DNA of 64,000 nucleotides, from assembly GCA_026004195.1 (NCBI GenBank), contig BPIQ01000001.1, positions 1,175,622 through 1,239,621 on the forward strand, in the 5' to 3' direction. The translations under genes and the position numbers were made by a program. Positions within the stretch are counted from its first letter, which is position 1; every line of letters starts with the position of its first letter. Shown piece after piece: positions 1 to 64,000 of the stretch. Under the pieces are notes generated by a model. The model made no database searches, was not told the DNA's origin, and was given only the letters and a program-made list of their open reading frames with translations. This DNA comes from Candidatus Binatia bacterium. Its GTDB lineage: Bacteria > Desulfobacterota > Binatia > HRBIN30 > BPIQ01.

Positions 1-89
1 CCTTCCCGCTCCACGATCGCGGGAAGCAGGGCCCGAATGGCCCGCCTTCCCGGCCGCCCCACCACGTCGCCCAGAAAAAGAAGCGTCAT
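1..89 (-). CDS. ymdB: YmdB-family metallophosphoesterase, N-terminal fragment (partial)
   Basis: Only the first 29 codons lie in the window and the rest runs off the left edge. The visible N-terminus, MTLLFLGDVVGRPGRRA, is the characteristic start of the TIGR00282/YmdB calcineurin-like phosphoesterases, which hydrolyse 2',3'-cyclic nucleotides; the GD of GDVVG holds a metal-binding Asp. It begins 23 bases after the RNase Y stop on the same strand. This rny-ymdB order is known from Bacillus and other bacteria and supports both calls. Identity is good for so short a piece, but the catalytic domain cannot be checked. Confidence 0.75.
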   Translation of the reverse strand, partial: MTLLFLGDVVGRPGRRAIRALLPAIVERE

Positions 90-112
90 TCCTCGAGACG
101 AGTGCGCGGCCC

Positions 113-1672
113 TCAGCGAGCCACTTCGTGCCGCCGGACCTCGCGGATCACCGTGACCTTGATCTGACCCGGATAGGTCATCTCCTGCTCGATCTTGCGG
201 GCGATGTCGTGCGCCAGCAGAGCCGCCTGCTCGTCGCTCACCAGCGACGGTTCCACGATGACGCGAATCTCCCTGCCGGCCTGCACGGCGAACGATTTCT
301 CGACCCCGCGGAACGAGGCACTGATACGTTCGAGGTCGTCGAGACGCCGCACGTAACTTTCGAGCATTTCCCGGCGAGCTCCGGGTCGTGCACCGGACAG
401 CGCGTCCGCCGCGTCGACGAGCGGTGCGAGGATCGTCTCGGCCTTCACCTCCTCGTGGTGTGCAGCGATGGCGTTCACGACTTTGGCGGACTCCCCGTAC
501 TTGCGCGCGATTTCGGCTCCGATGATGGCGTGAGAGCCTTCGACTTCGTGGGTCAAGGCCTTCCCGATGTCGTGCAGGAGCGCGGCTCGCTTCGCCTGCT
601 TCTCGTTCAGACCGAGCTCGGCCGCCATGATTCCGGCGATGAAGGCGGCCTCGATCGAATGCGTGAGAACGTTCTGCGCGAAGCTGTACCGGTATTTGAG
701 CATCCCGAGGAGCTTGACGAGCTCGGGGTGAACACCGTGGATGCCGACGTCCAGGATGGCCTTTTGCCCCGCTTCCCGGATGGCTTCCTCCATCTCCTGC
801 TCCGCGCGCCGGACGACTTCCTCGACCCTGCCAGGGTGGATGCGCCCGTCGGAAATCAACCGCTCCAGGGCAATGCGAGCAATTTCCCGCCGGATCGGGT
901 TGTGGCACGAAATGATGACCGCTTCCGGAGTGTCGTCCACGATCAGGTCGACACCCGTGGCGGCCTCGATCGCCCGGATGTTCCGGCCCTCCCGCCCGAT
1001 GATCCGGCCCTTCATGTCGTCGTTCGGCAGATGGACCACGGTTACGGTGCGCTCTGCCACCCACTCCCCGGCGAGCCTCTCGATCGCGACCGCGATGATT
1101 TTCTTCGCTCGCCGGTCGGCCTCTTGCCTCGCTTCTTCCTCCACGAGCCGGATCCTCTTGGCGGCTTCGTGCCGCGCCTCGTCGACCATCTGCCGGACGA
1201 GATTCTGCTTGGCCTCTTCTCGCGTGAGGCCGGCCGTCTCCTCCAGCTGTTTTCGAATCCGGTCGAGCAGACCCTCGATTTCCCCCTCCCGCACGCGAAT
1301 CTGCTCTTCCCGTTCCCTGAGGCGTTCCTCCCGCTTCGCGAGTTCTCCCTCGCGCCGCTCGAGCTGCGTCGTCCGGCGATCCAGCACCTCTTCCTTGGCC
1401 TGGAGCCGTTTTTCGACCTGCTGGAGTTCTCGCCGCCGCTCCCTCGTCTCCCTCTCGGCTTCCGCACGAGCCTGGACGAGTTCCTCCTTGGCTCGAAGCT
1501 GCGCCTCCCTGCGAATCGCCTCGGCCTCTACCCTGGCCTCCTCGAGCGTCCGTTCGGCGATCTGCCGTTGGGCGGCGGCTTCCTTTCTACCCGCACGTTC
1601 GCGAAGGTAAAGCAGGGAGAATCCCAGCGCGGCAACTCCGAAAACCAAAAGCAGGACGAACTGGACGTTCAT
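113..1672 (-). CDS. rny: Ribonuclease Y
   Basis: This 519-residue membrane-anchored endoribonuclease is expected to start mRNA decay at the inner membrane. One N-terminal transmembrane helix (about residues 4-23) is followed by a long charged coiled coil (about 25-190). A KH RNA-binding domain (about 210-275) has the GRIIGREGRNIRAIE core. An HD phosphodiesterase domain carries the H367-D368 pair in LLHDIGKALTHE. Length matches the family (about 520). The ATG at 1672 is chosen because it places the membrane helix at the very N-terminus; a longer open frame upstream only covers the neighbour. Its ATGA start overlaps the stop of the cyclo-ligase gene, so the two are translationally coupled, and ymdB follows downstream. 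Confidence 0.96.
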   Translation of the reverse strand: MNVQFVLLLVFGVAALGFSLLYLRERAGRKEAAAQRQIAERTLEEARVEAEAIRREAQLRAKEELVQARAEAERETRERRRELQQVEKRLQAKEEVLDRRTTQLERREGELAKREERLREREEQIRVREGEIEGLLDRIRKQLEETAGLTREEAKQNLVRQMVDEARHEAAKRIRLVEEEARQEADRRAKKIIAVAIERLAGEWVAERTVTVVHLPNDDMKGRIIGREGRNIRAIEAATGVDLIVDDTPEAVIISCHNPIRREIARIALERLISDGRIHPGRVEEVVRRAEQEMEEAIREAGQKAILDVGIHGVHPELVKLLGMLKYRYSFAQNVLTHSIEAAFIAGIMAAELGLNEKQAKRAALLHDIGKALTHEVEGSHAIIGAEIARKYGESAKVVNAIAAHHEEVKAETILAPLVDAADALSGARPGARREMLESYVRRLDDLERISASFRGVEKSFAVQAGREIRVIVEPSLVSDEQAALLAHDIARKIEQEMTYPGQIKVTVIREVRRHEVAR

Positions 1673-2277
1673 GCTTCGCCTCCTTCCGCCCGCCGCGCCG
1701 TCCCTCCCCCCGTCGGGCCGCACGCGACCCACCCCCGCTCCGTCACGACGTAGTGAAGCCGCTCGTCCGTCGGCTCTTCCGGCAAAAACCGAGCCTCCTG
1801 CCCCGCGTAAGCGAGGCCCACCCGAAGAACCGAGGAGCCCAGGCTTCGCAGCGCCCGGTCGTACCAACCTCCGCCACGTCCCAACCGAGCGCCCGCCCGG
1901 GTCCAAGCGACGACCGGCACCAGAGCCACGACCTCCTCTCCATCCGGGTGAAAGACGCCGGACCCCCTGGGCACGGGAATCCCCCACGGCCCCCGACCCA
2001 GCTCCTCTCCCTGCCAGAGGCGGAAAACAGGTTCGGGCGGGGCGGGCAAGAAAACCCTCTTTCCGGCCCGGCGAGCGGCTTCTAGGAGGGGGCGCGTAGG
2101 TACTTCGTCACCCGTCGAAAGATAAACGAGAACGTCCCGCGCTCGTACGTAGGGAAGCCCTTCCTGCACGAACCGAGCGATCCGCCGCCCGGCAGCCTCG
2201 ATCTCGGAGGGGGCCAGGCCCCTGCGCCACTCAAGAAACCGTCGCCGAACGGCCTGTTTCTGTCTCGCCGTTTCCAT
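1669..2277 (-). CDS. 5-formyltetrahydrofolate cyclo-ligase
   Basis: ATP-dependent conversion of 5-formyl-THF to 5,10-methenyl-THF in one-carbon metabolism (MTHFS, YgfA/Fau family), 202 residues. The start METARQKQAVRRRFLEWRR matches the family N-terminus, and a STGDEVPT segment is present near residue 54. The family signature GARLGRGGGWYDR lies at about residues 129-141. The frame stays open upstream to 2406, but that extension has no family counterpart, so the ATG at 2277 is preferred. It lies downstream of zapA and the probable 6S RNA, as ygfA does in enterobacteria, and overlaps rny by four bases. A strong hairpin sits immediately before the start codon. Confidence 0.9.
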   Translation of the reverse strand: METARQKQAVRRRFLEWRRGLAPSEIEAAGRRIARFVQEGLPYVRARDVLVYLSTGDEVPTRPLLEAARRAGKRVFLPAPPEPVFRLWQGEELGRGPWGIPVPRGSGVFHPDGEEVVALVPVVAWTRAGARLGRGGGWYDRALRSLGSSVLRVGLAYAGQEARFLPEEPTDERLHYVVTERGWVACGPTGGGTARRAEGGEA

Positions 2278-2280
2278 TCC

Positions 2281-2302
2281 GAACCCGGCTCGTTCCGGGT
2301 CC
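2281..2302 (-). promoter_or_regulatory. Hairpin directly upstream of the cyclo-ligase start codon
   Basis: On the minus strand GGACCCGG and CCGGGUUC form an 8-bp stem (one G-U pair) around an AACGAG loop. The stem ends three bases before the ATG at 2277. No separate Shine-Dalgarno sequence is evident, so the hairpin covers the region where the ribosome would bind. It could limit translation or be the remnant of an RNA processing or terminator element after the upstream small RNA; no U-tract follows. The function is inference. Confidence 0.4.
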
Positions 2303-2504
2303 GGAGCGTCCGCAGCAGAAGGTCCTGCTCGAGGAGAGCCGCGATCCGCCGGAGTTCCTGTTCGTCGGGCAATCGGGACTTCGCCCTCTTCGCTGTGGGA
2401 GCGCAAAAGCCTTCGTTCGTACGGAAAGCAAGATGCCCGATACGTGCGCGCACGATCCGGTCGGCGCTACCGTATGCAGCTCGGTGAAAGGAACCCACCG
2501 CCAC

Positions 2505-2681
2505 CCCAGACACTCCGAACCCCGAGCGTGGAACTTTCGGGACGGGTTCTCGCGGCACCACCCGAGCCAAGCCCGGAGGACGGAAAAGAAGGCCGCGAGC
2601 CACGACACCACCCTACTGGAACCGCGCTCGGCCGTACCAAAACCGCTTTTCGAATGTTCCGACATGCGCAAGAAGATTCCG
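2505..2681 (-). ncRNA. ssrS: Probable 6S RNA (zapA-ssrS-cyclo-ligase synteny)
   Basis: The 436-base gap between zapA and the formyl-THF cyclo-ligase holds no credible protein gene; in many proteobacteria exactly this gap encodes 6S RNA. A promoter at 2688-2717 would start transcription near 2681. The transcript folds into one long rod. 2649-2657 pairs with 2510-2519 (one bulge), and 2622-2631 with 2522-2531 (9 of 10 pairs). There follows a large open bubble of 22 and 17 bases. 2592-2599 then pairs perfectly with 2549-2556, and an inner CCGGGC/GCUCGG hairpin tops the rod. A rod with a big central bubble and a length near 180 bases is the 6S architecture. The ends are estimates. I could not run a covariance model. 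Confidence 0.55.
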
Positions 2682-2687
2682 CTTCCG

Positions 2688-2717
2688 CTTATACGCGAAC
2701 TGGCCGGCCGGAATCAA
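2688..2717 (-). promoter_or_regulatory. Sigma-70-type promoter for the probable 6S RNA
   Basis: TTGATT (2717-2712) and TATAAG (2693-2688) are separated by 18 bases on the minus strand. The -35 box overlaps the zapA stop codon. Spacing and -10 are good; the -35 matches consensus at 4 of 6. It would give a transcript independent of zapA. Confidence 0.5.
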
Positions 2718-2995
2718 TCTTCGGGCGAGTCGCCCAAAGATCGTTCCAGCCGAGCCGCAATGGCCTCGAGAGCCCGCTCCAGCTCTGCGTGGCGGAGCCT
2801 CAACTTCTCGTAATCGCTCGCGATGTTCAGAGCAGCCAGGATTGCGGCCCGGAAAGTACTCACCGCCCCCCCCGAAGAAGCCTCTCGCAACCTCGCGTCC
2901 ACGAGTTGGGCGACCTTTCGGATATGCTCCTCTTCCTCGTCCGTCGCGACAGTGAAGGTCTGGCCCAGAATCTTCACGTCCACGGACCGCTTCAT
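2714..2995 (-). CDS. zapA: Cell division protein ZapA
   Basis: Small FtsZ-ring-associated protein of 93 residues that bundles FtsZ filaments. The globular N-terminal part (MKRSVDVKILGQTFTV..., residues 1-45) has the ZapA family fold signature, with the DEEEEHIRKVAQLVD helix. The C-terminal half is the dimerising coiled coil (ASDYEKLRLRHAELERALEAI). Length is typical. It begins six bases after the coiled-coil gene upstream and its stop overlaps a promoter for the probable 6S RNA. The neighbouring ZapB-like gene points to a divisome pair. Confidence 0.88.
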   Translation of the reverse strand: MKRSVDVKILGQTFTVATDEEEEHIRKVAQLVDARLREASSGGAVSTFRAAILAALNIASDYEKLRLRHAELERALEAIAARLERSLGDSPED

Positions 2996-3001
2996 GGAGC
3001 C

Positions 3002-3229
3002 TCAGGCGGTCCCCAGTCCGTCGAGACGTGCGATCAGCTTTTCGAGCCGGCTGCGCGCCTCGCCCCTTTCTTTCTCGTACAACTCCAGGCGCTGCGCCAT
3101 CTCCGCGACCCTTTGTTCGGCCTGCCGGAGCTGGTCTTTCAGTTCTCGGTTTTCTCGCCGGAGCTGCTCGTGTTGGTCCAAGAGCTTCCCCAGCTTGCCT
3201 TCCAACACTTTCAAGTGTTCGAGCTCCAT
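3002..3229 (-). CDS. Short coiled-coil protein, ZapB-like
   Basis: A 75-residue protein that is almost entirely heptad-patterned coiled coil (MELEHLKVLEGKLGKLL..., then LRRENRELKDQLRQAEQRV). In size and pattern it resembles ZapB or the small cell-division proteins often encoded just before zapA. It directly precedes zapA, so a role with ZapA at the Z-ring is likely, but coiled coils are poor evidence of homology. A GGAGG-type site lies just before the ATG at 3229. Confidence 0.7.
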   Translation of the reverse strand: MELEHLKVLEGKLGKLLDQHEQLRRENRELKDQLRQAEQRVAEMAQRLELYEKERGEARSRLEKLIARLDGLGTA

Positions 3230-3285
3230 GTCTCCTCCACCCCGGAAGAACCGAAGCGCAACGATAGAGGACACTTCTCGGATCT

Positions 3286-4341
3286 TCAACCCGCCTCCAC
3301 CCGGGGAACGAGCCCTTCGGCGAACTCGGCGGCATCGAAGGGCCGAAGGTCCTCGATACCTTCTCCGACACCGACGAAACGGACGGGGAGTCCGAGCTTT
3401 TCGACGACGGGAAGAAGAGCGCCTCCCTTCGCGGTCCCGTCCAGTTTCGTGACGATCAGGCCCGTGACCGGTAGGGCCTCGAGAAAAACCTCGGCTTGCC
3501 GGAGGGCGTTCTGGCCCGTCGTCGCATCGAGAACGAGCCATGTCTCGTGCGGCGCACCCTCCACCTCGCGGGCGGCCACCCGCCCGAGCTTTCGCAACTC
3601 CTCCATCAGATGTCGCTTCACGTGAAGCCTCCCCGCGGTGTCCACCAAGGCCACGTCGGCACCGCGGCTTCTCGCCGCGCGGAGGCCGTCCGTCAGGACG
3701 GCCGCCGGGTCGCTCCCCCGGCGGTGGCGAACCAGGTCGCACCCCACGCGGGAAGCCCACGTTTCGAGCTGCTCGATGGCCGCCGCGCGAAAGGTGTCGG
3801 CAGCGACCACGAGCACTTTTTTGCCCTCCTTCGTGAACCGGTAGGCAAGTTTCCCGATGGTGGTGGTTTTTCCGACTCCGTTGACCCCGACGACGAATAT
3901 CACGACCGGTGGCTCGCGAGGAGGCACGGTATCCTCCGCCCGGGGGAAGATTCGAATCACCTCCTGACGGAGCAGTTCGAGCAGCTCCTCGGGACTCCGG
4001 AAGGCTCCCGCGTTCTTGCGGATGCGGGCCACGAGCCGGCTTGCGGTCTCCGCCCCGACATCGGCGAGTAGGAGCGCTTCGAGGACCCCTTCCGCCCACG
4101 CTTCGCGGTCCTCGCGGCCGAACACCAGGGCCAGCCGTTCGGCGAGCTTCCTTCGGGTTTTCTCCAACCCGGAGACCACGGTGGCTGCCTTTGCAGCAGG
4201 CCGGGGGGTTCGAGCTCCCGTGTCGCGCGCACGTCGGCCGAGCCGGAAAACGACCCACGATGCCACCAGGACGACCAGGAAGGCGCAGAACGCCACCCAG
4301 AGCTCGGGCCGCGAAGCCAGCTCCCGGTAGGAGGAGAACAT
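3286..4341 (-). CDS. ftsY: Signal recognition particle receptor FtsY
   Basis: SRP receptor GTPase that docks ribosome-SRP complexes at the membrane for co-translational insertion; 351 residues. An N-terminal hydrophobic helix (about residues 14-33) provides a membrane anchor in place of the acidic A domain of E. coli FtsY. The NG domain follows, with the four-helix N part (about 55-125), the G1 P-loop GVNGVGKTTT (about 152-161), the DTAGR motif (about 234) and the TKLDG guanine-specificity motif (about 298). It lies between smc and the zap genes on the same strand; smc-ftsY adjacency is common in bacteria. Confidence 0.95.
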   Translation of the reverse strand: MFSSYRELASRPELWVAFCAFLVVLVASWVVFRLGRRARDTGARTPRPAAKAATVVSGLEKTRRKLAERLALVFGREDREAWAEGVLEALLLADVGAETASRLVARIRKNAGAFRSPEELLELLRQEVIRIFPRAEDTVPPREPPVVIFVVGVNGVGKTTTIGKLAYRFTKEGKKVLVVAADTFRAAAIEQLETWASRVGCDLVRHRRGSDPAAVLTDGLRAARSRGADVALVDTAGRLHVKRHLMEELRKLGRVAAREVEGAPHETWLVLDATTGQNALRQAEVFLEALPVTGLIVTKLDGTAKGGALLPVVEKLGLPVRFVGVGEGIEDLRPFDAAEFAEGLVPRVEAG

Positions 4342-4365
4342 CGGGACTTCGGACTTTTCGCCGCC

Positions 4366-7300
4366 TCAGCGTACGGCGACGGAAATCACTTTCGACACCC
4401 CTGGCTCTTCCATGGTGACGCCGTAGAGGCAATCCGCGGCTTCCATGGTCCTCTTGTTGTGCGTGACGAGAACGAACTGGGAGCGGTCGCGGAGCTCTCG
4501 AACCATTTCCACGAATCGTTCGACGTTGGCATCGTCCAGGGGGGCGTCGACCTCGTCCAGGAAGCAGAAAGGGGTAGGCCGAATGAGAAAGAGAGAAAAC
4601 AGAAGCGAAACCGCCACGAGAGCCTTCTCGCCTCCCGAAAGCAGAGTCACGGATTCCAGTTTCTTGCCCGGGGGCCGCACGACGACCTCCACGCCCGCCT
4701 CGAGAGGGTCCTTTTCGTCCGTGAGGACCAGTCTCGCCTCCCCGCCGCCGAACAGCCGGGGGAAAATCGTCCGGAACTGCCGATCCACCTCCTCGAACGT
4801 GGCCCGGAAGCGGGAACGCGAAACACGGTTGAGCTTCGCGATGGTTTTCTCCAGATCGGCCAGCGATTTTTCCAGGTCTTCTTTCTGGCTTCGCAGGAAC
4901 GCCGCGCGAGCCTCGAGCTCCCGGAGCTCCTCGACAGCTCCCGTGCTCACCTCGCCGAACTCGGAAAGACGCTTCTGCAATCGCCCGAGCCTCGCCTCGA
5001 GCTCCACGCGAGCCTCCTCGGGCAGCGACACGGACCGCGCGTCTTCGCGGAGCTGCACGCCGTACTTCTCCCCGATGGTCTTTTCGAGGTGGGATCGCTC
5101 CAGCCGAACCTCGGCGAGTCGCTTTTCGGCCTCGAGAACGACCCTCCGTCGGTCGTCGAGCTCCTGCCGGAGCCGACCGAGCTTCGTCTCCGCTTCTCGC
5201 GCTTCCGTTTCGACCTCCGCGAGGGTCGCTCGTTCCAGGGCGAATCGCTCCTCGCTCCGCCGGGCTTCCCGTTCCGTCTCCTCCAGCTCGGAGGACAGGC
5301 GGGCCAATTCTTCTTCCAGTGCCCTCTTCTCGTCGGTCGCACGCGCGAGCCGCCGCCGGGCCCGGTCGATCTGGGCGGCGAAGCTTTCCCCGTGCCGTGC
5401 GAGTTCCTCCGCCTGCCGAGCCAGCACCTCGAGTCGGGACCGTTCTTCCGCGAGCCGCAAGCGACCTGCGAGAGCCTCTTCTCCCAGCGCCTCCACCCTC
5501 GCACGGAGCTCGGTCACGAGGTCCTGGCGGCGACGCACGCACTCCTGGACTTCGGAGGTACGCCGCTCGAGTTCGCCGAGAGCCGCACGGGCGCGCTCGC
5601 GCTCTTCCGCCAGCGACTCCGCCTCGGCGCGCACCCGCCCGAGCTCCGCGTCGAGCCTTTCGCTCCTGTCGAGCCACCGAGCGACGTCCCCCCGCAAGCG
5701 CTCGAGTTCCTTTTCCTTGGCGACCAAAGCGAGCGTCGCATCCTGGTTCGCCGACTGAAGCTCGCGCAAGCGCCGCGAGGTTTCCTCGCACTCCGCTTGC
5801 ACGCGCTCGAGCCCCCGCGCTGCCCTTTCGAACTCCGCCGTCAACCCGTGGAGGGACTCGCGGAGCTGCTCGATCTCACGCCCCCTGGCGAGGATTTCCT
5901 CTTCCGGCGGCCGTTCGCTTCCGCCGCTGATGACACCCGTGGGGTCCACGACGTCCCCGTCGGGCGTCACCAGAGTCACGCGCAGGCCGTTCCGGCGCCA
6001 GACCCGCAGCGCCGTGGTGAGATCGGGCACGAGAACCGCGTCGGACAGCAGAGTCTCGACCACCGGCCGATACTCTTCGTCGACACGGACGAGGTCCAGA
6101 AGGCGTGCACCTTCGTCCCCGGGAAGTTCGACGGGAGGCCCCCAGCGGCGCGGCGCACGAGGAATGAAACTCCCGCGGCCCGCCGCCTCCGCACGCAAGC
6201 GCTCGATCGCGCCGAGGGCCGATTCCTGCTCCGCCACGATCACGCACTGCAGACGCTCGCCCAGGACTGCCGCCACCGCTCGCTCGTACTCGAGCGGCGC
6301 CCGAACCACGTCGGCCACGACGCCGAGCACCCCCTCGGCCGACTGCCCCCGCAGCATCGTGGCCCGGACCCCGGATCGGTAACCCTCGTACCGCCTCTGG
6401 ATTTCCTCGAGCGACTCGAGCCGCGAACGGGCCTGCAGCCACCGCTCCTCGGCACCGGCCGTCGCCTGCTCGAGCTCCTTCCGACGCAACTCCAGCTCGC
6501 GGAGCCGTTCGGAGCACCCCTCCGCTGCGGCGAGGTAGCCCCGGCTCTTCTCCCTCAGTTCTCCGACCTCGGCCTCTCCCGCGCGAACTCGCGCCTCGGC
6601 TTCGGCAGCTTCCCGCACCACGCGTTCCCGCTCCGACGAAAGGCGCTCTCCGAGCTTTTCGAGCTCCCGGATTCGCTTTTCGATCCCGGCGAGTTCGTTC
6701 TTCGTCCGAGCCTCCTCGGTGAGCAGGGAAACCAGTACCGCTCGGTCGCGTTCCAGCTCGTTTTCCGCGGCCCGGAGCTCCTCCCTGAGTTCCTCCATCC
6801 GCTGCGAGACGAGCGAGACGGAGGGCTCCATTTCCCGCAGCTCCCGCTCGTGCTCCCCTCGAGCGGCGAGGAGCTCCGAGACCTCGCCGCCCAGTCGCTC
6901 CACGCGGCCCTCGAGGGTCGCGATCTCGGAAACCGCGTCCTCGATGGTTCGGGTCCGATCGGCGATTTCACGCTCGAGCCACCGCCTGCGCTCCCTCAGG
7001 CTTTCGAGTCGTGTCCTGGCTTCCCAGGCCGCGCTTCCCAGACGTTCGACCCTACCGCCAACCTCGGCACGTCGCTCCGAGATGGCCGCCCGCGACGCTT
7101 CTCCCTCTGCGATACCCGCCTCCAGCGTGCGGATCGCCGAAAGGAGCGCGGCGATCTTCGCCTCGCGCTCCCCCTCCTCGTGCTGCAGCCGGCCCCACCG
7201 ATACGAGGCGAGCTGGAGCTCGACTTCTCGAAGTTCGTCCGCGAGCTTGCGGTACTCCGCCGCGCGTGCCGCTTGCCGCTCGAGAGCACGGATCTGGCGT

Positions 7301-7935
7301 TCGACCTCGCGCAGAACGTCGCCCACCCTGGCAAGGTTCTCCCGCGTCCGCTCCATCTTGCGCTCGGCCGCCTGCCTGCGGGACCGGTAGAGTGTCGTTC
7401 CGGCGGCCTCTTCCACGAACCAGCGCCGCTCCTCGGGCTTCGCTCCGACCAACTGCTCGACCCGCCCCTGCTCGATGATGGCGTAGGCTTTCGTCCCCAC
7501 GCCGGTCCCCAGGAACAACTCGGTGATGTCCTTGAGCCTGCAAGGGGCACGGTTCAAGAAGTACTCGGACTCGCCGGACCTGTAGTAGCGGCGAGTGACG
7601 GTGATCTCGGGAAGGCTTCGGATCTCGGCCGGGATGTCGGAAAGGTCGATCTCCGGTCGGACGCTGGCGGCCTCCTCGTTCACGAAGGTCAGCGACACCT
7701 CCGCCATCCCGAGCGGTGGACGCCGTTCGTTTCCCGCGAAAATGACGTCCTCCATGGCCTGTCCGCGGAGGTGCTTCGCGCTCTGCTCTCCCAGTACCCA
7801 GCGGATCGCGTCGACGATGTTGGACTTTCCGCAACCGTTCGGCCCCACGATGGCCGTAACGCCGGGTGCGAACTCGAGAACGGTCCGGTGGACGAACGAC
7901 TTAAATCCGATCAGTTCGAGCCGTTGGATCCTCAT
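4366..7935 (-). CDS. smc: Chromosome segregation protein SMC
   Basis: Structural maintenance of chromosomes ATPase, the core of the bacterial condensin with ScpA and ScpB; 1189 residues, the usual length. The Walker A motif GPNGCGKSN is at about residues 32-40. Two long coiled-coil arms flank a hinge at about 510-660. The C-terminal head has the LLSGGEKALVAV signature and the Walker B CFLDEVDAPLDD. The N-terminus MRIQRLELIGFKSF is the conserved start. It is followed by ftsY after a 24-base gap. scpA and scpB are not in the window. Large open frames on the opposite strand are shadows of its biased codon use. Confidence 0.96.
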   Translation of the reverse strand: MRIQRLELIGFKSFVHRTVLEFAPGVTAIVGPNGCGKSNIVDAIRWVLGEQSAKHLRGQAMEDVIFAGNERRPPLGMAEVSLTFVNEEAASVRPEIDLSDIPAEIRSLPEITVTRRYYRSGESEYFLNRAPCRLKDITELFLGTGVGTKAYAIIEQGRVEQLVGAKPEERRWFVEEAAGTTLYRSRRQAAERKMERTRENLARVGDVLREVERQIRALERQAARAAEYRKLADELREVELQLASYRWGRLQHEEGEREAKIAALLSAIRTLEAGIAEGEASRAAISERRAEVGGRVERLGSAAWEARTRLESLRERRRWLEREIADRTRTIEDAVSEIATLEGRVERLGGEVSELLAARGEHERELREMEPSVSLVSQRMEELREELRAAENELERDRAVLVSLLTEEARTKNELAGIEKRIRELEKLGERLSSERERVVREAAEAEARVRAGEAEVGELREKSRGYLAAAEGCSERLRELELRRKELEQATAGAEERWLQARSRLESLEEIQRRYEGYRSGVRATMLRGQSAEGVLGVVADVVRAPLEYERAVAAVLGERLQCVIVAEQESALGAIERLRAEAAGRGSFIPRAPRRWGPPVELPGDEGARLLDLVRVDEEYRPVVETLLSDAVLVPDLTTALRVWRRNGLRVTLVTPDGDVVDPTGVISGGSERPPEEEILARGREIEQLRESLHGLTAEFERAARGLERVQAECEETSRRLRELQSANQDATLALVAKEKELERLRGDVARWLDRSERLDAELGRVRAEAESLAEERERARAALGELERRTSEVQECVRRRQDLVTELRARVEALGEEALAGRLRLAEERSRLEVLARQAEELARHGESFAAQIDRARRRLARATDEKRALEEELARLSSELEETEREARRSEERFALERATLAEVETEAREAETKLGRLRQELDDRRRVVLEAEKRLAEVRLERSHLEKTIGEKYGVQLREDARSVSLPEEARVELEARLGRLQKRLSEFGEVSTGAVEELRELEARAAFLRSQKEDLEKSLADLEKTIAKLNRVSRSRFRATFEEVDRQFRTIFPRLFGGGEARLVLTDEKDPLEAGVEVVVRPPGKKLESVTLLSGGEKALVAVSLLFSLFLIRPTPFCFLDEVDAPLDDANVERFVEMVRELRDRSQFVLVTHNKRTMEAADCLYGVTMEEPGVSKVISVAVR

Positions 7936-7986
7936 CCCACCCCGCCGCCACTCCTTCCCATTCCACGCCGTTCGGGCCTGCCACGC

Positions 7987-8601
7987 TCACTCCTCGAGCT
8001 CGACGTTCCAGTAGGCGACATCCGCCATCGAAAGAAACGGAGCCCACTCCCGGTAGCGACGCAGGCTGAACACCTCCGCCATGAAGGGTGTCCACTCGGG
8101 CCGCTTGGGCGGGCGCAGAAGCTTCATCCCGGCCTGCTCCGGCGTACGGCCGCCCTTGCGCCGGTTGCACCTGTGGCAAGAACACACGACGTTTTCCCAC
8201 CGGGAGGTCCCCCCCTGCGAGCGGGGGATGACATGGTCCAGGTTGAGTTCCGACCGCGGAAAACGTTTCCCGCAGTACTGGCAGGTATTCCGGTCCCTGG
8301 CGAAGATGTTGAACCGGCTGAAGCGCACCCGGCGCTTGGGTAACCGGTCGTAGGCCACCAGCAGGATGACCCGGGGTACCCGGATCACCCGGTCGACGAG
8401 TCCGATCGTTTCGTCGTTCTCCGAGGCCGCAAGGTCGCTCCACGACGCGAAGTCGAAGGTCTTGTACTGCTCGTCCACCGCCCGTGCTACCCCCTGGTAG
8501 AGAAGGCAGAACGCCCGGCGCACCGAGGTAATGTGGATCGGCAAAAACGATCGGTTCAGGACGAGGACCTTGGTGTCGACGATGCTGGCCGCAGGACCCA
8601 T
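7987..8601 (-). CDS. HNH endonuclease family protein
   Basis: A 204-residue protein with an HNH nuclease core. It has a first zinc pair CQYCGK, the catalytic stretch LDHVIPRSQGG, and a second zinc knuckle CSCHRCNRRKGGRTPEQ. The N-terminal 90 residues (VDTKVLVLNRSFLPIHITS...) match the widespread stand-alone HNH proteins of deltaproteobacteria and cyanobacteria. Those have no established role and are not restriction enzymes with a cognate methylase. The ATG at 8601 is preferred because the family starts there; the frame is open further upstream. It lies 51 bases upstream of smc on the same strand. DNA-repair or DNA-processing function is only inferred. Confidence 0.85.
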   Translation of the reverse strand: MGPAASIVDTKVLVLNRSFLPIHITSVRRAFCLLYQGVARAVDEQYKTFDFASWSDLAASENDETIGLVDRVIRVPRVILLVAYDRLPKRRVRFSRFNIFARDRNTCQYCGKRFPRSELNLDHVIPRSQGGTSRWENVVCSCHRCNRRKGGRTPEQAGMKLLRPPKRPEWTPFMAEVFSLRRYREWAPFLSMADVAYWNVELEE

Positions 8602-8740
8602 GGATACGGTGCCCGAATAGAACGGTAGTTCGGGGCAGGAATATAGGCCCCTGGCCTCGAAGTCAAGTTTCCTACCGGCACGGGAGGCGATCTCGCCCGG
8701 TTGAGTCGTGCTCGTGGGGCCTCTATGATCCATTCGCACC

Positions 8741-11536
8741 ATGCCGGGGCTCCGCGACGCGTACGACACCCTTCTCGAGAGCGTCTCGAAGCCCAGCCGC
8801 TACCTGGGCAACGAAGTCGGGGCGGTTCGCAAGGATCCGAACCGCGTGTCGATCCGGTTCGCCCTGGCTTTCCCGGACGTCTACGAAATCGCCCAATCGC
8901 ACCCCGGGCTGCAGATCCTCTACGATCTGCTCAACCGCAGGCCGGACGTCTATGCCGAACGTGTCTACGCCCCGTGGTTCGACATGGAGCACGAACTCCG
9001 CCGCCGGAACCTGCCACTCGCCTCTCTCGAGACGTGCACCCCGCTCCACGAATTCTCCATCGTCGGGTTCAGCCTGCAGTACGAACTCACCTACACGAAC
9101 GTTCTCTGCATGCTCGACCTCGGCCGCATTCCCCTCCGAAGCTCCGAACGCGGCCCGCGAGACCCCCTCGTTCTGGCCGGGGGGCCCTGTGCCTTCCACC
9201 CCGAGCCGCTCGCTCCTTTTCTCGACGCCGTGCTCCTCGGCGACGGCGAAGAAGCGGTGTACGAGATCTGCGACGTGTACGCGGCCTGGAACAAAAAGGA
9301 CCGCCGGGAGCTGCTGGAGGCGCTCGCTGCCATCCGCGGGGTCTATGTCCCGAGCTTTTTCCAGCCGGAGTACAAACCGGACGGCACCCTGGAGAGAATC
9401 GTCCGCCTTGCCGGACCCGAAAAGGTCGAAAAACGCGTCCTTTCCGACCTGAACAGGGTTCCGATCCAGAAGACCTTCGTCGTACCCAACGCACAGGTCG
9501 TGCACGATCGGCCGAGTCTCGAGGTCATGCGCGGGTGCGTGAAGGGGTGCCGCTTCTGCCAGGCCGGATACACCTACCGACCGCTGCGGGATCGTTCTCC
9601 TGCGCGGGTCCTGGAGCAGGCGGAAGAAGCGTTGAAGAGGACCGGTGCGGAGGAGCTCTCGCTCCTCAGCTTGAGCACCGGGGACTACAGTTGCGTGAAC
9701 CCGGTCCTCACCGAGCTCATGAACCGCTTTTCCGAGCGCAAGGTGGCGATCTCGCTCCCGTCGACCAGGGTCGATGCGCTCGCCCCGTCGCTTCTCGAGC
9801 AGATCCGCCGCGTACGAAAGACCGGCTTCACCCTGGCTCCGGAAGCCGGAACGCAACGCATGCGCGACATCATCCAGAAGGAGTACACCGAAGAAGAACT
9901 CCTCGAAGCGGCCCGGCAACTCTTCGAGCTCGGTTGGCAGGGAGTGAAGCTCTATTTCATGATCGGGCTCCCCGGCGAACGGGAAGAGGACGTCGTGGGG
10001 ATCGCGGAGCTCTGCGAACGGGTGGCGCGCGTGGGAAAGGGCCGCAAGGAAGTCGTCGCCAGCGTTTCCACGTTCGTGCCCAAGCCCCACACGCCGTTCC
10101 AGTGGGTCGCCCAGATCCCCCTCGAAGAAACCCTGGCGCGCCAGGAACTCCTGCGACGGGAACTCCGCCGGAGGCGGATTCGGTTTCGCTGGCACGATGC
10201 GCGGGAGTCGGTCCTCGAAGGCATTTTCTCCCGGGGAGACCGGCGGCTGGCCGAAGCGCTTCTTCGCGCGTACCGCGCGGGCTGCCGTTTCGACGGCTGG
10301 AGCGATCACCTGCGCTTCGACCTCTGGGAACGGGCGCTGGCGGAAAGCGGTCTCGAGCCGTCGTTCTATCTCCGGCGCAGGCTCCTGACGGAGGTCCTTC
10401 CCTGGGATCACCTGAGCTGCGGAGTCACCAAGTCGTTTCTACAACGGGAGCTGGCCAGGGCGTTCGCCCGGGAGCTCACGCCCGACTGTAGCATCGAGCG
10501 CTGCACGTACTGTGGGGTCTGCGACTTCCGGCATGTGAGGAACGTGACCTATCATCTCCGGGGCGCCAAAGGGGGCGAGCACCGCGGCCGGGAAGTCCTG
10601 GACTGGGCCCGGAGCGTGGTTCCGGGCGAAGACGAGGCGTCGTGGGAACCGCGTGGCTGGCATGTCGCGCAGCGAAAAAAGAGTCGGGAGTCCGCCGGAA
10701 CCGGACGAGACCGCGTACGGCCCCCGGCACGGCTGCGCACGGCCTCGCCCGGGCCGGATTCCCGACGGCCGGGCAAAGGAACGGCGCAGGAGTGGCTCGA
10801 GGCCGGCTCCCAGAGTCTCGTGCCGGAGCTGCCTGAAGCCCCGCCCCCCGTCCAAAAACTGCGAGTGCGCTACGAAAAGCTCGGCCCCGCCAGGTTTCTC
10901 GGTAACCGGGAGATCGTGACCTCGTTCGTCCGGGCAGCTCGCCGAGCCGACCTGCCCCTGGCTTACAGTCGGGGACATCATCCCCTTCCCAGGATGAGCT
11001 TCAGCCCCGCTCTCCCGGTGGGCACCGAAAGCGAGTCCGAATTCGTCGAAATGGAGCTCCGGGAAAGGCGGCCTCCCGCGGTCGTAGGATCGCTTCTCGA
11101 CGCGGAGCTCCCCGAGGGCTTGCGGGTCCGCGAGGTTCTCGAACTTCCGCCGGCCGCACCGTCCGTGGAGTCGGAGATTTCCGGATTCCGCTACGAAGTC
11201 TCCTTTCTCGACCCGGTGGACGGTGCCGAGCTCGGAGAAAAGCTCCGTCGCTTCGAGAGCTGCCCCGTTCTCTGGCTCGAGCGGAAGTCCGGCAAAGGCC
11301 GCCGCAGGGTCGACGCCCGGTCGTTCGTCGAACGCGTTGCCTCCACCGGCAACGGAAAGCTCCTGCTCGACCTCCGCTTCGGCCCGAGCGGAACCCCGAG
11401 GCCGAGCGAGGTCATGGAGCTTCTCTGGGGCGGGGCGCCCCTCCCGCGGTTCCGCGTGCGGAAAGTTCGGACCTTGTTCCGAACCGAGACGGAAGGGACG
11501 CCGAGAGAAGCGGCGGGAGAAGCGAGCGCCGGTTGA
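8741..11536 (+). CDS. Radical SAM protein (TIGR03960-type) fused to a DUF2344 domain
   Basis: A 931-residue fusion of two parts that are separate genes in many Firmicutes. The N-terminal part (about 1-600) is the B12-binding-like radical SAM family TIGR03960, with the 4Fe-4S motif CVKGCRFC (C266, C270, C273). A second cluster motif, CTYCGVC, lies near residue 590. The C-terminal part (about 705-900) starts LRVRYEKLGPARFLG and matches TIGR03936/DUF2344. A proline- and charge-rich linker joins them. The reaction is unknown. In other genomes the pair often sits beside ribonuclease G or ribosomal protein genes, suggesting RNA or ribosome modification. It is transcribed divergently from the HNH gene. 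Confidence 0.88.
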   Translation: MPGLRDAYDTLLESVSKPSRYLGNEVGAVRKDPNRVSIRFALAFPDVYEIAQSHPGLQILYDLLNRRPDVYAERVYAPWFDMEHELRRRNLPLASLETCTPLHEFSIVGFSLQYELTYTNVLCMLDLGRIPLRSSERGPRDPLVLAGGPCAFHPEPLAPFLDAVLLGDGEEAVYEICDVYAAWNKKDRRELLEALAAIRGVYVPSFFQPEYKPDGTLERIVRLAGPEKVEKRVLSDLNRVPIQKTFVVPNAQVVHDRPSLEVMRGCVKGCRFCQAGYTYRPLRDRSPARVLEQAEEALKRTGAEELSLLSLSTGDYSCVNPVLTELMNRFSERKVAISLPSTRVDALAPSLLEQIRRVRKTGFTLAPEAGTQRMRDIIQKEYTEEELLEAARQLFELGWQGVKLYFMIGLPGEREEDVVGIAELCERVARVGKGRKEVVASVSTFVPKPHTPFQWVAQIPLEETLARQELLRRELRRRRIRFRWHDARESVLEGIFSRGDRRLAEALLRAYRAGCRFDGWSDHLRFDLWERALAESGLEPSFYLRRRLLTEVLPWDHLSCGVTKSFLQRELARAFARELTPDCSIERCTYCGVCDFRHVRNVTYHLRGAKGGEHRGREVLDWARSVVPGEDEASWEPRGWHVAQRKKSRESAGTGRDRVRPPARLRTASPGPDSRRPGKGTAQEWLEAGSQSLVPELPEAPPPVQKLRVRYEKLGPARFLGNREIVTSFVRAARRADLPLAYSRGHHPLPRMSFSPALPVGTESESEFVEMELRERRPPAVVGSLLDAELPEGLRVREVLELPPAAPSVESEISGFRYEVSFLDPVDGAELGEKLRRFESCPVLWLERKSGKGRRRVDARSFVERVASTGNGKLLLDLRFGPSGTPRPSEVMELLWGGAPLPRFRVRKVRTLFRTETEGTPREAAGEASAG

Positions 11537-11561
11537 AAAGGCCGAGAACAGCCGGTATAAG
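11533..11561 (+). promoter_or_regulatory. Near-consensus sigma-70 promoter for korAB
   Basis: TTGAAA (11533-11538) and TATAAG (11556-11561) are separated by exactly 17 bases; both boxes match consensus at 5 of 6. The -35 box overlaps the stop codon of the radical SAM gene. The predicted start is about 65 bases before the korA GTG, which has a GGAGG ribosome site. This is one of the best promoters in the window. Confidence 0.7.
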
Positions 11562-11632
11562 TTTTTTCGAGTTGGTCGTTTCGTTTCACGCCCTCCTCGC
11601 GTGAGCGGGCGCCCCGAACCGGAGGTTGAGAC

Positions 11633-13504
11633 GTGGAATCTGCGCTGCCGGCCGTATCCGCTTCTAGCACCAAGCGCGTCGAAGAACGCGAAAGCGTCGT
11701 CGTCCGGTTCGCGGGGGATTCCGGGGACGGGATCCAGGTCGCCGGGATGCAGCTGACCAACGAGACGGCGCTCGCGGGCAACGATCTCAGCACATTGCCC
11801 GACTTTCCCGCCGAGATTCGCGCACCGGCCGGTACCCTGGCGGGGGTGAGCGGATTCCAGCTTCACTTCTCCAGTCACGATATCTACACGCCGGGGGATC
11901 AGCCGGACGTCCTCGTCGCCTTCAACCCGGCAGCGCTCAAGGTCAACATCGGCGACCTCAAGCCGAACGGCATCCTCATCGTCGACGAGTCCACCTTTAC
12001 CGAGCAGAACCTGAAGAAAGCCGAGTACCGGACCAATCCCCTCCAGGACGGGTCGCTCGACCGTTTCCAACTTTTCCCGATCGACATCACCAAACTCACG
12101 AGCCAGGCCCTGCACGACCTGAACCTTCCTGCACGGTCCGTAACCCGCTGCCGGAACTTCTTCGCCTTGGGACTGGTCTCCTGGCTGTTCCACCGGCCGA
12201 TCGACCCCACGATTCGCTGGCTCCGCCAGAAGTTCGGCCGGAACGCCGAGCTCGCCGAGGCCAACATCCGTGCCCTCAAAGCGGGGTACCACTACGGGGA
12301 GACGGCCGAATTGTTCGCGACGTCGTTCGAGGTGAAACCGGCCCGCATCGCCCCGGGCATGTACCGCAACATCACGGGAAACACCGCCACGGCCATCGGC
12401 TTCGTGGCGGCGGCCAGACGTGCGGGACTACCCCTCTTTCTCGGGAGCTACCCCATCACGCCGGCGAGCGACATCCTGCACGAGATGGCGACGTACAAGA
12501 ACTTCGACGTCTTCACCTTCCAGGCCGAGGACGAGATCGCGGGAGTCGGCGCCGCCCTGGGTGCCGCATTCGGGGGTGCCATCGGCGTGACGACGACGAG
12601 CGGTCCTGGGATGTGCCTGAAGACGGAGACGATCAATCTGGCGGTCAGCGTGGAGCTACCGCTGGTCGTGGCGGACATCCAGCGCGGAGGGCCGAGCACC
12701 GGGCTCCCCACGAAGACGGAGCAGTCGGACCTCTTGATGGCACTTTACGGCCGCAGCGGGGAGTCCCCGGTTCCGGTCCTGGCACCATCTACCCCGGCCG
12801 ACTGTTTCGAAACCGCTTACGAAGCCGTGCGCATCGCCGTGAAATACATGACGCCTGTCGTCTACCTCTCCGACGGCTTTCTCGCCAACAGCGCCGAGCC
12901 GTGGCGCATTCCCGACCCTTCCGAGCTACCGGAGATTCCCGTCCACTTCCGTACCGATCCCGAAGGCTTCTTCCCGTACCTCCGCGACCCCGAGACTCTC
13001 TCCCGTCCTTGGGTGCGTCCGGGAACCCCCGGGCTGGAACACCGCATCGGAGGTCTCGAAAAAGAGTACCTGACCGGCAACGTGAGTTACGCCCCGATCA
13101 ACCACGAGCAAATGGTCCGGGTGCGCGCGCGGAAGATCGCGGGGATCGTGCGGGAAATTCCCCCGACGTCGGTCTTCGGGCCGGACCGCGGTGACCTTCT
13201 CGTCGTGGGCTGGGGGAGCAGCTTCGGGTCCATCCGCGCGGCCGTGGAAAACTGCCTCGCACGTGGCCGTGCGGTCGCGCACGTCCACCTCCGCTTTCTC
13301 AATCCCCTTCCACCCGACCTCGGGTCGATCCTCTCCCGCTACGGGCGCGTTCTCGTACCGGAGATGAACCTGGGACACCTGCTGCGAGTCCTGAGGGCCG
13401 AGTACCTCGTGGACGCGGTGGGGCTCAACAAGATCCAGGGCCTTCCGTTCCGCGTGGCGGAAATCGAGAACAAAATCGAGAGGCTGCTCGGGAAAAAGAC
13501 ATGA
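11633..13504 (+). CDS. korA: 2-oxoacid:ferredoxin oxidoreductase, fused gamma-alpha subunit
   Basis: Large subunit (623 residues) of a CoA-dependent 2-oxoacid:acceptor oxidoreductase of the KorA/OforA type. It probably oxidises 2-oxoglutarate or pyruvate and reduces ferredoxin. The N-terminal gamma domain (about 20-200) begins VVVRFAGDSGDGIQVAG. The alpha domain carries GSYPITPASDILHEMA (about 275) and then EDEIAGVGAALGAAFGG. The GTG at 11633 is supported by GGAGG about seven bases upstream. korB overlaps its end by four bases (ATGA). No separate delta ferredoxin subunit is present, as in two-subunit enzymes of this family. The substrate cannot be assigned from sequence alone. Confidence 0.92.
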   Translation: MESALPAVSASSTKRVEERESVVVRFAGDSGDGIQVAGMQLTNETALAGNDLSTLPDFPAEIRAPAGTLAGVSGFQLHFSSHDIYTPGDQPDVLVAFNPAALKVNIGDLKPNGILIVDESTFTEQNLKKAEYRTNPLQDGSLDRFQLFPIDITKLTSQALHDLNLPARSVTRCRNFFALGLVSWLFHRPIDPTIRWLRQKFGRNAELAEANIRALKAGYHYGETAELFATSFEVKPARIAPGMYRNITGNTATAIGFVAAARRAGLPLFLGSYPITPASDILHEMATYKNFDVFTFQAEDEIAGVGAALGAAFGGAIGVTTTSGPGMCLKTETINLAVSVELPLVVADIQRGGPSTGLPTKTEQSDLLMALYGRSGESPVPVLAPSTPADCFETAYEAVRIAVKYMTPVVYLSDGFLANSAEPWRIPDPSELPEIPVHFRTDPEGFFPYLRDPETLSRPWVRPGTPGLEHRIGGLEKEYLTGNVSYAPINHEQMVRVRARKIAGIVREIPPTSVFGPDRGDLLVVGWGSSFGSIRAAVENCLARGRAVAHVHLRFLNPLPPDLGSILSRYGRVLVPEMNLGHLLRVLRAEYLVDAVGLNKIQGLPFRVAEIENKIERLLGKKT

Positions 13505-14508
13505 GCGCGGCGAGTTCCACGAAGACCACACTCACGAGAAAAGACTTCGTCACGGATCAGGACGTCCGCTGGTGCCCTGGATGTGGTGACTACGCGATCT
13601 TGGCGCAGGTACAGAAAGTTCTGCCGGAACTCGGTGTCCCGCGCGAAAATTTCGTTTTCATCTCCGGAATCGGCTGTTCCAGCCGCTTCCCCTACTACGT
13701 GAACACGTACGGCTTCCACACGATCCACGGGAGAGCGCCGGCCATCGCCACGGGGCTCAAGGTCGTTCGACCGGAACTTTCCGTGTGGGTCGTCACGGGG
13801 GACGGGGACGCACTCAGCATCGGCGGAAACCACCTGATCCATGCCCTGCGCCGGAACCTCGACATCAACATCCTGCTTTTCAACAACCGGATTTACGGGC
13901 TGACGAAAGGGCAATACTCTCCCACTTCGGAGTTCGGAAAAGTCACGAAATCCACGCCCATGGGAGCCATCGACCACCCCTTCAACCCCGTTTCTCTGGC
14001 CCTCGGTGCCGACGCCACGTTCGTGGCTCGATCCGTGGACGTCGATGCACGCCACCTGCAGGAAATGATTCGCCGTGCCTTCGACCACAAAGGGACGGCC
14101 TTCGTCGAAATCCTGCAGAACTGCAACATCTTCAACGACGGCGCTTTCGAAGAGCTGACCGACAAGGAGCGCAAGGCGGACCACGTCCTTTACCTGGAAC
14201 ACGGGAAACCTCTCGTTTTCGGCAAACAACGCGAGAAAGGAATCCGGATGCGGGGGCATCGCCTCGAGGTGTGCGCAGCTTCCGAGCCGGACGTGATCGT
14301 CCACGACGAAAAAGATCCTCTTCTCCCGTTTCTTCTGGCGAGTCTCGAGCCCCCCGTCTTTCCCACGCCCCTCGGTGTATTCCGGGCCGTGGAACGTCCC
14401 ACTTACGAGCAGGCGGCTCGGAACCAGATCTCGGTCGCCAAGGAAAAATTCGGGTCGGGAGATCTCGCGGAGCTCTTCCGCCGGGGCGACACGTGGACTT
14501 CGGGGTGA
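13501..14508 (+). CDS. korB: 2-oxoacid:ferredoxin oxidoreductase, beta subunit
   Basis: Thiamine-diphosphate-binding subunit, 335 residues. CPGCGDYAI near residue 24 supplies cluster cysteines. The TPP/Mg motif is GDGDALSIGGNH followed by NNRIYGLTKGQYSPTS. A further Cys lies in NCNIFNDGAF. These are hallmarks of KorB. It is translationally coupled to korA by the ATGA overlap. Together the pair gives a complete two-subunit enzyme that could work in the TCA cycle or feed low-potential electrons to other enzymes, such as the nearby tungsten aldehyde oxidoreductase. Confidence 0.93.
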   Translation: MSAASSTKTTLTRKDFVTDQDVRWCPGCGDYAILAQVQKVLPELGVPRENFVFISGIGCSSRFPYYVNTYGFHTIHGRAPAIATGLKVVRPELSVWVVTGDGDALSIGGNHLIHALRRNLDINILLFNNRIYGLTKGQYSPTSEFGKVTKSTPMGAIDHPFNPVSLALGADATFVARSVDVDARHLQEMIRRAFDHKGTAFVEILQNCNIFNDGAFEELTDKERKADHVLYLEHGKPLVFGKQREKGIRMRGHRLEVCAASEPDVIVHDEKDPLLPFLLASLEPPVFPTPLGVFRAVERPTYEQAARNQISVAKEKFGSGDLAELFRRGDTWTSG

Positions 14509-14530
14509 CGACAGGTTCGGGGGCGGTTCT

Positions 14531-14938
14531 TCAGGCGTAAAGCAAGATCCCGAGAAGCGCCACCGCGAAGTAGGAAGCAACCACGGCCGCTCCGGCGTAG
14601 TCCTTGGCGAGCCGCTGGCCGAACATGAGCGCGAGGAGGGCCAGACCGGCGGTCGCCACTCCGCTGCCACCCAGGTTCCACCCCCGCGAAAAAAAGGACC
14701 CCGAAAGGATCCCGAGGGCGCAGAGCAGCGCTGCCGCGCACTCGAGCGCGGTCAGACCCGAAAGGAGCCAGGGGATGGACGAAGGGGGGAAGGGACTCTC
14801 GCGGAAATGCTCGCGGAGGTACTCGAGGTTGCCTTTCCGGTCGAGGAGCTTGTCGATACCCGACTGCCCGAAGACGACCGCGAAAAACGCCGTGACGAGA
14901 AGACGGCCGGCGGCGTCGGGTGTGATCCAGTCCCCCAT
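14531..14938 (-). CDS. DoxX-like four-helix membrane protein
   Basis: A 135-residue integral membrane protein with about four transmembrane segments (residues about 10-26, 55-75, 80-105, 110-134). The family hallmark FGQSGIDKLLDRKGNLEYL lies after the first helix. This fits the DoxX/DoxD-like group, whose members are mostly uncharacterised, some linked to quinone-dependent thiosulfate oxidation. It starts nine bases after the aldehyde:ferredoxin oxidoreductase gene stops, so the two are probably one operon, which hints at a membrane redox partner. That is inference. Confidence 0.7.
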   Translation of the reverse strand: MGDWITPDAAGRLLVTAFFAVVFGQSGIDKLLDRKGNLEYLREHFRESPFPPSSIPWLLSGLTALECAAALLCALGILSGSFFSRGWNLGGSGVATAGLALLALMFGQRLAKDYAGAAVVASYFAVALLGILLYA

Positions 14939-14947
14939 GCCCCTTTT

Positions 14948-16741
14948 TCAGAGAAGGCCGAGCGCAGCGAGTTTCTCCCTGGTCGGACGTCCCTCCCTGT
15001 CCCAGCCGCGGATCCGATAGTACTCCTCGAGCATGGGCTCGAGGGGAACCGTGTGCCCCTTGCTCATCCCTTCGGGAAGGGGTTCCCGTAGCATCCTGGG
15101 CGGTAGCGTGTCGTCCTTCCTACCGAGACCCGCTTCGTTGTTGAAAACTCGCTCGAGATTCCAGACCCTTTCACCGATCTGCTGCATCGACTCGAGGTCG
15201 AGTTCCACGCCCGCCGAAGCCGCGACCATCTCCACGAGCCTTTCCGGGGGCATGGCCATCGTGGCGAAAAGACAAATACCGCTCGAATCGACGAACGCCG
15301 TCGAGTTCTGCAACACCGTCAGCCACCACGCCTTGCCTTCCGTCGTGAAGGGGTCGAGCTTCACGGGGTTCCCGAAGTGCTCGAGGGAAATCGTGTAGCC
15401 CCGGAGGTGGCACGCACCGCGGTTCGACGTGGCATAGGCAAGGCCCATTCCCACGGCCCCCCTCGGGTCGTAAGCCGCGAAGGCCTGTTTCTTGGAGCCG
15501 ATGAAAAGCTCGGGGTGTCCGTATCGCTCCGCGACCCGGTACCCTCCTTCCGCGAGGACGTCCCCGAAACCCCGTCGATAGGCCATCTCCTCGGTCAGCC
15601 GTACGACCGCTTCCGCGTCCCCGAAGCGAAGGTCGAACCCGACATCCCTGGCCGGCAAGTAACCCTTCTCGGCGAGCTCCATGGCGGTGGCGATCGTGCA
15701 TCCGGCCTCGATCGTGTCCATTCCGAGCTCGTTGCACAGGTAATTGGCCTTGATGATGGCCGGCAAGGAATCGACCCCACAATTCGTTCCGAGACCGAAG
15801 ATCGTCTCGTACTCGGGACCCTCGCCGTGGCCGTCGAACTTGCCGTGGCCGACGACCTTGGTGACACGCCCGCAGTTGATCGTGCAGCTGTGACAACCGC
15901 GGTTCCGGACCATGAACTCCTGCCGAACCCGCTCGCCGTCGACCCTGGAAGCCCCCTCGAAGGTACCCCGCTGGAAGTTGCACGTGGGAAGGATCCCTAC
16001 GTGGTTCATGTAGCCGACGGTACCCGCGGTACCGAGCATCGTGAGCCCCTGTCCGGTGGGCGAGTCGGCGACCTCCCGTACCGCGCGCCTGACGGCCGCC
16101 ACGAAATCCGACGGACGTGCGACGGCAACGCCTTTCGTTCCGTAAGCCACGACGGCCTTCAGCCGCTTGGCCCCCATCACCGCGCCCACGCCGGAACGCC
16201 CCGCTGCCCGACCCTTGTCGTTCATCACACAGGCGACGCGCGCCCGATTCTCCCCGGCCGGTCCGATCGAAGCGACGCGGGCGTCCGGGTGCGTTTCCGC
16301 GCGCAGGATTTCTTCGGCCTCGCTCACCACCTTGCCCCAGACGTGCTTGGCGCTCCGGATCTCCACGTGATCGTCCCGAATCCAGAGGTAGACGGGTTCG
16401 CGCGAGGCCCCCTGTACGAGCAAGTAGTCGTAGCCGGCGTTCCGCAACGCCGGGCCGAAATAGCCGCCGGAGTTCGAACAGGCGACGGCACCTGTCAGCG
16501 GCGATTTGGTAACGACCATGTAGCGCCCGCCGGTCGGGGCGAAAGTCCCCGTCAGGGGGCCCGTGGCAAAAATCAGCGGGTTCTCCGGAGCGAAAGGGTC
16601 GACCGCGGCCGACGGCACGTTGTCCTTGAGAATTTTCGTGCCGAGGCCACGACCTCCGAGAAACGCCCGCGCGAGATCGTCGGGAATCCGCTCTTTACGA
16701 ATCGACCCCGTCGTCAAATCGACCCGTAAAAGCGTCGCCAT
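14948..16741 (-). CDS. Tungsten-dependent aldehyde:ferredoxin oxidoreductase
   Basis: A 597-residue member of the AOR family, which oxidises aldehydes to carboxylic acids and reduces ferredoxin using a bis-tungstopterin and a 4Fe-4S cluster. The cluster ligands are visible as CHSCTINC (C283, C286, C290) plus C490 in DSSGICLF. These positions match the Pyrococcus enzyme closely. The N-terminal GGRGLGTKIL and GPLTGTFAPTGGR segments bind the pterin. The ATG at 16741 fits the family start MATLLRVDLTTG, not the longer frame upstream. It probably shares a transcript with the DoxX gene. Its ferredoxin may connect to korAB, which lies convergent to it. Confidence 0.92.
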   Translation of the reverse strand: MATLLRVDLTTGSIRKERIPDDLARAFLGGRGLGTKILKDNVPSAAVDPFAPENPLIFATGPLTGTFAPTGGRYMVVTKSPLTGAVACSNSGGYFGPALRNAGYDYLLVQGASREPVYLWIRDDHVEIRSAKHVWGKVVSEAEEILRAETHPDARVASIGPAGENRARVACVMNDKGRAAGRSGVGAVMGAKRLKAVVAYGTKGVAVARPSDFVAAVRRAVREVADSPTGQGLTMLGTAGTVGYMNHVGILPTCNFQRGTFEGASRVDGERVRQEFMVRNRGCHSCTINCGRVTKVVGHGKFDGHGEGPEYETIFGLGTNCGVDSLPAIIKANYLCNELGMDTIEAGCTIATAMELAEKGYLPARDVGFDLRFGDAEAVVRLTEEMAYRRGFGDVLAEGGYRVAERYGHPELFIGSKKQAFAAYDPRGAVGMGLAYATSNRGACHLRGYTISLEHFGNPVKLDPFTTEGKAWWLTVLQNSTAFVDSSGICLFATMAMPPERLVEMVAASAGVELDLESMQQIGERVWNLERVFNNEAGLGRKDDTLPPRMLREPLPEGMSKGHTVPLEPMLEEYYRIRGWDREGRPTREKLAALGLL

Positions 16742-16825
16742 GAACGTCCCTCCTGCCGCCGGAGTTCCCTGCGCAACTTTACTCGCGGGGCCCCGATCTC
16801 TCAAGTCGCCGGGTTCCCGTCGCCG

Positions 16826-17635
16826 CTACCTTCCGCCGAGATGTCGCCGGAAAAAAGCCACGGCCTTCTGCCACGCGTCGGACGCGGCCTCGGGCCGGTA
16901 CGCGTCGGGGCGCGTGTCGTTGAAAAACGCATGGCCCGCCCCCGGGTAAACGTGAATTTCGAACGGGCGGCCCGTCTCGGCCAGGATCCTCCGCAGTTCC
17001 TCGACGTCCGAGAGCGGGATCAGAGGATCTTCGGCGCCGAAAAGTCCCAGAAAGGGGCACCGGAGGTGACGGGCGAGCTCGAGCGGGCTTTCGGGCTTTT
17101 TTTCCGTTTTGCGTTCGTAGCGCAACATCCCGTACCAGCTCACGCAAGCCGCGAAACCCTCGACGCTGCACGCGGCCATGAGGGCGTACTGCCCGCCCAT
17201 GCAGAACCCCGTGATCCCCACGCTCTCCGACCGCACGGCGTCGGAGGACCGGAGGTACCCCAGGGCGTCTTCGATGTCGGCGAGGACGCGCCGGTCGGGA
17301 AGTTCTTCGATCCACTTCCGCACGGCCTCGAAATCGGGGAGGTTCGGTGGTCCTTCCCGGGAGTAGAGATCCACCGCCAGGACGAAAAACCCTTCGGCCG
17401 CGAAGCGGCGGCTCACGTCGCGGAAGTGCTCGTAGAGACCCCGCACGTCGGGCACGAGAAGAATGGCCGGAAGGGGTTCGGCGGCGTCGGGCCTTGCCGC
17501 GTAGCCACGAAGTTCGGCATCGCGGCCCCGGAACGAAACCATCTCCCCCCGAACCTCGGTCTTCACGCCCCCCTTCTTGGCAAACGGGAAACGAGCGCGC
17601 AACCCCCGTTTGACACCGGCGAGACCGCGGTCCAA
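16826..17635 (-). CDS. Dienelactone hydrolase family protein
   Basis: Alpha/beta hydrolase of 269 residues from the chosen start. The catalytic triad of dienelactone hydrolases is visible: the nucleophile Cys in GFCMGGQYA, the Asp in GAEDPLIP, and the His in PGAGHAFFN. Such enzymes open lactones in aromatic degradation, but most homologues have unknown substrates. An internal ATG at 17542 gives 238 residues, nearer the family length, so the N-terminal 31 residues are uncertain. It follows the AOR gene's upstream region by 84 bases on the same strand and is divergent from the enoyl-CoA hydratase gene. Confidence 0.85.
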   Translation of the reverse strand: MDRGLAGVKRGLRARFPFAKKGGVKTEVRGEMVSFRGRDAELRGYAARPDAAEPLPAILLVPDVRGLYEHFRDVSRRFAAEGFFVLAVDLYSREGPPNLPDFEAVRKWIEELPDRRVLADIEDALGYLRSSDAVRSESVGITGFCMGGQYALMAACSVEGFAACVSWYGMLRYERKTEKKPESPLELARHLRCPFLGLFGAEDPLIPLSDVEELRRILAETGRPFEIHVYPGAGHAFFNDTRPDAYRPEAASDAWQKAVAFFRRHLGGR

Positions 17636-17685
17636 ATAGACGCATCCCGAACGACGTCGAACGAAAGCGGGGGAGAGATCCTACG

Positions 17686-18492
17686 GTGAACTTCGAGACG
17701 CTCCTTTACGAGGAACGCAACGGCGTGGCCTGGGTGACCCTCAACCGCCCCCACGTTCACAACGCCTTCAACGCGCGAATGCAGCGCGAACTCCACGACC
17801 TCTGGCGTGCCCTGCGGGAGCGCGACGAGGTCCGCGTCGTCGTGCTCACCGGTGCCGGGGACAAAGCCTTCTGCACCGGAATCGACCGCACGGAAACGAT
17901 GGGCGGAGAAGGGACCCGAGAGGTGGGGTCGCGATCGACGCCGTTCATGTTCGACGACCCGGGTGCCAACATCGGCCCCAAGAGCTGCGACCTCTGGAAA
18001 CCCGTCATCGCGGCGGTCAACGGCATGGCCTGCGGCGGGGCGTTCTACATGCTCGGAGAGGTGGAGTTCATCATCGCCGCCGAGCACGCCACCTTCTTCG
18101 ACCCGCACGTCACGTACGGGATGACCGCGGCCTTCGAGCCCATCCACATGCTGCAGAAGATGCCGTTCCACGAAATCATGCGCATCTCGCTGCTCGGGAA
18201 CTACGAGCGAATGTCGGCCCGGCGTGCGTACGAGATCGGGCTCGTCTCCGAAGTCGTGCCGCTCGAAAAACTTCGCGAGGCGGCGCAGTGGGCCGCCGAG
18301 GTGATCGCCTCGCAACCGCCCCTCGCCGTGCAGGGAACCGTCCGGGCACTCTGGATGGGGCGCGAACTTCCGCGTTCGCAGGCGCTCGCCATGGCCTACG
18401 CCCTCGTCGGCCTCGGGACCGATCGCGAGTCGCTGAGACAGGGCCAGGAAGCTTTCGCTTCCGGGCGACGTCCTAAGTGGCGGCTGCGATAG
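17686..18492 (+). CDS. Enoyl-CoA hydratase/isomerase family protein
   Basis: Crotonase-fold protein of 268 residues. It has the family N-terminus GVAWVTLNRPHVHNAFN, the first oxyanion-hole segment DKAFCTGIDR and the second, MACGGAFYMLGEV. The usual catalytic Glu pair of hydratases is not clear, so hydratase, isomerase or another crotonase activity are all possible. It starts with GTG after a GGGAGAG site about nine bases upstream. Its last 20 bases overlap the convergent PqqC-like gene. Fatty-acyl or steroid-CoA beta-oxidation fits the thiolases further along the window. Confidence 0.87.
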   Translation: MNFETLLYEERNGVAWVTLNRPHVHNAFNARMQRELHDLWRALRERDEVRVVVLTGAGDKAFCTGIDRTETMGGEGTREVGSRSTPFMFDDPGANIGPKSCDLWKPVIAAVNGMACGGAFYMLGEVEFIIAAEHATFFDPHVTYGMTAAFEPIHMLQKMPFHEIMRISLLGNYERMSARRAYEIGLVSEVVPLEKLREAAQWAAEVIASQPPLAVQGTVRALWMGRELPRSQALAMAYALVGLGTDRESLRQGQEAFASGRRPKWRLR

Positions 18493-19210
18493 TCCCTGCC
18501 GCCGGCGCGCCCAGGTAGCGGTCGTAGCCCTCCATCATGGCAGCGTGCGCGAGCACGCTGAAGCGGAAGGCCCGCCGGATCAATGCCTGCTGTTCCGCCG
18601 TGCGGGCGAAGCGGCGTAGGGCCTCGACGGCGTTCTCGCCGTGCTCTTCCTCCGCCTGCACGTGGATGGCCCAGAACTCGAGCGCGCGATCGTCGATCGC
18701 GTAGTGCTTGCGAAGCGCCTCGTAGAAGATCTGCGCCCCGTTGGGTCGGCCGGGCACCTCCATCTCGACCGCCAAGCCGAACGCGCCGAGCCCTTCCTCG
18801 AAGGAGTTTCTGCAGTAGTAGCCCATCGTCGACGCCGCTCCGATCGTGGCCGCGTTGGGCAAATGCTCCGCGGCTTCCTCGGCGGAAACGTCGAGGCCCC
18901 GCAAGAACCGCAGGTAGAGCTCGTAGTGCTCTTCTTCCTTGATGTAACCCATCTCCCCCGCGAGGTTGCGCGCCACGAGCTTGTAAATCGAGCGGTCGGG
19001 GAGCGTGGGGACCCTGGAAAGCCAGGCTGCGATGGTCGGGATGGCCGGCTCGACGTAGTGGTAGAAATCCATCGCCCACCCTCGAATCTCGCCCGGTGCG
19101 AGTTTCCCGGTGACGAGTTTCCCGAGAAAGATGCACCGAGGGGAGCGATCTTTTTTGAACGCCACGCACTCCTCGAGGAACTTTTCGGGCGACAAGGCTT
19201 CGAGTTTCAT
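18473..19210 (-). CDS. PqqC/TenA-like iron-containing redox enzyme (HDO superfamily)
   Basis: A 245-residue all-helical protein of the heme-oxygenase-like diiron oxidase (HDO) group. Likely metal ligands are seen in GEMGYIKEEEHYELY, in the Glu-rich FEEGLGAFGLAVEME stretch, and in HVQAEEEH, an H-x3-E-x2-H motif. That motif resembles the H-x3-D-x2-H of Chlamydia CADD and PqqC relatives. Members do varied oxidations, including p-aminobenzoate formation and fatty-acid decarboxylation, so the substrate is open. The ATG at 19210 has a GGAGGTG site. It overlaps the end of the convergent enoyl-CoA hydratase gene by 20 bases. Confidence 0.72.
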   Translation of the reverse strand: MKLEALSPEKFLEECVAFKKDRSPRCIFLGKLVTGKLAPGEIRGWAMDFYHYVEPAIPTIAAWLSRVPTLPDRSIYKLVARNLAGEMGYIKEEEHYELYLRFLRGLDVSAEEAAEHLPNAATIGAASTMGYYCRNSFEEGLGAFGLAVEMEVPGRPNGAQIFYEALRKHYAIDDRALEFWAIHVQAEEEHGENAVEALRRFARTAEQQALIRRAFRFSVLAHAAMMEGYDRYLGAPAAGTIAAAT

Positions 19211-19259
19211 GACCGACACCTCCGCAAGACGAACCCCTTCGTTTCGACCGAACCGCCGC

Positions 19260-19940
19260 TCACGTCCCCCGGCCGAGAAAGACGTCGACGAGAGACGGGA
19301 GCTCGCGCAGGCTTCCGATACACGGTCCGGCGCCCGAGATTTCCCGACCTTCCCCGTGCCCGTAGGCACAGCCCACGAAAAAACAGCCCACCCGGCGAGC
19401 CGCGGCGACGTCGCTCGCCCGGTCTCCCACGAACACGCAACGCTCGGCGGGAATTCCGTGCCGCTCGAGGTACGCCCGCAGGACGGTGGCTTTCTCTTGC
19501 GGCTCGACGTCCTCCACCGTGAGAACCGGCACGAAAAGCGACTCCAAGCCGTACGTCCCGAGCACGGTCTTCACGTAGCGCTTCCGGCCGTTGGAGGCAA
19601 TGGCCAGGGACGCACCCCTCTCCCGGAGCTTCTCGAGCGTCTCGGGAACACCTTCGTAGAGAAAACCCTCCTCCCGCTCGACGCGGCGGCAGATCTCCTC
19701 GAGGACGAGCTCGCGGAACCGGCTTCTCGCGGCCTCGTGGAGATCGGGAAAAACGTTGTCGAGAATCTGCGGTACGGGCCACCCCACGTGTCGGAGGATC
19801 TCCCGCACCTCGGGAACCCGAGGGATCGCGCCGGGCTCGATCGAGTTGACCCGCTCGGCGGCGGCGCGGTAGGCATCCGCGAGAAAGGGCTCGGAGGAAT
19901 AGAGCACCCCGTCCAGGTCGAAGGCGACGAGACACGACAC
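19260..19940 (-). CDS. HAD-superfamily phosphatase (phosphoglycolate-phosphatase-like)
   Basis: HAD hydrolase of 226 residues. Motif I is FDLDGVLYSS with the nucleophilic Asp near residue 9. Motif II is IASNGRKR. Motif III Lys falls in PQEKATVL, and motif IV is FVGDRASDVAAAR. The small helical cap between motifs I and II fits the Gph subgroup. No ATG exists near the motif, and the GTG at 19940 is the best start. It lies just upstream of the PqqC-like gene on the same strand and divergent from ispG. The substrate is unknown; phosphoglycolate or another small phosphoester is likely. Confidence 0.82.
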   Translation of the reverse strand: MSCLVAFDLDGVLYSSEPFLADAYRAAAERVNSIEPGAIPRVPEVREILRHVGWPVPQILDNVFPDLHEAARSRFRELVLEEICRRVEREEGFLYEGVPETLEKLRERGASLAIASNGRKRYVKTVLGTYGLESLFVPVLTVEDVEPQEKATVLRAYLERHGIPAERCVFVGDRASDVAAARRVGCFFVGCAYGHGEGREISGAGPCIGSLRELPSLVDVFLGRGT

Positions 19941-20027
19941 ACCCGAGAGCCTAGTCGAGCCCTCTTCCTCGCACAACGCCCTTCCCTTGTCCGCGCGCCG
20001 TCGCTCCGCTAGCGTTCCGAAACGAGG

Positions 20028-21212
20028 ATGGAGTTCCCGATCCGGAGACGAAAGACACGGGCCGTGCAGGCCGGCGACCTCACGATCGGCGGCGGGGCGC
20101 CGGTGAGCGTACAGAGCATGTGCGCGACGCGGACCCGCGACGTCGACGCTACCGTCGAGCAGATCGAGCGCCTGCGGGCGGCCGGCGCGGCTTTGGTTCG
20201 CGTCGCCGTCGACAACGAGAAGGACGTGGAAGCACTCGCCGAGATCCGGCGGCAAACCTCGGCCAACCTCGTGGTCGACCTCCAGGAAAACTACCGCCTC
20301 GCTCGCAAAGTCGCCCCTCTCGTGCAGAAGATCCGGTACAACCCCGGCCATCTGCACCACGTCGAGAAAGAGAAACCCGTACGGGAGAAGGTCGAATGGC
20401 TCGCCTCGGTGGCCGCCGACCACGGGTGCGCACTTCGCATCGGTGTCAACTGCGGCTCCGTCGCGCCCGAATACCTCGAACGCTTCCCGGACGACCCGCT
20501 CGAAGCCCTCGTTCGGTCGGCGGTCGAGCACGCGGAAATGCTCGACCGCGTCGGATTCGAGCGGTACGTCGTTTCGCTCAAGGACTCGGATCCGGCCAAG
20601 GTCGTACGAGCCAACCGGCGCTTCGCGGAGCTTCGCCCCGACGTGCCCCTCCACCTCGGGGTGACCGAGGCAGGATTGCCCCCGGAAGGGGTCCTGAAGT
20701 CGAGACTAGCCCTCGAAAAACTCCTCGCCGAGGGGATCGGGGAAACCATCCGGGTCTCGCTGACCCTCCCGAACGACCGCAAGGAGGAGGAAGTGCGGGT
20801 GGGCTTCGCGATCCTCGAAGACGTCCGACGCGGCAGGTTCCTCAACGTCCCCGACGTCCGATCCGGACTGAACATCGTCGCGTGCCCGAGCTGTTCGCGG
20901 GTCGAAAACGAACGTTTCGTGGAGCTCGCCGAAGAGGTGAGACGGTTGACGGAATACGCCAGGGATCACGACCTGACGATCGCCGTCATGGGCTGTCGGG
21001 TCAACGGCCCCGGGGAAACGGACGATGCGGACCTCGGCCTCTGGTGCGGGCCCACCACCGTTCATCTGAAGAGAAAGGCCGAGAAGATCGGGACCTTCTC
21101 TTACGACGCCATTCTCGGAAAGCTCCGCGAGGAACTCGACCGGCTCGTCGAGTCGAGAAAGGCCCGCGGTCACACGGCCGAGCGGCCGACCTCGAGCGGC
21201 AACTCTTCCTGA
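20028..21212 (+). CDS. ispG: 4-hydroxy-3-methylbut-2-enyl diphosphate synthase (flavodoxin/ferredoxin)
   Basis: IspG/GcpE, the 4Fe-4S enzyme that reductively opens MEcPP to HMBPP in the MEP isoprenoid pathway; 394 residues. The N-terminal TIM-barrel part begins [16 protein letters not shown] and includes [14 protein letters not shown] and RIGVNCGSV. The C-terminal cluster domain has CPSCSR and [10 protein letters not shown], giving the three Cys and one Glu ligands. The last 43 bases overlap the 3' end of thiI on the other strand. The C-terminal 25 residues after the conserved domain look like a tail created by this overlap. Confidence 0.95.
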
Positions 21213-22375
21213 TCGGGAGGAAAGCGGAACGACACCGGTTCGGTGCGTTCGACGGTCCGCTCCACCCAGCCCGGCACGTCGAGCGCGGCCTCCAGAGCCC
21301 GCGCCTGTTCGGGGCTCACCCGCGTCGAGGGGTGGCGGGGAACGAAAAGCTGGCAGCAATCCTGGTCCGGGCGGACCGAAATTTCGAAGGTGCCCAGGCG
21401 CTTCGCCTGGTCGGTGATTTCCTGCTTGTCCATGCCGATCAGGGGGCGCAAAACGGGTAGCGTGGCCACTTCGTCGATGGTCACGAGATTCGCAAGCGTC
21501 TGCGAGGCCACCTGTCCCAGGCTCTCGCCCGTGACGAGTGCCTCGAGTCCGTGGCGCCGCGCGAGCGCCTCCGCGATCCGGAGCATCATGCGGCGGTAGA
21601 GCACGACGCGGGCGGGGCGCGGGGTTCGGCAGACGATCTCCCGTTGCAGCGCAGCCAGGGGGACGAGAAAAAGCCGGCACTCGTACTCGGAGCGGACCAG
21701 GAGTTCCACGATCTCCCTCGTCTTTTCGATGGCGCGCCGGTCCTGCAGCGGCACGGCGTGGAAGTGAACGAAGTCCACCCGGCAGCCCCTCTGCATCATC
21801 CGGGCCGCGGCTACCGGGGAGTCGATCCCGCCCGAAAGAAGAGCGAGGACCTTGCCCCCGGTCCCCACCGGCAAACCTCCCGGCCCGGGACTTTTCGGGC
21901 CGAGAACGAACGCTCCCTTCGACGTGACCTCCACCTGGAATACCCGCTCGGGGCTCCCGAGACTGACCCTCGCGCCGGTACGTTCCCGGATGGCGGCCCC
22001 GACGATCCGGCAGATTTCCGGGGACGGCACGGGGAACCGCTTGTCGGAGCGTTTGGCCCTCACGGCGAACGATTCGAAGGAACCTTCTACGGCCAGTTTC
22101 CGTGCCGCGGAGACGATGGACTCGAGGTCGGGGGGAACACGCAACCCCCGGGCCGAATGGACCACCCCGTAGGTCCGACCGATCCGCTCGGAAATTTCCC
22201 GTTCGTCCGCCCCCGGAGGCAGGGGAACGACGATGCGGCCGTCCACGTGAGCCACCGGTCCCGCCCCGGTTCCCCGCAGCGCCCTTCGGAGGTTCCCGAC
22301 GAGCTGCTCCACGAAGCGAAACCGGTTTCCCTTCTTGAGCGCCACCTCGTGGTAGTGAACGACGAAGCACTCCAT
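21170..22375 (-). CDS. thiI: tRNA 4-thiouridine synthase ThiI
   Basis: Sulfurtransferase-activating enzyme for s4U8 in tRNA and, in some bacteria, thiazole synthesis; 401 residues. The N-terminal ferredoxin-like and THUMP parts (about 1-165) are followed by a PP-loop ATPase with [12 protein letters not shown] (about 179-190). The form lacks the C-terminal rhodanese domain of E. coli ThiI, like the Bacillus short form, and ends shortly after [13 protein letters not shown]. Sulfur would then come directly from a cysteine desulfurase such as the SufS at the right edge. The ATG at 22375 fits the family start. It is convergent with ispG (43-base overlap) and divergent from the TrpC-like gene. Confidence 0.93.
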
Positions 22376-22463
22376 CCCGCGGTCAACTATGGCGCGCTCC
22401 TCCGACCACCGCAACCGGCGCGTAACTTTGCGAGTCGCGAACGCCGTGCTAGGCAAGAGACGG

Positions 22464-23219
22464 ATGCTGGACTGGGAAGCTCTTCGTGAGGCCAAGCGAC
22501 TCGCCGCGCGAAGCCGAGAAGTTCCGTCGAGCGAAATCGTCCCGAGCCGCCGCGATTTCACCGCATTTCTCGGGACGGGCGACCGAAAATGCGCACCGAT
22601 TCCTCTGTTCCGTCGCCGCGACCCGTACACCGGTGCGTGCTGGGAGTGGGACGCGCAGGCCCTTCTCCCGCTCTTCGACGAAGAAGACGTCCCGGCGCTC
22701 GCCGTCACCACGGAGTCGGTTTTCCACGGAGGCCGGGCGGCGGACCTCCGAGCCGTCGCGCCCCGAGCCCTGGCCCCGGTCCTGCAGGACGATCTCGTGA
22801 TCGACCCCGGGGGTGTCCTCGAAAGCCGGCTTCTCGGCGCGGACGCCACGATCGTGCCTGTCGCCTGGCTCGACGACGCCGAACTCGACGCGATCGTGGG
22901 CACGGCGCGCAGCGTGCACATGGCCGTGGTGTTGGCCGTGGAGAGCGAAGCCGACCTCCACCGTGCGCTCGAGATGGCGAACATGCCCCTCGGTCTCTGG
23001 CTCCGAGACCCCGACGGTCGACCGCGACCGGAACGGATCGAGCGGCTTTCTGCCCGGGCTCCCCGCTCCCGAGCCCTGCTGGCTCTCGGAGACGTGCCGG
23101 ACCTCGACACCTGGCACCGACTCGAGGGGCTCGTCGATGCGGCGCTCGTCGCGGGCTTCCTCTTCGGTAGCCCGGACCCGGTCGCCGCACTCGGGGCGCT
23201 CTGCGGCAAGGGGGCCTGA
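22464..23219 (+). CDS. Degenerate indole-3-glycerol-phosphate synthase-like (TrpC-fold) protein
   Basis: A 251-residue protein whose outline follows TrpC: LDWEALREAKRLAARSREV, then an ALAVTTESVFHGG strand-loop, VLQDDLVIDPGGVLESRLLGADA, and an AALVAGFLFGSPDP end. The catalytic residues are gone. AEIKRASPSKG is replaced by PIPLFRRRDPYTG, the Lys of LRKDF is Asp, the Glu of VEVH is Ala, the NN of GINNRDL is WL, and the Glu of SESGI is lost. It is therefore predicted not to make indole-glycerol phosphate. An upstream ATG at 22389 is possible. It is coupled to the NUDIX gene three bases downstream. No other trp genes are near. Confidence 0.7.
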   Translation: MLDWEALREAKRLAARSREVPSSEIVPSRRDFTAFLGTGDRKCAPIPLFRRRDPYTGACWEWDAQALLPLFDEEDVPALAVTTESVFHGGRAADLRAVAPRALAPVLQDDLVIDPGGVLESRLLGADATIVPVAWLDDAELDAIVGTARSVHMAVVLAVESEADLHRALEMANMPLGLWLRDPDGRPRPERIERLSARAPRSRALLALGDVPDLDTWHRLEGLVDAALVAGFLFGSPDPVAALGALCGKGA

Positions 23220-23222
23220 GCC

Positions 23223-23759
23223 GTGGACGCCTCCCGCGACGGCCTGCTCCGGGCTGCCGTCCTCGTTCCTCTCTTCCGAAAAGACGGGAAGCCCTGGGTC
23301 CTTCTCACCCGACGGAGCCAGAACCTTCCGAACCACGCCGGGCAGGTGGCTTTCCCCGGAGGGCGGTTCGACCCGAACCTGGACTCGAGCCTCCTGGAGA
23401 CGGCTTTACGGGAAGCCCGCGAAGAGATCGCCCTCCCCGCTTCCCGGGTAGCGGTGATGGGAGCTCTGCCGGACGTCGAAACGTTGAGCTCCCGCTTCGT
23501 GATCACCCCGTTCGTCGCTCGCGTTCCCGAGGACCACCCCTACCGCCCTTGCGACCGCGAGGTGGCCGAGATCTTTTCCATGCCGCTCTCGCTCTACTGG
23601 GATCCCGCACACCGGGACGAGCTCGAGTGGCACCACGAAGGGCAAAAGGTCCGCACACCGGCCCTCCGGTACGGCCACCGACTCATCTGGGGGGCGACGC
23701 TACGCGTGCTCGATCTCCTGGTTCGTTCTCCCCTTCTCGACCGAGCCCTTCGCCCGTGA
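23223..23759 (+). CDS. NUDIX hydrolase, CoA pyrophosphatase-like (NudL)
   Basis: A 178-residue NUDIX protein of the CoA diphosphatase subgroup. It shows LLTRRSQNLPNHAGQVAFPGG followed by the NUDIX helix TALREAREEIAL, the pattern of the UPF0035/NudL family. These cleave CoA or acyl-CoA to 4'-phosphopantetheine and 3',5'-ADP. It starts with GTG three bases after the TrpC-like gene, so the two are probably co-translated. The last 77 bases overlap the end of the convergent NDH-2 gene. NUDIX substrates are hard to fix from sequence. Confidence 0.87.
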   Translation: MDASRDGLLRAAVLVPLFRKDGKPWVLLTRRSQNLPNHAGQVAFPGGRFDPNLDSSLLETALREAREEIALPASRVAVMGALPDVETLSSRFVITPFVARVPEDHPYRPCDREVAEIFSMPLSLYWDPAHRDELEWHHEGQKVRTPALRYGHRLIWGATLRVLDLLVRSPLLDRALRP

Positions 23760-25008
23760 TCAGCCGAGCGCTGCGATTCCGCGTGAAGTAGTTCCAAGCC
23801 CACTGGGTGGAGACGAGAATCCGGTTTTCGAACTCGACGAGCTGCAGGAGGTGGACGGCGAGCCAGACGACCCAGGCGGCGAAACCGTCGAAACGGAGCC
23901 ACCGGAGGTCCGCGACGGCTGCAGCGCGTCCGATCGTCGCCATGACGCCGCGATCCCGGTACCGGAAGGGCTCGGTTTTCTTCCCGCGGAGGCGCCGCAG
24001 GATCTGGCGTGCCACGTGCCGCCCCTCCTGGATCGCTACGGGCGCCATCGCGGGCAGGGGCTCACCCTTTTCTCCGGGCACGCAAGCCATGTCACCGATC
24101 ACGAAGATCTCCGGGTGCCCCCGCAGGGTGAGATCGGGTTCCACACGAACCCGCCCCATGGGATCGAGCGGAACTCCGGTGCGAGCCGAAAGCCTCTCGG
24201 CGAGCGGGGAGGCTCGAATTCCTGCCGCCCAGAGGACGGTGCGGGCCTCGATGCGCTCGCTTCCCGCGGGGGACTCGAGGACGACACCCCGAGGCTCGAT
24301 GTCCCGCACGAAGCAGCGAGTGCGTACCCGGACGCCGAGACGCTCGAGCGCCCGGCGCGCTGCCTCCGAGAGGCACGGGGCGAAAGTCGGGAGAATCCGG
24401 TCGGCGCCCTCGACGAGGAGGATCGCGGAAGACCGGGGGTCGATACGTCGGAAATCCCGAGCGAGAGTGTCGCGTGCCACTTCCGCCAGGGCGCCGGCCA
24501 GCTCGACACCCGTGGGCCCTCCGCCTACGACCACGAACGTGAGCCAAGCCTCGCGGGCTCGTGGATCGCGTTCCTTCTCGGCTTCCTCGAAGGCGGCGAG
24601 AACGCGACTCCGGATTTCCGTGGCGTCCTCCACGGTCTTGAGCCCCGGCGCCAGAGTCGCCCAGCCCGTACGGCCGAAGTAGTGGGGTCGAGAACCGGCT
24701 GCGAGGACGAGCGTGTCGTAAGGGATCGGTCCCGAATCCGTGAGAACCAGGCGCCGCTCGGGCTCGAAATCCCGCACTTCCGCCATCCACACTTCCACGT
24801 TCCGCTGCCTGCGGAAGATTTTTCGCAGTGGAGCCGCGATGTTGGCGGGAGAGAGGCCACCCGTGGCCACTTGATAGAGCAGCGGTTGGAAAAGATGGAA
24901 GTTCCGCCGGTCGACGAGCGTGACGCGAACCCGAGCGTCCCGCAGAGCCCGAACGGCGGAAAGGCCCCCGAACCCACCTCCCACGACGACGACGTGGTGC
25001 CGGCTCAC
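23683..25008 (-). CDS. ndh: Type II NADH dehydrogenase (NDH-2)
   Basis: Single-subunit membrane-associated NADH:quinone oxidoreductase, 441 residues. The first Rossmann motif VVVVGGGFGG (FAD) is at residues 5-14 and the second, VVVGGGPTGVE (NADH), is near 165. IFVIGDMA and PVAIQEGRHVA complete the pattern. The C-terminal amphipathic and hydrophobic stretch (WVVWLAVHLLQLVEFENR) is the usual membrane-docking region, and the N-terminal FHLFQPLLYQVATGGL motif is typical of NDH-2. A GTG at 25008 with AAGGGAAG upstream is the best start. About 20 extra residues after ARLITG arise from the 77-base overlap with the NUDIX gene. Confidence 0.92.
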   Translation of the reverse strand: MSRHHVVVVGGGFGGLSAVRALRDARVRVTLVDRRNFHLFQPLLYQVATGGLSPANIAAPLRKIFRRQRNVEVWMAEVRDFEPERRLVLTDSGPIPYDTLVLAAGSRPHYFGRTGWATLAPGLKTVEDATEIRSRVLAAFEEAEKERDPRAREAWLTFVVVGGGPTGVELAGALAEVARDTLARDFRRIDPRSSAILLVEGADRILPTFAPCLSEAARRALERLGVRVRTRCFVRDIEPRGVVLESPAGSERIEARTVLWAAGIRASPLAERLSARTGVPLDPMGRVRVEPDLTLRGHPEIFVIGDMACVPGEKGEPLPAMAPVAIQEGRHVARQILRRLRGKKTEPFRYRDRGVMATIGRAAAVADLRWLRFDGFAAWVVWLAVHLLQLVEFENRILVSTQWAWNYFTRNRSARLITGEGLGREGENEPGDRARVASPPR

Positions 25009-25071
25009 GAAGGCTTCCCTTGCACCCCGGCCGGAAGGGCGGCATGATCGGCCGCCCCGGGGGAAGGCTTC

Positions 25072-26181
25072 GTGACGAACGACCGCATTCTCGTTCTCGG
25101 CTGCGGCGGGCTCGGTGGCATCGTGGCCGCGGCTCTGCTCGAGCAAGGTGCGGAAGTCACGCTGGTCACGCACAACGAAGAGATCGCGAGCGCCATCTGC
25201 GAAAGGGGACTCGTGGTGCGCTTCGAGGATAGCGTTCGGCGCACGCCGGGGCGAGCGACCCCGCGAATCCCCCCCGACGCCGGCACCTTCGGGTTCGTTT
25301 TCCTCCTGATGCAACCGCCGCAGGTCGAGGAGGCCGCCCGCACGGCCCTACCCCACCTCTCGGCCGACGGAGCCATGGTCTGCTTCCAGAACGGCCTCTG
25401 CGAGGAAAGGGTCGCGCGGATAGCCGGGCCCGAGCGGACCATCGGGGCCATCGTCGCCTGGGGCGCTTCCATGATCGCTCCCGGCGTCTACGAACGCACC
25501 TCGCCGGGCGGATTCGTCCTGGGGACGCTCGACGGTAGAATCGACGACCGGCTCGAGCGGCTCCGGAGAATCCTCGGGCCGATCGGTGAGGTCCACCTGA
25601 CGCGCAACCTGACCGGTGCCCGATGGAGCAAGCTCGCCATCAACTGTGCGATCAGCTCCCTCGGAACGATCGGGGGGCAGAGACTCGGGGTACTCCTCCG
25701 GTACCGATTCGCCCGCAGGCTCGCTCTGGAGACGATGACGGAAGCGGTCGTCGTAGCGCGTGCGCGAGGGGTCGTGCTGGAGAAGGTCGCAGGTACGATC
25801 GACCTCGAATGGGTGGCGCTCTCCCCCGACGAGTTCCGCAAAGCGGGTTCCGCGTCGCTTCTCGCCAAGCACGCCCTGCTTCTGGCCGTGGGCACCAGGT
25901 ACCGGCGGATGCGCTCTTCCATGCTCGCGGCGATCGAACGCGGGCGGCCACCCGCGGTCGATTTTCTCAACGGGGAAGTCGTCCAGAAGGGACGCGAGGT
26001 GGGACTCCTCGCCCCCCTCAATGCCCGAATTTGCGACTTCGTGCATGCGATCGCCCGGGGCGAGATGCGGCCGAGCGTACCGCTGCTCCGCCGGCTCTTT
26101 GCCGAGACGCGGCGCGAGGTCCGCGCGGCGGCTCTTTCCGGCTACCGGGAGCCCTATGTCCTCCGAAGTGTCGTCCGCTGA
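25072..26181 (+). CDS. panE: 2-dehydropantoate 2-reductase family protein
   Basis: Ketopantoate reductase-like protein, 369 residues, somewhat longer than E. coli PanE (303). The NADPH-binding LVLGCGGLGGIVAAAL is at the N-terminus. The catalytic Lys lies in ARWSKLAINCAISSLGTI, with the companion acidic residues in the C-terminal helical domain. PanE makes pantoate for CoA, but many paralogues act on other 2-oxoacids. The start is GTG at 25072. The last 26 bases overlap the next gene, indicating an operon of panE-like, Gfo/Idh/MocA and LLM genes. A CoA role would fit the adjacent CoA-specific NUDIX enzyme, but is unproven. Confidence 0.82.
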   Translation: MTNDRILVLGCGGLGGIVAAALLEQGAEVTLVTHNEEIASAICERGLVVRFEDSVRRTPGRATPRIPPDAGTFGFVFLLMQPPQVEEAARTALPHLSADGAMVCFQNGLCEERVARIAGPERTIGAIVAWGASMIAPGVYERTSPGGFVLGTLDGRIDDRLERLRRILGPIGEVHLTRNLTGARWSKLAINCAISSLGTIGGQRLGVLLRYRFARRLALETMTEAVVVARARGVVLEKVAGTIDLEWVALSPDEFRKAGSASLLAKHALLLAVGTRYRRMRSSMLAAIERGRPPAVDFLNGEVVQKGREVGLLAPLNARICDFVHAIARGEMRPSVPLLRRLFAETRREVRAAALSGYREPYVLRSVVR

Positions 26182-27205
26182 AAAGGGGCAGGGAGCCTCC
26201 GGACCGCCTCTTCGGTTCGGCACTCTCGGAGCGGCACGCATCACGCCCGTGGCACTTCTCCGCCCGGCCCGTTCCAATCCCGACGTGGACGTGGTGGCCG
26301 TGGCTGCACGCGACCCGACTCGCGCACGGGCTTTCGCCTTCCGCCACGGAATTCGCCGGGTGCACCCGTCCTACGCCGATCTCCTGCGAGATCCCGAGCT
26401 CGATGCCGTCTACAATCCGCTACCGAATTCGCTGCACTGCGAGTGGACCATCCGTGCGCTCGAGGCCGGAAAGCACGTGCTCTGCGAAAAGCCGCTGGCC
26501 TCGAACGCGGAGGAGGCCGAGCGGATGGCCGGGGTGGCCGAAAAAACGGGTCTCGTCCTGATGGAGGCCTTTCACTACCGCTACCACCCTCTGGCCCGGC
26601 GTCTCCGGGAGCTCGTCGACTCCGGCGAGCTCGGGAGAGTCCGCCACATCGAAGCCCACCTCTGCATCCCGCTGCTTCGCCCGGGCGACATACGGTACGA
26701 TTTCGCGCTCGCCGGAGGGGCGCTCATGGACGTGGGCTGCTACGCGGTGAACCTCGTCCGATACCTGGCCGGCGAGGAGCCCGCGGTCGAAGAGGCGCGC
26801 GCTCTCCGGCTTTCGCCGGAAATCGACCGCTTTCTGGAAGCCCGCCTTTCCTTCCCCGGCGGTCTCACCGGCAGGATCACCTGCTCGCTGCTTTCCGCCC
26901 GTGCCATCCGTGCGAGCGCGCGAGTGGAAGGCACCGAAGGCGAGCTGCGCGTCCTCAACCCCTACGCCCCTCACCTTTTCCACTGGGTTCGGATCCGAAC
27001 GCGGCGGAGATCGGCGATCGAGCGGGTCCACGGGAGCTCCACGTACGCCCACCAGCTTCGAGCGTTCGTCTCGGCGGTACGCGACGGCACGCCGTTTCCC
27101 ACGACCGCCCGGGACGGCGTGGCCAACATGAGGGTACTGGACGCCATCTACGAAAAGGCCGGCATGGCCCGCCGCGGCGGCGCGGTACTCGCCGGAAAGG
27201 AGTGA
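26156..27205 (+). CDS. Gfo/Idh/MocA family NAD(P)-dependent oxidoreductase
   Basis: A 349-residue dehydrogenase. The N-terminal Rossmann part has GTLGAARITPVALL and the C-terminal part is the family dimerisation fold. The signature CEKPLASN, with the catalytic Lys, is at about residue 105. FHYRYHP and GGALMDVGCYAVNL are conserved further on. Members oxidise sugars, inositols or trans-dihydrodiols; the subgroup with this HYRYHP motif resembles D-xylose/dihydrodiol dehydrogenases. The ATG at 26156 overlaps panE by 26 bases; a longer upstream frame is the panE shadow. The LLM gene follows after six bases. Confidence 0.86.
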   Translation: MSSEVSSAEKGQGASGPPLRFGTLGAARITPVALLRPARSNPDVDVVAVAARDPTRARAFAFRHGIRRVHPSYADLLRDPELDAVYNPLPNSLHCEWTIRALEAGKHVLCEKPLASNAEEAERMAGVAEKTGLVLMEAFHYRYHPLARRLRELVDSGELGRVRHIEAHLCIPLLRPGDIRYDFALAGGALMDVGCYAVNLVRYLAGEEPAVEEARALRLSPEIDRFLEARLSFPGGLTGRITCSLLSARAIRASARVEGTEGELRVLNPYAPHLFHWVRIRTRRRSAIERVHGSSTYAHQLRAFVSAVRDGTPFPTTARDGVANMRVLDAIYEKAGMARRGGAVLAGKE

Positions 27206-27211
27206 GAAGCG

Positions 27212-28153
27212 ATGCGGATCGGAATCGGGATCGGAGAAATCAGCGGACAGAAGGCCACCCTCCAGGATCTCCGGGAACAGGCACGTAGAGCGGAGGCCGA
27301 CGGGTTCGCGAGCGGCTGGCTCGCGAACATTTTCGGCTTCGACGCGATCACGACTGCGGCACTGCTGGCGGCCGAAACGGAGCGCATCGAACTCGGCACG
27401 GCCGTCGTGCCGACCTACCCCCGGCATCCGCTCGCCATGGCGCAACAAGCCTTGACGGCGCGAGCCGCCTCGCGAGGACGGTTCACACTCGGGATCGGGC
27501 TTTCCCACAAAATCGTGATCGAAGACATGCTCGGGCTCTCCTGGGCGAAGCCTTACAGCCACATGGAAGAGTACCTCGCCGTACTGGCACCGCTTCTGCG
27601 CGAGGGGCGGGTCGACTACGAAGGCCGGGAGTTCCGCGTACACGCGGCGCTCGACGTCCCCGAAGGGAATCCGTGCCCGGTCCTGGTGGCGGCCCTCGCC
27701 CCCAGGATGCTCGCTCTCGCCGGCCGGGTGGCCGACGGGACCATCACCTGGATGACGGGCCCGAAAACGCTCGAGTCCCACACGGTGCCGAGAATCTGCG
27801 AGGCGGCGGAAAAAGCCGGGCGGCCCCGACCCCGTGTGGTCGCGAGCCTCCCTGTCGCCGTCACGACCCGCACTTCCGAAGCTCGCGAAAGCGCGGCCCG
27901 GCGGTTCCAGATCTACGGCGTGCTGCCCTCCTACCGGGCCATGCTCGATCGCGAGGGGGTCCAGGGCCCCGCGGACGTGGCCCTCGTAGGGGACTCCGAC
28001 GAAATCGGGGCGAGGGTCGAGCACCTACGCTCGATCGGCGTCACGGACTTCCTGGCCGTGCCGTTCCCCGTGGGTCCCGAGGACCCCGACTCGCTCGAGC
28101 GGACCAGGGAAACCCTCTCGCGCCTGGCCAGGAAGGCGGCAGAAAGTCGCTAG
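27212..28153 (+). CDS. LLM-class flavin/F420-dependent oxidoreductase
   Basis: Luciferase-like monooxygenase-fold protein of 313 residues. It begins MRIGIGIGEISGQKATL and has the LGTAVVPTYPRHPLAMAQQA and RGRFTLGIGLSH motifs of the TIGR03564 subgroup, which is predicted to use coenzyme F420. SHMEEYLAVLAPLL and ADGTITWMTGP also agree. The substrate is unknown. F420 biosynthesis genes are not in the window, so use of F420 instead of FMN is an inference. It ends the three-gene plus-strand operon. Confidence 0.85.
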   Translation: MRIGIGIGEISGQKATLQDLREQARRAEADGFASGWLANIFGFDAITTAALLAAETERIELGTAVVPTYPRHPLAMAQQALTARAASRGRFTLGIGLSHKIVIEDMLGLSWAKPYSHMEEYLAVLAPLLREGRVDYEGREFRVHAALDVPEGNPCPVLVAALAPRMLALAGRVADGTITWMTGPKTLESHTVPRICEAAEKAGRPRPRVVASLPVAVTTRTSEARESAARRFQIYGVLPSYRAMLDREGVQGPADVALVGDSDEIGARVEHLRSIGVTDFLAVPFPVGPEDPDSLERTRETLSRLARKAAESR

Positions 28154-28231
28154 AAAATCAAGGAAAACTCGTGTTGGACAAGAAGCGACAAGCTTGGTAG
28201 TCGGGAAAGAAGCCTCGGAGCAAGAACCACC

Positions 28232-28585
28232 ATGGCGCGCCCGCAACCGATTCGCGTTCGTCCGGGACCGCAGAGCGGAGACTGGGTGGTCTCCTTCCCG
28301 CCCGGGTGGGAGCTGAGACTGCGCCGTGTTCTCACCCAGATCGCCGGCGCCGAGCTTCCCGATCCCAGGGAAAAAGGTCTTACGCCCGCCCAACGCGAAG
28401 CACGGCGTAAAGCCCGTCGGGTTGCCATGCAGCGCACCATCGCGCAGTTTCTGGCCGACCTCATCACGGCCGACATCGTCGGGAAGGAAGTCGCCCTTTC
28501 CACGCGCAACCGCTACGGGGTACGCAAGGGCAGTCTCCGCGAACACGTGGCGGCCATCCTGCGCGAGGTCTCCGGCAGCAAGTAA
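28232..28585 (+). CDS. Hypothetical basic protein
   Basis: A 117-residue protein I do not recognise. It is rich in Arg and Lys, has no Cys, no signal peptide and no membrane segment, and appears helical (TPAQREARRKARRVAMQR). The N-terminus MARPQPIRVRPGPQSGDW and the GWELRLRRVLTQIAGAEL stretch could form a small fold. The central DWVVSFPPGWELRL segment, preceded by RPGPQSG, loosely recalls the DUF2188-type sequence that binds nucleic acid, but this is speculation. It lies 78 bases after the LLM gene and nine bases before the end of the convergent thiolase gene. The composition and strand bias agree with a real gene. Confidence 0.5.
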   Translation: MARPQPIRVRPGPQSGDWVVSFPPGWELRLRRVLTQIAGAELPDPREKGLTPAQREARRKARRVAMQRTIAQFLADLITADIVGKEVALSTRNRYGVRKGSLREHVAAILREVSGSK

Positions 28586-28594
28586 GCGCCGCCG

Positions 28595-29761
28595 TCACAC
28601 GCGCTCGATCACGGTCCCCGTTCCGAGCCCTCCCCCGCAGCACATGGCAACGAGGGCGTACTTGCCACGGCTCCGCTCGAGCTCGTGCAGCGCCGTCGTG
28701 AGAAGCCGCGCGCCGGTGGCACCCGTCGGATGCCCGAGCGCGATGGCGCCGCCGTTCGGGTTCACCCGCTCGGGATTCGGCTCGAGCTCCTTCATCCAGG
28801 CGAGCACGACCGAAGCGAAAGCCTCGTTGACTTCGAACACGTCGATCTCCTCGATCCGGAGCCCGCTCTGCCGGAGCACCTTCCGCGTGGCCGGGATGGG
28901 GCCTTTCAGCATCGTGACCGGATCCACGCCGACGAGGGTCGTGGTCACGATCCGTGCCCGGGGCCGGAGGCCGAGCTCTCTCGCCCGGCGCTCGGAGGCG
29001 AGAAGGACCGCAGCGGCACCGTCGGACACCTGCGACGACGTGCCCGCCGTGTGGATCCCGCCCTCGAGGACGGGCTTCAAGGTCGCGAGCTTCTCGAGCG
29101 AGGTCTCCCGCAGCCCTTCGTCTCTCCGGACCACGACGGAGCGGCCCGTGGGCTTGCGGTTTTCGTCGAGCTCGGGGGCTTCCACCGGGATCACTTCCCG
29201 ATCGAAACGGCCCTCTTCCCAGGCCCGCCGCGCGTACTGCTGGCTCCGGAGGCCGAAACGGTCCGCGTCTTCCCGGGTGATTCCGTATTCTCGCGCGATC
29301 CGCTCGGCCCCTTCGAACTGCGAGGTGATCTCGTAGCGCCGCGAATACTCGGGCGGGAACGGCGACCCGCCTTGCATGTTGGAGCCCAGCGGGACCCGGC
29401 TCATCGCTTCCACGCCGCACGCGAGCACGAGCTCCTCGATTCCCGACGCGACGAGGCCCGCGGCGAGGCTCGTGGCCTGCTGGCTCGACCCGCACTGGCT
29501 GTCGATCGTCGTGGCGGGAACTTCCATCGGCAAGCCCTGGGAAAGCCACGCGGTGCGCGCGATGTTGAAGGACTGCTCTCCCACCTGCGAGACGCATCCC
29601 CCGACCACCTGTCCGACGGCGGAAGGTTCCACCCCCGCCCTTTCGAGAGCCGCCTTCTGCACGAGGCCGAGAAGAGTCGCCGGATGGAGCCCCGAGAGGC
29701 CCCCCTGCCGACGCCCGATGGGCGTTCGGACCGCTTCCACGATGAAAACCTCCCGTGTCAT
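28595..29761 (-). CDS. Thiolase (acetyl-CoA acyltransferase)
   Basis: A 388-residue thiolase that either cleaves 3-ketoacyl-CoA or condenses acyl-CoAs. The nucleophilic Cys is C90 in IDSQCGSSQQAT. The GHPTGATGAR His motif and the second Cys in MCCGGGLG are present, so it should be active. The subgroup resembles FadA-type steroid or fatty-acid thiolases (FadA5/FadA6) more than acetoacetyl-CoA thiolases. The ATG at 29761 has a strong AAGGAGG site. It is divergent from the DUF1329 gene with a 132-base intergenic region. Confidence 0.92.
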   Translation of the reverse strand: MTREVFIVEAVRTPIGRRQGGLSGLHPATLLGLVQKAALERAGVEPSAVGQVVGGCVSQVGEQSFNIARTAWLSQGLPMEVPATTIDSQCGSSQQATSLAAGLVASGIEELVLACGVEAMSRVPLGSNMQGGSPFPPEYSRRYEITSQFEGAERIAREYGITREDADRFGLRSQQYARRAWEEGRFDREVIPVEAPELDENRKPTGRSVVVRRDEGLRETSLEKLATLKPVLEGGIHTAGTSSQVSDGAAAVLLASERRARELGLRPRARIVTTTLVGVDPVTMLKGPIPATRKVLRQSGLRIEEIDVFEVNEAFASVVLAWMKELEPNPERVNPNGGAIALGHPTGATGARLLTTALHELERSRGKYALVAMCCGGGLGTGTVIERV

Positions 29762-29893
29762 GGCTTCCGTCCTCCTTTCCAGGATCGATTTGCGGCGATT
29801 CGGAGGAGAAAGTGGCACATGGGGCTTCGTACCGAAAGTACCCGGGCCTTCGGCTCTCGCGGAGGACAGAGGCTCCTGTTACCTTCGGGTCGT

Positions 29894-31231
29894 ATGGCTC
29901 GAAGGGGCGGCCGGGGCGCTCTCGTTGCGGCTGGCCTGTTTCTCTCCGGAGTGCTTCTCGGGCTTCCGGCCCGGCCACGCGCGGACACCGATACGCTCCG
30001 CCCCGGCGAGGTGCTGGGCGCAGAGAACTGGAAGAAGGCCCGCGGACTTTTGCCCGAGGAATTTCTCGAGTGCTACCGGAGGGGGGATTTTCGGCACGAG
30101 GTCCGGGACTGGAAGTTCGACCTCTACGGGGAAGACCCGGTCTTCCAGAAGGCGCTCGAAGCCAACCGGGGCCGGTACGAGCTCGCGCCCGACGGCACGA
30201 TCGTGGACGCGGAAACCGGCAAGGCGGCGAGCGACATCTACGCCTGGCCCTTCCCCGACATCGATCCGGCCGATCCCGGGGCCGGTGCCAAGGTCGTCTG
30301 GAACTACTTCTACACGCTCTTCTACGGGGGCAACTCGCACTACCGGGCCGACCTCCTCTGGCTTTCCCGGCGCGGGCTCGACCGCGCCATCGAGGTCGAC
30401 AGCTACGTGAAGCACTACGAGGGGCAACACCCGCGCTTTCGGGAGAGGGAACGGCCGGAGGACATCCTCACGCAGTCGCTCGCGGAGGTGCGCGCCCCTG
30501 CCGATCTCGCCGGGATCGTATCCCTGAGCTGGCGCTACCGGTCGCCGGAGCGCCGGGATTCCGTCTGGACCTACGTCCCGGCCTTGCGCCGAGTCCGGCA
30601 AGTCTCGCCGGCCAACCGCTCCGACGGTTTTCTCGGGTCCGACCTCACGCAGGACGACGGGCCTTACTTCGACGGCAAGGTCCAGGACTTCGAGTGGAAG
30701 CTCGTGGGAGAACAGGACCTGCTCGTTCTTTTCGACCGGCTTTCTTTCGAGGAGGAGGCGAACCTGCGTCGTCTTCCGGGCGGCGGCTGGCGGATGATCG
30801 TGCCCGGCAAGGCGCGTCTGGGTTTCCAGCTCCCCGACTGGCCCGGCGCCGCCTGGTGTCCCGTACAGGAGGTCCTGATCCGAAGACCCCACTGGGTCGT
30901 CGAGGCCCGGCCCAAGGACCCTTACTATCGGTTCGGAAAGCTCGTCTTCCGGTTCGACAAGGATCTTTTCCTGGGAAGTTACAGCTCGAAGTACGACTGG
31001 CAGGGCAACCTCGTGGCCTCCTATGCCGCGATCCGGACGAACATCGTTCGGGTGGCCCCCGGAGAGTTCTGGGGCTGGGTCGGAGGTGCCGTGGCGCTCG
31101 CGCTCGACTGGAAGCTCGACCGCGCGACCGCCGCGGGCATCGTCGCCGGGAAGAACGTCCCTGCCGACTCCCGGATTCCGCTACCCGGGAAGCTGTTCTC
31201 TCTCCAGAGACTTCTCGTGATGGGACGGTGA
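29894..31231 (+). CDS. DUF1329 exported protein
   Basis: A 445-residue protein with an N-terminal signal sequence (hydrophobic about 10-28, cleavage near ARPRA-DT). The mature part is typical of DUF1329: KVVWNYFYTLFYGGN, WTYVPALRRVRQVSP, and FDGKVQDFEWKLVGEQ. DUF1329 proteins have an LolA/LppX-like lipid-binding fold and are encoded near DUF1302 porin-like proteins and RND/MMPL transporters, suggesting outer-membrane lipid or hydrophobic-substrate transport. An in-frame ATG at 29820 has a better ribosome site (GGAGGAG) but adds a long charged N-terminus. A DUF1302 gene sits convergent 1.2 kb away, so the usual pair is present. Confidence 0.83.
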   Translation: MARRGGRGALVAAGLFLSGVLLGLPARPRADTDTLRPGEVLGAENWKKARGLLPEEFLECYRRGDFRHEVRDWKFDLYGEDPVFQKALEANRGRYELAPDGTIVDAETGKAASDIYAWPFPDIDPADPGAGAKVVWNYFYTLFYGGNSHYRADLLWLSRRGLDRAIEVDSYVKHYEGQHPRFRERERPEDILTQSLAEVRAPADLAGIVSLSWRYRSPERRDSVWTYVPALRRVRQVSPANRSDGFLGSDLTQDDGPYFDGKVQDFEWKLVGEQDLLVLFDRLSFEEEANLRRLPGGGWRMIVPGKARLGFQLPDWPGAAWCPVQEVLIRRPHWVVEARPKDPYYRFGKLVFRFDKDLFLGSYSSKYDWQGNLVASYAAIRTNIVRVAPGEFWGWVGGAVALALDWKLDRATAAGIVAGKNVPADSRIPLPGKLFSLQRLLVMGR

Positions 31232-31289
31232 GCGTACTCGGGCCGAGCAGGCTCGGTCGACCAGGCGATAGAGGTTCACCGAGTCTCGG

Positions 31290-32405
31290 TTAACGACGGT
31301 GTCGAGACCCGGAATGGCCCCGGCCAGGGTTCCCTGCGCGTCCGTCTGCCTCCAGGCAGCACAGGAGAAGTTCGCGCCCTGCGTCGAGAACTCGATCTGC
31401 ACTGGACGGTTCCTGCTTCGGCCGAAAAACGACGCCCGTCGCGCGCTCCGTAGTGAACACCGAGGGCGTCACGAGAATGTCGAAAGAGCGCAGTTGCAAA
31501 CGCTGGACCTGCTCGGGATCGAAGGGGTCGTCATAATCGAGACCGAGACAGTCCTCTGGACGGGGCGGAGGTTGGAGGATCGCACGGAGGTTGATCGTGA
31601 CGAGCCTCGCGACCTCGAAGCTCGCCGCTCCGGGGCCAGCAGCCACGGCGTCGCCGAGACACACTTCTCCCACGGGGCAATCCCCGTCCGAGGAACACTC
31701 CTCGCCGGAAATCGGGCACTTCCTCTTCGGAAGGCAAGCGTCTCCCGACGGGCAATCGAACGTCGAAAAGCAGGTGTTGCCCGCCGCTTCGCATTCCCGG
31801 AGCGGGTCCGAGATCGCAGGGTCTTCTTCCTCGTCTCCCTTGCTGTCCTGGGTAAGGAGCACGTCGTGCGCGGTCCCCCCGTCGCAGTCGATCGCTCCGC
31901 GAGAACCTTCGGCGAAAATCTTCGTACACAGCACGCTCCCGTCGATCAGCGGGAACCCCAGGATGACGTCCTGGTCCAGTACGAGCGGAGCCGTACAGGC
32001 CTCCTCTCCCGGAAGGTTCGGGTCGGGGCGACCCGCGCGCAAACGAATCGGGCCCGGCAAAAATCGCCCGGTCAACCAGACGTCGGCTTTCGTAATCGAA
32101 CTCTCGAATGTGCTTCCCGGCCTTTCGACGGTGAACTCGCGAACTCCCAACTCCTCGCCCGGACCGAGGCAAACACAGCAGACGCACGAGCGGCCCTCCG
32201 AACAGGCCGGTCCGCCTGCCGCGTCGCACTCTTCCCCGACCTCTTCGTCCACCACCCCGTTACCGCAAAGCTTCGGCACCGGGGTCGCCGTCGGCAGGGG
32301 CGTGAACGCAATGTTGGGGCGCGCGAGATCGTCGTCGTCCGATCCGCAGCCCACAACAAAGCACAGGGCCAAAGCACCGAAAAGAATTTTGCGGCTCGCC
32401 AACAT
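31290..32405 (-). CDS. Cys-repeat exported lipoprotein (myxobacterial-type repeat)
   Basis: A predicted lipoprotein of 371 residues with lipobox FVVGC (C20) after a short hydrophobic signal, then an Asp-rich linker. At about 45-60 comes CGNGVVDEEVGEECD, the repeat found in many myxobacterial surface proteins. Further on, two Dickkopf-like mini-motifs occur: CFSTFDCPSGDAC and CSSDGDCPVGEVC. Similar short motifs appear in the neighbouring DUF1302 protein and in an exported protein at 44.5 kb. The function is unknown; a surface or adhesion role is inferred. It follows the DUF1302 gene by 56 bases on the same strand and probably shares its promoter. Confidence 0.75.
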   Translation of the reverse strand: MLASRKILFGALALCFVVGCGSDDDDLARPNIAFTPLPTATPVPKLCGNGVVDEEVGEECDAAGGPACSEGRSCVCCVCLGPGEELGVREFTVERPGSTFESSITKADVWLTGRFLPGPIRLRAGRPDPNLPGEEACTAPLVLDQDVILGFPLIDGSVLCTKIFAEGSRGAIDCDGGTAHDVLLTQDSKGDEEEDPAISDPLRECEAAGNTCFSTFDCPSGDACLPKRKCPISGEECSSDGDCPVGEVCLGDAVAAGPGAASFEVARLVTINLRAILQPPPRPEDCLGLDYDDPFDPEQVQRLQLRSFDILVTPSVFTTERATGVVFRPKQEPSSADRVLDAGRELLLCCLEADGRAGNPGRGHSGSRHRR

Positions 32406-32461
32406 TTCCCGTCCCCTTGCGCTTCGAAACCGACCGGCCCCGAAAAGCCATCGGCGTGCGG

Positions 32462-34495
32462 TCAGTTCAACTGGTACGTCACACGGAAGGCAATCTGGTC
32501 CTTGTCGCGGAAAAAGCCCGGCCCCTTGTAGGCGCCCCCGATGTGCACGAGATCGGCCTTCAAAATCAGAGAGTCGGACCAGCGATACTCCAGGGTCGGA
32601 TGAAATACATACGTCCCGCGAAGGTCCTGAACCCACGTGATCTGTGGAGTGAGCCGTCCGTGCAAGTAGTTCGTGAGAATCGTGGCCTGCCAGAAGGCCT
32701 CGTAGGGCTTGAGGTCGACGAAGTCGGGGGGCACCGGGGACCTTCCCAACTGGTCCGTCCCGGGTTTGCGGACACCCCCGAATTTGAAATCCCGGTGGCC
32801 GGTTTCGGAGAAGTTGTACTGCCCCACGTGCGAAACTACCATCGTGAAGCTGTTGGCCCGATTCAGTGGCCGGACGAAGAAAAATCGGTCGAACCCGATT
32901 TCGTACCGGAGAATGTCGGCTTTCGGGACGATGCCCGGATCGTTCACCGAATCGACAGCGGGCCGAACGATCGCGTCCCGGCGTGCGTCTTCGGCGGAGC
33001 AAGCACCCTTTTTCTCCTGCCCCGGCTCCGGCGGAGTGCAGCGAATGTTCAGGTTGAACTGAGGGATGAAGCCGGGCTCGTTCTCGAAGTATTCCGCCTC
33101 GAGCCGCAGGATTCCGTCGAGCGGCTCGAGGAAAAAGGTCCCCGCGAGACCGTAGACCGACGTGAGGTCGTGCACGACTTCGGTGATGAACAAGGGACTG
33201 CATCCCTGGCCGAAAAAGGGACCGCAGATCGTCTGATTGATTCGGGCCCCGTTGGTACCCGGCTTGACGTTCACCGGTGCGACGTGGCGAGGGACCGGAG
33301 CCTGCGGAAAGTGCGTGTAGAACCAGGCCTGCAGCGTGTAGGAACGGCGGAAGAGCGTCTCGAAACGAAAACCGTAGCGGCTGTTCGAGAACTTCCGTTC
33401 CGGAACGTGGTCGAAGAGGATGAACTGGTGGGTTTCGTTGGGAAAACCGCTGCTGAACTGCGGATCGCGGCCCCGGGTGGAGTAAGGACTCGCGGTCAAA
33501 ATGGGCAAGATCCCCGTGTTCGTGTCGATGAAACCCGGCACCCAGTACGCTTCGACGAACCCGCTCGAGAAGGGCCCGAGAACGTCGAAAAGGCTGTAGC
33601 TCGCACGTACGGTCCAGAGCGGGATCCGGGCCTCGTCGAGATCCTGGAAGATTCCGGGGGCCGCGAGGGTCACGTCGAAGGGATTGTTCTGGTCGAGAAG
33701 GGCGATCGTGTCGGCTTCGCCCCACGAGATGGCTTGCTTGCCGATGCGGAGAAAGAAGGGCCCCTTCGAGTAGTTGAGGTAGAGTTCGTTGACGCGCACC
33801 TGCGAGGCGTAGATGTCGCGGGGACGCTTGAGTTCATGGTCGGGAAACAACTCTTCGAGAGAGTCCACGAAACATTCTCTCGGACGGCCCCGCACGAGCC
33901 CGTTCTCGTCGACCACCGTACAACCTTCCGGCAACCGGAGCTTTTCTCCCTCGAGAAACCACGCCCCTGCGGGCATGCACACACCGGAAGAGCAGTCCGA
34001 TCCCGAAGAACACGGCTTTCCCTTGTCGGGGTTTCGCTCGGGATCGCCCGCGCAAATCCCGGCGTCGTAACGACGGAAATTCGGGTTGATCCGGGACTGC
34101 TGCTCGCCGAACTGGCTCGTCCCGTAGTCGTAAATCCCGTCGTAGAAACCCCAGGCCGTGAGCCGGAAGCCGAGGTCGTCCGGGGCGAGAAAGTCGAGAA
34201 ACGTGCCGCGGAGATTCCGCGCGTAGCGGTTGAGCTTCACGTCGAGCTCGGGCAGGAAAAAGTTGCGGTGCTGGACGAGCTGCCCCTGGCGAACCTCGGG
34301 TTCCGTGTCGTTCTCTTCCCTCGAGAGTCCTTCCGGCAGATCCGTGTCTTCGAGGCGGATGGCAGCCTGGCTGTAGACCTTGGCCCGGAAGCTCACGCTC
34401 TGCTGGTCGTCGAGAAAAAGAGCCCTGGCCGGCACCACCCCGCCGAGAAGAAAAACCCCCGCCAAGAGCCACCCGAGGGAACGCAAGGAACGCAT
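32462..34495 (-). CDS. DUF1302 outer-membrane porin-like protein
   Basis: A 677-residue exported protein with signal peptide (hydrophobic 7-22, cleavage near VPARA-LF). It has the DUF1302 features FRLTAWGFYDGIYDYG and LRIGKQAISWGEADTIALLDQNNPFDV, and a C-terminus ending in alternating beta strands with a terminal YQLN, like outer-membrane barrels. Family members are encoded with DUF1329 proteins and hydrophobic-compound exporters. An unusual Cys-rich insert at about 150-190 contains CSSGSDCSSGVC. The ATG at 34495 gives a proper signal peptide. The promoter at 34624-34653 lies about 130 bases upstream. Confidence 0.83.
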   Translation of the reverse strand: MRSLRSLGWLLAGVFLLGGVVPARALFLDDQQSVSFRAKVYSQAAIRLEDTDLPEGLSREENDTEPEVRQGQLVQHRNFFLPELDVKLNRYARNLRGTFLDFLAPDDLGFRLTAWGFYDGIYDYGTSQFGEQQSRINPNFRRYDAGICAGDPERNPDKGKPCSSGSDCSSGVCMPAGAWFLEGEKLRLPEGCTVVDENGLVRGRPRECFVDSLEELFPDHELKRPRDIYASQVRVNELYLNYSKGPFFLRIGKQAISWGEADTIALLDQNNPFDVTLAAPGIFQDLDEARIPLWTVRASYSLFDVLGPFSSGFVEAYWVPGFIDTNTGILPILTASPYSTRGRDPQFSSGFPNETHQFILFDHVPERKFSNSRYGFRFETLFRRSYTLQAWFYTHFPQAPVPRHVAPVNVKPGTNGARINQTICGPFFGQGCSPLFITEVVHDLTSVYGLAGTFFLEPLDGILRLEAEYFENEPGFIPQFNLNIRCTPPEPGQEKKGACSAEDARRDAIVRPAVDSVNDPGIVPKADILRYEIGFDRFFFVRPLNRANSFTMVVSHVGQYNFSETGHRDFKFGGVRKPGTDQLGRSPVPPDFVDLKPYEAFWQATILTNYLHGRLTPQITWVQDLRGTYVFHPTLEYRWSDSLILKADLVHIGGAYKGPGFFRDKDQIAFRVTYQLN

Positions 34496-34623
34496 ACCCG
34501 ACCCCCCGTCTTTGGAGCGAGCGTTTGACCCGGAACGCGCTTGCGATCCGGACATCCAGCGCCACTCCGCGTCTTTTGCCACTCCCAGCCCCCGTAAAGC
34601 AAAAGCGTTGCGAGATTCGCGAG

Positions 34624-34653
34624 TTTTTAGTCTTCCCGGACTTCCGGTGTCAA
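34624..34653 (-). promoter_or_regulatory. Promoter with a palindrome in its spacer, for DUF1302 and the lipoprotein
   Basis: A perfect TTGACA (34653-34648) is followed after 18 bases by TAAAAA (34629-34624; 4 of 6). The spacer begins with the inverted repeat CCGGA-AG-TCCGG. A repressor or activator bound there would sit between the two boxes. The predicted leader is about 120 bases long. Confidence 0.45.
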
Positions 34654-34693
34654 CCCCCGGATCCGGAAAACGACAAGGAAAACTCCCGCGCTT

Positions 34694-36130
34694 TCATCCC
34701 TCGGCCGGCAGCCGAGACAAAAACTCCTGCGCCTTCCGCGCGGCTTCACGCCCGGAGTACGCCGCGAGATCGACGATGCCTGCCGGCGCTTCGACCGTAG
34801 AACCGGCGAAGAAGAGACCCTCGACGCCCGGTACCTCCACCGAATGCCGCTCGACCGGGGCCCAGTACCAGCCCGTGACCTGAGGGCTCTCCACGTACTG
34901 GTAGGAAGACCACTCGATGCAATCTTCGAAGTCGACGTAGAAGCGGGAAAGGTAGCCGCGGGCTTCGTCGAGCTCGTGTTTCGCGTCTTCCCAGGGCAAA
35001 AGTCCATTCGCCCCGAGCTCCGGCCACCGGACCGTCGCCAACACCAGAAGGTGGCGCCCGGGCGGGGCACAGGCAGGGCTCGAAAGCGAAGTGATCTGAA
35101 AGCCCCCGAAATAGTCCCGGCCCTCGCCACGCAGGAGGCGATTCCAGCCCGGGAAATCCTCGGGACGGTCTTCCGCACGGATCCGAGGCAAACGGCGGAG
35201 CCCCGCTACCCAAGCCGCGAGCTCCGACCGATACCGGGTCAGGGCTCGAGCACGTTCCACCCAGGCCGCGGGGAAAGACTCCGCGGCCACCAGAGAAAAC
35301 ACCTCCCAGACCGGGTACGCCACCACGACGACCGGGGCTTCGACCTCCAGCACGAGATTGGCCTCGTCCACGGCAAGGGCCCCTCGGACCCTGCCGCGCT
35401 CCAGGAGAATCCGAACCGGCTTCCACCCCAGGAAGATCTCGCCGCCCGAGGTACGCACCGCTTCCGCCCAGGGTTCCACGAGCCCCTGCATTCCCCCGTA
35501 GCGCGGATGTGCCGCCACGAAGGGACCGGCCTTCGGAATGCGAAAGAACTGCATCCATCGTCCGGCGGAAGCCGTCTCGGGATGCCTGTGAAAGACGACG
35601 GCGACGAAACGAAGAGCGGCCTGCCGAACGGCAGGGTCGCGTTCGTTTCGCTCGAGCCACGACGGGAGGGTCTCCCCGATCGCGGACGCGACTTCCTCCG
35701 GCGTCGCGCGGGCCGCCCGGGAAAAGAGCGAAGCAAGCCCCGCCACGGAAGCCCGGGGACACCCCAGGATTTCTTCCGCCAAGGCAAAAAAACCGCTTCC
35801 CGCCCAGTCGCCCTCTCTCACGACACCCGCGTCCACCCGGTGCACCCGAAGCGGGCGGTCGATCTTGCGAAGCGGAATGTCCACGTCCAGCTCCGCTGCC
35901 GCTTGCGCGCCGTAGTACCAGGCGAACTGGCAATCCCCCACGTCGTGCCCTTCGCGGTGGCCGAAGTCGACCCAGTAACCCTCTCGGACCGGACTTCCGC
36001 CGAGCCTGCCTCCGACACGCGGAGCGTGCTCGAGAACGGCGACGCGCCTGCCTTGCCGGCAAAGATAGGCTGCGGCAACGAGCCCGCCCAGGGCGGAGCC
36101 GAGAATCACGGCGTCGACCCGTCGGTGCAC
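34694..36130 (-). CDS. FAD-dependent oxidoreductase, phytoene-desaturase-like
   Basis: A 478-residue FAD protein of the amine-oxidase/CrtI superfamily. The dinucleotide site is VDAVILGSALGGLVAAAYL followed by VLEHAPRVGGRLGG; the second Gly of GxGxxG is Ala. The C-terminal FAD-contact GLFFAGSTVEAPAGIVDLAAYSGREAA is intact. It resembles the carotenoid/retinol-desaturase-like proteins of unclear substrate. The GTG at 36130 has GGAGC six bases upstream. It is divergent from the exported protein gene, with 90 bases between. There are no carotenoid genes around. Confidence 0.8.
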   Translation of the reverse strand: MHRRVDAVILGSALGGLVAAAYLCRQGRRVAVLEHAPRVGGRLGGSPVREGYWVDFGHREGHDVGDCQFAWYYGAQAAAELDVDIPLRKIDRPLRVHRVDAGVVREGDWAGSGFFALAEEILGCPRASVAGLASLFSRAARATPEEVASAIGETLPSWLERNERDPAVRQAALRFVAVVFHRHPETASAGRWMQFFRIPKAGPFVAAHPRYGGMQGLVEPWAEAVRTSGGEIFLGWKPVRILLERGRVRGALAVDEANLVLEVEAPVVVVAYPVWEVFSLVAAESFPAAWVERARALTRYRSELAAWVAGLRRLPRIRAEDRPEDFPGWNRLLRGEGRDYFGGFQITSLSSPACAPPGRHLLVLATVRWPELGANGLLPWEDAKHELDEARGYLSRFYVDFEDCIEWSSYQYVESPQVTGWYWAPVERHSVEVPGVEGLFFAGSTVEAPAGIVDLAAYSGREAARKAQEFLSRLPAEG

Positions 36131-36220
36131 GGAAAGCTCCGAAGACCGTTCTCCCCCGTTCGAGGATGCGCGGAAACGAACGCTCTGGTATGGGTGTTTC
36201 GTAAAGGAAGGAAGGGGTCG

Positions 36221-36799
36221 ATGGCAAGTACGCGCTTTCTCGCATCCGGCCTGCCGGTGGCACTCGCCCTGTTCCTGGCATGCTTCGTCTCGGAAACTCC
36301 GGCCACGCTCACGCTGCCGAAGACACTCGACGATCTGGTGCGCGAATCGGACCTCATCTTCGTGGGCACCGTGGAAGAGGTTCGGTCGCAGTGGGCGGAC
36401 CGGGAGAAGCAAAGCGTCGAGACGATCGTCTCGTTCCGGGTCCTGACAGCGCTGCGCGGAGCCGGGGGAGAAACGGTGGCTCTACGGTTCGCGGGAGGGG
36501 AGGTCGAGGGAATCCGGGAGGTCGTCGCCGGAGTGCCCGAATTCGAGCGGGGGCAACGCTACGTCGTGTTCGCTCGCGCGACCCGAGCCGTGAGCCCCCT
36601 CGTCGGTTTCGACCAGGGTTGTCTGCGAGTGGTCGGCTCGGAAGGGGAACTTTACGTGACGGACCTCGCAGGAAGGAAACTCCGCATCGCCGACGGGCGG
36701 CTCGTCCCTACGGCCACCGGCGATGCGACGGAGGCGCTGAGCCTCGAGGGGTTGCTTTCGGCCGTTCGCTCCCGTCTTTCCGAGGGACCGCGCCCGTGA
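36221..36799 (+). CDS. Exported protein of unknown function, partner of a matrixin protease
   Basis: A 192-residue protein with a clear signal peptide (about residues 5-26) and then LPKTLDDLVRESDLIFVGTVEEV, a pattern seen in deltaproteobacterial proteins encoded beside metalloproteases. The rest looks like a beta-sandwich (GAGGETVALRFAGGEVEG). No catalytic motif is visible. The stop overlaps the GTG of the matrixin gene (GTGA), so the two are translated together, and the protein may be a chaperone, inhibitor or substrate of the protease. A GGAAGGAAGGGG site precedes the ATG. Confidence 0.65.
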   Translation: MASTRFLASGLPVALALFLACFVSETPATLTLPKTLDDLVRESDLIFVGTVEEVRSQWADREKQSVETIVSFRVLTALRGAGGETVALRFAGGEVEGIREVVAGVPEFERGQRYVVFARATRAVSPLVGFDQGCLRVVGSEGELYVTDLAGRKLRIADGRLVPTATGDATEALSLEGLLSAVRSRLSEGPRP

Positions 36800-37611
36800 A
36801 AGCCCTGGCAATCGCGGCTCTGCTCTTTCTTCTCGGGCTGGAAGAAGGCACTGCCTTCGAGCTCGAGAGGGTCAACGACGACCCGTGCAGCGGCGCGCAG
36901 AACCTTTTCTGGAACCCCGCGCGGGCGCGCCTGGACCCGACTCCGCTCTCTCCCCCCCGTTTCCAGGACCTCGCGTTCCAGGCCGCGTCGCGGTGGAACG
37001 AAAGCGTCTTCGTTTTCCGGTTCGACTCGGGGAGCGGAGCCTTCTGCGACATGCAGGACGGTGTGGTGGCCATGGGCTTCGATACGCGGAGCTGCGGGGG
37101 TGCGCCGCTCGGGGACGCAGTGGCCGTCACCGTGACGCGCTTCGAGAGCCGGACCGGAAAGCTCCTCGACGCCAACGTGATTTTCGACGCCGACGAGCCG
37201 GCCTTCGTCAACCCGAGCCTGTTTCTCGAAGTGGCGATGCACGAGCTCGGCCACGTGCTCGGGCTCGACCACTCGGATGCGTGCGGAAAGTCGGGCGAGG
37301 GTACCCTGATGAAAGCGCAGATTCCGCTGGGCGGACCTCGGCTCGACCGTCCTCAGGCGGACGACATCGCCGGCGTGAACTTCATCTACGGGGAGGCGTT
37401 CGGGGGAAGTCCCGAGCTGGGGGACGGCTCTTGCCGTGTCGCGCGCCGGGACGAAAGTCCCGCACCCTGGCCCTCGCTCTTCCTCCCCGGGGTGTTCGTC
37501 CTCCTCAGGAAGAAGGGCCGGAGGAACGTGCCTCCTCGCGCATGCGTCTACGGAGCTCCGCCGTGGCCTCCCAGTCGACCTCCAGGTCGAGCTCCTCGAG
37601 AGACCCCTTGA
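36796..37611 (+). CDS. Secreted matrixin-family zinc metalloprotease
   Basis: A 271-residue exported metalloprotease. A signal peptide covers about residues 1-20. The zinc site HELGHVLGLDHS (H149, E150, H153, H159) is followed by LMKAQIP, the Met-turn. PSLFLPGVFVLLRKKGRR near residue 235 is a short hydrophobic stretch before a basic cluster, like a C-terminal sorting tail. The frame then runs on about 30 residues over the end of the hydantoinase gene, so the true stop may have been lost. The GTG at 36796 overlaps the preceding stop. Confidence 0.8.
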   Translation: MKALAIAALLFLLGLEEGTAFELERVNDDPCSGAQNLFWNPARARLDPTPLSPPRFQDLAFQAASRWNESVFVFRFDSGSGAFCDMQDGVVAMGFDTRSCGGAPLGDAVAVTVTRFESRTGKLLDANVIFDADEPAFVNPSLFLEVAMHELGHVLGLDHSDACGKSGEGTLMKAQIPLGGPRLDRPQADDIAGVNFIYGEAFGGSPELGDGSCRVARRDESPAPWPSLFLPGVFVLLRKKGRRNVPPRACVYGAPPWPPSRPPGRAPRETP

Positions 37612-39349
37612 GGACGACGCCGTAGTCTCGGCGGGCCCCCTCCACCGAAACGTACTCGTCGAGGACGTCTTCCAGAACCTTTTGCGGATCCCGCTCGAGC
37701 GGGTCACCCCAGCCTCCGCCGCCCCCGTATCGGTATTCGTACCACTCGCCCGGCTCGTGGGGGACGTAGAAGGCCGTGGACTCGACTTCGTGCTCGAAGG
37801 GTCCACCGCAGCGGAGCTTCAGGCGATTCGGGGCACCCGGCTTTCCGCCTGCGATGCCGGGCATGGGGTATTTCTTACCGACGACGTACGTGTAGATCTG
37901 ACAAGGCGCCAGGACCTGTTTCACGTAGAGGGAGCCGGGACACCCGCGCCACTTGCCCGCACCGCCCGTGTCCGTCGCGTAATCGCGGCTCAGGTGCCGG
38001 ACGGGGAAAAGCGATTCGTTGATCTCCCCGGTCGCGCGGATGAGGTTCCCGAAGCTCACGTTCATCGCTCCCCAGCCGTCCTGGCCGTAGACCGCCCCGC
38101 AGTACGCCGCGAAGGTATCGACGGAATGGTCGATGAAAAGCTGGCCGGTGCGCGGGTTCACTCCGAAAATGACGGTGGGCATGCCCATCTTGTAGATCTG
38201 CGGGCAACAGCGCTCCGGGATGACCTTCTCGAGGGCCTTGGCGATGGCTTCGCCCACCTCGGTTCCAGGATGGTGGGTTCCCGCGGCAACGGAGCGGTCC
38301 GGCGGCGGGTTGAGGCAGCAACCCTCCGGCACGATCAGCCGGATGGAGTTGAAGAAACCCTCGTTCTTCGGGATGTCGGGGTCCATCATGCTCGCGAGCT
38401 GTGCCACGACGTAACCCCTCGTGTTCCCGAAGGTCGAGTACGCCTGGAGGTTGTCACGGGTGTCCGAGCCGGTGAAGTCCACCGTCAGGTTCTCGCCGTC
38501 GACGATCACTTTGCAGTGGATGTGGATGTCCTTGTTCCCCTTCGGATCGTGGTCCACGTAGACGTCGGACTCGTAAACCCCGTCGGGCCACCGGCGGACT
38601 TCTTCCTTGAAGCGCCGCTCGGCGTACTCGATCATGAAGTCGACGGCGGCTCGAACCGTCTCCGCGCCGTACCTCGCCAGGACCTCCTTGAGACGCCGAG
38701 CGCCGAGCTGGGCGGCACCCACCTGGGCTCGCAGATCCCCGAGGAAGGTCGGCGTTCGGTTGTTGACCTTCATGAAGTAGGTGATGTCTTTCCGTTCGAC
38801 TCCCTTCTCGAAAATCTTGACGGCCGGGAATCGCACCCCCTCGGCCCAGATGTCGCGGGCGTCCACGTTGTAGCCGCCCGGCATACCGCCTCCGGTGTCC
38901 GCGTGGTGGCACTGGATCGAGGCGATCAGAACCAGCTCCCCCTCCCAGAACACGGGAGCGAAAATGTTGTAATCGGGCAAATGCCCTCCGCCGTGGTAGG
39001 GGTCGTTGGCCACGAGCACGTCGCCGTCGTAGAGTCCGTCGCGTCCGAAAAACTCGAGCGCGAAGCGCACGGGAAGAGTGGAACTCAGCATGAACTGGGG
39101 GATACCGACGCTCAGCGCCGCCAGGCATCCGCGCGCGTCGAGAATCGTCGCGTTGCGCTCGTTCGACTGATTCAGAATCGGCGTCGTGGCCGTGAGGCTC
39201 ACGTGCGTGGCCATCTCGTAGGCGATGGTTTCCATCGCGCCGCGGATGATCTCGGCGGTGACGGGGTCGATCTTCTTTTTCGACCGGGGCGTCGCACCCG
39301 CCGCCCGTCTCTTTTTCGGCTTTTTCCTGAGCTCTTTCCGGATGGCCAT
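37505..39349 (-). CDS. hyuB: Hydantoinase B/oxoprolinase-type protein
   Basis: A 614-residue HyuB-like subunit, with DPVTAEIIRGAMETIAYEMA near the N-terminus, DVLVANDPYHGGGHLPDY, and TTPILNQSNERNATILD. HyuB works with HyuA in ATP-dependent ring opening (N-methylhydantoinase, acetone carboxylase, oxoprolinase), but no HyuA is present in the window. The last 107 bases overlap the end of the matrixin gene on the other strand. It follows a DUF35 gene (21 bases) and a thiolase-like gene, and the three may form one operon. A GGAGGT site precedes the ATG. Confidence 0.88.
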   Translation of the reverse strand: MAIRKELRKKPKKRRAAGATPRSKKKIDPVTAEIIRGAMETIAYEMATHVSLTATTPILNQSNERNATILDARGCLAALSVGIPQFMLSSTLPVRFALEFFGRDGLYDGDVLVANDPYHGGGHLPDYNIFAPVFWEGELVLIASIQCHHADTGGGMPGGYNVDARDIWAEGVRFPAVKIFEKGVERKDITYFMKVNNRTPTFLGDLRAQVGAAQLGARRLKEVLARYGAETVRAAVDFMIEYAERRFKEEVRRWPDGVYESDVYVDHDPKGNKDIHIHCKVIVDGENLTVDFTGSDTRDNLQAYSTFGNTRGYVVAQLASMMDPDIPKNEGFFNSIRLIVPEGCCLNPPPDRSVAAGTHHPGTEVGEAIAKALEKVIPERCCPQIYKMGMPTVIFGVNPRTGQLFIDHSVDTFAAYCGAVYGQDGWGAMNVSFGNLIRATGEINESLFPVRHLSRDYATDTGGAGKWRGCPGSLYVKQVLAPCQIYTYVVGKKYPMPGIAGGKPGAPNRLKLRCGGPFEHEVESTAFYVPHEPGEWYEYRYGGGGGWGDPLERDPQKVLEDVLDEYVSVEGARRDYGVVLKGSLEELDLEVDWEATAELRRRMREEARSSGPSS

Positions 39350-39370
39350 CGCGATACCTCCGCTGCGGGC

Positions 39371-39802
39371 TCACCGCTCTCCCGGGTTCTCCGTCCGGCG
39401 GGGCCGGAACTTGGGGAGCGTCACCTCGTCGTTGACCTTCTCGAAAACGACCTCGACCGGCATCCCGATCTCGATCTCCGAGTTTTCCACTTCCACGAGG
39501 TTCGTGTGAAGCCGCGGACCTTCCTCGAGTTCGACGATCGCTACGTTGTAGGGAGCGTCCGGCTGGAAGGCCGGGTGCTGCGGGCGGTGAACGACGATGA
39601 AGCTGTAGACCGTCCCTCTACCGCTCGTCCTGACCCACTCGGCACGTTCGGAAAGGCAGCGGGGACAGAGGAGGGAGGGCGGAAAGCGTACGTGCCCGCA
39701 GTCCTGGCACTTCTGGAGCCGCAGCTCCTCCCGGCGCGCGGCCTCCCAGTACGGAGCGCTGTCTTCGGTCGGGCGGGGAAGCGGTTTTTCGAGTACGAAC
39801 AT
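39371..39802 (-). CDS. DUF35 zinc-ribbon/OB-fold acyl-CoA-associated protein
   Basis: A 143-residue protein of the DUF35 (ChsH2-like) family. The rubredoxin-like zinc ribbon is C32-x2-C35 and C46-x2-C49 in KCQDCGHVRFPPSLLCPRC. The OB-fold follows (RGTVYSFIVVHRPQHPAF, then NVAIVELEEGPRLHTN). These proteins bind acyl-CoA and pair with SCP2-type thiolases or acyl-CoA dehydratases. Here it lies 11 bases after the thiolase-like gene, the pairing seen for Ltp2-ChsH2 in steroid side-chain cleavage. Confidence 0.86.
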   Translation of the reverse strand: MFVLEKPLPRPTEDSAPYWEAARREELRLQKCQDCGHVRFPPSLLCPRCLSERAEWVRTSGRGTVYSFIVVHRPQHPAFQPDAPYNVAIVELEEGPRLHTNLVEVENSEIEIGMPVEVVFEKVNDEVTLPKFRPRRTENPGER

Positions 39803-39813
39803 GTGCCGGAGCC

Positions 39814-40968
39814 CTAACGCGCGAGCACCAAGGCACTGTAGCTTACCGTGGGAGGCGCTTCGTGGGGAGCGCCGCCGTAGCCCGTCACGAGACCCAACTC
39901 CGCGTTCGGCACCTGTCTCGGACCGCATTCTCCCCGAAGCTGCCGGACGGCCTCCCGGACGTGGCCGAATCCCGAGAGATGACCTTCCGAGAGGAGGCCT
40001 CCGGCCGTGTTCGAAGGGAGCCGTCCGCCGAAATCCAGGTTCCCCTCGAGGACGAAATCCGCGACTTCGTGCGGGGCGCAAAATCCGTAAGCCACGACGT
40101 CGTGGACGACTCGGGGGGTAAACGCGTCGTAGATCTGGGCGAACGAGAGATCGGTCGGACCCACACCCGCACTGCGGTAGACCTGCTCGGCCGCTTTTTT
40201 TCCGCCCCAGTGCGAATCGGACGCTCCCGCGGGGCGGATGATCTCCGAGGAGTGCGACTGCCCGGCCCCGAGAATTCGGACGGGCGGTTTCGCCAGGTCG
40301 CGGCCACGCTCGGTCGACGTGACGACGAACGCCCCGCCACCGTCCGTGTTGGGACAGCAGTCGAAGAGCCTGAGCGGCTCGACGACCCAACGCGACGCGA
40401 AGTAATCCTCGAGCGACATGGGCTTGCGCATCTGCGCCTCGGGGTTCTGCTGCGCGTGCCTCCTCCAGGTCACCGCGATCGTCCCGTAAACCTCGTCGGG
40501 GTAACCCCACTCGTACTGCTGTCGCCTCTTGAGGTGAGCCATGAAGGTCATGGCACCGACGTCTCCGTAGGGGACCTGGAACTCCGAACCGAAAAGGCGG
40601 AGCTCCACTCCCTGGGGCCAGTTCTGCGTGGCGAAGCAGCAGAGTACCGTCCGGCAATACCCGGCTTCGATCGCAGCGGCCGCGGTCTGGGCCATGGCAC
40701 AGGCCGTGGCCCCACCGAGGTCCATCGTCGCACAGAACGTCGGCTCGATCCCGAGAAAAGACGCCACGCGGGAGGCCCAACCGTGCTGCTCTCCCATGAC
40801 GGCGGGCATCAACACCAGAACTCCGTCGACCTCGTCGCGCCCGAGCCCTGCATCCTCCAGCGCCCGCTTGGCGGCCTCGAGCGTGAACCCCATGGTGCTC
40901 ACCCCCTGGATCTTTCCGAACCTCGAGCAACCGACCCCTACGATCGAGTACTTCCCCGAAAACACCAT
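39814..40968 (-). CDS. SCP2-type thiolase-like protein (lipid-transfer protein/aldolase)
   Basis: A 384-residue thiolase-fold protein like the Ltp group. The N-terminus YSIVGVGCSRFGKIQGVST is typical. The usual nucleophilic Cys segment reads MDLGGATACAM, without the expected NCSTG, and the C-terminal GLVTGYGGAPHEAPP replaces the catalytic Cys. This resembles DUF35-bound Ltp2 aldolases that lack the thiolase Cys. Acting with the DUF35 partner it may cleave or form a C-C bond in an acyl-CoA. The ATG at 40968 fits the family. It leads the DUF35-hyuB group. Confidence 0.84.
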   Translation of the reverse strand: MVFSGKYSIVGVGCSRFGKIQGVSTMGFTLEAAKRALEDAGLGRDEVDGVLVLMPAVMGEQHGWASRVASFLGIEPTFCATMDLGGATACAMAQTAAAAIEAGYCRTVLCCFATQNWPQGVELRLFGSEFQVPYGDVGAMTFMAHLKRRQQYEWGYPDEVYGTIAVTWRRHAQQNPEAQMRKPMSLEDYFASRWVVEPLRLFDCCPNTDGGGAFVVTSTERGRDLAKPPVRILGAGQSHSSEIIRPAGASDSHWGGKKAAEQVYRSAGVGPTDLSFAQIYDAFTPRVVHDVVAYGFCAPHEVADFVLEGNLDFGGRLPSNTAGGLLSEGHLSGFGHVREAVRQLRGECGPRQVPNAELGLVTGYGGAPHEAPPTVSYSALVLAR

Positions 40969-41045
40969 GGTGAGGAACCGCCTGCCGCGGGGACGGACGC
41001 CGCCCGCGAGCACGAGCCACCCTCTAGAACAGACTCGCCCCTCGA

Positions 41046-42005
41046 TCAAGCAATCGACCGAACACGGCCCCGCCACTCCGCGAGGAGCTCGTGCAGCGTC
41101 CGTTCCCACGGAACGGTCGGGCTCCATCCCAGGCTCCGAAGTGCCGCGTTGTCACCCACGAGCCAGGGAACGTCGACCTCACGGATCCTTTCGGTCGTGC
41201 TGCGGGATTCGAACGAGAGCCCAGCCAACGTGCGGAGGTCCGCGAGCACGTCGGAAATTCTTCGACCCGTCCCCGAGCAAACGTTGTACACCGCGCCTCT
41301 GGTGCCCCGTTCCCAGATCTTCCAGTAAGCCGAAACGGCGTCTCGAACGTCGAGAAAGTCGCGCACGATCTCCACGTTGCCGACTTCGAGAACCTGGCGG
41401 CGCCCCTCCTCGATTTCGGCGACCTGCCGGGCCAGGTCCGAGCAAACGAAGCGGCTCGGTTGCCCGGGCCCGGTGTGGTTGAAAGGTCGCGCCCTCACGA
41501 CATCGAGGCCGTAACCGTCGGCCGCCTGCGCGGCGAGAATCTCGCCCGCGGCTTTGCTCGCTCCGTAAAGCGTGACGGGGCGAAGCGGGCAGCGCTCGTC
41601 GAGCGGCTCGAGCCGGTCCGGACGGCCGTACACCTCGGCCGAGCTCACGACGAGCACGCGACACTCCGCGCCCAGACTACGCGCCGAGAGAAGCACGCGG
41701 AGCGTCCCGAGGGCGTTGACCTCGAACACCCCCACCGGGTCTTCCTCTCCCCGACGCACCGAGCTTTCGGCGGCAAGATGGAAAACGCCCCGGGGCCTGT
41801 GCCGCTCGAGAGCTTCGAGCAACACCCTTTCGTCCCGAACGTCCCCGACCGCGAGCGGTTCCACGACGCTCGCCCGGATCGGTTCCAGAGTCTCGGGAAA
41901 ACGCGGCTTGCGTACGAGGCCCGTCACGCGGTGCCCCTGTTCGACGAGAAACCGTGCCAGATGCCCGCCGACGAAGCCCCCGATTCCGGTGACGAAAAAC
42001 AGCAC
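41046..42005 (-). CDS. NAD-dependent epimerase/dehydratase, GDP-4-keto-6-deoxymannose-reductase-like
   Basis: A 319-residue extended short-chain dehydrogenase. It has the NAD site GIGGFVGGHLA, the SSAEVYG Ser segment and the YGASK catalytic pair. RPFNHTGPGQPSRFVCSDLARQ is characteristic of GDP-6-deoxy-4-keto-D-mannose reductase (Rmd). It would supply GDP-D-rhamnose or a related sugar, but the dehydratase Gmd is not in view. It begins 19 bases after the cupin gene and ends the sugar block. Confidence 0.82.
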   Translation of the reverse strand: MLFFVTGIGGFVGGHLARFLVEQGHRVTGLVRKPRFPETLEPIRASVVEPLAVGDVRDERVLLEALERHRPRGVFHLAAESSVRRGEEDPVGVFEVNALGTLRVLLSARSLGAECRVLVVSSAEVYGRPDRLEPLDERCPLRPVTLYGASKAAGEILAAQAADGYGLDVVRARPFNHTGPGQPSRFVCSDLARQVAEIEEGRRQVLEVGNVEIVRDFLDVRDAVSAYWKIWERGTRGAVYNVCSGTGRRISDVLADLRTLAGLSFESRSTTERIREVDVPWLVGDNAALRSLGWSPTVPWERTLHELLAEWRGRVRSIA

Positions 42006-42024
42006 GGGAAGGTGCCCGCCCCCC

Positions 42025-42387
42025 TCAGGCCCGGCCGAAGTCGTCTCTCACCCGCACGACGTCCTCGAGCTCCGGCGTCGAAGCTTCGAGAACATCGGAA
42101 GTCTCCAGAGCCCGGACGCGGTGGAAAAGATACGGGTGGACGTGAAAACCCTGCCCCGGCACGAGCTCGATCCGCTCGAGCGTCGATTCCGAGCTGCCCA
42201 CGAAAAGCTCGATCCTTCCGGTGAGAACGTACAGCGTCTCGTCTTTCTCGACGTGGTACTGCAAGCTCAAGGCCTTGCCCTGCTCGATGTGGAGGATCTT
42301 TCCCGCGTACCGGAGGGTCTCGGCCCAGACGAGCTCGTATCCCCAGGGCTTCGGAACCATGCGGGGGCGGAGTGGGAAAACCGCCAT
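42025..42387 (-). CDS. Cupin-domain protein, mannose-6-phosphate-isomerase-like
   Basis: A 120-residue single-cupin protein. It has the conserved RMVPKPWGYELVWAETL start and the metal-binding LQYHVEKDETLYVLTGRI motif, with GQGFHVHPYLFHRVRAL as the second motif. It matches the C-terminal cupin of bifunctional mannose-1-phosphate guanylyltransferase/isomerases. It starts inside the UbiA stop (TGATG), so is coupled to it. Isomerase activity is likely for a sugar phosphate, but stand-alone cupins vary. Confidence 0.78.
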   Translation of the reverse strand: MAVFPLRPRMVPKPWGYELVWAETLRYAGKILHIEQGKALSLQYHVEKDETLYVLTGRIELFVGSSESTLERIELVPGQGFHVHPYLFHRVRALETSDVLEASTPELEDVVRVRDDFGRA

Positions 42388-43316
42388 CACCCGCTCCAGT
42401 AGAGAAGAAAAGCCGCCGTGGCGACCCACAGAAGGACGTCCGCGAGGAGCGGTCCGTCCGTGAGCAGGAGTTGCGTCGGGTTACCCCCCTCTTCTCTCTG
42501 GTGGACGAGATAGAGGTAGCGGAAAATCCCGAACAGGACGAAGGGTAACGTGAGGTAAAGCCGGTCGGTCCCGAGTTTTTCGCGAACCTCGGGCGAAACG
42601 GTGTAGATGGCGTAGGCCACGACGGTGGAGGCCGTCACGACCGACATCATCTGATCGAGAAAGTAGGGGCTGTACTCCCGAAGCGCCGACCTGTGACGGG
42701 TCGCCTTTCCCTCGAGCAGCACGAGCTCGTGGCGTCGTTTGGCGAACCCGAGAAAAAGGGCGAGCAAGAACGTGCAGATCACGAGCCACGGCGACACCGG
42801 TACGTCGATCACGACACCCCCTGCCACGGCCCGGATGACGAAGCCTGTGGCGATGGCCATGACGTCGAGAATGACGAGCTCCTTGAGCGCGAAGCTGTAC
42901 GCGAGCTGCAGGACGAGATACGAGACCCCGAGCAGCAAGAATTGCCCGCCGAGCCAGGCCGCGAGGCCGACCCCACCGGCCGCCAGAGCCGAGGCGAGAA
43001 GCCCGGCACCACGCACGGACACCCGGCCCGAAGGAATCGGGCGGCGGGCCTTCAGGGGATGCTGCCGATCCCGCTCGCGGTCCCGGAGGTCGTTCACGAC
43101 GTAAGCGGTGCTCGCGAGAAGACAGAACGCGACGAAGGCGAGGGAGACCGTCGCGAAAGCCCGGAAATCGAAGAGGTGCTTCGAGAAAATCAACGCGGCG
43201 AACACGACCAGGTTTTTCGTCCACTGTGTCGGCCGGACGAGCTGCACCCAGTCGGACCACGTCCCTCTCGACGCTTTTTCCCCGCTCCCCACGAGTCTCG
43301 TGGCCTCGCTTCTCAT
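42387..43316 (-). CDS. UbiA-family prenyltransferase, decaprenyl-phosphate phosphoribosyltransferase-like
   Basis: A 309-residue integral membrane enzyme with about eight or nine helices. The Mg-diphosphate motif NDLRDRERD (N75-D83) is followed by HPLKARRPIPSG. LVRPTQWTKNLVVFA at the start and AYSFALKELVILDVMAIATG are close to mycobacterial DPPR synthase (Rv3806c type), which makes decaprenylphosphoryl-phosphoribose. No DprE1/E2 epimerase is next to it, and the lineage has no known arabinogalactan. The start overlaps the end of rfbB by four bases. Confidence 0.83.
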   Translation of the reverse strand: MRSEATRLVGSGEKASRGTWSDWVQLVRPTQWTKNLVVFAALIFSKHLFDFRAFATVSLAFVAFCLLASTAYVVNDLRDRERDRQHPLKARRPIPSGRVSVRGAGLLASALAAGGVGLAAWLGGQFLLLGVSYLVLQLAYSFALKELVILDVMAIATGFVIRAVAGGVVIDVPVSPWLVICTFLLALFLGFAKRRHELVLLEGKATRHRSALREYSPYFLDQMMSVVTASTVVAYAIYTVSPEVREKLGTDRLYLTLPFVLFGIFRYLYLVHQREEGGNPTQLLLTDGPLLADVLLWVATAAFLLYWSG

Positions 43317-44341
43317 GCCGGAACCGAACCTCGGAGCCTCTCCCCGTAGGCTCGTTCGTAGTATTCACGGTATTCGCCCCGCTTGACCCGTTCCCACCAC
43401 CCCCGGTTCTCGCGGTACCACCGGATGGTCCTGCGCAGAGCATCGAGGAAATCGTGCCGAGGCTGCCAGCCGAGCTCCGAGCGAATCTTGCGCGTGTCGA
43501 GAGCATAGCGGCGGTCGTGGCCGGGTCGGTCCTCGACGAGCCGGATCAAGGAGGCGGGTTTTCCCATCTCGCGCAAGATCAACTCGGTCAACTCCCGGTT
43601 CGTCCACTCGTTCTCCGCCCCGATATGGTAGACCTCACCGGGTCGACCCTCCCGAAGGACCAGGTCGAGCCCGGAACAGTGGTCCTCGACGTAAATCCAG
43701 TCCCGCACGTTCGCGCCGTCGCCGTAGAGCGGAAGCCACCGGTCTTCGAGGGCATTCGTGATGAAAAGCGGGATCACCTTCTCCGGAAACTGGTAGGGTC
43801 CGAAATTGTTCCCGCAACGCGTGACCGTGACAGGAACGGAAAAACTTCTGACGTAGGAAAGGGCGAGGAGGTCGGCGGCCGCCTTCGTCGCGGCGTAGGG
43901 GCTGCTCGGCCTCAGCGGCGAATCCTCGGTGAACTTTCCCTCCGCGGCGAGGCTCCCGTACACCTCGTCCGTCGACACCTGAACGAACTTCCGCACCCCC
44001 CACCGCCGCGCCGCCTCGAGCAAAACGAGCGTGCCCTCCACGTTCGTGCGCACGAAAACACGGGGTTCGAAAAGGCTCCGGTCCACGTGGGTGGCCGCCG
44101 CGCAGTTCACCACCGCGTCGACTCCGTCGCGGAAAACCTCCGAGACGGTCTTCTCGTCCGTGATGTCGCCACGGACGAACCGGTAGCGCGGGTTCGATTC
44201 GACGTCGCTCAGGTTCTCGAGGTTCCCGGCGTAGGTAAGAACGTCCAGGTTCACGACGCGATCTTCCGGGTGCTTCCCGAGAAGGTAGCGGATCAGGTTC
44301 GAGCCGATGAAGCCGGCACCACCTGTCACGAGGATTTTCAT
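43313..44341 (-). CDS. rfbB: dTDP-glucose 4,6-dehydratase
   Basis: A 342-residue RmlB/RfbB enzyme converting dTDP-glucose to dTDP-4-keto-6-deoxyglucose. It has GGAGFIGSNLIRYLL, the STDEVYG motif with Asp and Glu, and the YAATKAA Tyr-Lys pair. NNFGPYQFPEKVIPLFI and RDWIYVEDHC are typical. RmlA, RmlC and RmlD are not in the window, so the product may be a dTDP amino sugar made by the DegT aminotransferases. It overlaps the prenyltransferase gene (ATGA). Confidence 0.93.
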   Translation of the reverse strand: MKILVTGGAGFIGSNLIRYLLGKHPEDRVVNLDVLTYAGNLENLSDVESNPRYRFVRGDITDEKTVSEVFRDGVDAVVNCAAATHVDRSLFEPRVFVRTNVEGTLVLLEAARRWGVRKFVQVSTDEVYGSLAAEGKFTEDSPLRPSSPYAATKAAADLLALSYVRSFSVPVTVTRCGNNFGPYQFPEKVIPLFITNALEDRWLPLYGDGANVRDWIYVEDHCSGLDLVLREGRPGEVYHIGAENEWTNRELTELILREMGKPASLIRLVEDRPGHDRRYALDTRKIRSELGWQPRHDFLDALRRTIRWYRENRGWWERVKRGEYREYYERAYGERLRGSVPA

Positions 44342-44455
44342 CGTCGGAGCCGCCGAAGGAGGCAGCGTCTATCGTACAATCGCCAGGCCCGACAGAAAAG
44401 CCGAACCTCTCCGGCCGAGCAGGGCATCCCGCCCTTTCCGAGCCGCCACGGGGTC

Positions 44456-44488
44456 AAAAAAAAGGCCGGGTTCGAAAACCCGGCCTTT
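44456..44488 (-). terminator. Intrinsic terminator after the exported paralogue pair
   Basis: On the minus strand a perfect 12-bp stem (44461-44472 with 44477-44488) with a TTCG loop (44473-44476) is followed by an eight-base T tract (44463-44456). This is a strong factor-independent terminator 25 bases after the stop of the gene at 44514. It separates the exported paralogues from rfbB. Confidence 0.88.
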
Positions 44489-44513
44489 CGCACGACACTC
44501 TTCCCGGATCGCG

Positions 44514-45665
44514 CTACTGCCTCGGCGCTCGGATCACGTCCCCCTGATCGCGGATTCCCGCGAAATGCACGTTGACTGCCGCCGACGTCGTCCCGTGGGA
44601 CTCGCGGAGAACGGCCAGGATCCCGTGTCCCTTGTCCGTCTCCGACGTCTGCACCGCCCGAAGACGCGACTGGCCCGCGAGGGTTCCCTGGACGGCAATG
44701 TTGAAAATCGAGGCGAAATCGTCGCTCGTGCCGGCCCGCGTGTCGATGTCGGAGAGAGGCCGCGAGTCGAAGCACTGGATGCGGATACTCGTCGAAAGCC
44801 TCTGCTCGAATTCGTTGAAAACCAGGAACTGCACCGTCGTCTTGAAGACCGACTGCGTGAGGAAGTCCTGGCTGCAGGGAACGAGCGTCAGGTTGCTCGA
44901 GATCGCCGTGCCGCTCTGGGGGTCCGGCGCACCGTCGAAAAAGTGGTCCACGATCAGAATGTTGGGGCAGCCGTCGTATTCGGCCTCGGGGCAGTCCGGT
45001 GTCGGGCCGTTGCCGCCGAGGCAAAGAGTGTCGTTCCCGTCGTTCACTCCGAGCGAGCCCAGCCCGATGGCGTTGTACTTCGCGACGTCGACGAGGACCG
45101 GGGGGGCACCGGTCGTCACGACGAGAGTCACTTCCCCCTTGAGGTCGTTTCTGGCCACGGGGTTGTCGTTCTCGTCGACCTGGAAGCACTTCATCTCGCC
45201 CTGGAAGGGGAACTCGGGTGCGGGCGGAATGTTGCTGTCCTGGTTGAACTGTCCGCCCGGACCGATGTTGAAAATACCGTCCAGCGGGAACTGGTTACCC
45301 GGGAGTCCCTCGCTGAGCCTCCAGACAATGGGCTGTCTCCGGGTGAGCGTGAAGCGAAAGTCCGTCTCGCTCCAACCCGGGATGCAGATCCCACCGCCGC
45401 ACTCCTCGCTGCTCGAACAGACCTGCTGCGGGTTGTTCGAGCAGTGGGCGTTGGCGTTGACCAGGTAGCAGCGAACGTGGACCGGCTCGTCCGCCGTGTT
45501 GCTGACCTGGATCAGCGTGTCTTCGTTCTCGGTGACGACCAGCTTCGGGAATACCAGGAGTCCCGCGGGTTTGGTCGCGCTGAGCCCGGCATGAGCCACA
45601 CCCGCGAGCAGGAGCACTGCCGAGGACACGCCCCAGAAAAACCCGTTCCGCTTCACCATACTCAT
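44514..45665 (-). CDS. Exported protein of unknown function, paralogue B
   Basis: A 383-residue protein with a signal peptide (hydrophobic about 10-25, cleavage near VAHA-GL). Conserved blocks shared with the next gene are GLLVFPKLVV, IQVSNTADEPVHVRCYLVNA, SETDFRFTLTRRQPIVW, and LTLVPCSQDF. A Cys-rich stretch CSSSEECGGGIC near residue 90 is like the mini-motifs in the lipoprotein at 31.3 kb. I recognise no domain. The ATG at 45665 has a GGAGAGG site. It is co-transcribed with paralogue A and ends at a strong terminator. Confidence 0.68.
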   Translation of the reverse strand: MSMVKRNGFFWGVSSAVLLLAGVAHAGLSATKPAGLLVFPKLVVTENEDTLIQVSNTADEPVHVRCYLVNANAHCSNNPQQVCSSSEECGGGICIPGWSETDFRFTLTRRQPIVWRLSEGLPGNQFPLDGIFNIGPGGQFNQDSNIPPAPEFPFQGEMKCFQVDENDNPVARNDLKGEVTLVVTTGAPPVLVDVAKYNAIGLGSLGVNDGNDTLCLGGNGPTPDCPEAEYDGCPNILIVDHFFDGAPDPQSGTAISSNLTLVPCSQDFLTQSVFKTTVQFLVFNEFEQRLSTSIRIQCFDSRPLSDIDTRAGTSDDFASIFNIAVQGTLAGQSRLRAVQTSETDKGHGILAVLRESHGTTSAAVNVHFAGIRDQGDVIRAPRQ

Positions 45666-45734
45666 TGCCCCTCTCCTTCTTTCAGCCGTTGGGGAGATTC
45701 CGCGCTTCACGCTCCCGCTACCCCTTCTCGCTCG

Positions 45735-46889
45735 CTAGAAAAGACCCGAGAGAAGGATCCGGTCGAAATCCTCGCCGGTCGGACCGAAGAACCGGTCCCC
45801 TTCCGTGTGGAGGTTGATGGCGGCCGTCTGGGAGTTCTCGAATCCATCCAAGTGTGTTTCTTCGAGAACCGCGATCACGCCACCGTCGCCGATGTCCGCC
45901 GGCGTCATGAAGGTCTGCGCCACCGTCGTCCCGAGCACCTGGGCCGTGAAGACGTTGGCGATGTCCCCGAGCCGAACCTCCTTCCAGCAGGTCACGCTCG
46001 TACTCGCGGAAAAGACGGACTCGAACTCGTTGTAGATGCGGAACTGGAGAGTCACCGTCGTGGGGATCTGGTTCTCGAAATCCTGGCTGCAGGGGACGAC
46101 GGTCAGTTCGGAAACGATCTCCGAACCCTCTCCGAGAATCGGGTTTTCCGCCCCGTCCGCGAAGTGGTTGATGATCGTGACTTCGGGGCACGCATCGTAC
46201 ATACCGGAACTCTCCCCGGTCCGGTTGTTGAGCCAGAGGTCGTTCCCCGCCGCACCGGCCATGCCCGTCGCCCGGATCCCCACGGCGTTGTACTTGGCCA
46301 CGTCGAAGCCGTTCGGCGAGATGATCGTCGCCTCCCCTTTGAGATGATTCCCGCCGATGGGTGTCCCCGACGCGTCGACTTCCACGCACTTGAGCTCACC
46401 GATGAAATCCGAGGGAACGGGCGGAATGGCACCCGGATCGATCCCGAGACCCGCGAGGTCGACGAAGTTGCCGCTCCCGGGCGGAACCTCGAGGCAGGTG
46501 GGCGAGCTTCCCGAAGAGCAGACGTCGAAGGGGTTCACCCCTCTGCCCCGACTCACTTCCCACTGCGTCGGCTGCTGGCGCGTCAACCGGATGTTGAAGT
46601 CGGTCTCGAGCCAGAGGGGGGGATTCAGGATCGGATGCTCGGGGATGTTCGGGTTCTGGAGCTGGGCATTCACGTAAAAGCAACGGGCGAAAACCAGGTC
46701 GTTCGAAATGTTGGTGATCTGGATCACGGTGTTGTACCCGTCGGCCACCCGCACCTTCGGAAAGACGAGGATGGACGCTCCATTCTCCGTCGTCACGTCG
46801 GCCTGCGCTGCACTCGCCCAGAATAGGCTCGCGACGGCGGCGCCCACGACCGCATGACGGAGAAACGCAGACCATTTCAGGGTTCGCAT
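45735..46889 (-). CDS. Exported protein of unknown function, paralogue A
   Basis: A 384-residue protein with signal peptide (hydrophobic about 11-26, cleavage near AAQA-DV). It shares ILVFPKVRV, IQITNISNDLVFARCFYVNA, LETDFNIRLTRQQPTQW, IINHFADGAENP and LTVVPCSQDFENQ with paralogue B. The two are clear duplicates with divergent middles. There is no catalytic signature; a secreted or surface structural role is inferred. The ATG at 46889 has GGAGGAGGG upstream. Transcription from the promoter at 46990-47019 is expected to cover both copies. Confidence 0.68.
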   Translation of the reverse strand: MRTLKWSAFLRHAVVGAAVASLFWASAAQADVTTENGASILVFPKVRVADGYNTVIQITNISNDLVFARCFYVNAQLQNPNIPEHPILNPPLWLETDFNIRLTRQQPTQWEVSRGRGVNPFDVCSSGSSPTCLEVPPGSGNFVDLAGLGIDPGAIPPVPSDFIGELKCVEVDASGTPIGGNHLKGEATIISPNGFDVAKYNAVGIRATGMAGAAGNDLWLNNRTGESSGMYDACPEVTIINHFADGAENPILGEGSEIVSELTVVPCSQDFENQIPTTVTLQFRIYNEFESVFSASTSVTCWKEVRLGDIANVFTAQVLGTTVAQTFMTPADIGDGGVIAVLEETHLDGFENSQTAAINLHTEGDRFFGPTGEDFDRILLSGLF

Positions 46890-46989
46890 TGCCCTCCTCC
46901 TTTTCGATCGGCTCATCCTCAACTCCTCACACTCTCAGAGCGTCTCACACCCGGCACCCCACCCCGGGGTCCCCGCGGAAGTGCGCGCC

Positions 46990-47019
46990 TACATACTCAA
47001 AAAGCTGACACTCTGTCAA
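46990..47019 (-). promoter_or_regulatory. Promoter for the exported paralogue pair with an overlapping palindrome
   Basis: TTGACA (47019-47014) is followed by an 18-base spacer and TATGTA (46995-46990), which is weak. The -35 box begins the inverted repeat TGACA-GAG-TGTCA, so a regulator could occlude the polymerase. The predicted leader is about 95 bases before the paralogue A start. The rest of the 231-base gap holds no gene. Confidence 0.45.
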
Positions 47020-47120
47020 GGAAGAACAACCGACTAAATTCATCCCTCCGGATTTTCCCCGCCGCCCACCGCCGGCCCCACGGGCGCGGTGCGAGCTTCT
47101 CCCTAGACGAGTTTTGCCCA

Positions 47121-48299
47121 TTACTCAAGCCCCTGCGCACCCGATCCGGCGGACGATTCCCCTTGACCCTGCCCCGAAACCTCTTGCAGCGCCCCTAGCA
47201 AGGCCGAGGCCACCCGCTCGAGCGCTTCGACGGGGATCCCGACCCAGAGGGGGAGCGAGAGGACCTCCTGCGCAGCGGCATCGGCGACCGGAAACTCCCC
47301 ACCCAGGTGCCGGTACGCGGGCTGGCGGTGAACCGGCAACGGATAGTGGACCCCCGTCTCCACTCCTTCGGCCGACATTCGGCCTTGCACTTCGTCCCGG
47401 CTCGGGATGCGTACCGTATAGAGATGATAGACGCACCGACGACCAGCAAGGGTCGGAGGGCACGCGACGACGCTGCCGGCGAGCCTCCGGTCGTAGTAGT
47501 TCGCTGCCTGCCTTCTCTCCTCGTTCCAGGCGTCCAGGTAACGGAGCTTGAGCCGCAGGACCGCGGCCTGGATCTCGTCCATCCGGGAGCTGCGGGCACC
47601 TCGAAGCTCGTGCCGGTACTTGCTCGTCTGCCCGTGATCTCGAAGTAGGCGGACGCACCGCGCTACCTCGGGGTCGTCGGTCGTGACGGCGCCTCCGTCG
47701 CCGACTGCGCCCAGGTTCTTCGTGGGGTAGAAGCTGAAGGCCGAGGCACGTCCCACGCTTCCCGCCTTCCGCCATTCCCCCCCCAGAAGGATCTCCGCGC
47801 CGTGAGCCTGCGCCGCGTCCTCGACGAGCTCGGCCCCCACCGTTTCGGCGACCTCTTGCAGGGCTTGTAGATCGGCGGGGCACCCGTAGAGATGAACGGG
47901 CACGACGGCTCTCGGGCGGGTGCGAGAAGCGACCTCGAGTGCGGCCGTCGGGTCGAGGGTCAGGTCCTCGGGATGCACGTCGGCGAAAACCGGACGCCCG
48001 CCGGCTTGCTCGATGGCCTCGACCGTGGCCACGAAGGTGAAGGGCGTCGTGAGCACCGCATCCCCCTCTCGGACCCCTACCGCCCGCAGAGCGAACGCGA
48101 GGGCGTCCGTTCCGCTTCCTGTGGCGACGCAGTAACGGACGCCGCAGTACGCCGCGAACTCGTCCTCGAAACGTTCCACTTCCGGTCCTCCGACGAACCG
48201 GCCGCTCCGGAGAACACGCTCCACGGCTTCGCGCAGCTCGGCCGCGAGACGCTCGTGCTGGGGCCCGAGGTCGACGGCCCGGATGTTCTCAAACCGCAC
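47121..48299 (-). CDS. DegT/DnrJ/EryC1/StrS-family sugar aminotransferase (1)
   Basis: A 392-residue PLP enzyme. It has GSGTDALAFALRAVGV, EDAAQAHGA, and the PLP Lys in SFYPTKNLGAVGDGG. GARSSRMDEIQAAVLRLKL and GVHYPLPVHRQPAY are conserved. It would transfer an amino group to a keto-sugar nucleotide, perhaps the 4-keto or 3-keto product made by rfbB or the dehydrogenase nearby. The C-terminal Gly/Ser-rich tail is not conserved. It overlaps the second aminotransferase by 11 bases. Confidence 0.92.
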   Translation of the reverse strand: MRFENIRAVDLGPQHERLAAELREAVERVLRSGRFVGGPEVERFEDEFAAYCGVRYCVATGSGTDALAFALRAVGVREGDAVLTTPFTFVATVEAIEQAGGRPVFADVHPEDLTLDPTAALEVASRTRPRAVVPVHLYGCPADLQALQEVAETVGAELVEDAAQAHGAEILLGGEWRKAGSVGRASAFSFYPTKNLGAVGDGGAVTTDDPEVARCVRLLRDHGQTSKYRHELRGARSSRMDEIQAAVLRLKLRYLDAWNEERRQAANYYDRRLAGSVVACPPTLAGRRCVYHLYTVRIPSRDEVQGRMSAEGVETGVHYPLPVHRQPAYRHLGGEFPVADAAAQEVLSLPLWVGIPVEALERVASALLGALQEVSGQGQGESSAGSGAQGLE

Positions 48300-49422
48300 G
48301 GAAAAAATCGTGAACGGCTTCGATCACGCGATCCTGCTCCGGTTCCCGGAGTCCGGGGTAGAGAGGCAGGCTCACGAGTCGAAGCCAGATTCGGTCGGCG
48401 ACCTCCAGCGGAGTCCGGTAGGGGCGATAGAACCGGAAGTGGTGCGTCGGGATGTAGTGGACGGTCGCGGAAATCCCCTCCTCGGCCAGGAACTCGATCA
48501 AAGAATCCCGCCACTCTTCGCGGGCCAACCGGACGACGTAGGTGTGCCACGCGGGCTCGGTGTCCGGTTCGACGACCGGGGTCTCGAGCACCGAGCGGAG
48601 GTCCCGAAAGCCTTCGTCGTACCGCCGGGCCAGAATCCTCCGACGCTCGTTCGCCTCGCGAAGCTTTCCGAGCTGCACCAATCCGATGGCCGCGGCGATG
48701 TCGTTCATCTGGAACTTGAGACCGAGCTCGGTCACGTCGTACTCCCACGCCCGTCGCGCGCCGGCCCGTTCCCAGCTCCCCCGGTCGATCCCGAGCCAGG
48801 CGACGCGCCGGAGCCGCTCGGCTTCCTCCGGATCGGACAGCGTGATCATTCCCCCGTCGCCGGTCGACAGATTCTTCACGGCCTGGAAGCTGAAGCAACC
48901 GTATCTCCCGAAGTTCCCGACGTGACGTCCCCGATAACGGGCCCCCACGGCGTGCGCACAGTCCTCCACGAGAACGAGTCCGCGCCGTTCCGTGATCTCG
49001 CAAAGCTCGGCCATCCGGCAGGGATGCCCCGCGAAGTGCACGACAACCACCGCCCTGGTGCGCGGGCCGATCTTTCGCTCCACGTCCACGGGGTCGATGT
49101 TGAGGGTCTCGGGCTCGACGTCGGCGAAGACCGGCACGCCACCGGCCGCGAGAATTGCGTGGTTCGTGGCCACGAAGGTGAGAGGCGTGGTCACCACCTC
49201 GCGGCCCTCGACCCCGGCGGCACGGAGGCTCAGGTAGAGGGCCGCCGTACAGGAGTTGACCCCGACGGCACAGGGGGCACCCACGAACTCCGCGAACCTG
49301 CGTTCGAACTCTCGGGTCTTGGGTCCCGAGCCGACCCACCCCCCGAGCAGGGTCTCGCGCACGGCCGCCGCTTCTTCCTCGCCGAACCAGGGGCGGAAAA
49401 CGGGGATCGCCGGCCGCGCCAC
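48289..49422 (-). CDS. DegT/DnrJ/EryC1/StrS-family sugar aminotransferase (2)
   Basis: A 377-residue PLP aminotransferase. It has PVFRPWFGEEEAAAVRETL at the start, the PLP Lys in SFQAVKNLSTGDGG, and EDCAHAVGARY. HYIPTHHFRFYR near the C-terminus resembles the 4-aminotransferases of UDP-sugars (ArnB/WbpE-like). The GTG at 49422 is chosen because the frame upstream covers the neighbour; an ATG at 49491 is an alternative. The two different aminotransferases in tandem suggest a diamino or two amino sugars. Confidence 0.9.
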   Translation of the reverse strand: MARPAIPVFRPWFGEEEAAAVRETLLGGWVGSGPKTREFERRFAEFVGAPCAVGVNSCTAALYLSLRAAGVEGREVVTTPLTFVATNHAILAAGGVPVFADVEPETLNIDPVDVERKIGPRTRAVVVVHFAGHPCRMAELCEITERRGLVLVEDCAHAVGARYRGRHVGNFGRYGCFSFQAVKNLSTGDGGMITLSDPEEAERLRRVAWLGIDRGSWERAGARRAWEYDVTELGLKFQMNDIAAAIGLVQLGKLREANERRRILARRYDEGFRDLRSVLETPVVEPDTEPAWHTYVVRLAREEWRDSLIEFLAEEGISATVHYIPTHHFRFYRPYRTPLEVADRIWLRLVSLPLYPGLREPEQDRVIEAVHDFFRAV

Positions 49423-49438
49423 CCGCAGCGGTCCTCGC

Positions 49439-50404
49439 TCAGAGTCCGATCGCTTCGGAACGCATCTGGACGGCGACGGATCCGCCGACACCCCAGTCCG
49501 GTGAGACCTCCGTCATTCCGATCGCGCCGAACGAGCGCACGACGCAGTCCAGGGGCCCGATGCGCATCTGGAGGTCGAACCCCGGCTCGAACGTGACGAA
49601 GTCGTCGTCCGGCCCGAGCACGTCCGCGGACAAGCCCACGAAATCCGCGCGGAGCGAAAACCGGGGGTGGTAAAGGTAGTAGAGCCCACCCCCGTACACG
49701 GCCGCTTCGATCGCGGTCGAGGTCTCGTCCGTGAACCACTCGTAGCCGCCGTGGGCCCGGAGCTCGAGCGTGCGGAACTTCAGCGCAGCCGTGGCGTACG
49801 GAAGGAACCCCACTTCTCCCGTCCCTATCCCCTTCTTGGAGGTCCCGGCCCCGACCGTCGAGGGCAGCAAACCCACCGACGGCAAGAAGCCCACCTGGCC
49901 GCTCCCGAGCCCCTCGTCTTCGTCGCCGCTGGGGAACGAAAGCAGAAGACCCGCCCCCAGGTCGAAAAAGTCGGTGCGGACGGGAACGGCCTTTCCGTAA
50001 GCCTGGATGTCCCCGATCCCGGTCTCGTCGTCGAACGGGAGCGGGAGCGCCAGGACGTCGGGATTGTCCTCGAATGCCGGATCCACGTCCCGGTCGAATT
50101 CGCGGATCACGACGGGGACGAGAAGGCCGGCCTCCCAGAGTCGGCCGTCGCCCGCGGCGACCCTCGCGAACGGGGTGGTGAACGTTACCGTGTCACGAAC
50201 CGTGAGCTTCCGGATACGGGTTCGTTCCTGGAAATGGGCCACCCCTGCCTCGACCCAGAGCCCGTCCACGGTGCCCGTGTCGAGCTCGAAGCGCCCGAAA
50301 CTTCTCTGCCCCTGCAGGGCATCCTGCGTCTGCTGGGCCCCCGCCCACGACAGCAGGGAAAGAAACGTCGCGGAAAGAACCCCGGTCCCAAGAAGTCGCT
50401 TCAT
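49439..50404 (-). CDS. Exported beta-barrel-like protein of unknown function
   Basis: A 321-residue protein with a signal peptide (hydrophobic about 5-22, cleavage near AGA-QQ). The rest is alternating beta strands with Gly and aromatic residues (LWEAGLLVPVVIREF, FFDLGAGLLLSFPSGDED, LEL...GGYEWF), like outer-membrane proteins of the phenol-degradation MetA/transporter-like group. There is no Cys pair of note. It sits between sugar genes on the same strand with a GGAGG site before the ATG. An export or porin role is inferred. Confidence 0.66.
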   Translation of the reverse strand: MKRLLGTGVLSATFLSLLSWAGAQQTQDALQGQRSFGRFELDTGTVDGLWVEAGVAHFQERTRIRKLTVRDTVTFTTPFARVAAGDGRLWEAGLLVPVVIREFDRDVDPAFEDNPDVLALPLPFDDETGIGDIQAYGKAVPVRTDFFDLGAGLLLSFPSGDEDEGLGSGQVGFLPSVGLLPSTVGAGTSKKGIGTGEVGFLPYATAALKFRTLELRAHGGYEWFTDETSTAIEAAVYGGGLYYLYHPRFSLRADFVGLSADVLGPDDDFVTFEPGFDLQMRIGPLDCVVRSFGAIGMTEVSPDWGVGGSVAVQMRSEAIGL

Positions 50405-50530
50405 CTCGCCGCCTCCTTCTGCTCGTGACTCTCGCACTCGGTCGGGCCCTCGAGCCCTCTCCTCGCCGAAAAAAACCGACCGTGCAGTACTGTAAACGGG
50501 CCGTACTTTGCAAGCCTTCGGGCGGCAACG

Positions 50531-51883
50531 TCAAGCCAGAATCACGTTCTCGCGCCCGGCACGGACGTTCTTCGTCGCGTTCCTCGTGTCGACCACGAGC
50601 CGGCTCGAACGCACGATCTTCTCGTAGTCGTAGACGCTGTGGTCCGTCGTGATGACGACGGCGTCGTAAGAACCCAGGGTTTTTTCGTCGAGAGGGACCG
50701 AGCGCAGGCCGAAATCGTATTTCCGGGACCTCTTGAGCACCGGAACGTAGGGGTCGTTGTAGTCCACCTCCGCCCCTTTCTGTCGGAGAATCTCGATCAA
50801 GCGCAGAGCCGGGGACTCCCGCGTGTCGTCGAGATCGCGCTTGTAGGCCACGCCGAGCAGCAGAATTTTCGAACCCCTCACGCTCCGGTACCGCGCGTTC
50901 AGCGCGTCGGTGAGCTTCTCCACGACGAACTGCGGCATGGAACGGTTGACCTCGCCCGCGAGCTCGATGAAGCGTGTCGCGAGGTCGTACTGCCTGGCCT
51001 TCCACGTGAGGTAGAAGGGGTCGATGGGGATGCAGTGACCCCCCAGGCCCGGACCCGGGTAGAAAGGCGTGAAACCGAAGGGCTTGGTGGCGGCGGCGTC
51101 GATGACCTCCCAGACGTCGAGGCCCATCCGGTCGAAGAGAACCTTGAGCTCGTTCACGAGCGCGATGTTCACGCAACGGTAAATGTTCTCGAGGAGCTTG
51201 GCCGCTTCGGCCACCTTCGCGCTGGACACCGGCACGACCCTGCGAACGACGGCGCCGTAGAGCGCACAGGCGACCTCGCGACACGCCTCCGTCACACCCC
51301 CCACGAGCTTCGGGATGTCGCGTGTCGTGAATTCCCGGTTGTTCGGGTCTTCCCGTTCGGGCGAGAACGCGAGGTAGAAATCCACTCCGGCGCGAAGCCC
51401 CCGCGACTCGAGGATGGGCCGCACCACCTCGTCCGTCGTGCCCGGATACGTCGTGCTCTCGAGCACGACGAGCTGCCCCGGGCGCAGGAATTGGGCGATC
51501 GTCTCGCTGGTCCGAACGACGAACGAGAGATCGGGGTCTCGGCTTTCGGTCAGCGGCGTGGGGACACAGATGAGGATCCCGTCGCAAAGCTGCAAAGACG
51601 AGAAGCCCGTCGTGGGGAAAAACTTTCCCCGCTCCCCGGGATTCTCGGTCACCACGGAAGCGACCCGCGAGGAGGGGATGTGGTGGATGTAGCTCTTCCC
51701 GCGGCGCAGCTCCGCCACCTTGTTCTCGTCGACGTCGAACCCGAAAACGGCGAACCCCCCCTCGGCGAGAAGCGAGGCCAGGGGAAGTCCCACGTAACCG
51801 AGTCCGATCACACCGACGGCCGCCTCGCGCGAGGCGAACTTCCCCTTCAGGGCCTCGACGGATGACGGCAGCGTGGAACCCAT
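50531..51883 (-). CDS. Nucleotide-sugar dehydrogenase (UDP-GlcNAc/UDP-glucose 6-dehydrogenase family)
   Basis: A 450-residue enzyme. It has the NAD motif VIGLGYVGLPLASLLA, the catalytic Cys in GLGGHCIPIDPFYLTW, and the C-terminal UDP-binding LLLGVAYKRDLDDTRESP. FVVLESTTYPG and FSPERED are conserved. It belongs to the WbpA/TviB subgroup that oxidises UDP-N-acetylhexosamines to uronic acids. With the DegT enzymes it could give a diaminouronic acid such as in O-antigens, but the Wbp set is incomplete. The ATG at 51883 fits the family start. Confidence 0.9.
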   Translation of the reverse strand: MGSTLPSSVEALKGKFASREAAVGVIGLGYVGLPLASLLAEGGFAVFGFDVDENKVAELRRGKSYIHHIPSSRVASVVTENPGERGKFFPTTGFSSLQLCDGILICVPTPLTESRDPDLSFVVRTSETIAQFLRPGQLVVLESTTYPGTTDEVVRPILESRGLRAGVDFYLAFSPEREDPNNREFTTRDIPKLVGGVTEACREVACALYGAVVRRVVPVSSAKVAEAAKLLENIYRCVNIALVNELKVLFDRMGLDVWEVIDAAATKPFGFTPFYPGPGLGGHCIPIDPFYLTWKARQYDLATRFIELAGEVNRSMPQFVVEKLTDALNARYRSVRGSKILLLGVAYKRDLDDTRESPALRLIEILRQKGAEVDYNDPYVPVLKRSRKYDFGLRSVPLDEKTLGSYDAVVITTDHSVYDYEKIVRSSRLVVDTRNATKNVRAGRENVILA

Positions 51884-51941
51884 CGCAAGAGTGGACCTCG
51901 CGCTAGCGGACCGGCGCCCGGGGGAAGTCCCTTCGAAGAAG

Positions 51942-52014
51942 TGGAGCTGAGCGGAGTCGAACCGCCGACCTCCTGAATGCCATTCAGGCGCTCTCCCAAC
52001 TGAGCTACAGCCCC
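51942..52014 (-). tRNA. tRNA-Ala (anticodon GGC)
   Basis: The minus strand folds as a standard cloverleaf of 73 bases. The acceptor GGGGCTG pairs with CAGCTCC (one G-U). The D arm is GCTC/GAGC with AGTTGGGA, the anticodon stem CCTGA/TCAGG has loop ATGGCAT (GGC), and the T arm is GGCGG-TTCGACT-CCGCT. The discriminator is A and CCA is not encoded. It lies between the sugar dehydrogenase and the envelope block. Confidence 0.97.
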
Positions 52015-52062
52015 AGAACCACCCCGACGCTAACGCAAGCCCGTCTCTCGGGCAAGCCTTTT

Positions 52063-52395
52063 TCAGGGCCCGAAGAAACGAACGGGTTCCCGCCCCTCGA
52101 GCATCGAGGGAGTGATCCAGTAACTGCCCCGGACCGTGATGTCCCAGAACTCCGAGACGGCTTCCGTATCGAAACCCGTGAGCACCCACGCGAGCCCCCC
52201 GACCGCTCCTCCGAGGGCGGCGTAGGCCACTTTCGTCGGAGTGTAGAAAATGCTCGTGGCCACGCTCCCCACCCAGGCGATCGGCGCGTGCCCCTCGTCG
52301 ACATCCTCGAACCCCTGCGCCCCGGCCCGGCCCGCCACCGAGAAGCCGACGGCAAGGAGCACGAGAGCCAGAGCCACCCTCGACCTCGAGCCCAT
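52063..52395 (-). CDS. Small exported protein of unknown function
   Basis: A 110-residue protein with a signal peptide (hydrophobic about 8-22, cleavage near AGA-QG) and a second hydrophobic stretch (VAYAALGGAVGGLAWVLTG). I do not recognise it; the WDITVRGSYWITPSMLEGREP end resembles small exosortase-associated or lipoprotein-linked proteins in deltaproteobacteria. It is the last gene of the block that begins with the PilB-type ATPase. Length and composition support a real gene, and the block order supports co-transcription. Confidence 0.55.
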   Translation of the reverse strand: MGSRSRVALALVLLAVGFSVAGRAGAQGFEDVDEGHAPIAWVGSVATSIFYTPTKVAYAALGGAVGGLAWVLTGFDTEAVSEFWDITVRGSYWITPSMLEGREPVRFFGP

Positions 52396-52457
52396 TCTAC
52401 CCTCCTTCCTCTCCCGCCCCTTAGCAAAACGCTACGAGCCACGAAAGGCAGCGGGGC

Positions 52458-52853
52458 TCAGAGCAGCGGCAACTCCGCCGTCCCCTTTTCCACCGCGACG
52501 GCACGGACACGGCCGACGAGGTCGAAAAGGACCACCACTCGGTCGTGTCCCTCGAAGTCCCTACGGTACCCGAACAGAAACTGGCGCGTGAAAAAGGGGT
52601 CCCGGAGCGAAAGCGACGAAACGTTTCTGCGGACATAGGAATAAACGAACACGTCCCCGTCGGTCTGGTGCAGGATCCGGTCCGGCGGGCCGAGTACCCG
52701 CAGAACGTCTTCCTTGGTGGACTCGCCTTCCCGGATTTCCGCCGGATCCCCCCGGAGGGGCGAACCCCAGTGGACCCTCCCGATCGAGCAGGCGGCCAGC
52801 GCGAGGGCGACGAGCGGTACCCAGGTGCCCGAGAAGCCGCGGCCTTTCACCAT
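52458..52853 (-). CDS. BamE/SmpA-like lipoprotein (1)
   Basis: A 131-residue lipoprotein with lipobox ALAAC (C22). The mature part starts with IREGESTKEDVLRVLGPPDRI, the BamE-like STKxxVxxxLGPP pattern, followed by a beta-sheet end (VVVLFDLVGRVRAVAVEKG). BamE folds stabilise outer-membrane complexes, but many such proteins have other roles. It overlaps the related gene upstream by seven bases. With that gene it forms a tandem pair of the same fold. Confidence 0.66.
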   Translation of the reverse strand: MVKGRGFSGTWVPLVALALAACSIGRVHWGSPLRGDPAEIREGESTKEDVLRVLGPPDRILHQTDGDVFVYSYVRRNVSSLSLRDPFFTRQFLFGYRRDFEGHDRVVVLFDLVGRVRAVAVEKGTAELPLL

Positions 52854-53272
52854 CCGAGGACTCCGAGGGTGGGCAGGAGATCGGTGTCGCGGCTGTACGC
52901 GAAGTCGACGACCACGTCTCGGTCGTCGAAAAAGACGAGCAGCGTGTCGCGTTTGAGGTCGGCACGCAGGTAGTTGAACAGGAGCAGGAAAAGCCCCGTG
53001 CCGTTCACCCGCCAGTACGTGTAACGAAAGTATCGAGCCCCGAGGACCTGCTCTTCCGGCAAGCGGTCGCCGACGAACACGAACTCACGGGCATCGATTT
53101 CTTGCGGCGGACCGAAGGCTTCGAGAATTTCCGCCTTGGTCGTCACACCTCGCTCGATCCTGCGGATTTTCGACTCGTCGAGAGGCCGGTCGCGGTAGCC
53201 CCGAACGATCGCACATCCGGACGTGACCGCGAGAACGACGAGCCCGAGCAACGACCACCCGCGACCGCTCAC
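52847..53272 (-). CDS. BamE/SmpA-like lipoprotein (2)
   Basis: A 141-residue lipoprotein with lipobox VTSGC (C20). IERGVTTKAEILEAFGPPQEI is the same TTKxxIxxxFGPP pattern as in lipoprotein (1), followed by YFRYTYWRVNGTGLFLLLFNY and a VVVDFAYS end. The two proteins are distant relatives. It overlaps the gene upstream by four bases (ATGA) and the one downstream by seven, so the three are coupled. Confidence 0.64.
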   Translation of the reverse strand: MSGRGWSLLGLVVLAVTSGCAIVRGYRDRPLDESKIRRIERGVTTKAEILEAFGPPQEIDAREFVFVGDRLPEEQVLGARYFRYTYWRVNGTGLFLLLFNYLRADLKRDTLLVFFDDRDVVVDFAYSRDTDLLPTLGVLGW

Positions 53273-53943
53273 GGGGCCTCGCTCCCCGACTGCCGTGCAC
53301 CGGTACTCGACAGCACCCGCGCGAGAAACTCCCCCACACTCATGCCGAGCCGTTCCCGTAGAATCCGGTCCGCGTCCCGGACCCCACGGCTCTCGGGCAT
53401 GAGCTCGGCCACCCGCGGAAGCTCCGCAGGCGAGAGGCGCCGGAGCGCCCCGCTGTCTCGCAGCCGCATGAGGGCGACCAGGACGTCCTCTGCGACGTCC
53501 TCCTCGAGCCAGGGGAACTCCTGCGCGGGGAGGCCCGAGGTGCCGAAGCGAACGATGGGCGCCAGCCGGGATTCTTCTCCCGGCTCGACCTCGGGCCCGG
53601 CCTCGTTCGCTCGGGGAATCATCGCACCCGCCTCCGACGGAAGTCGCCGGCTTTTTCCGGCCGGTTTTCGCGGCCTCCGTCCCGCCGCGCGGCCGACCCC
53701 GGAGCTCGCAAGAGGCGCCTCGGAGATTCCGACCCCGCCCGGTTTTTCCTCCGCGCCGGATCGAACAGAAGGTGGAAGCGGGCGAAGGGCCAGGCGAACC
53801 CGTTCGCGCGAATCGTGCCGGCCCCGACCCGGCCGCATCTCCTCGCGCAGGGCGGGGACCGAACGTTCGCCGCTACGCCAGGCGAACCACGCCGCGCCGA
53901 GGAGCACGGCTGCCGCCGCCACGAGCGCCGATCGGCTCGCCAT
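53269..53943 (-). CDS. Membrane-anchored protein of unknown function
   Basis: A 224-residue protein. One N-terminal transmembrane helix (about 5-21) is followed by a charged, disordered Arg/Pro-rich region (about 22-130). A folded helical end (RDADRILRERLGMSVGEFLARVL) follows. No family is recognised. It overlaps the lipoprotein gene downstream and sits 112 bases after the coiled-coil gene. The location, between the ATPase and two lipoproteins, suggests an envelope-spanning connector. Confidence 0.5.
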   Translation of the reverse strand: MASRSALVAAAAVLLGAAWFAWRSGERSVPALREEMRPGRGRHDSRERVRLALRPLPPSVRSGAEEKPGGVGISEAPLASSGVGRAAGRRPRKPAGKSRRLPSEAGAMIPRANEAGPEVEPGEESRLAPIVRFGTSGLPAQEFPWLEEDVAEDVLVALMRLRDSGALRRLSPAELPRVAELMPESRGVRDADRILRERLGMSVGEFLARVLSSTGARQSGSEAP

Positions 53944-54055
53944 GAGCCGCTGCTACCAGAGCCCTCGGGAGCCCGCAAGACCGAACCCTTCGGGTCGTCG
54001 AAACGAGCGCTCCCCTCCCGTATCGGCGCCACACCGGAGGACCGCGGGCGCTCGC

Positions 54056-54724
54056 CTACCGAACGAAGTCGAGGAGAACCAACAACGCGGCGAAAGAACC
54101 CATTGCCACGAGCGCCGCACAACTTCTCCGGAAGAGGACCGACCACTGGTCGGCGGCGGCCAGCGCCTCGACGCGGGAGCGCAGCTCCGACCAGCACTCG
54201 GCCGCCAGTCGGCCGTCGAGCTCTCGGTGTTTCCCCCTCCCGCCTTTTTCGTCCAGCTCCCCCACGCTGCGCTCGAGCCTGGCAAGCCCGAACTCCAGAG
54301 AATCCAGCCGGCCCTCGAAAGCTCGAAGACGCTCTTCGCTCGCCTCGACCCGTCGTGCCGTCCCTTGCAATTCCTCCGCGAGACCCCGAATCTCGGCCTC
54401 GATCGAGGATCGCAGCTGCTCGATCTTTCCGTCCGATGCCTCCTCGGGGGACGGGCTCTCGGCCATCCGGGCCTTGAGCTCTTCGACTTCCCGGGAGACC
54501 CGCCCGAGCGCCTCCCGGAACTCTTGCAGCGCGGCGCCGGACGTGGCGTCCGGGCTCCCGGAAGCTGCCGGCGCTCCACCCGAGCCGCGCTGCTCGAGAG
54601 CGGCAATGCGCTCCTCGCACTCCTGGATGGAAGCGATGATCGCGTCCCGATCCGCCGTGAAGCGGGCCAGAAGCTTTCCGAACGCCATCCGCTGGGCGTC
54701 GTAGGCGGCGAACTCCGAATCCAT
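54056..54724 (-). CDS. Tail-anchored coiled-coil protein
   Basis: A 222-residue protein that is mostly coiled coil (about 60-185, including LREFEGRLDSLEFGLARLERS-like heptads) and ends in a hydrophobic helix (about 200-221, VAMGSFAALLVLLDFV). There is no signal peptide, so a tail-anchored topology with the coil in the cytoplasm is likely. It starts 15 bases after the PilB-type ATPase stop, so it may bind that ATPase. I recognise no family. Confidence 0.55.
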   Translation of the reverse strand: MDSEFAAYDAQRMAFGKLLARFTADRDAIIASIQECEERIAALEQRGSGGAPAASGSPDATSGAALQEFREALGRVSREVEELKARMAESPSPEEASDGKIEQLRSSIEAEIRGLAEELQGTARRVEASEERLRAFEGRLDSLEFGLARLERSVGELDEKGGRGKHRELDGRLAAECWSELRSRVEALAAADQWSVLFRRSCAALVAMGSFAALLVLLDFVR

Positions 54725-54739
54725 TGCACCTCCGGCTTT

Positions 54740-57133
54740 CTAGGATCCCCTCGCTGCCGAAGAGACGGTTTCCCCGCTACCGTCTTGTCCTGGCGGCTCT
54801 CCCGACCCGAGCCCGTAGGTACGCTCGATCATCCGCCGGACCCGCGCGACGAGCTCCTCGCGGCGCACCGGCTTGACGACGTAATCGTCGGCCCCCACCC
54901 GAAACCCCTCGGTGAGGCTCGCGGAATCCTCCCGTGCCGTGAGCATGAGTACGGGGAGGAAGGCCGTTTTCACGTCCGCCCGCAAACGCCGGCAGACTTC
55001 GAAACCGTCCATCCCCGGCATGGAGAGGTCGAGGATGACGACGTCGGGACTTTCCACTTGCGCGAGCGCGAGCGCCTCTTCTCCGTCCTGAGCCGTCAGA
55101 ACCGTGAGCCCGAGCCCCGCGCGCTCGAGCGTCATGCGGACGATCCTCCTCAGGTCGGGGTCGTCGTCGACGACCAGGGCCTTGAAGCTACGGGCCCTCG
55201 TGGCGGCGGGTCGAGCGGGGGCCGGGCGCGGCATCGTCTCTTCCGTCGCCCGGGCTTTGGCGGTGCCTTTGTCGCCGCAATAGGGGCAGCTCGTCCACCC
55301 CCACTGGAGGACTTTCCCGCACGCAGGGCACGTGGACTTGAGAGCCTGGCCGCAGTGGGGACAGGCCGTGAAAGAATCCTCGACTTCCGCCTCGCAGTTC
55401 GGGCACCGTGGCGCGCCGTCGGTGACCTGGATGACGCGCAGAACTTCTTCGGCCGTGGTGAGCCCGGCTGCGAGCTTTTCGAGTGCGTCCTCGAGCAAGC
55501 CGGAAAAACCTTCGCTCCGCGCTTGCTGGCGGATCACGCTCTCGCCCGCCCCGGCCTCGATGAGCTGGACGATCGTCGGCGTGAAACTCAGGACCTCGTA
55601 GACCCCGATTCGCCCCGCGTACCCCGTCTGGCGACAGGCCGCGCAGCCCGCGCCGCGCCGGAACTCCTTCCGGTAGTCGTCGAGCCGGAGCAGCCTGCGG
55701 CTTTCGTCCGGGGGTGTGTAAGGGACGCTACACGCCGGGCAGACCCGTCGCACGAGCCGCTGCGCCACGATCAGGTTCACGGACGAGGCCACGACGTACG
55801 GCTCGACGCCGAGGTCCAGAAGACGCGTGACGGTGGCCACGGCATCGTTCGTGTGGAGCGTGCTCAGGACCAGGTGGCCCGTTTGCGCCGCTTGGAACGC
55901 GATCTGCGCCGTTTCTTCGTCGCGAATCTCGCCCACCAGGATGACGTCGGGGTCCTGTCTCAGCGTGGATCGCAGAACGCTCGCGAACGTCAGCCCTTGC
56001 TTCTCGTTGACCTCGACCTGCGTGATTCCCGGCAGCTCGTACTCGATCGGGTTCTCGATCGTGACGATGTTGACGTTCGGAGAGCGGATGTCCTGTAGCA
56101 GGGCGTAGAGCGTCGTCGTTTTGCCGCTCCCCGTGGGACCGGTGACGAGAATCATCCCCTCGGGTCGGCGGGCGGCCCGGCGGACCCTGGCCAGCGCATC
56201 CGGACTGAACCCGAGGGCTTCGAGCGAGTGGATGGCTCGACTCGGGTCCAGGACGCGCAGCACGATCTTCTCGCCGTGCTGCGTCGGAAGACTCGAGACC
56301 CGCAGGTCCACCTGGCTCTCTCCGTAGCGTACACGGATCCGGCCGTCCTGCGGGATGCGACGTTCCGTGATGTCGAGACCCGCCATGACCTTGAAGCGCG
56401 CCACCAGGGGGTTCTGGACCCATTTGGGGAACCGGAAGGTCTCTTCCAACATGCCGTCGATGCGACACCGGACCGTCACGTCGACGGGCGACGGCTCGAG
56501 GTGAATGTCGCTCGCGCGGCTTCGGATCCCGTCGACGATGATTCGGTCCGCCAGCTTCACCACGGGCGGGAGCTCGGCGTCCCGGCAGAGTTCCTGCGCC
56601 GAGTCGGGCTCGTCCCGCACTTCGGTCACCGTGAGCGACTCGGCCGCAGGAATGTTGCGCAGAAAAGCCTCGAGCGATTCCTCGAGGCGGTACGCGTGGG
56701 CCAGGGCATCCTGGATCTCCACCCGGGTTGCCACGGCCGGTTGTGCCCTTCGCCCGGTCGCGAATTCGACCGCCCGGAGCGCGTCGAGATCGAGGGGGTT
56801 GGCCGTGGCTACCTGGATGGTGCCGTCACCGAGTTTCAGCGGCACGATCTGGTACTTGGTCGCGGTGACTTCCTTCACCGCCCGGGTGACCTGCGGGTCG
56901 AGGGCTACGGAGGCGAGACGGACGCGTGGTAGCTTGAGGACGGAAGCCAGCAGGTCGGCCAGCTCCTGTTCGGAAAGAATGCCCTCACGCTCGAGTGCCT
57001 CGGGGACCGTGATCCGGTCTCGCTGGGCCACCTGCTCGATCCGAAGTGCGTCGGCCGCGGAAATCTTGCCCTCTCGCTGCAAGAACCGGAGGAGTGCTCT
57101 CTGCCCTCGGAAAGCGTCTCTTTCCATGGCCAC
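54740..57133 (-). CDS. PilB/GspE-type secretion ATPase fused to a double zinc ribbon and a response-regulator receiver
   Basis: A 797-residue fusion. The N-terminal MshEN-type part (about 10-150) is followed by the GspE/PilB ATPase with Walker A GPTGSGKT (332-339), the Asp box near 359, and Walker B ILVGEIRDEE (about 398). The GspE CxxC pairs are C465/C468 and C497/C500. A double zinc ribbon follows: C577/C580, C591/C594, C602/C605, C616/C619. The C-terminus is a CheY-like receiver (about 650-770) with the acidic pair in VVDDDPD, phospho-acceptor D702 and K754. The ATPase output is thus probably controlled by phosphorylation. A GTG start is used; an ATG at 57127 is possible. No pilin or PilC gene is near. 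Confidence 0.88.
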   Translation of the reverse strand: MAMERDAFRGQRALLRFLQREGKISAADALRIEQVAQRDRITVPEALEREGILSEQELADLLASVLKLPRVRLASVALDPQVTRAVKEVTATKYQIVPLKLGDGTIQVATANPLDLDALRAVEFATGRRAQPAVATRVEIQDALAHAYRLEESLEAFLRNIPAAESLTVTEVRDEPDSAQELCRDAELPPVVKLADRIIVDGIRSRASDIHLEPSPVDVTVRCRIDGMLEETFRFPKWVQNPLVARFKVMAGLDITERRIPQDGRIRVRYGESQVDLRVSSLPTQHGEKIVLRVLDPSRAIHSLEALGFSPDALARVRRAARRPEGMILVTGPTGSGKTTTLYALLQDIRSPNVNIVTIENPIEYELPGITQVEVNEKQGLTFASVLRSTLRQDPDVILVGEIRDEETAQIAFQAAQTGHLVLSTLHTNDAVATVTRLLDLGVEPYVVASSVNLIVAQRLVRRVCPACSVPYTPPDESRRLLRLDDYRKEFRRGAGCAACRQTGYAGRIGVYEVLSFTPTIVQLIEAGAGESVIRQQARSEGFSGLLEDALEKLAAGLTTAEEVLRVIQVTDGAPRCPNCEAEVEDSFTACPHCGQALKSTCPACGKVLQWGWTSCPYCGDKGTAKARATEETMPRPAPARPAATRARSFKALVVDDDPDLRRIVRMTLERAGLGLTVLTAQDGEEALALAQVESPDVVILDLSMPGMDGFEVCRRLRADVKTAFLPVLMLTAREDSASLTEGFRVGADDYVVKPVRREELVARVRRMIERTYGLGSGEPPGQDGSGETVSSAARGS

Positions 57134-57266
57134 CGGAACCTTGCGGGAAGCAAGGCGTGTGCCTATCGACGAAAGGCCCTTCTCGACGCACCCCGCACGT
57201 CGGCGCTCGAAAAATGTCGGATTTCCGTGCCGGACCGCCGATGTTCGTACGGGCCTCGGCGTGGTT

Positions 57267-58016
57267 TCAGACCCGGTTGATGAGGCTGGCGGCTACTCCC
57301 GCACCGAAGCCGTTGTCGATGTTCACGACCACCACACCCGCCGAACACGTGTTCAGCATGGCCAGGAGAGCCGCGAGGCCGCCGAAGCTCGCTCCGTACC
57401 CCACGCTGGTAGGGACGGCAATCACCGGCCGATCGACCAACCCCCCTACCACGCTGGGAAGGGCCCCTTCCATGCCTGCGACCACCACCAGGACCGACGC
57501 CCCGAGAATCTCGTTGCGGTGGGCGAAGAGCCGATGGATGCCCGCGACCCCTACGTCGAAAATACGCTCGACTTCGTTTCCCATCATTTCCGCCGTCACG
57601 GCGGCTTCCTCGGCCACCGGAATGTCCGAAGTCCCGGCGGTCACGACGGCGATCTTCCCTTTTCCCCTTTTCTCGGGCTTGCGACGTACCAGGGTCGCCA
57701 GCCTCACGTCCGGGCGGTAGCGTACGCCCGGCAGAGCCTTGCGCAAGGCACGCGCTTTTCCGGGGTCGAGCCGCGTCACGAGCAGGTTCGTCTCCCGACC
57801 CGCGAGGGCCTTTGCGATCGAGACGATTTGCGAAGCCGTTTTCCCCTCGCCGAAAACCACCTCCGGAAGGCCCGCCCGGAGTGCCCGGTGGTGGTCGACT
57901 TTGGCGAAACCCAGCTCCTCGAACGGCATGACGCGAAGCCGCTCGAGAGCGGTATCCACGTCGAGTTCTCCTCGGGCTACACGCCCGAGGAGCTTTCGCA
58001 ACGCTTCCCGGTCCAT
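57267..58016 (-). CDS. larB: Nickel-pincer cofactor biosynthesis protein LarB
   Basis: A 249-residue protein of the LarB family (PurE-like carboxylase), which carboxylates and hydrolyses nicotinate adenine dinucleotide for the nickel-pincer nucleotide of lactate racemase. The N-terminal part (about 1-60, [22 protein letters not shown]) and the PurE-like half ([22 protein letters not shown], then [22 protein letters not shown] and [10 protein letters not shown]) are diagnostic. LarC and LarE are not in the window. It follows thiL on the same strand. Confidence 0.92.
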
Positions 58017-58038
58017 CCTCCGGCCTCGAAATCCCCCC

Positions 58039-59043
58039 TCACGGCCTCCGTGCCAGGTGGTCGAATCCTCTCGGCAGCGGACGAAGACGGCCGCGGGCGT
58101 CACGAAGCTCGAACACCCCCTGCCGGTCGGTGAGAACGCCTACGGGGGTCATCGTGCACGTGGAGCGCGCCTTTCGCAGTCCGAGGGGGACATGACTCTG
58201 TTCGGCCGGTACCGTGAAAAGAAGCTCGTAGTCCTCGCCCCCGGAAATCGCAAGCTCTTTCCCGAGACCGACCACTTTCCGGTACGCAGGCGAGGTCGGA
58301 AGCGCGTCCTCGTCGACGACGGCACCACAACCCGAGACGACGCAGAGCCGCCGCAGGTCTTCGCCCAGGCCGTCGCTCAGGTCGATCATGGCCGTAGGGA
58401 GGTTGCGTCGAGCCAGAACCCGCGCTTCCCGGAGGCGGGGAGCGGGAAGCAAGAAGCGACGCACGAGAAAACGTTCCTCCCGAGAACGCACTGCCTTTCC
58501 CGCGGCGAGGAGAGAAAGCCCGGCCGCTGCGTCCCCCAACGTGCCCGTGACGAAAATCCGGTCCCCTGGACGGGCACCGCTGCGGCTCAGGACGGGCCCC
58601 TGAAGTCGCCCGACGGCCGTTCCCGAAAGGAAAAGGACGGGGGAGCGAGACACGTTTCCTCCGACCACGGCCGCCCCGAAAGAACGGCAGGCACGAACGA
58701 CGCCGTCCTGAATTTGCTCGACCAACCGGGGAGAAATCCTTTCCGGCACGCCCAGGTCGAGAAGGAAAAACCGGAAGTCCGCCCCCATCGACGCGAGATC
58801 GCTCGCGTTGACACGGACGACTTTCTCTCCCAGCAAGCGCGGAGGCTGCCACCCCAGCTCGAAGTGCACTCCTTCGACCAGGCAGTCGCCGGTCATCGCG
58901 AACCGGCCCTCCAAAGCCAGGACCGCCGCGTCGTCTCCCGGGCCGAGCTTCAACTCCGGGCGGGTGGCCCGCCGGGCTTTTTTCGCGAGGGACCGGACGA
59001 GGGTCGTTTCTTCGGTCGGCGTCGAAGTTTTGACGTGCGGCAT
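58039..59043 (-). CDS. thiL: Thiamine-monophosphate kinase
   Basis: ThiL phosphorylates thiamine monophosphate to thiamine diphosphate; 334 residues. It has the [17 protein letters not shown] site, [31 protein letters not shown], and [24 protein letters not shown] and [12 protein letters not shown] are typical. The product is the cofactor of the KorB subunit in this window. It starts at ATG 59043 and is divergent from the suf operon. Confidence 0.94.
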
Positions 59044-59165
59044 GACGTATCACCGCTTTATGGCACAAGACGGATCTTCGAGCCGCAAGGCATGTTGCGC
59101 ATCGCTGGCTTTCTGTTACAAGGAAAGAGGACCAACTCGGTCCGATTTCCCGCGGCAGGTATCGG

Positions 59166-59633
59166 ATGATTCGAATCGCCAGAATGACGGATTACGGCAT
59201 CGTCATCATGAGGCACTTGGCTTCCGAGCCGAGACAGCCGAAAAACGCTTCCGCCGTCGCTCGAGCCGCCAGGTTGCCGCGAGCGACGGTGAGCAAGCTC
59301 CTGCGAATGCTCGCCAGGGAAGGTCTTTTGGTTTCGTTCCGGGGGGCCGGCGGCGGGTACGAGCTCGCCCGTTCCCCGAACGAAATTTCCGTAGCCGAAA
59401 TCATCCAGGCACTCGAGGGTCCCATTGCTCTGACCAACTGTTCGAGCAGGCCCAGCGACTGCGCCCACGAGCCCGTGTGTCCCGTTCGGGGACACTGGCA
59501 GCAAATCAACGCCGCCATCCGGACGGCTTTGGAGACGGTCACGCTCGCGAACCTCGTGAACCCCGCCCATGCGCTTCCCCTCGGGAGCGGGGCAGGTCGG
59601 GGAGCCGAGCCTCGAGTCGAAAGCGGTGCCTGA
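59166..59633 (+). CDS. Rrf2-family suf operon regulator
   Basis: A 155-residue Rrf2-family protein. The winged-helix (ARLPRATVSKLLRMLAREGLL) is followed by the cluster-binding Cys triad C92, C99, C105, in CSSRPSDCAHEPVC. It fits the SUF-regulating subgroup TIGR02944. It is the first gene of the suf operon, and by family precedent likely senses Fe-S status and represses or activates it. A weak promoter (TTGCGC/TACAAG, 16-base spacer) lies upstream at 59095-59122. sufB follows after 24 bases. Confidence 0.9.
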   Translation: MIRIARMTDYGIVIMRHLASEPRQPKNASAVARAARLPRATVSKLLRMLAREGLLVSFRGAGGGYELARSPNEISVAEIIQALEGPIALTNCSSRPSDCAHEPVCPVRGHWQQINAAIRTALETVTLANLVNPAHALPLGSGAGRGAEPRVESGA

Positions 59634-59657
59634 ATCCACCCCAAGGAGAAATCGACC

Positions 59658-61097
<1,440 letters not shown>

Positions 61098-61140
61098 CCT
61101 CTCGGCCCTGCGCCGTCGCCCCGGAGGAGGAACCCGAGTC

Positions 61141-61911
61141 ATGAGCCGTCCTCTACTCGAAATTCGCGATCTCCATGCCCGCGTGGGCGACGCGGAAATT
61201 TTGCGCGGCGTCGACCTCGTCGTGCAGCCGGGCGAGGTCCACGCGATCATGGGGCCCAACGGGTCCGGAAAGAGTACTCTGGCCCACGTCCTCGCGGGCC
61301 GGCCGGGCTACGAAGTCACCCGGGGGACCGTCCTCTACCAGGGAAAAGATCTTCTCGCCATGAGCCCCGAGGAGCGCGCCCGCGAGGGGGTCTTTCTCGC
61401 CTTCCAGTACCCGGTGGAGATCCCCGGGGTGAGCTCGAGTTACTTTCTCAGGACGGCACTCAACGCGATCCGGAAACATCGCGGGCTCGAGCCCCTGGAT
61501 GCGATGGATTTCCTCTCGCTGCTCAGGGAGAAGGCCGCGGCAGTGGGTATGGACGAGCGGCTGCTGAACCGCGCCGTGAACGACGGTTTTTCGGGGGGCG
61601 AGAAAAAACGGCACGAAATTCTCCAGATGTCGATCCTCGAGCCACGGCTCGCCATCCTCGACGAGACCGACTCGGGACTCGACATCGACGCGCTCAAGGT
61701 GGTGGCTCGCGGCGTCAACGCACTCCGCACGGAAAACCACGCCGTCCTGGTCATCACGCACTACGAGCGACTGCTCCAGTACCTCGTGCCCGACTTCGTC
61801 CACGTTCTGCTCGGAGGGCGCATCGTGAAGTCGGGCGACGCGTCGCTCGCGAGAGAGCTCGAGACGACAGGCTACGCAGCCCTCGAGCCTCCACGGGCTT
61901 CGGCTTGCTGA
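61141..61911 (+). CDS. sufC: Fe-S cluster assembly ATPase SufC
   Basis: A 256-residue ABC-type ATPase of the SufBCD complex. Walker A is GPNGSGKST (about 38), the Q-loop Gln lies in [14 protein letters not shown], the signature is [11 protein letters not shown] and Walker B is [12 protein letters not shown]. The D-loop and H-loop (ITHYERLL) are normal. It has a GGAGGAGG site. The sufD ATG is 12 bases downstream. Confidence 0.96.
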
Positions 61912-61922
61912 GAGGGAAAAGG

Positions 61923-63230
61923 ATGGCCGCCAACGCCCTGCCACTCGCCGACCCCGTGGCGCGGTTCCTCGAGCCGTGGCAACCCCGGCCCGATGGAGCT
62001 CCCCCTTGGCTTTCTCGGTTGCGCGAGAGGGGAGCCGACGCCCTCCGCCGGATCGGTTTCCCGACGTCGAGGCTCGAGGACTGGAAATACACCGACCCCT
62101 CTCCGATTCTGGCCCGTTCGTATCGGGTGGCCGACGCGGAACCGCCTTCGGATCGGTCGGGTGGACCGGCGTCGGGCACGCCCTTCGTAGGCGCCGTCTT
62201 CGAGAACGGCCGTGGCTGGTTCCTCGTCGGTACGGATCGCCTCCCGGCCGGTGTCACGTTCGGTTTTCTGCGCGAGCAGTACGACGGCGAGATTCTCCGC
62301 CGGACCCTCGGCCGGCTCGCCCGCCCGGAGCGAGACGGCTTTCTCGCGCTCGCGACAGCTTTCCTCTCCGACGGCCTCTTCCTGCACGTCCAGGACGGCG
62401 TGCGGCTGGCCGAGCCCCTGCACGTCGTTTTCCGGACGGTGGCGGACGCCGAAGAAGGGGTGATGGTCCAGCCTCGTGTCCTCGTGGTGCTCGGGCGAGA
62501 AGCACGCGTCTCGTTGGTCGAAGAGCACCGTGGCACCCCCCGGGCCTCGAGCTTCGTGAACAGTGTCGGCGAGGCGATCCTCGCTCCCGGCTCGGAATTC
62601 GTTCACTGCCGGTGGCTCGCCGAAGGGGCGGAGGTTTTTCACGTCTCGCACTGGTACGTCCAGCAGGAAGCCCGAAGCCGTTTCTTCTCGCACGTCCTTT
62701 CCTGCGGCGGCGGGTTCTGCCGTTCGGAGCTCGCGACCTCGTTCGCCGGAGAAGGGGGCCGCTGCGAACTCTACGGACTCTACCTGGGTTCCGGCAGGAG
62801 ACACGTCGACCACCACACGTCGATCGAACACAGGGCCGGAGAGTGCACGAGCCGCCAACTCTACAAGGGGATCCTGGGCGGCCACGCGAGGGGGGTGTTC
62901 CGGGGGCGGATCGTGATCCACCCCCACGCCCGGAAATCCGACGCCCACCAGGCCAACCACAACCTGCTCCTCTCGCCGACCGCCGGCGTCGACACGAAAC
63001 CCCAGCTCGAAATCTTCGCCGACGACGTGAAGTGCTCGCACGGCGCGACCATCGGCCGGCTGGACGAGAACGCGCTGTTCTACCTTCGCGCCCGCGGCAT
63101 CGGTCTGCGGGAAGCCCGGGAGATGCTCGTGCGGGCGTTCGCGAGAGAAATCGTGGAACGCGTGGAAGAGGACGTTCTGAGGGAACGCGCGGAAGAGCTC
63201 GTGCGGCTCTCCCTCCCGACGGAATCCTGA
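61923..63230 (+). CDS. sufD: Fe-S cluster assembly protein SufD
   Basis: A 435-residue partner of SufB, with GFPTSRLEDWKYTDPSPILA near the N-terminus and the beta-helix with RHVDHHTSIEHRAGECTSRQLYKG and ARKSDAHQANHNLLLS, then CSHGATIGRLDENALFYLRARGI. The His residues in HVDHHTSIEH correspond to the conserved SufD His. The ATG at 61923 with GAGAGGGAAAAGG upstream is preferred to a TTG at 61905. sufS follows nine bases later. Confidence 0.95.
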   Translation: MAANALPLADPVARFLEPWQPRPDGAPPWLSRLRERGADALRRIGFPTSRLEDWKYTDPSPILARSYRVADAEPPSDRSGGPASGTPFVGAVFENGRGWFLVGTDRLPAGVTFGFLREQYDGEILRRTLGRLARPERDGFLALATAFLSDGLFLHVQDGVRLAEPLHVVFRTVADAEEGVMVQPRVLVVLGREARVSLVEEHRGTPRASSFVNSVGEAILAPGSEFVHCRWLAEGAEVFHVSHWYVQQEARSRFFSHVLSCGGGFCRSELATSFAGEGGRCELYGLYLGSGRRHVDHHTSIEHRAGECTSRQLYKGILGGHARGVFRGRIVIHPHARKSDAHQANHNLLLSPTAGVDTKPQLEIFADDVKCSHGATIGRLDENALFYLRARGIGLREAREMLVRAFAREIVERVEEDVLRERAEELVRLSLPTES

Positions 63231-63239
63231 GGTGATCCC

Positions 63240-64000
63240 GTGAGCAGCACCCAACCCCTTCCGAGAGTCTGGTCCCCGCTGGACGTGGAACGGATCCGCT
63301 CCGATTTTCCCGTCCTGGGCCAGACGATGCACGGCAAGCGGCTCGTTTACCTCGACAGCGCCGCCAGTGCCCAGACGCCGCAGGTGGTCATCGACGCGCT
63401 CTGCCGGTTCTACGCTCGGGACTACGCGAACATCCACCGGGGCGTGTACGAACTCAGCGAACGTGCGACGAGAGCGTACGAAAACGCCCGCGAGATCGTA
63501 CGGCGCTTCCTCCGCGCCAGGGACTCGAAGGAAATCGTGTTCGTGCGAAACACCACCGAGGCGATCAACCTCGTCGCGGCTGCTTTCGTCCGGCCCCAGC
63601 TACGCCCGGGCGACGAGATCCTGCTCACCGAAATGGAACACCACTCCAACATCGTTCCCTGGCAGCTCGTCTGCGAGGAGCGAGGGGCGCTCCTGCGCGT
63701 CGTGCCCGTCGACGACCGGGGGGAGCTCGACCTCGATCAGTTCCGGCGGAAGCTCACCCACAGGACACGTTTCGTTTCCGTCACCCACGTCTCGAACGCC
63801 CTCGGCACCGTCAACCCCGTCCGGGACATCGTACGGATGGCCCACGCGAAGGGAATTCCCGTTCTCCTGGACGGGGCGCAAGCGGCACCCCACATGCCCG
63901 TCGACGTCGTCGAGCTCGATTGCGACTTCTACGCTTTCTCGGGGCACAAAACCTACGGGCCGACCGGCATCGGAGTGCTCTACGGGAAGGCCGAACTCCT
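63240..64000 (+). CDS. sufS: Cysteine desulfurase SufS, N-terminal part (partial)
   Basis: The first 253 codons are seen and the gene runs off the right edge. The PLP-dependent desulfurase family is clear: LVYLDSAASAQTPQVVIDAL, NIHRGVYELSERAT, EMEHHSNIVPWQ, LLDGAQAAPHMPVDV, and the PLP Lys in AFSGHKTYGPTGIGVLYG. It begins with GTG at 63240. As a SufS it would pass sulfur to SufBCD, and it may also serve the short ThiI here. The active-site Cys is beyond the window. Confidence 0.93.
   Translation, partial: MSSTQPLPRVWSPLDVERIRSDFPVLGQTMHGKRLVYLDSAASAQTPQVVIDALCRFYARDYANIHRGVYELSERATRAYENAREIVRRFLRARDSKEIVFVRNTTEAINLVAAAFVRPQLRPGDEILLTEMEHHSNIVPWQLVCEERGALLRVVPVDDRGELDLDQFRRKLTHRTRFVSVTHVSNALGTVNPVRDIVRMAHAKGIPVLLDGAQAAPHMPVDVVELDCDFYAFSGHKTYGPTGIGVLYGKAEL

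Follow-up and report, generated by a model that had tools for sequence, protein, structure and literature searches.

A duplicate of TrpC that lost its catalytic residues and is probably kept as a non-enzymatic TIM barrel

A protein with the fold of indole-glycerol-phosphate synthase (IGPS, TrpC) and without its catalytic residues is encoded on the forward strand at 22464..23219 of the window, the 64,000-nucleotide stretch of Candidatus Binatia DNA analyzed here. It belongs to a subfamily, termed TrpCL in this report, which is probably an old trpC duplicate turned into a non-enzymatic TIM barrel (a pseudoenzyme) that binds or stabilizes protein. The catalytic residues are lost or variable across all 19 complete members, which a branch with support 100/100 sets apart as one clade when they are placed in a tree together with TrpC, and purifying selection is evident in one genus, g19. 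The fold is retained, and the six catalytic residues and most of those at the phosphate site have disappeared without a common replacement; in the proposed history, the duplicate would have given up catalysis.

The gene encodes 251 amino acids and ends with a stop codon at 23217-23219, and its start at 22464 is backed by the aligned N-termini of its relatives (M-D-W-x-x-L). The single Pfam match is PF00218 (IGPS; E 6.2e-17, residues 24-239), and its 62.1 bits exceed the gathering score of 27, which places the protein in the IGPS/TrpC family. Every NCBIfam match is to a TrpC model and falls far under cut-off (best 66.9 bits vs 260), so the protein is not assigned as a TrpC equivalog. The AlphaFold2 model, made from an alignment of 19 sequences, has a mean pLDDT of 93.2 and forms an eight-stranded barrel with an N-terminal helical extension. 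Its first VIA-align match is E. coli TrpC (1jcm; Z 31.6, rmsd 2.3 over 248 residues, 22% identity), and the best 50 matches from both Foldseek and VIA-align are exclusively IGPS or proteins engineered from IGPS. This sole Pfam match, together with structural lists filled by IGPS, rules out a generic TIM-barrel likeness, and the TrpC outline recognized in the first-pass annotation thus represents true homology. No match was found with PADLOC, which covers defence systems.

TrpCL shares with IGPS/TrpC (1jcm, 1pii, 3t44, 1i4n) the full-length fold, the N-terminal helical extension, the eight strands, the overall length, a GAD hairpin clamp and an Asp at the end of β3. The two differ in that the window protein is only ~27% identical to IGPS/TrpC and lacks the six catalytic residues, while TrpCL in general lies outside the trp operon, coexists with normal TrpC and is mostly devoid of the phosphate-site glycines. 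This has a consequence for annotation, as TrpCL clears the Pfam IGPS cut-off yet should not be named TrpC.

For IGPS, Lys53, Lys110, Glu159 and Asn180 (S. solfataricus numbering) have been reported to be essential, with Glu51 and Glu210 as additional conserved residues of the active site (PMC7681013, PMC10591298). The window protein has L48 in place of E51, R50 for K53, D109 for K110, A158 for E159, W179 for N180 and L208 for E210. It has been proposed from the window sequence that each catalytic position differs, and this is borne out for all six. The protein therefore lacks the residues that mark IGPS as an enzyme (EC 4.1.1.48), while every one of the 33 TrpC proteins from the same class has all six. 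Among the 19 complete TrpCL, E51 is replaced by Ala (9), Arg (7) or Leu (3); K110 by Leu (9), Asp (7), Tyr (2) or Glu (1); N180 by Ala in 12 and by various residues in the rest; and E210 by Leu (16), Gln (2) or Val (1). At E159, Glu is found in 7, Met in 7, Ala in 4 and Asp in 1. The replacement of Lys53 holds for the window protein, with its Arg, but does not extend to the whole subfamily, since 12 of the 19 keep Lys (otherwise Ala 3, Gln 2, Arg 1, Glu 1). The glycine of the ESG motif is absent in every member (Glu 12, Pro 4, Asp 3) and that of FLxGE in 13 of 19. Overall, the charged fraction at the catalytic positions is 0.36 in TrpCL compared to 0.83 in TrpC.

Two of these positions change together. 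Residues L48-F49-R50 (22605..22613, forward strand) at the end of β1 align with IGPS Glu51 and Lys53, and D109-D110 (22788..22793, forward strand) at the end of β3 align with Lys110-Asp111. Positions 48 and 109 hold Glu-Lys in every TrpC, while in TrpCL they hold Ala-Leu (9), Arg-Asp or Arg-Glu (7), Leu-Tyr (2) or, in the window alone, Leu-Asp. Such joint change would be the behavior expected of packing partners. The residue pairs track phylogeny, so they reflect few independent events.

The gene is nevertheless constrained. Across seven TrpCL of genus g19, the median dN/dS is 0.25 (0.16-0.37) with no stops, whereas in the same genomes TrpC gives 0.12 and the adjacent short-chain dehydrogenase-type (SDR) gene 0.07; the luciferase-like (LLM) gene was excluded from this comparison (one frame off). 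The rate of TrpCL is thus about double that of TrpC, yet it remains under purifying selection, and the gene is not decaying. These values show constraint on the protein and not the nature of that constraint. Frames are intact in all 19 complete members, and the intact relatives together with dN/dS rule out a pseudogene or a wrong start.

A profile built from the first 13 members finds TrpCL in 20 of the 148 genomes of the class, a group of uncultured bacteria, at 231-352 bits compared to 105-152 bits for ordinary TrpC. These genomes belong to the window's own family, f2 (two genera), f3 (genus g3), f4 (one genus), f8 (four genera) and f10 (one). The members have diverged to ~35% identity with their invariant residues retained. 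Approximately 285 sampled genomes of the same phylum outside the class gave no TrpCL match at E<=1e-48. Contig matches in Microtetraspora and Dactylosporangium are not TrpC-like, one (L033) lying inside another protein's gene and the other (L034) being an unalignable stretch. TrpCL is probably an ancient duplicate of TrpC, which may have originated within the class or outside it; the profile comparisons cover the subfamily's own phylum. The open-access literature, to which the search was confined, yielded no account of a non-catalytic paralogue of TrpC.

Normal TrpC is also present in 19 of the 20 TrpCL genomes, the exception being an 88% complete genome (G065). In the window's genome it is encoded on another contig, in a trp operon that also includes trpE, trpD and a trpB-like gene, which answers the check proposed in the first-pass annotation and rules out TrpCL as the genome's only TrpC. 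The window neighbors scanned within ~6 kb of TrpCL are not trp genes, in agreement with the same annotation. In two genomes of genus g3 (G009:C146 and G005:C30), unlike the window's genome, TrpCL and normal trpC lie only ~23 kb apart on one contig.

The active site of a TIM barrel lies at the C-terminal ends of its strands. Mean pairwise identity at the strand ends of the model was compared between 13 TrpCL and 13 TrpC from nearly the same genomes. At the C-terminal ends (the catalytic face) it is 0.35 in TrpCL and 0.79 in TrpC, while at the N-terminal ends (the opposite face) it is 0.50 in both. The loss of conservation is confined to the catalytic face (permutation p ~5e-5, with the same outcome under three other definitions of the strand ends), so that the region where conservation peaks in TrpC is where it is lowest in TrpCL. 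Within subgroups, the lower conservation of the catalytic face holds for g3 and f2, while inside f8 and f10 its conservation slightly exceeds that of the opposite one, and a group-specific ligand site is therefore possible there. Low conservation across subgroups is compatible with either no site or a different site in each subgroup. The only acid/base-capable residue conserved clade-wide on the catalytic face is D110, which is also present in TrpC; D53 is found in 16 of 19 members.

Residues invariant in all 19 complete TrpCL are P27, S28, R30, F32, P54, D72, A78, P105, R122, the GADA motif at 125-128, A148, H152, L220, V224 and D225. The succession of helices and strands places H152, D225, D72 and G222 on the far side of the barrel from the former active site, where the invariant residues may be purely structural. 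Conservation has shifted away from the catalytic face, toward the opposite one and the N-terminal PSxRDF segment. Through this segment and the strand-N-terminal face, TrpCL may bind another protein or stabilize a complex, and the former active site would have become ordinary core packing. The scaffold would then be retained for folding and for putative contacts on that far side. What counts against such a binder is that the genomic partners of TrpCL change between groups.

These partners are of two kinds. In the window, TrpCL is followed after 3 bases by a NUDIX hydrolase gene (23223..23759, forward strand), which scores 146.2 bits against the CoA-pyrophosphatase equivalog NF007980 (cut-off 134); both the spacing and the CoA type agree with the first reading of this DNA. 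The divergent neighbor is thiI (21170..22372, reverse strand), kept beside TrpCL-NUDIX in 8 genomes. Nine genomes have TrpCL and NUDIX next to each other (G000, G001, G002, G004, G005, G009, G011, G026, G046). In f8, nine TrpCL genes instead lie downstream of an SDR gene, most of them at a distance of 15-30 bp (~160 bp in G065), an LLM gene then follows where the contig reaches far enough, and NUDIX is unlinked or not found. One further TrpCL, in G013, has neither context. Moreover, the neighbor pairs persist without TrpCL: in G040 and G033, thiI and NUDIX are separated by 139 and 133 bp, respectively, that contain no trace of TrpCL, and SDR and LLM are ~40-115 bp apart in G051, G067 and G068. 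In addition, TrpCL is missing from 56 of the 71 genomes that carry this NUDIX. The pairing with NUDIX is therefore not obligate, and the coupling proposed earlier stands as adjacency in nine genomes but not as a general property of the subfamily. The NUDIX protein would be a candidate partner only where the two genes adjoin.

Three minor observations concern these neighbors. Matches to thiI with one in-frame TGA each occur in one genus (G003:C20:106215-107375, G006:C1:17679-18830, G010:C2:212149-213306). LLM genes are found near TrpCL in both contexts (window:27212-28153, forward; L036:5982-7058 and L043:10731-11657, reverse), ~4 kb downstream in the window, ~2.5 kb in G001 and close behind TrpCL in f8; this proximity may be unrelated, as the LLM family is common. 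In G013, TrpCL is followed by an opposite-strand gene for an MbnB/TglH/ChrH-type RiPP modification enzyme (L048:5723-6616, reverse).

The main rival to a non-enzymatic barrel, although itself rather unlikely, is a new enzyme with a different active site, whose substrates would differ by subgroup and belong to the same family as those of the neighboring NUDIX or SDR. Retained purifying selection and the tight gene order with enzymes (NUDIX in nine genomes, SDR in nine) speak for it, as do the prevalence of D53, some charged residues at 48, 109 and 158 in the thiI-linked members, and the slightly better conservation of the catalytic face inside f8 and f10. Against it stand the want of any clade-wide acid/base residue on that face other than D110, shared with TrpC, and the persistence elsewhere of the thiI/NUDIX and SDR/LLM pairs without TrpCL. 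The first-pass annotation had suggested a repurposed TrpC barrel of new function. Derivation from TrpC and repurposing are supported by selection, the separate clade and the normal TrpC elsewhere, whereas new catalysis at the old active-site face is not, because no replacement acid/base residue is fixed across the subfamily.

The remaining explanations are less likely still. It is doubtful that TrpCL is a specific accessory subunit that binds and regulates the CoA-type NUDIX hydrolase: the genes share a strand and a 3-base gap in the window, and 8 more genomes of the class, in two distant lineages, also have the genes closely spaced, but most genomes with this NUDIX do without TrpCL, f8 carries NUDIX unlinked or not at all, and G033 and G040 keep thiI and NUDIX side by side without it. 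Least probable is a relic, in which a weakly constrained copy of trpC would drift, serve no important function and be lost repeatedly. A dN/dS twice that of TrpC, the patchy spread over 20 of 148 genomes and the sites without TrpCL in two contexts would fit such drift, but dN/dS is far below 1, every complete member is intact, and residues remain invariant at ~35% identity.

A pseudoenzyme of this kind is relevant to protein folding, as IGPS serves as one of the main models both for how TIM barrels fold and for enzyme design. A GAD hairpin clamp before β4 is conserved in IGPS of all superkingdoms, with three orthologues studied (PMC8092565), and in a canonical clamp an Asp sits one position ahead of an even-numbered strand (PMC5343507). 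Clamps have been described as stabilizing IGPS, and breaking them can raise enzyme fitness (PMC8092565, PMC5343507). In TrpCL, the GAD clamp, G125-A126-D127-A128 (22836..22847, forward strand; clamp per PMC8092565), is invariant; the Asp before β4 is found in 19 of 19 TrpCL compared to 22 of 33 TrpC. Furthermore, D225 (23136..23138, forward strand) lies one residue before β8 in 19 of 19 TrpCL and in only 3 of 33 TrpC. A clade without the catalytic residues that keeps the GAD clamp and has fixed a second clamp-type Asp could help to tell residues conserved for folding from those conserved for catalysis, and may show which parts of the TrpC barrel are kept for folding alone. It is possible, though tentative, that TrpCL is a natural IGPS barrel minus catalysis, with a further clamp Asp fixed and a new protein-binding role for the strand-N-terminal face.

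Two kinds of barrel invite comparison. PDX1.2, the non-catalytic PDX1 paralogue of eudicots, is a TIM-barrel pseudoenzyme (PMC6829848). Like TrpCL, it is a barrel duplicate without active-site residues that is found in one clade beside catalytic copies; it belongs to a different barrel family and forms complexes with its catalytic paralogue, whereas the partner of TrpCL is putative. Engineered IGPS barrels, such as Kemp eliminases and retro-aldolases (9hvh, 4a29, 3nyz), share with TrpCL an IGPS scaffold from which the native catalytic residues have been removed. They are laboratory-made and contain a built-in new active site, while TrpCL is natural and has no conserved replacement site. The designed Kemp eliminases 9hvh and 9hvb (PDB) score above every natural IGPS with the TrpCL profile, presumably since both they and TrpCL lack the native catalytic residues.
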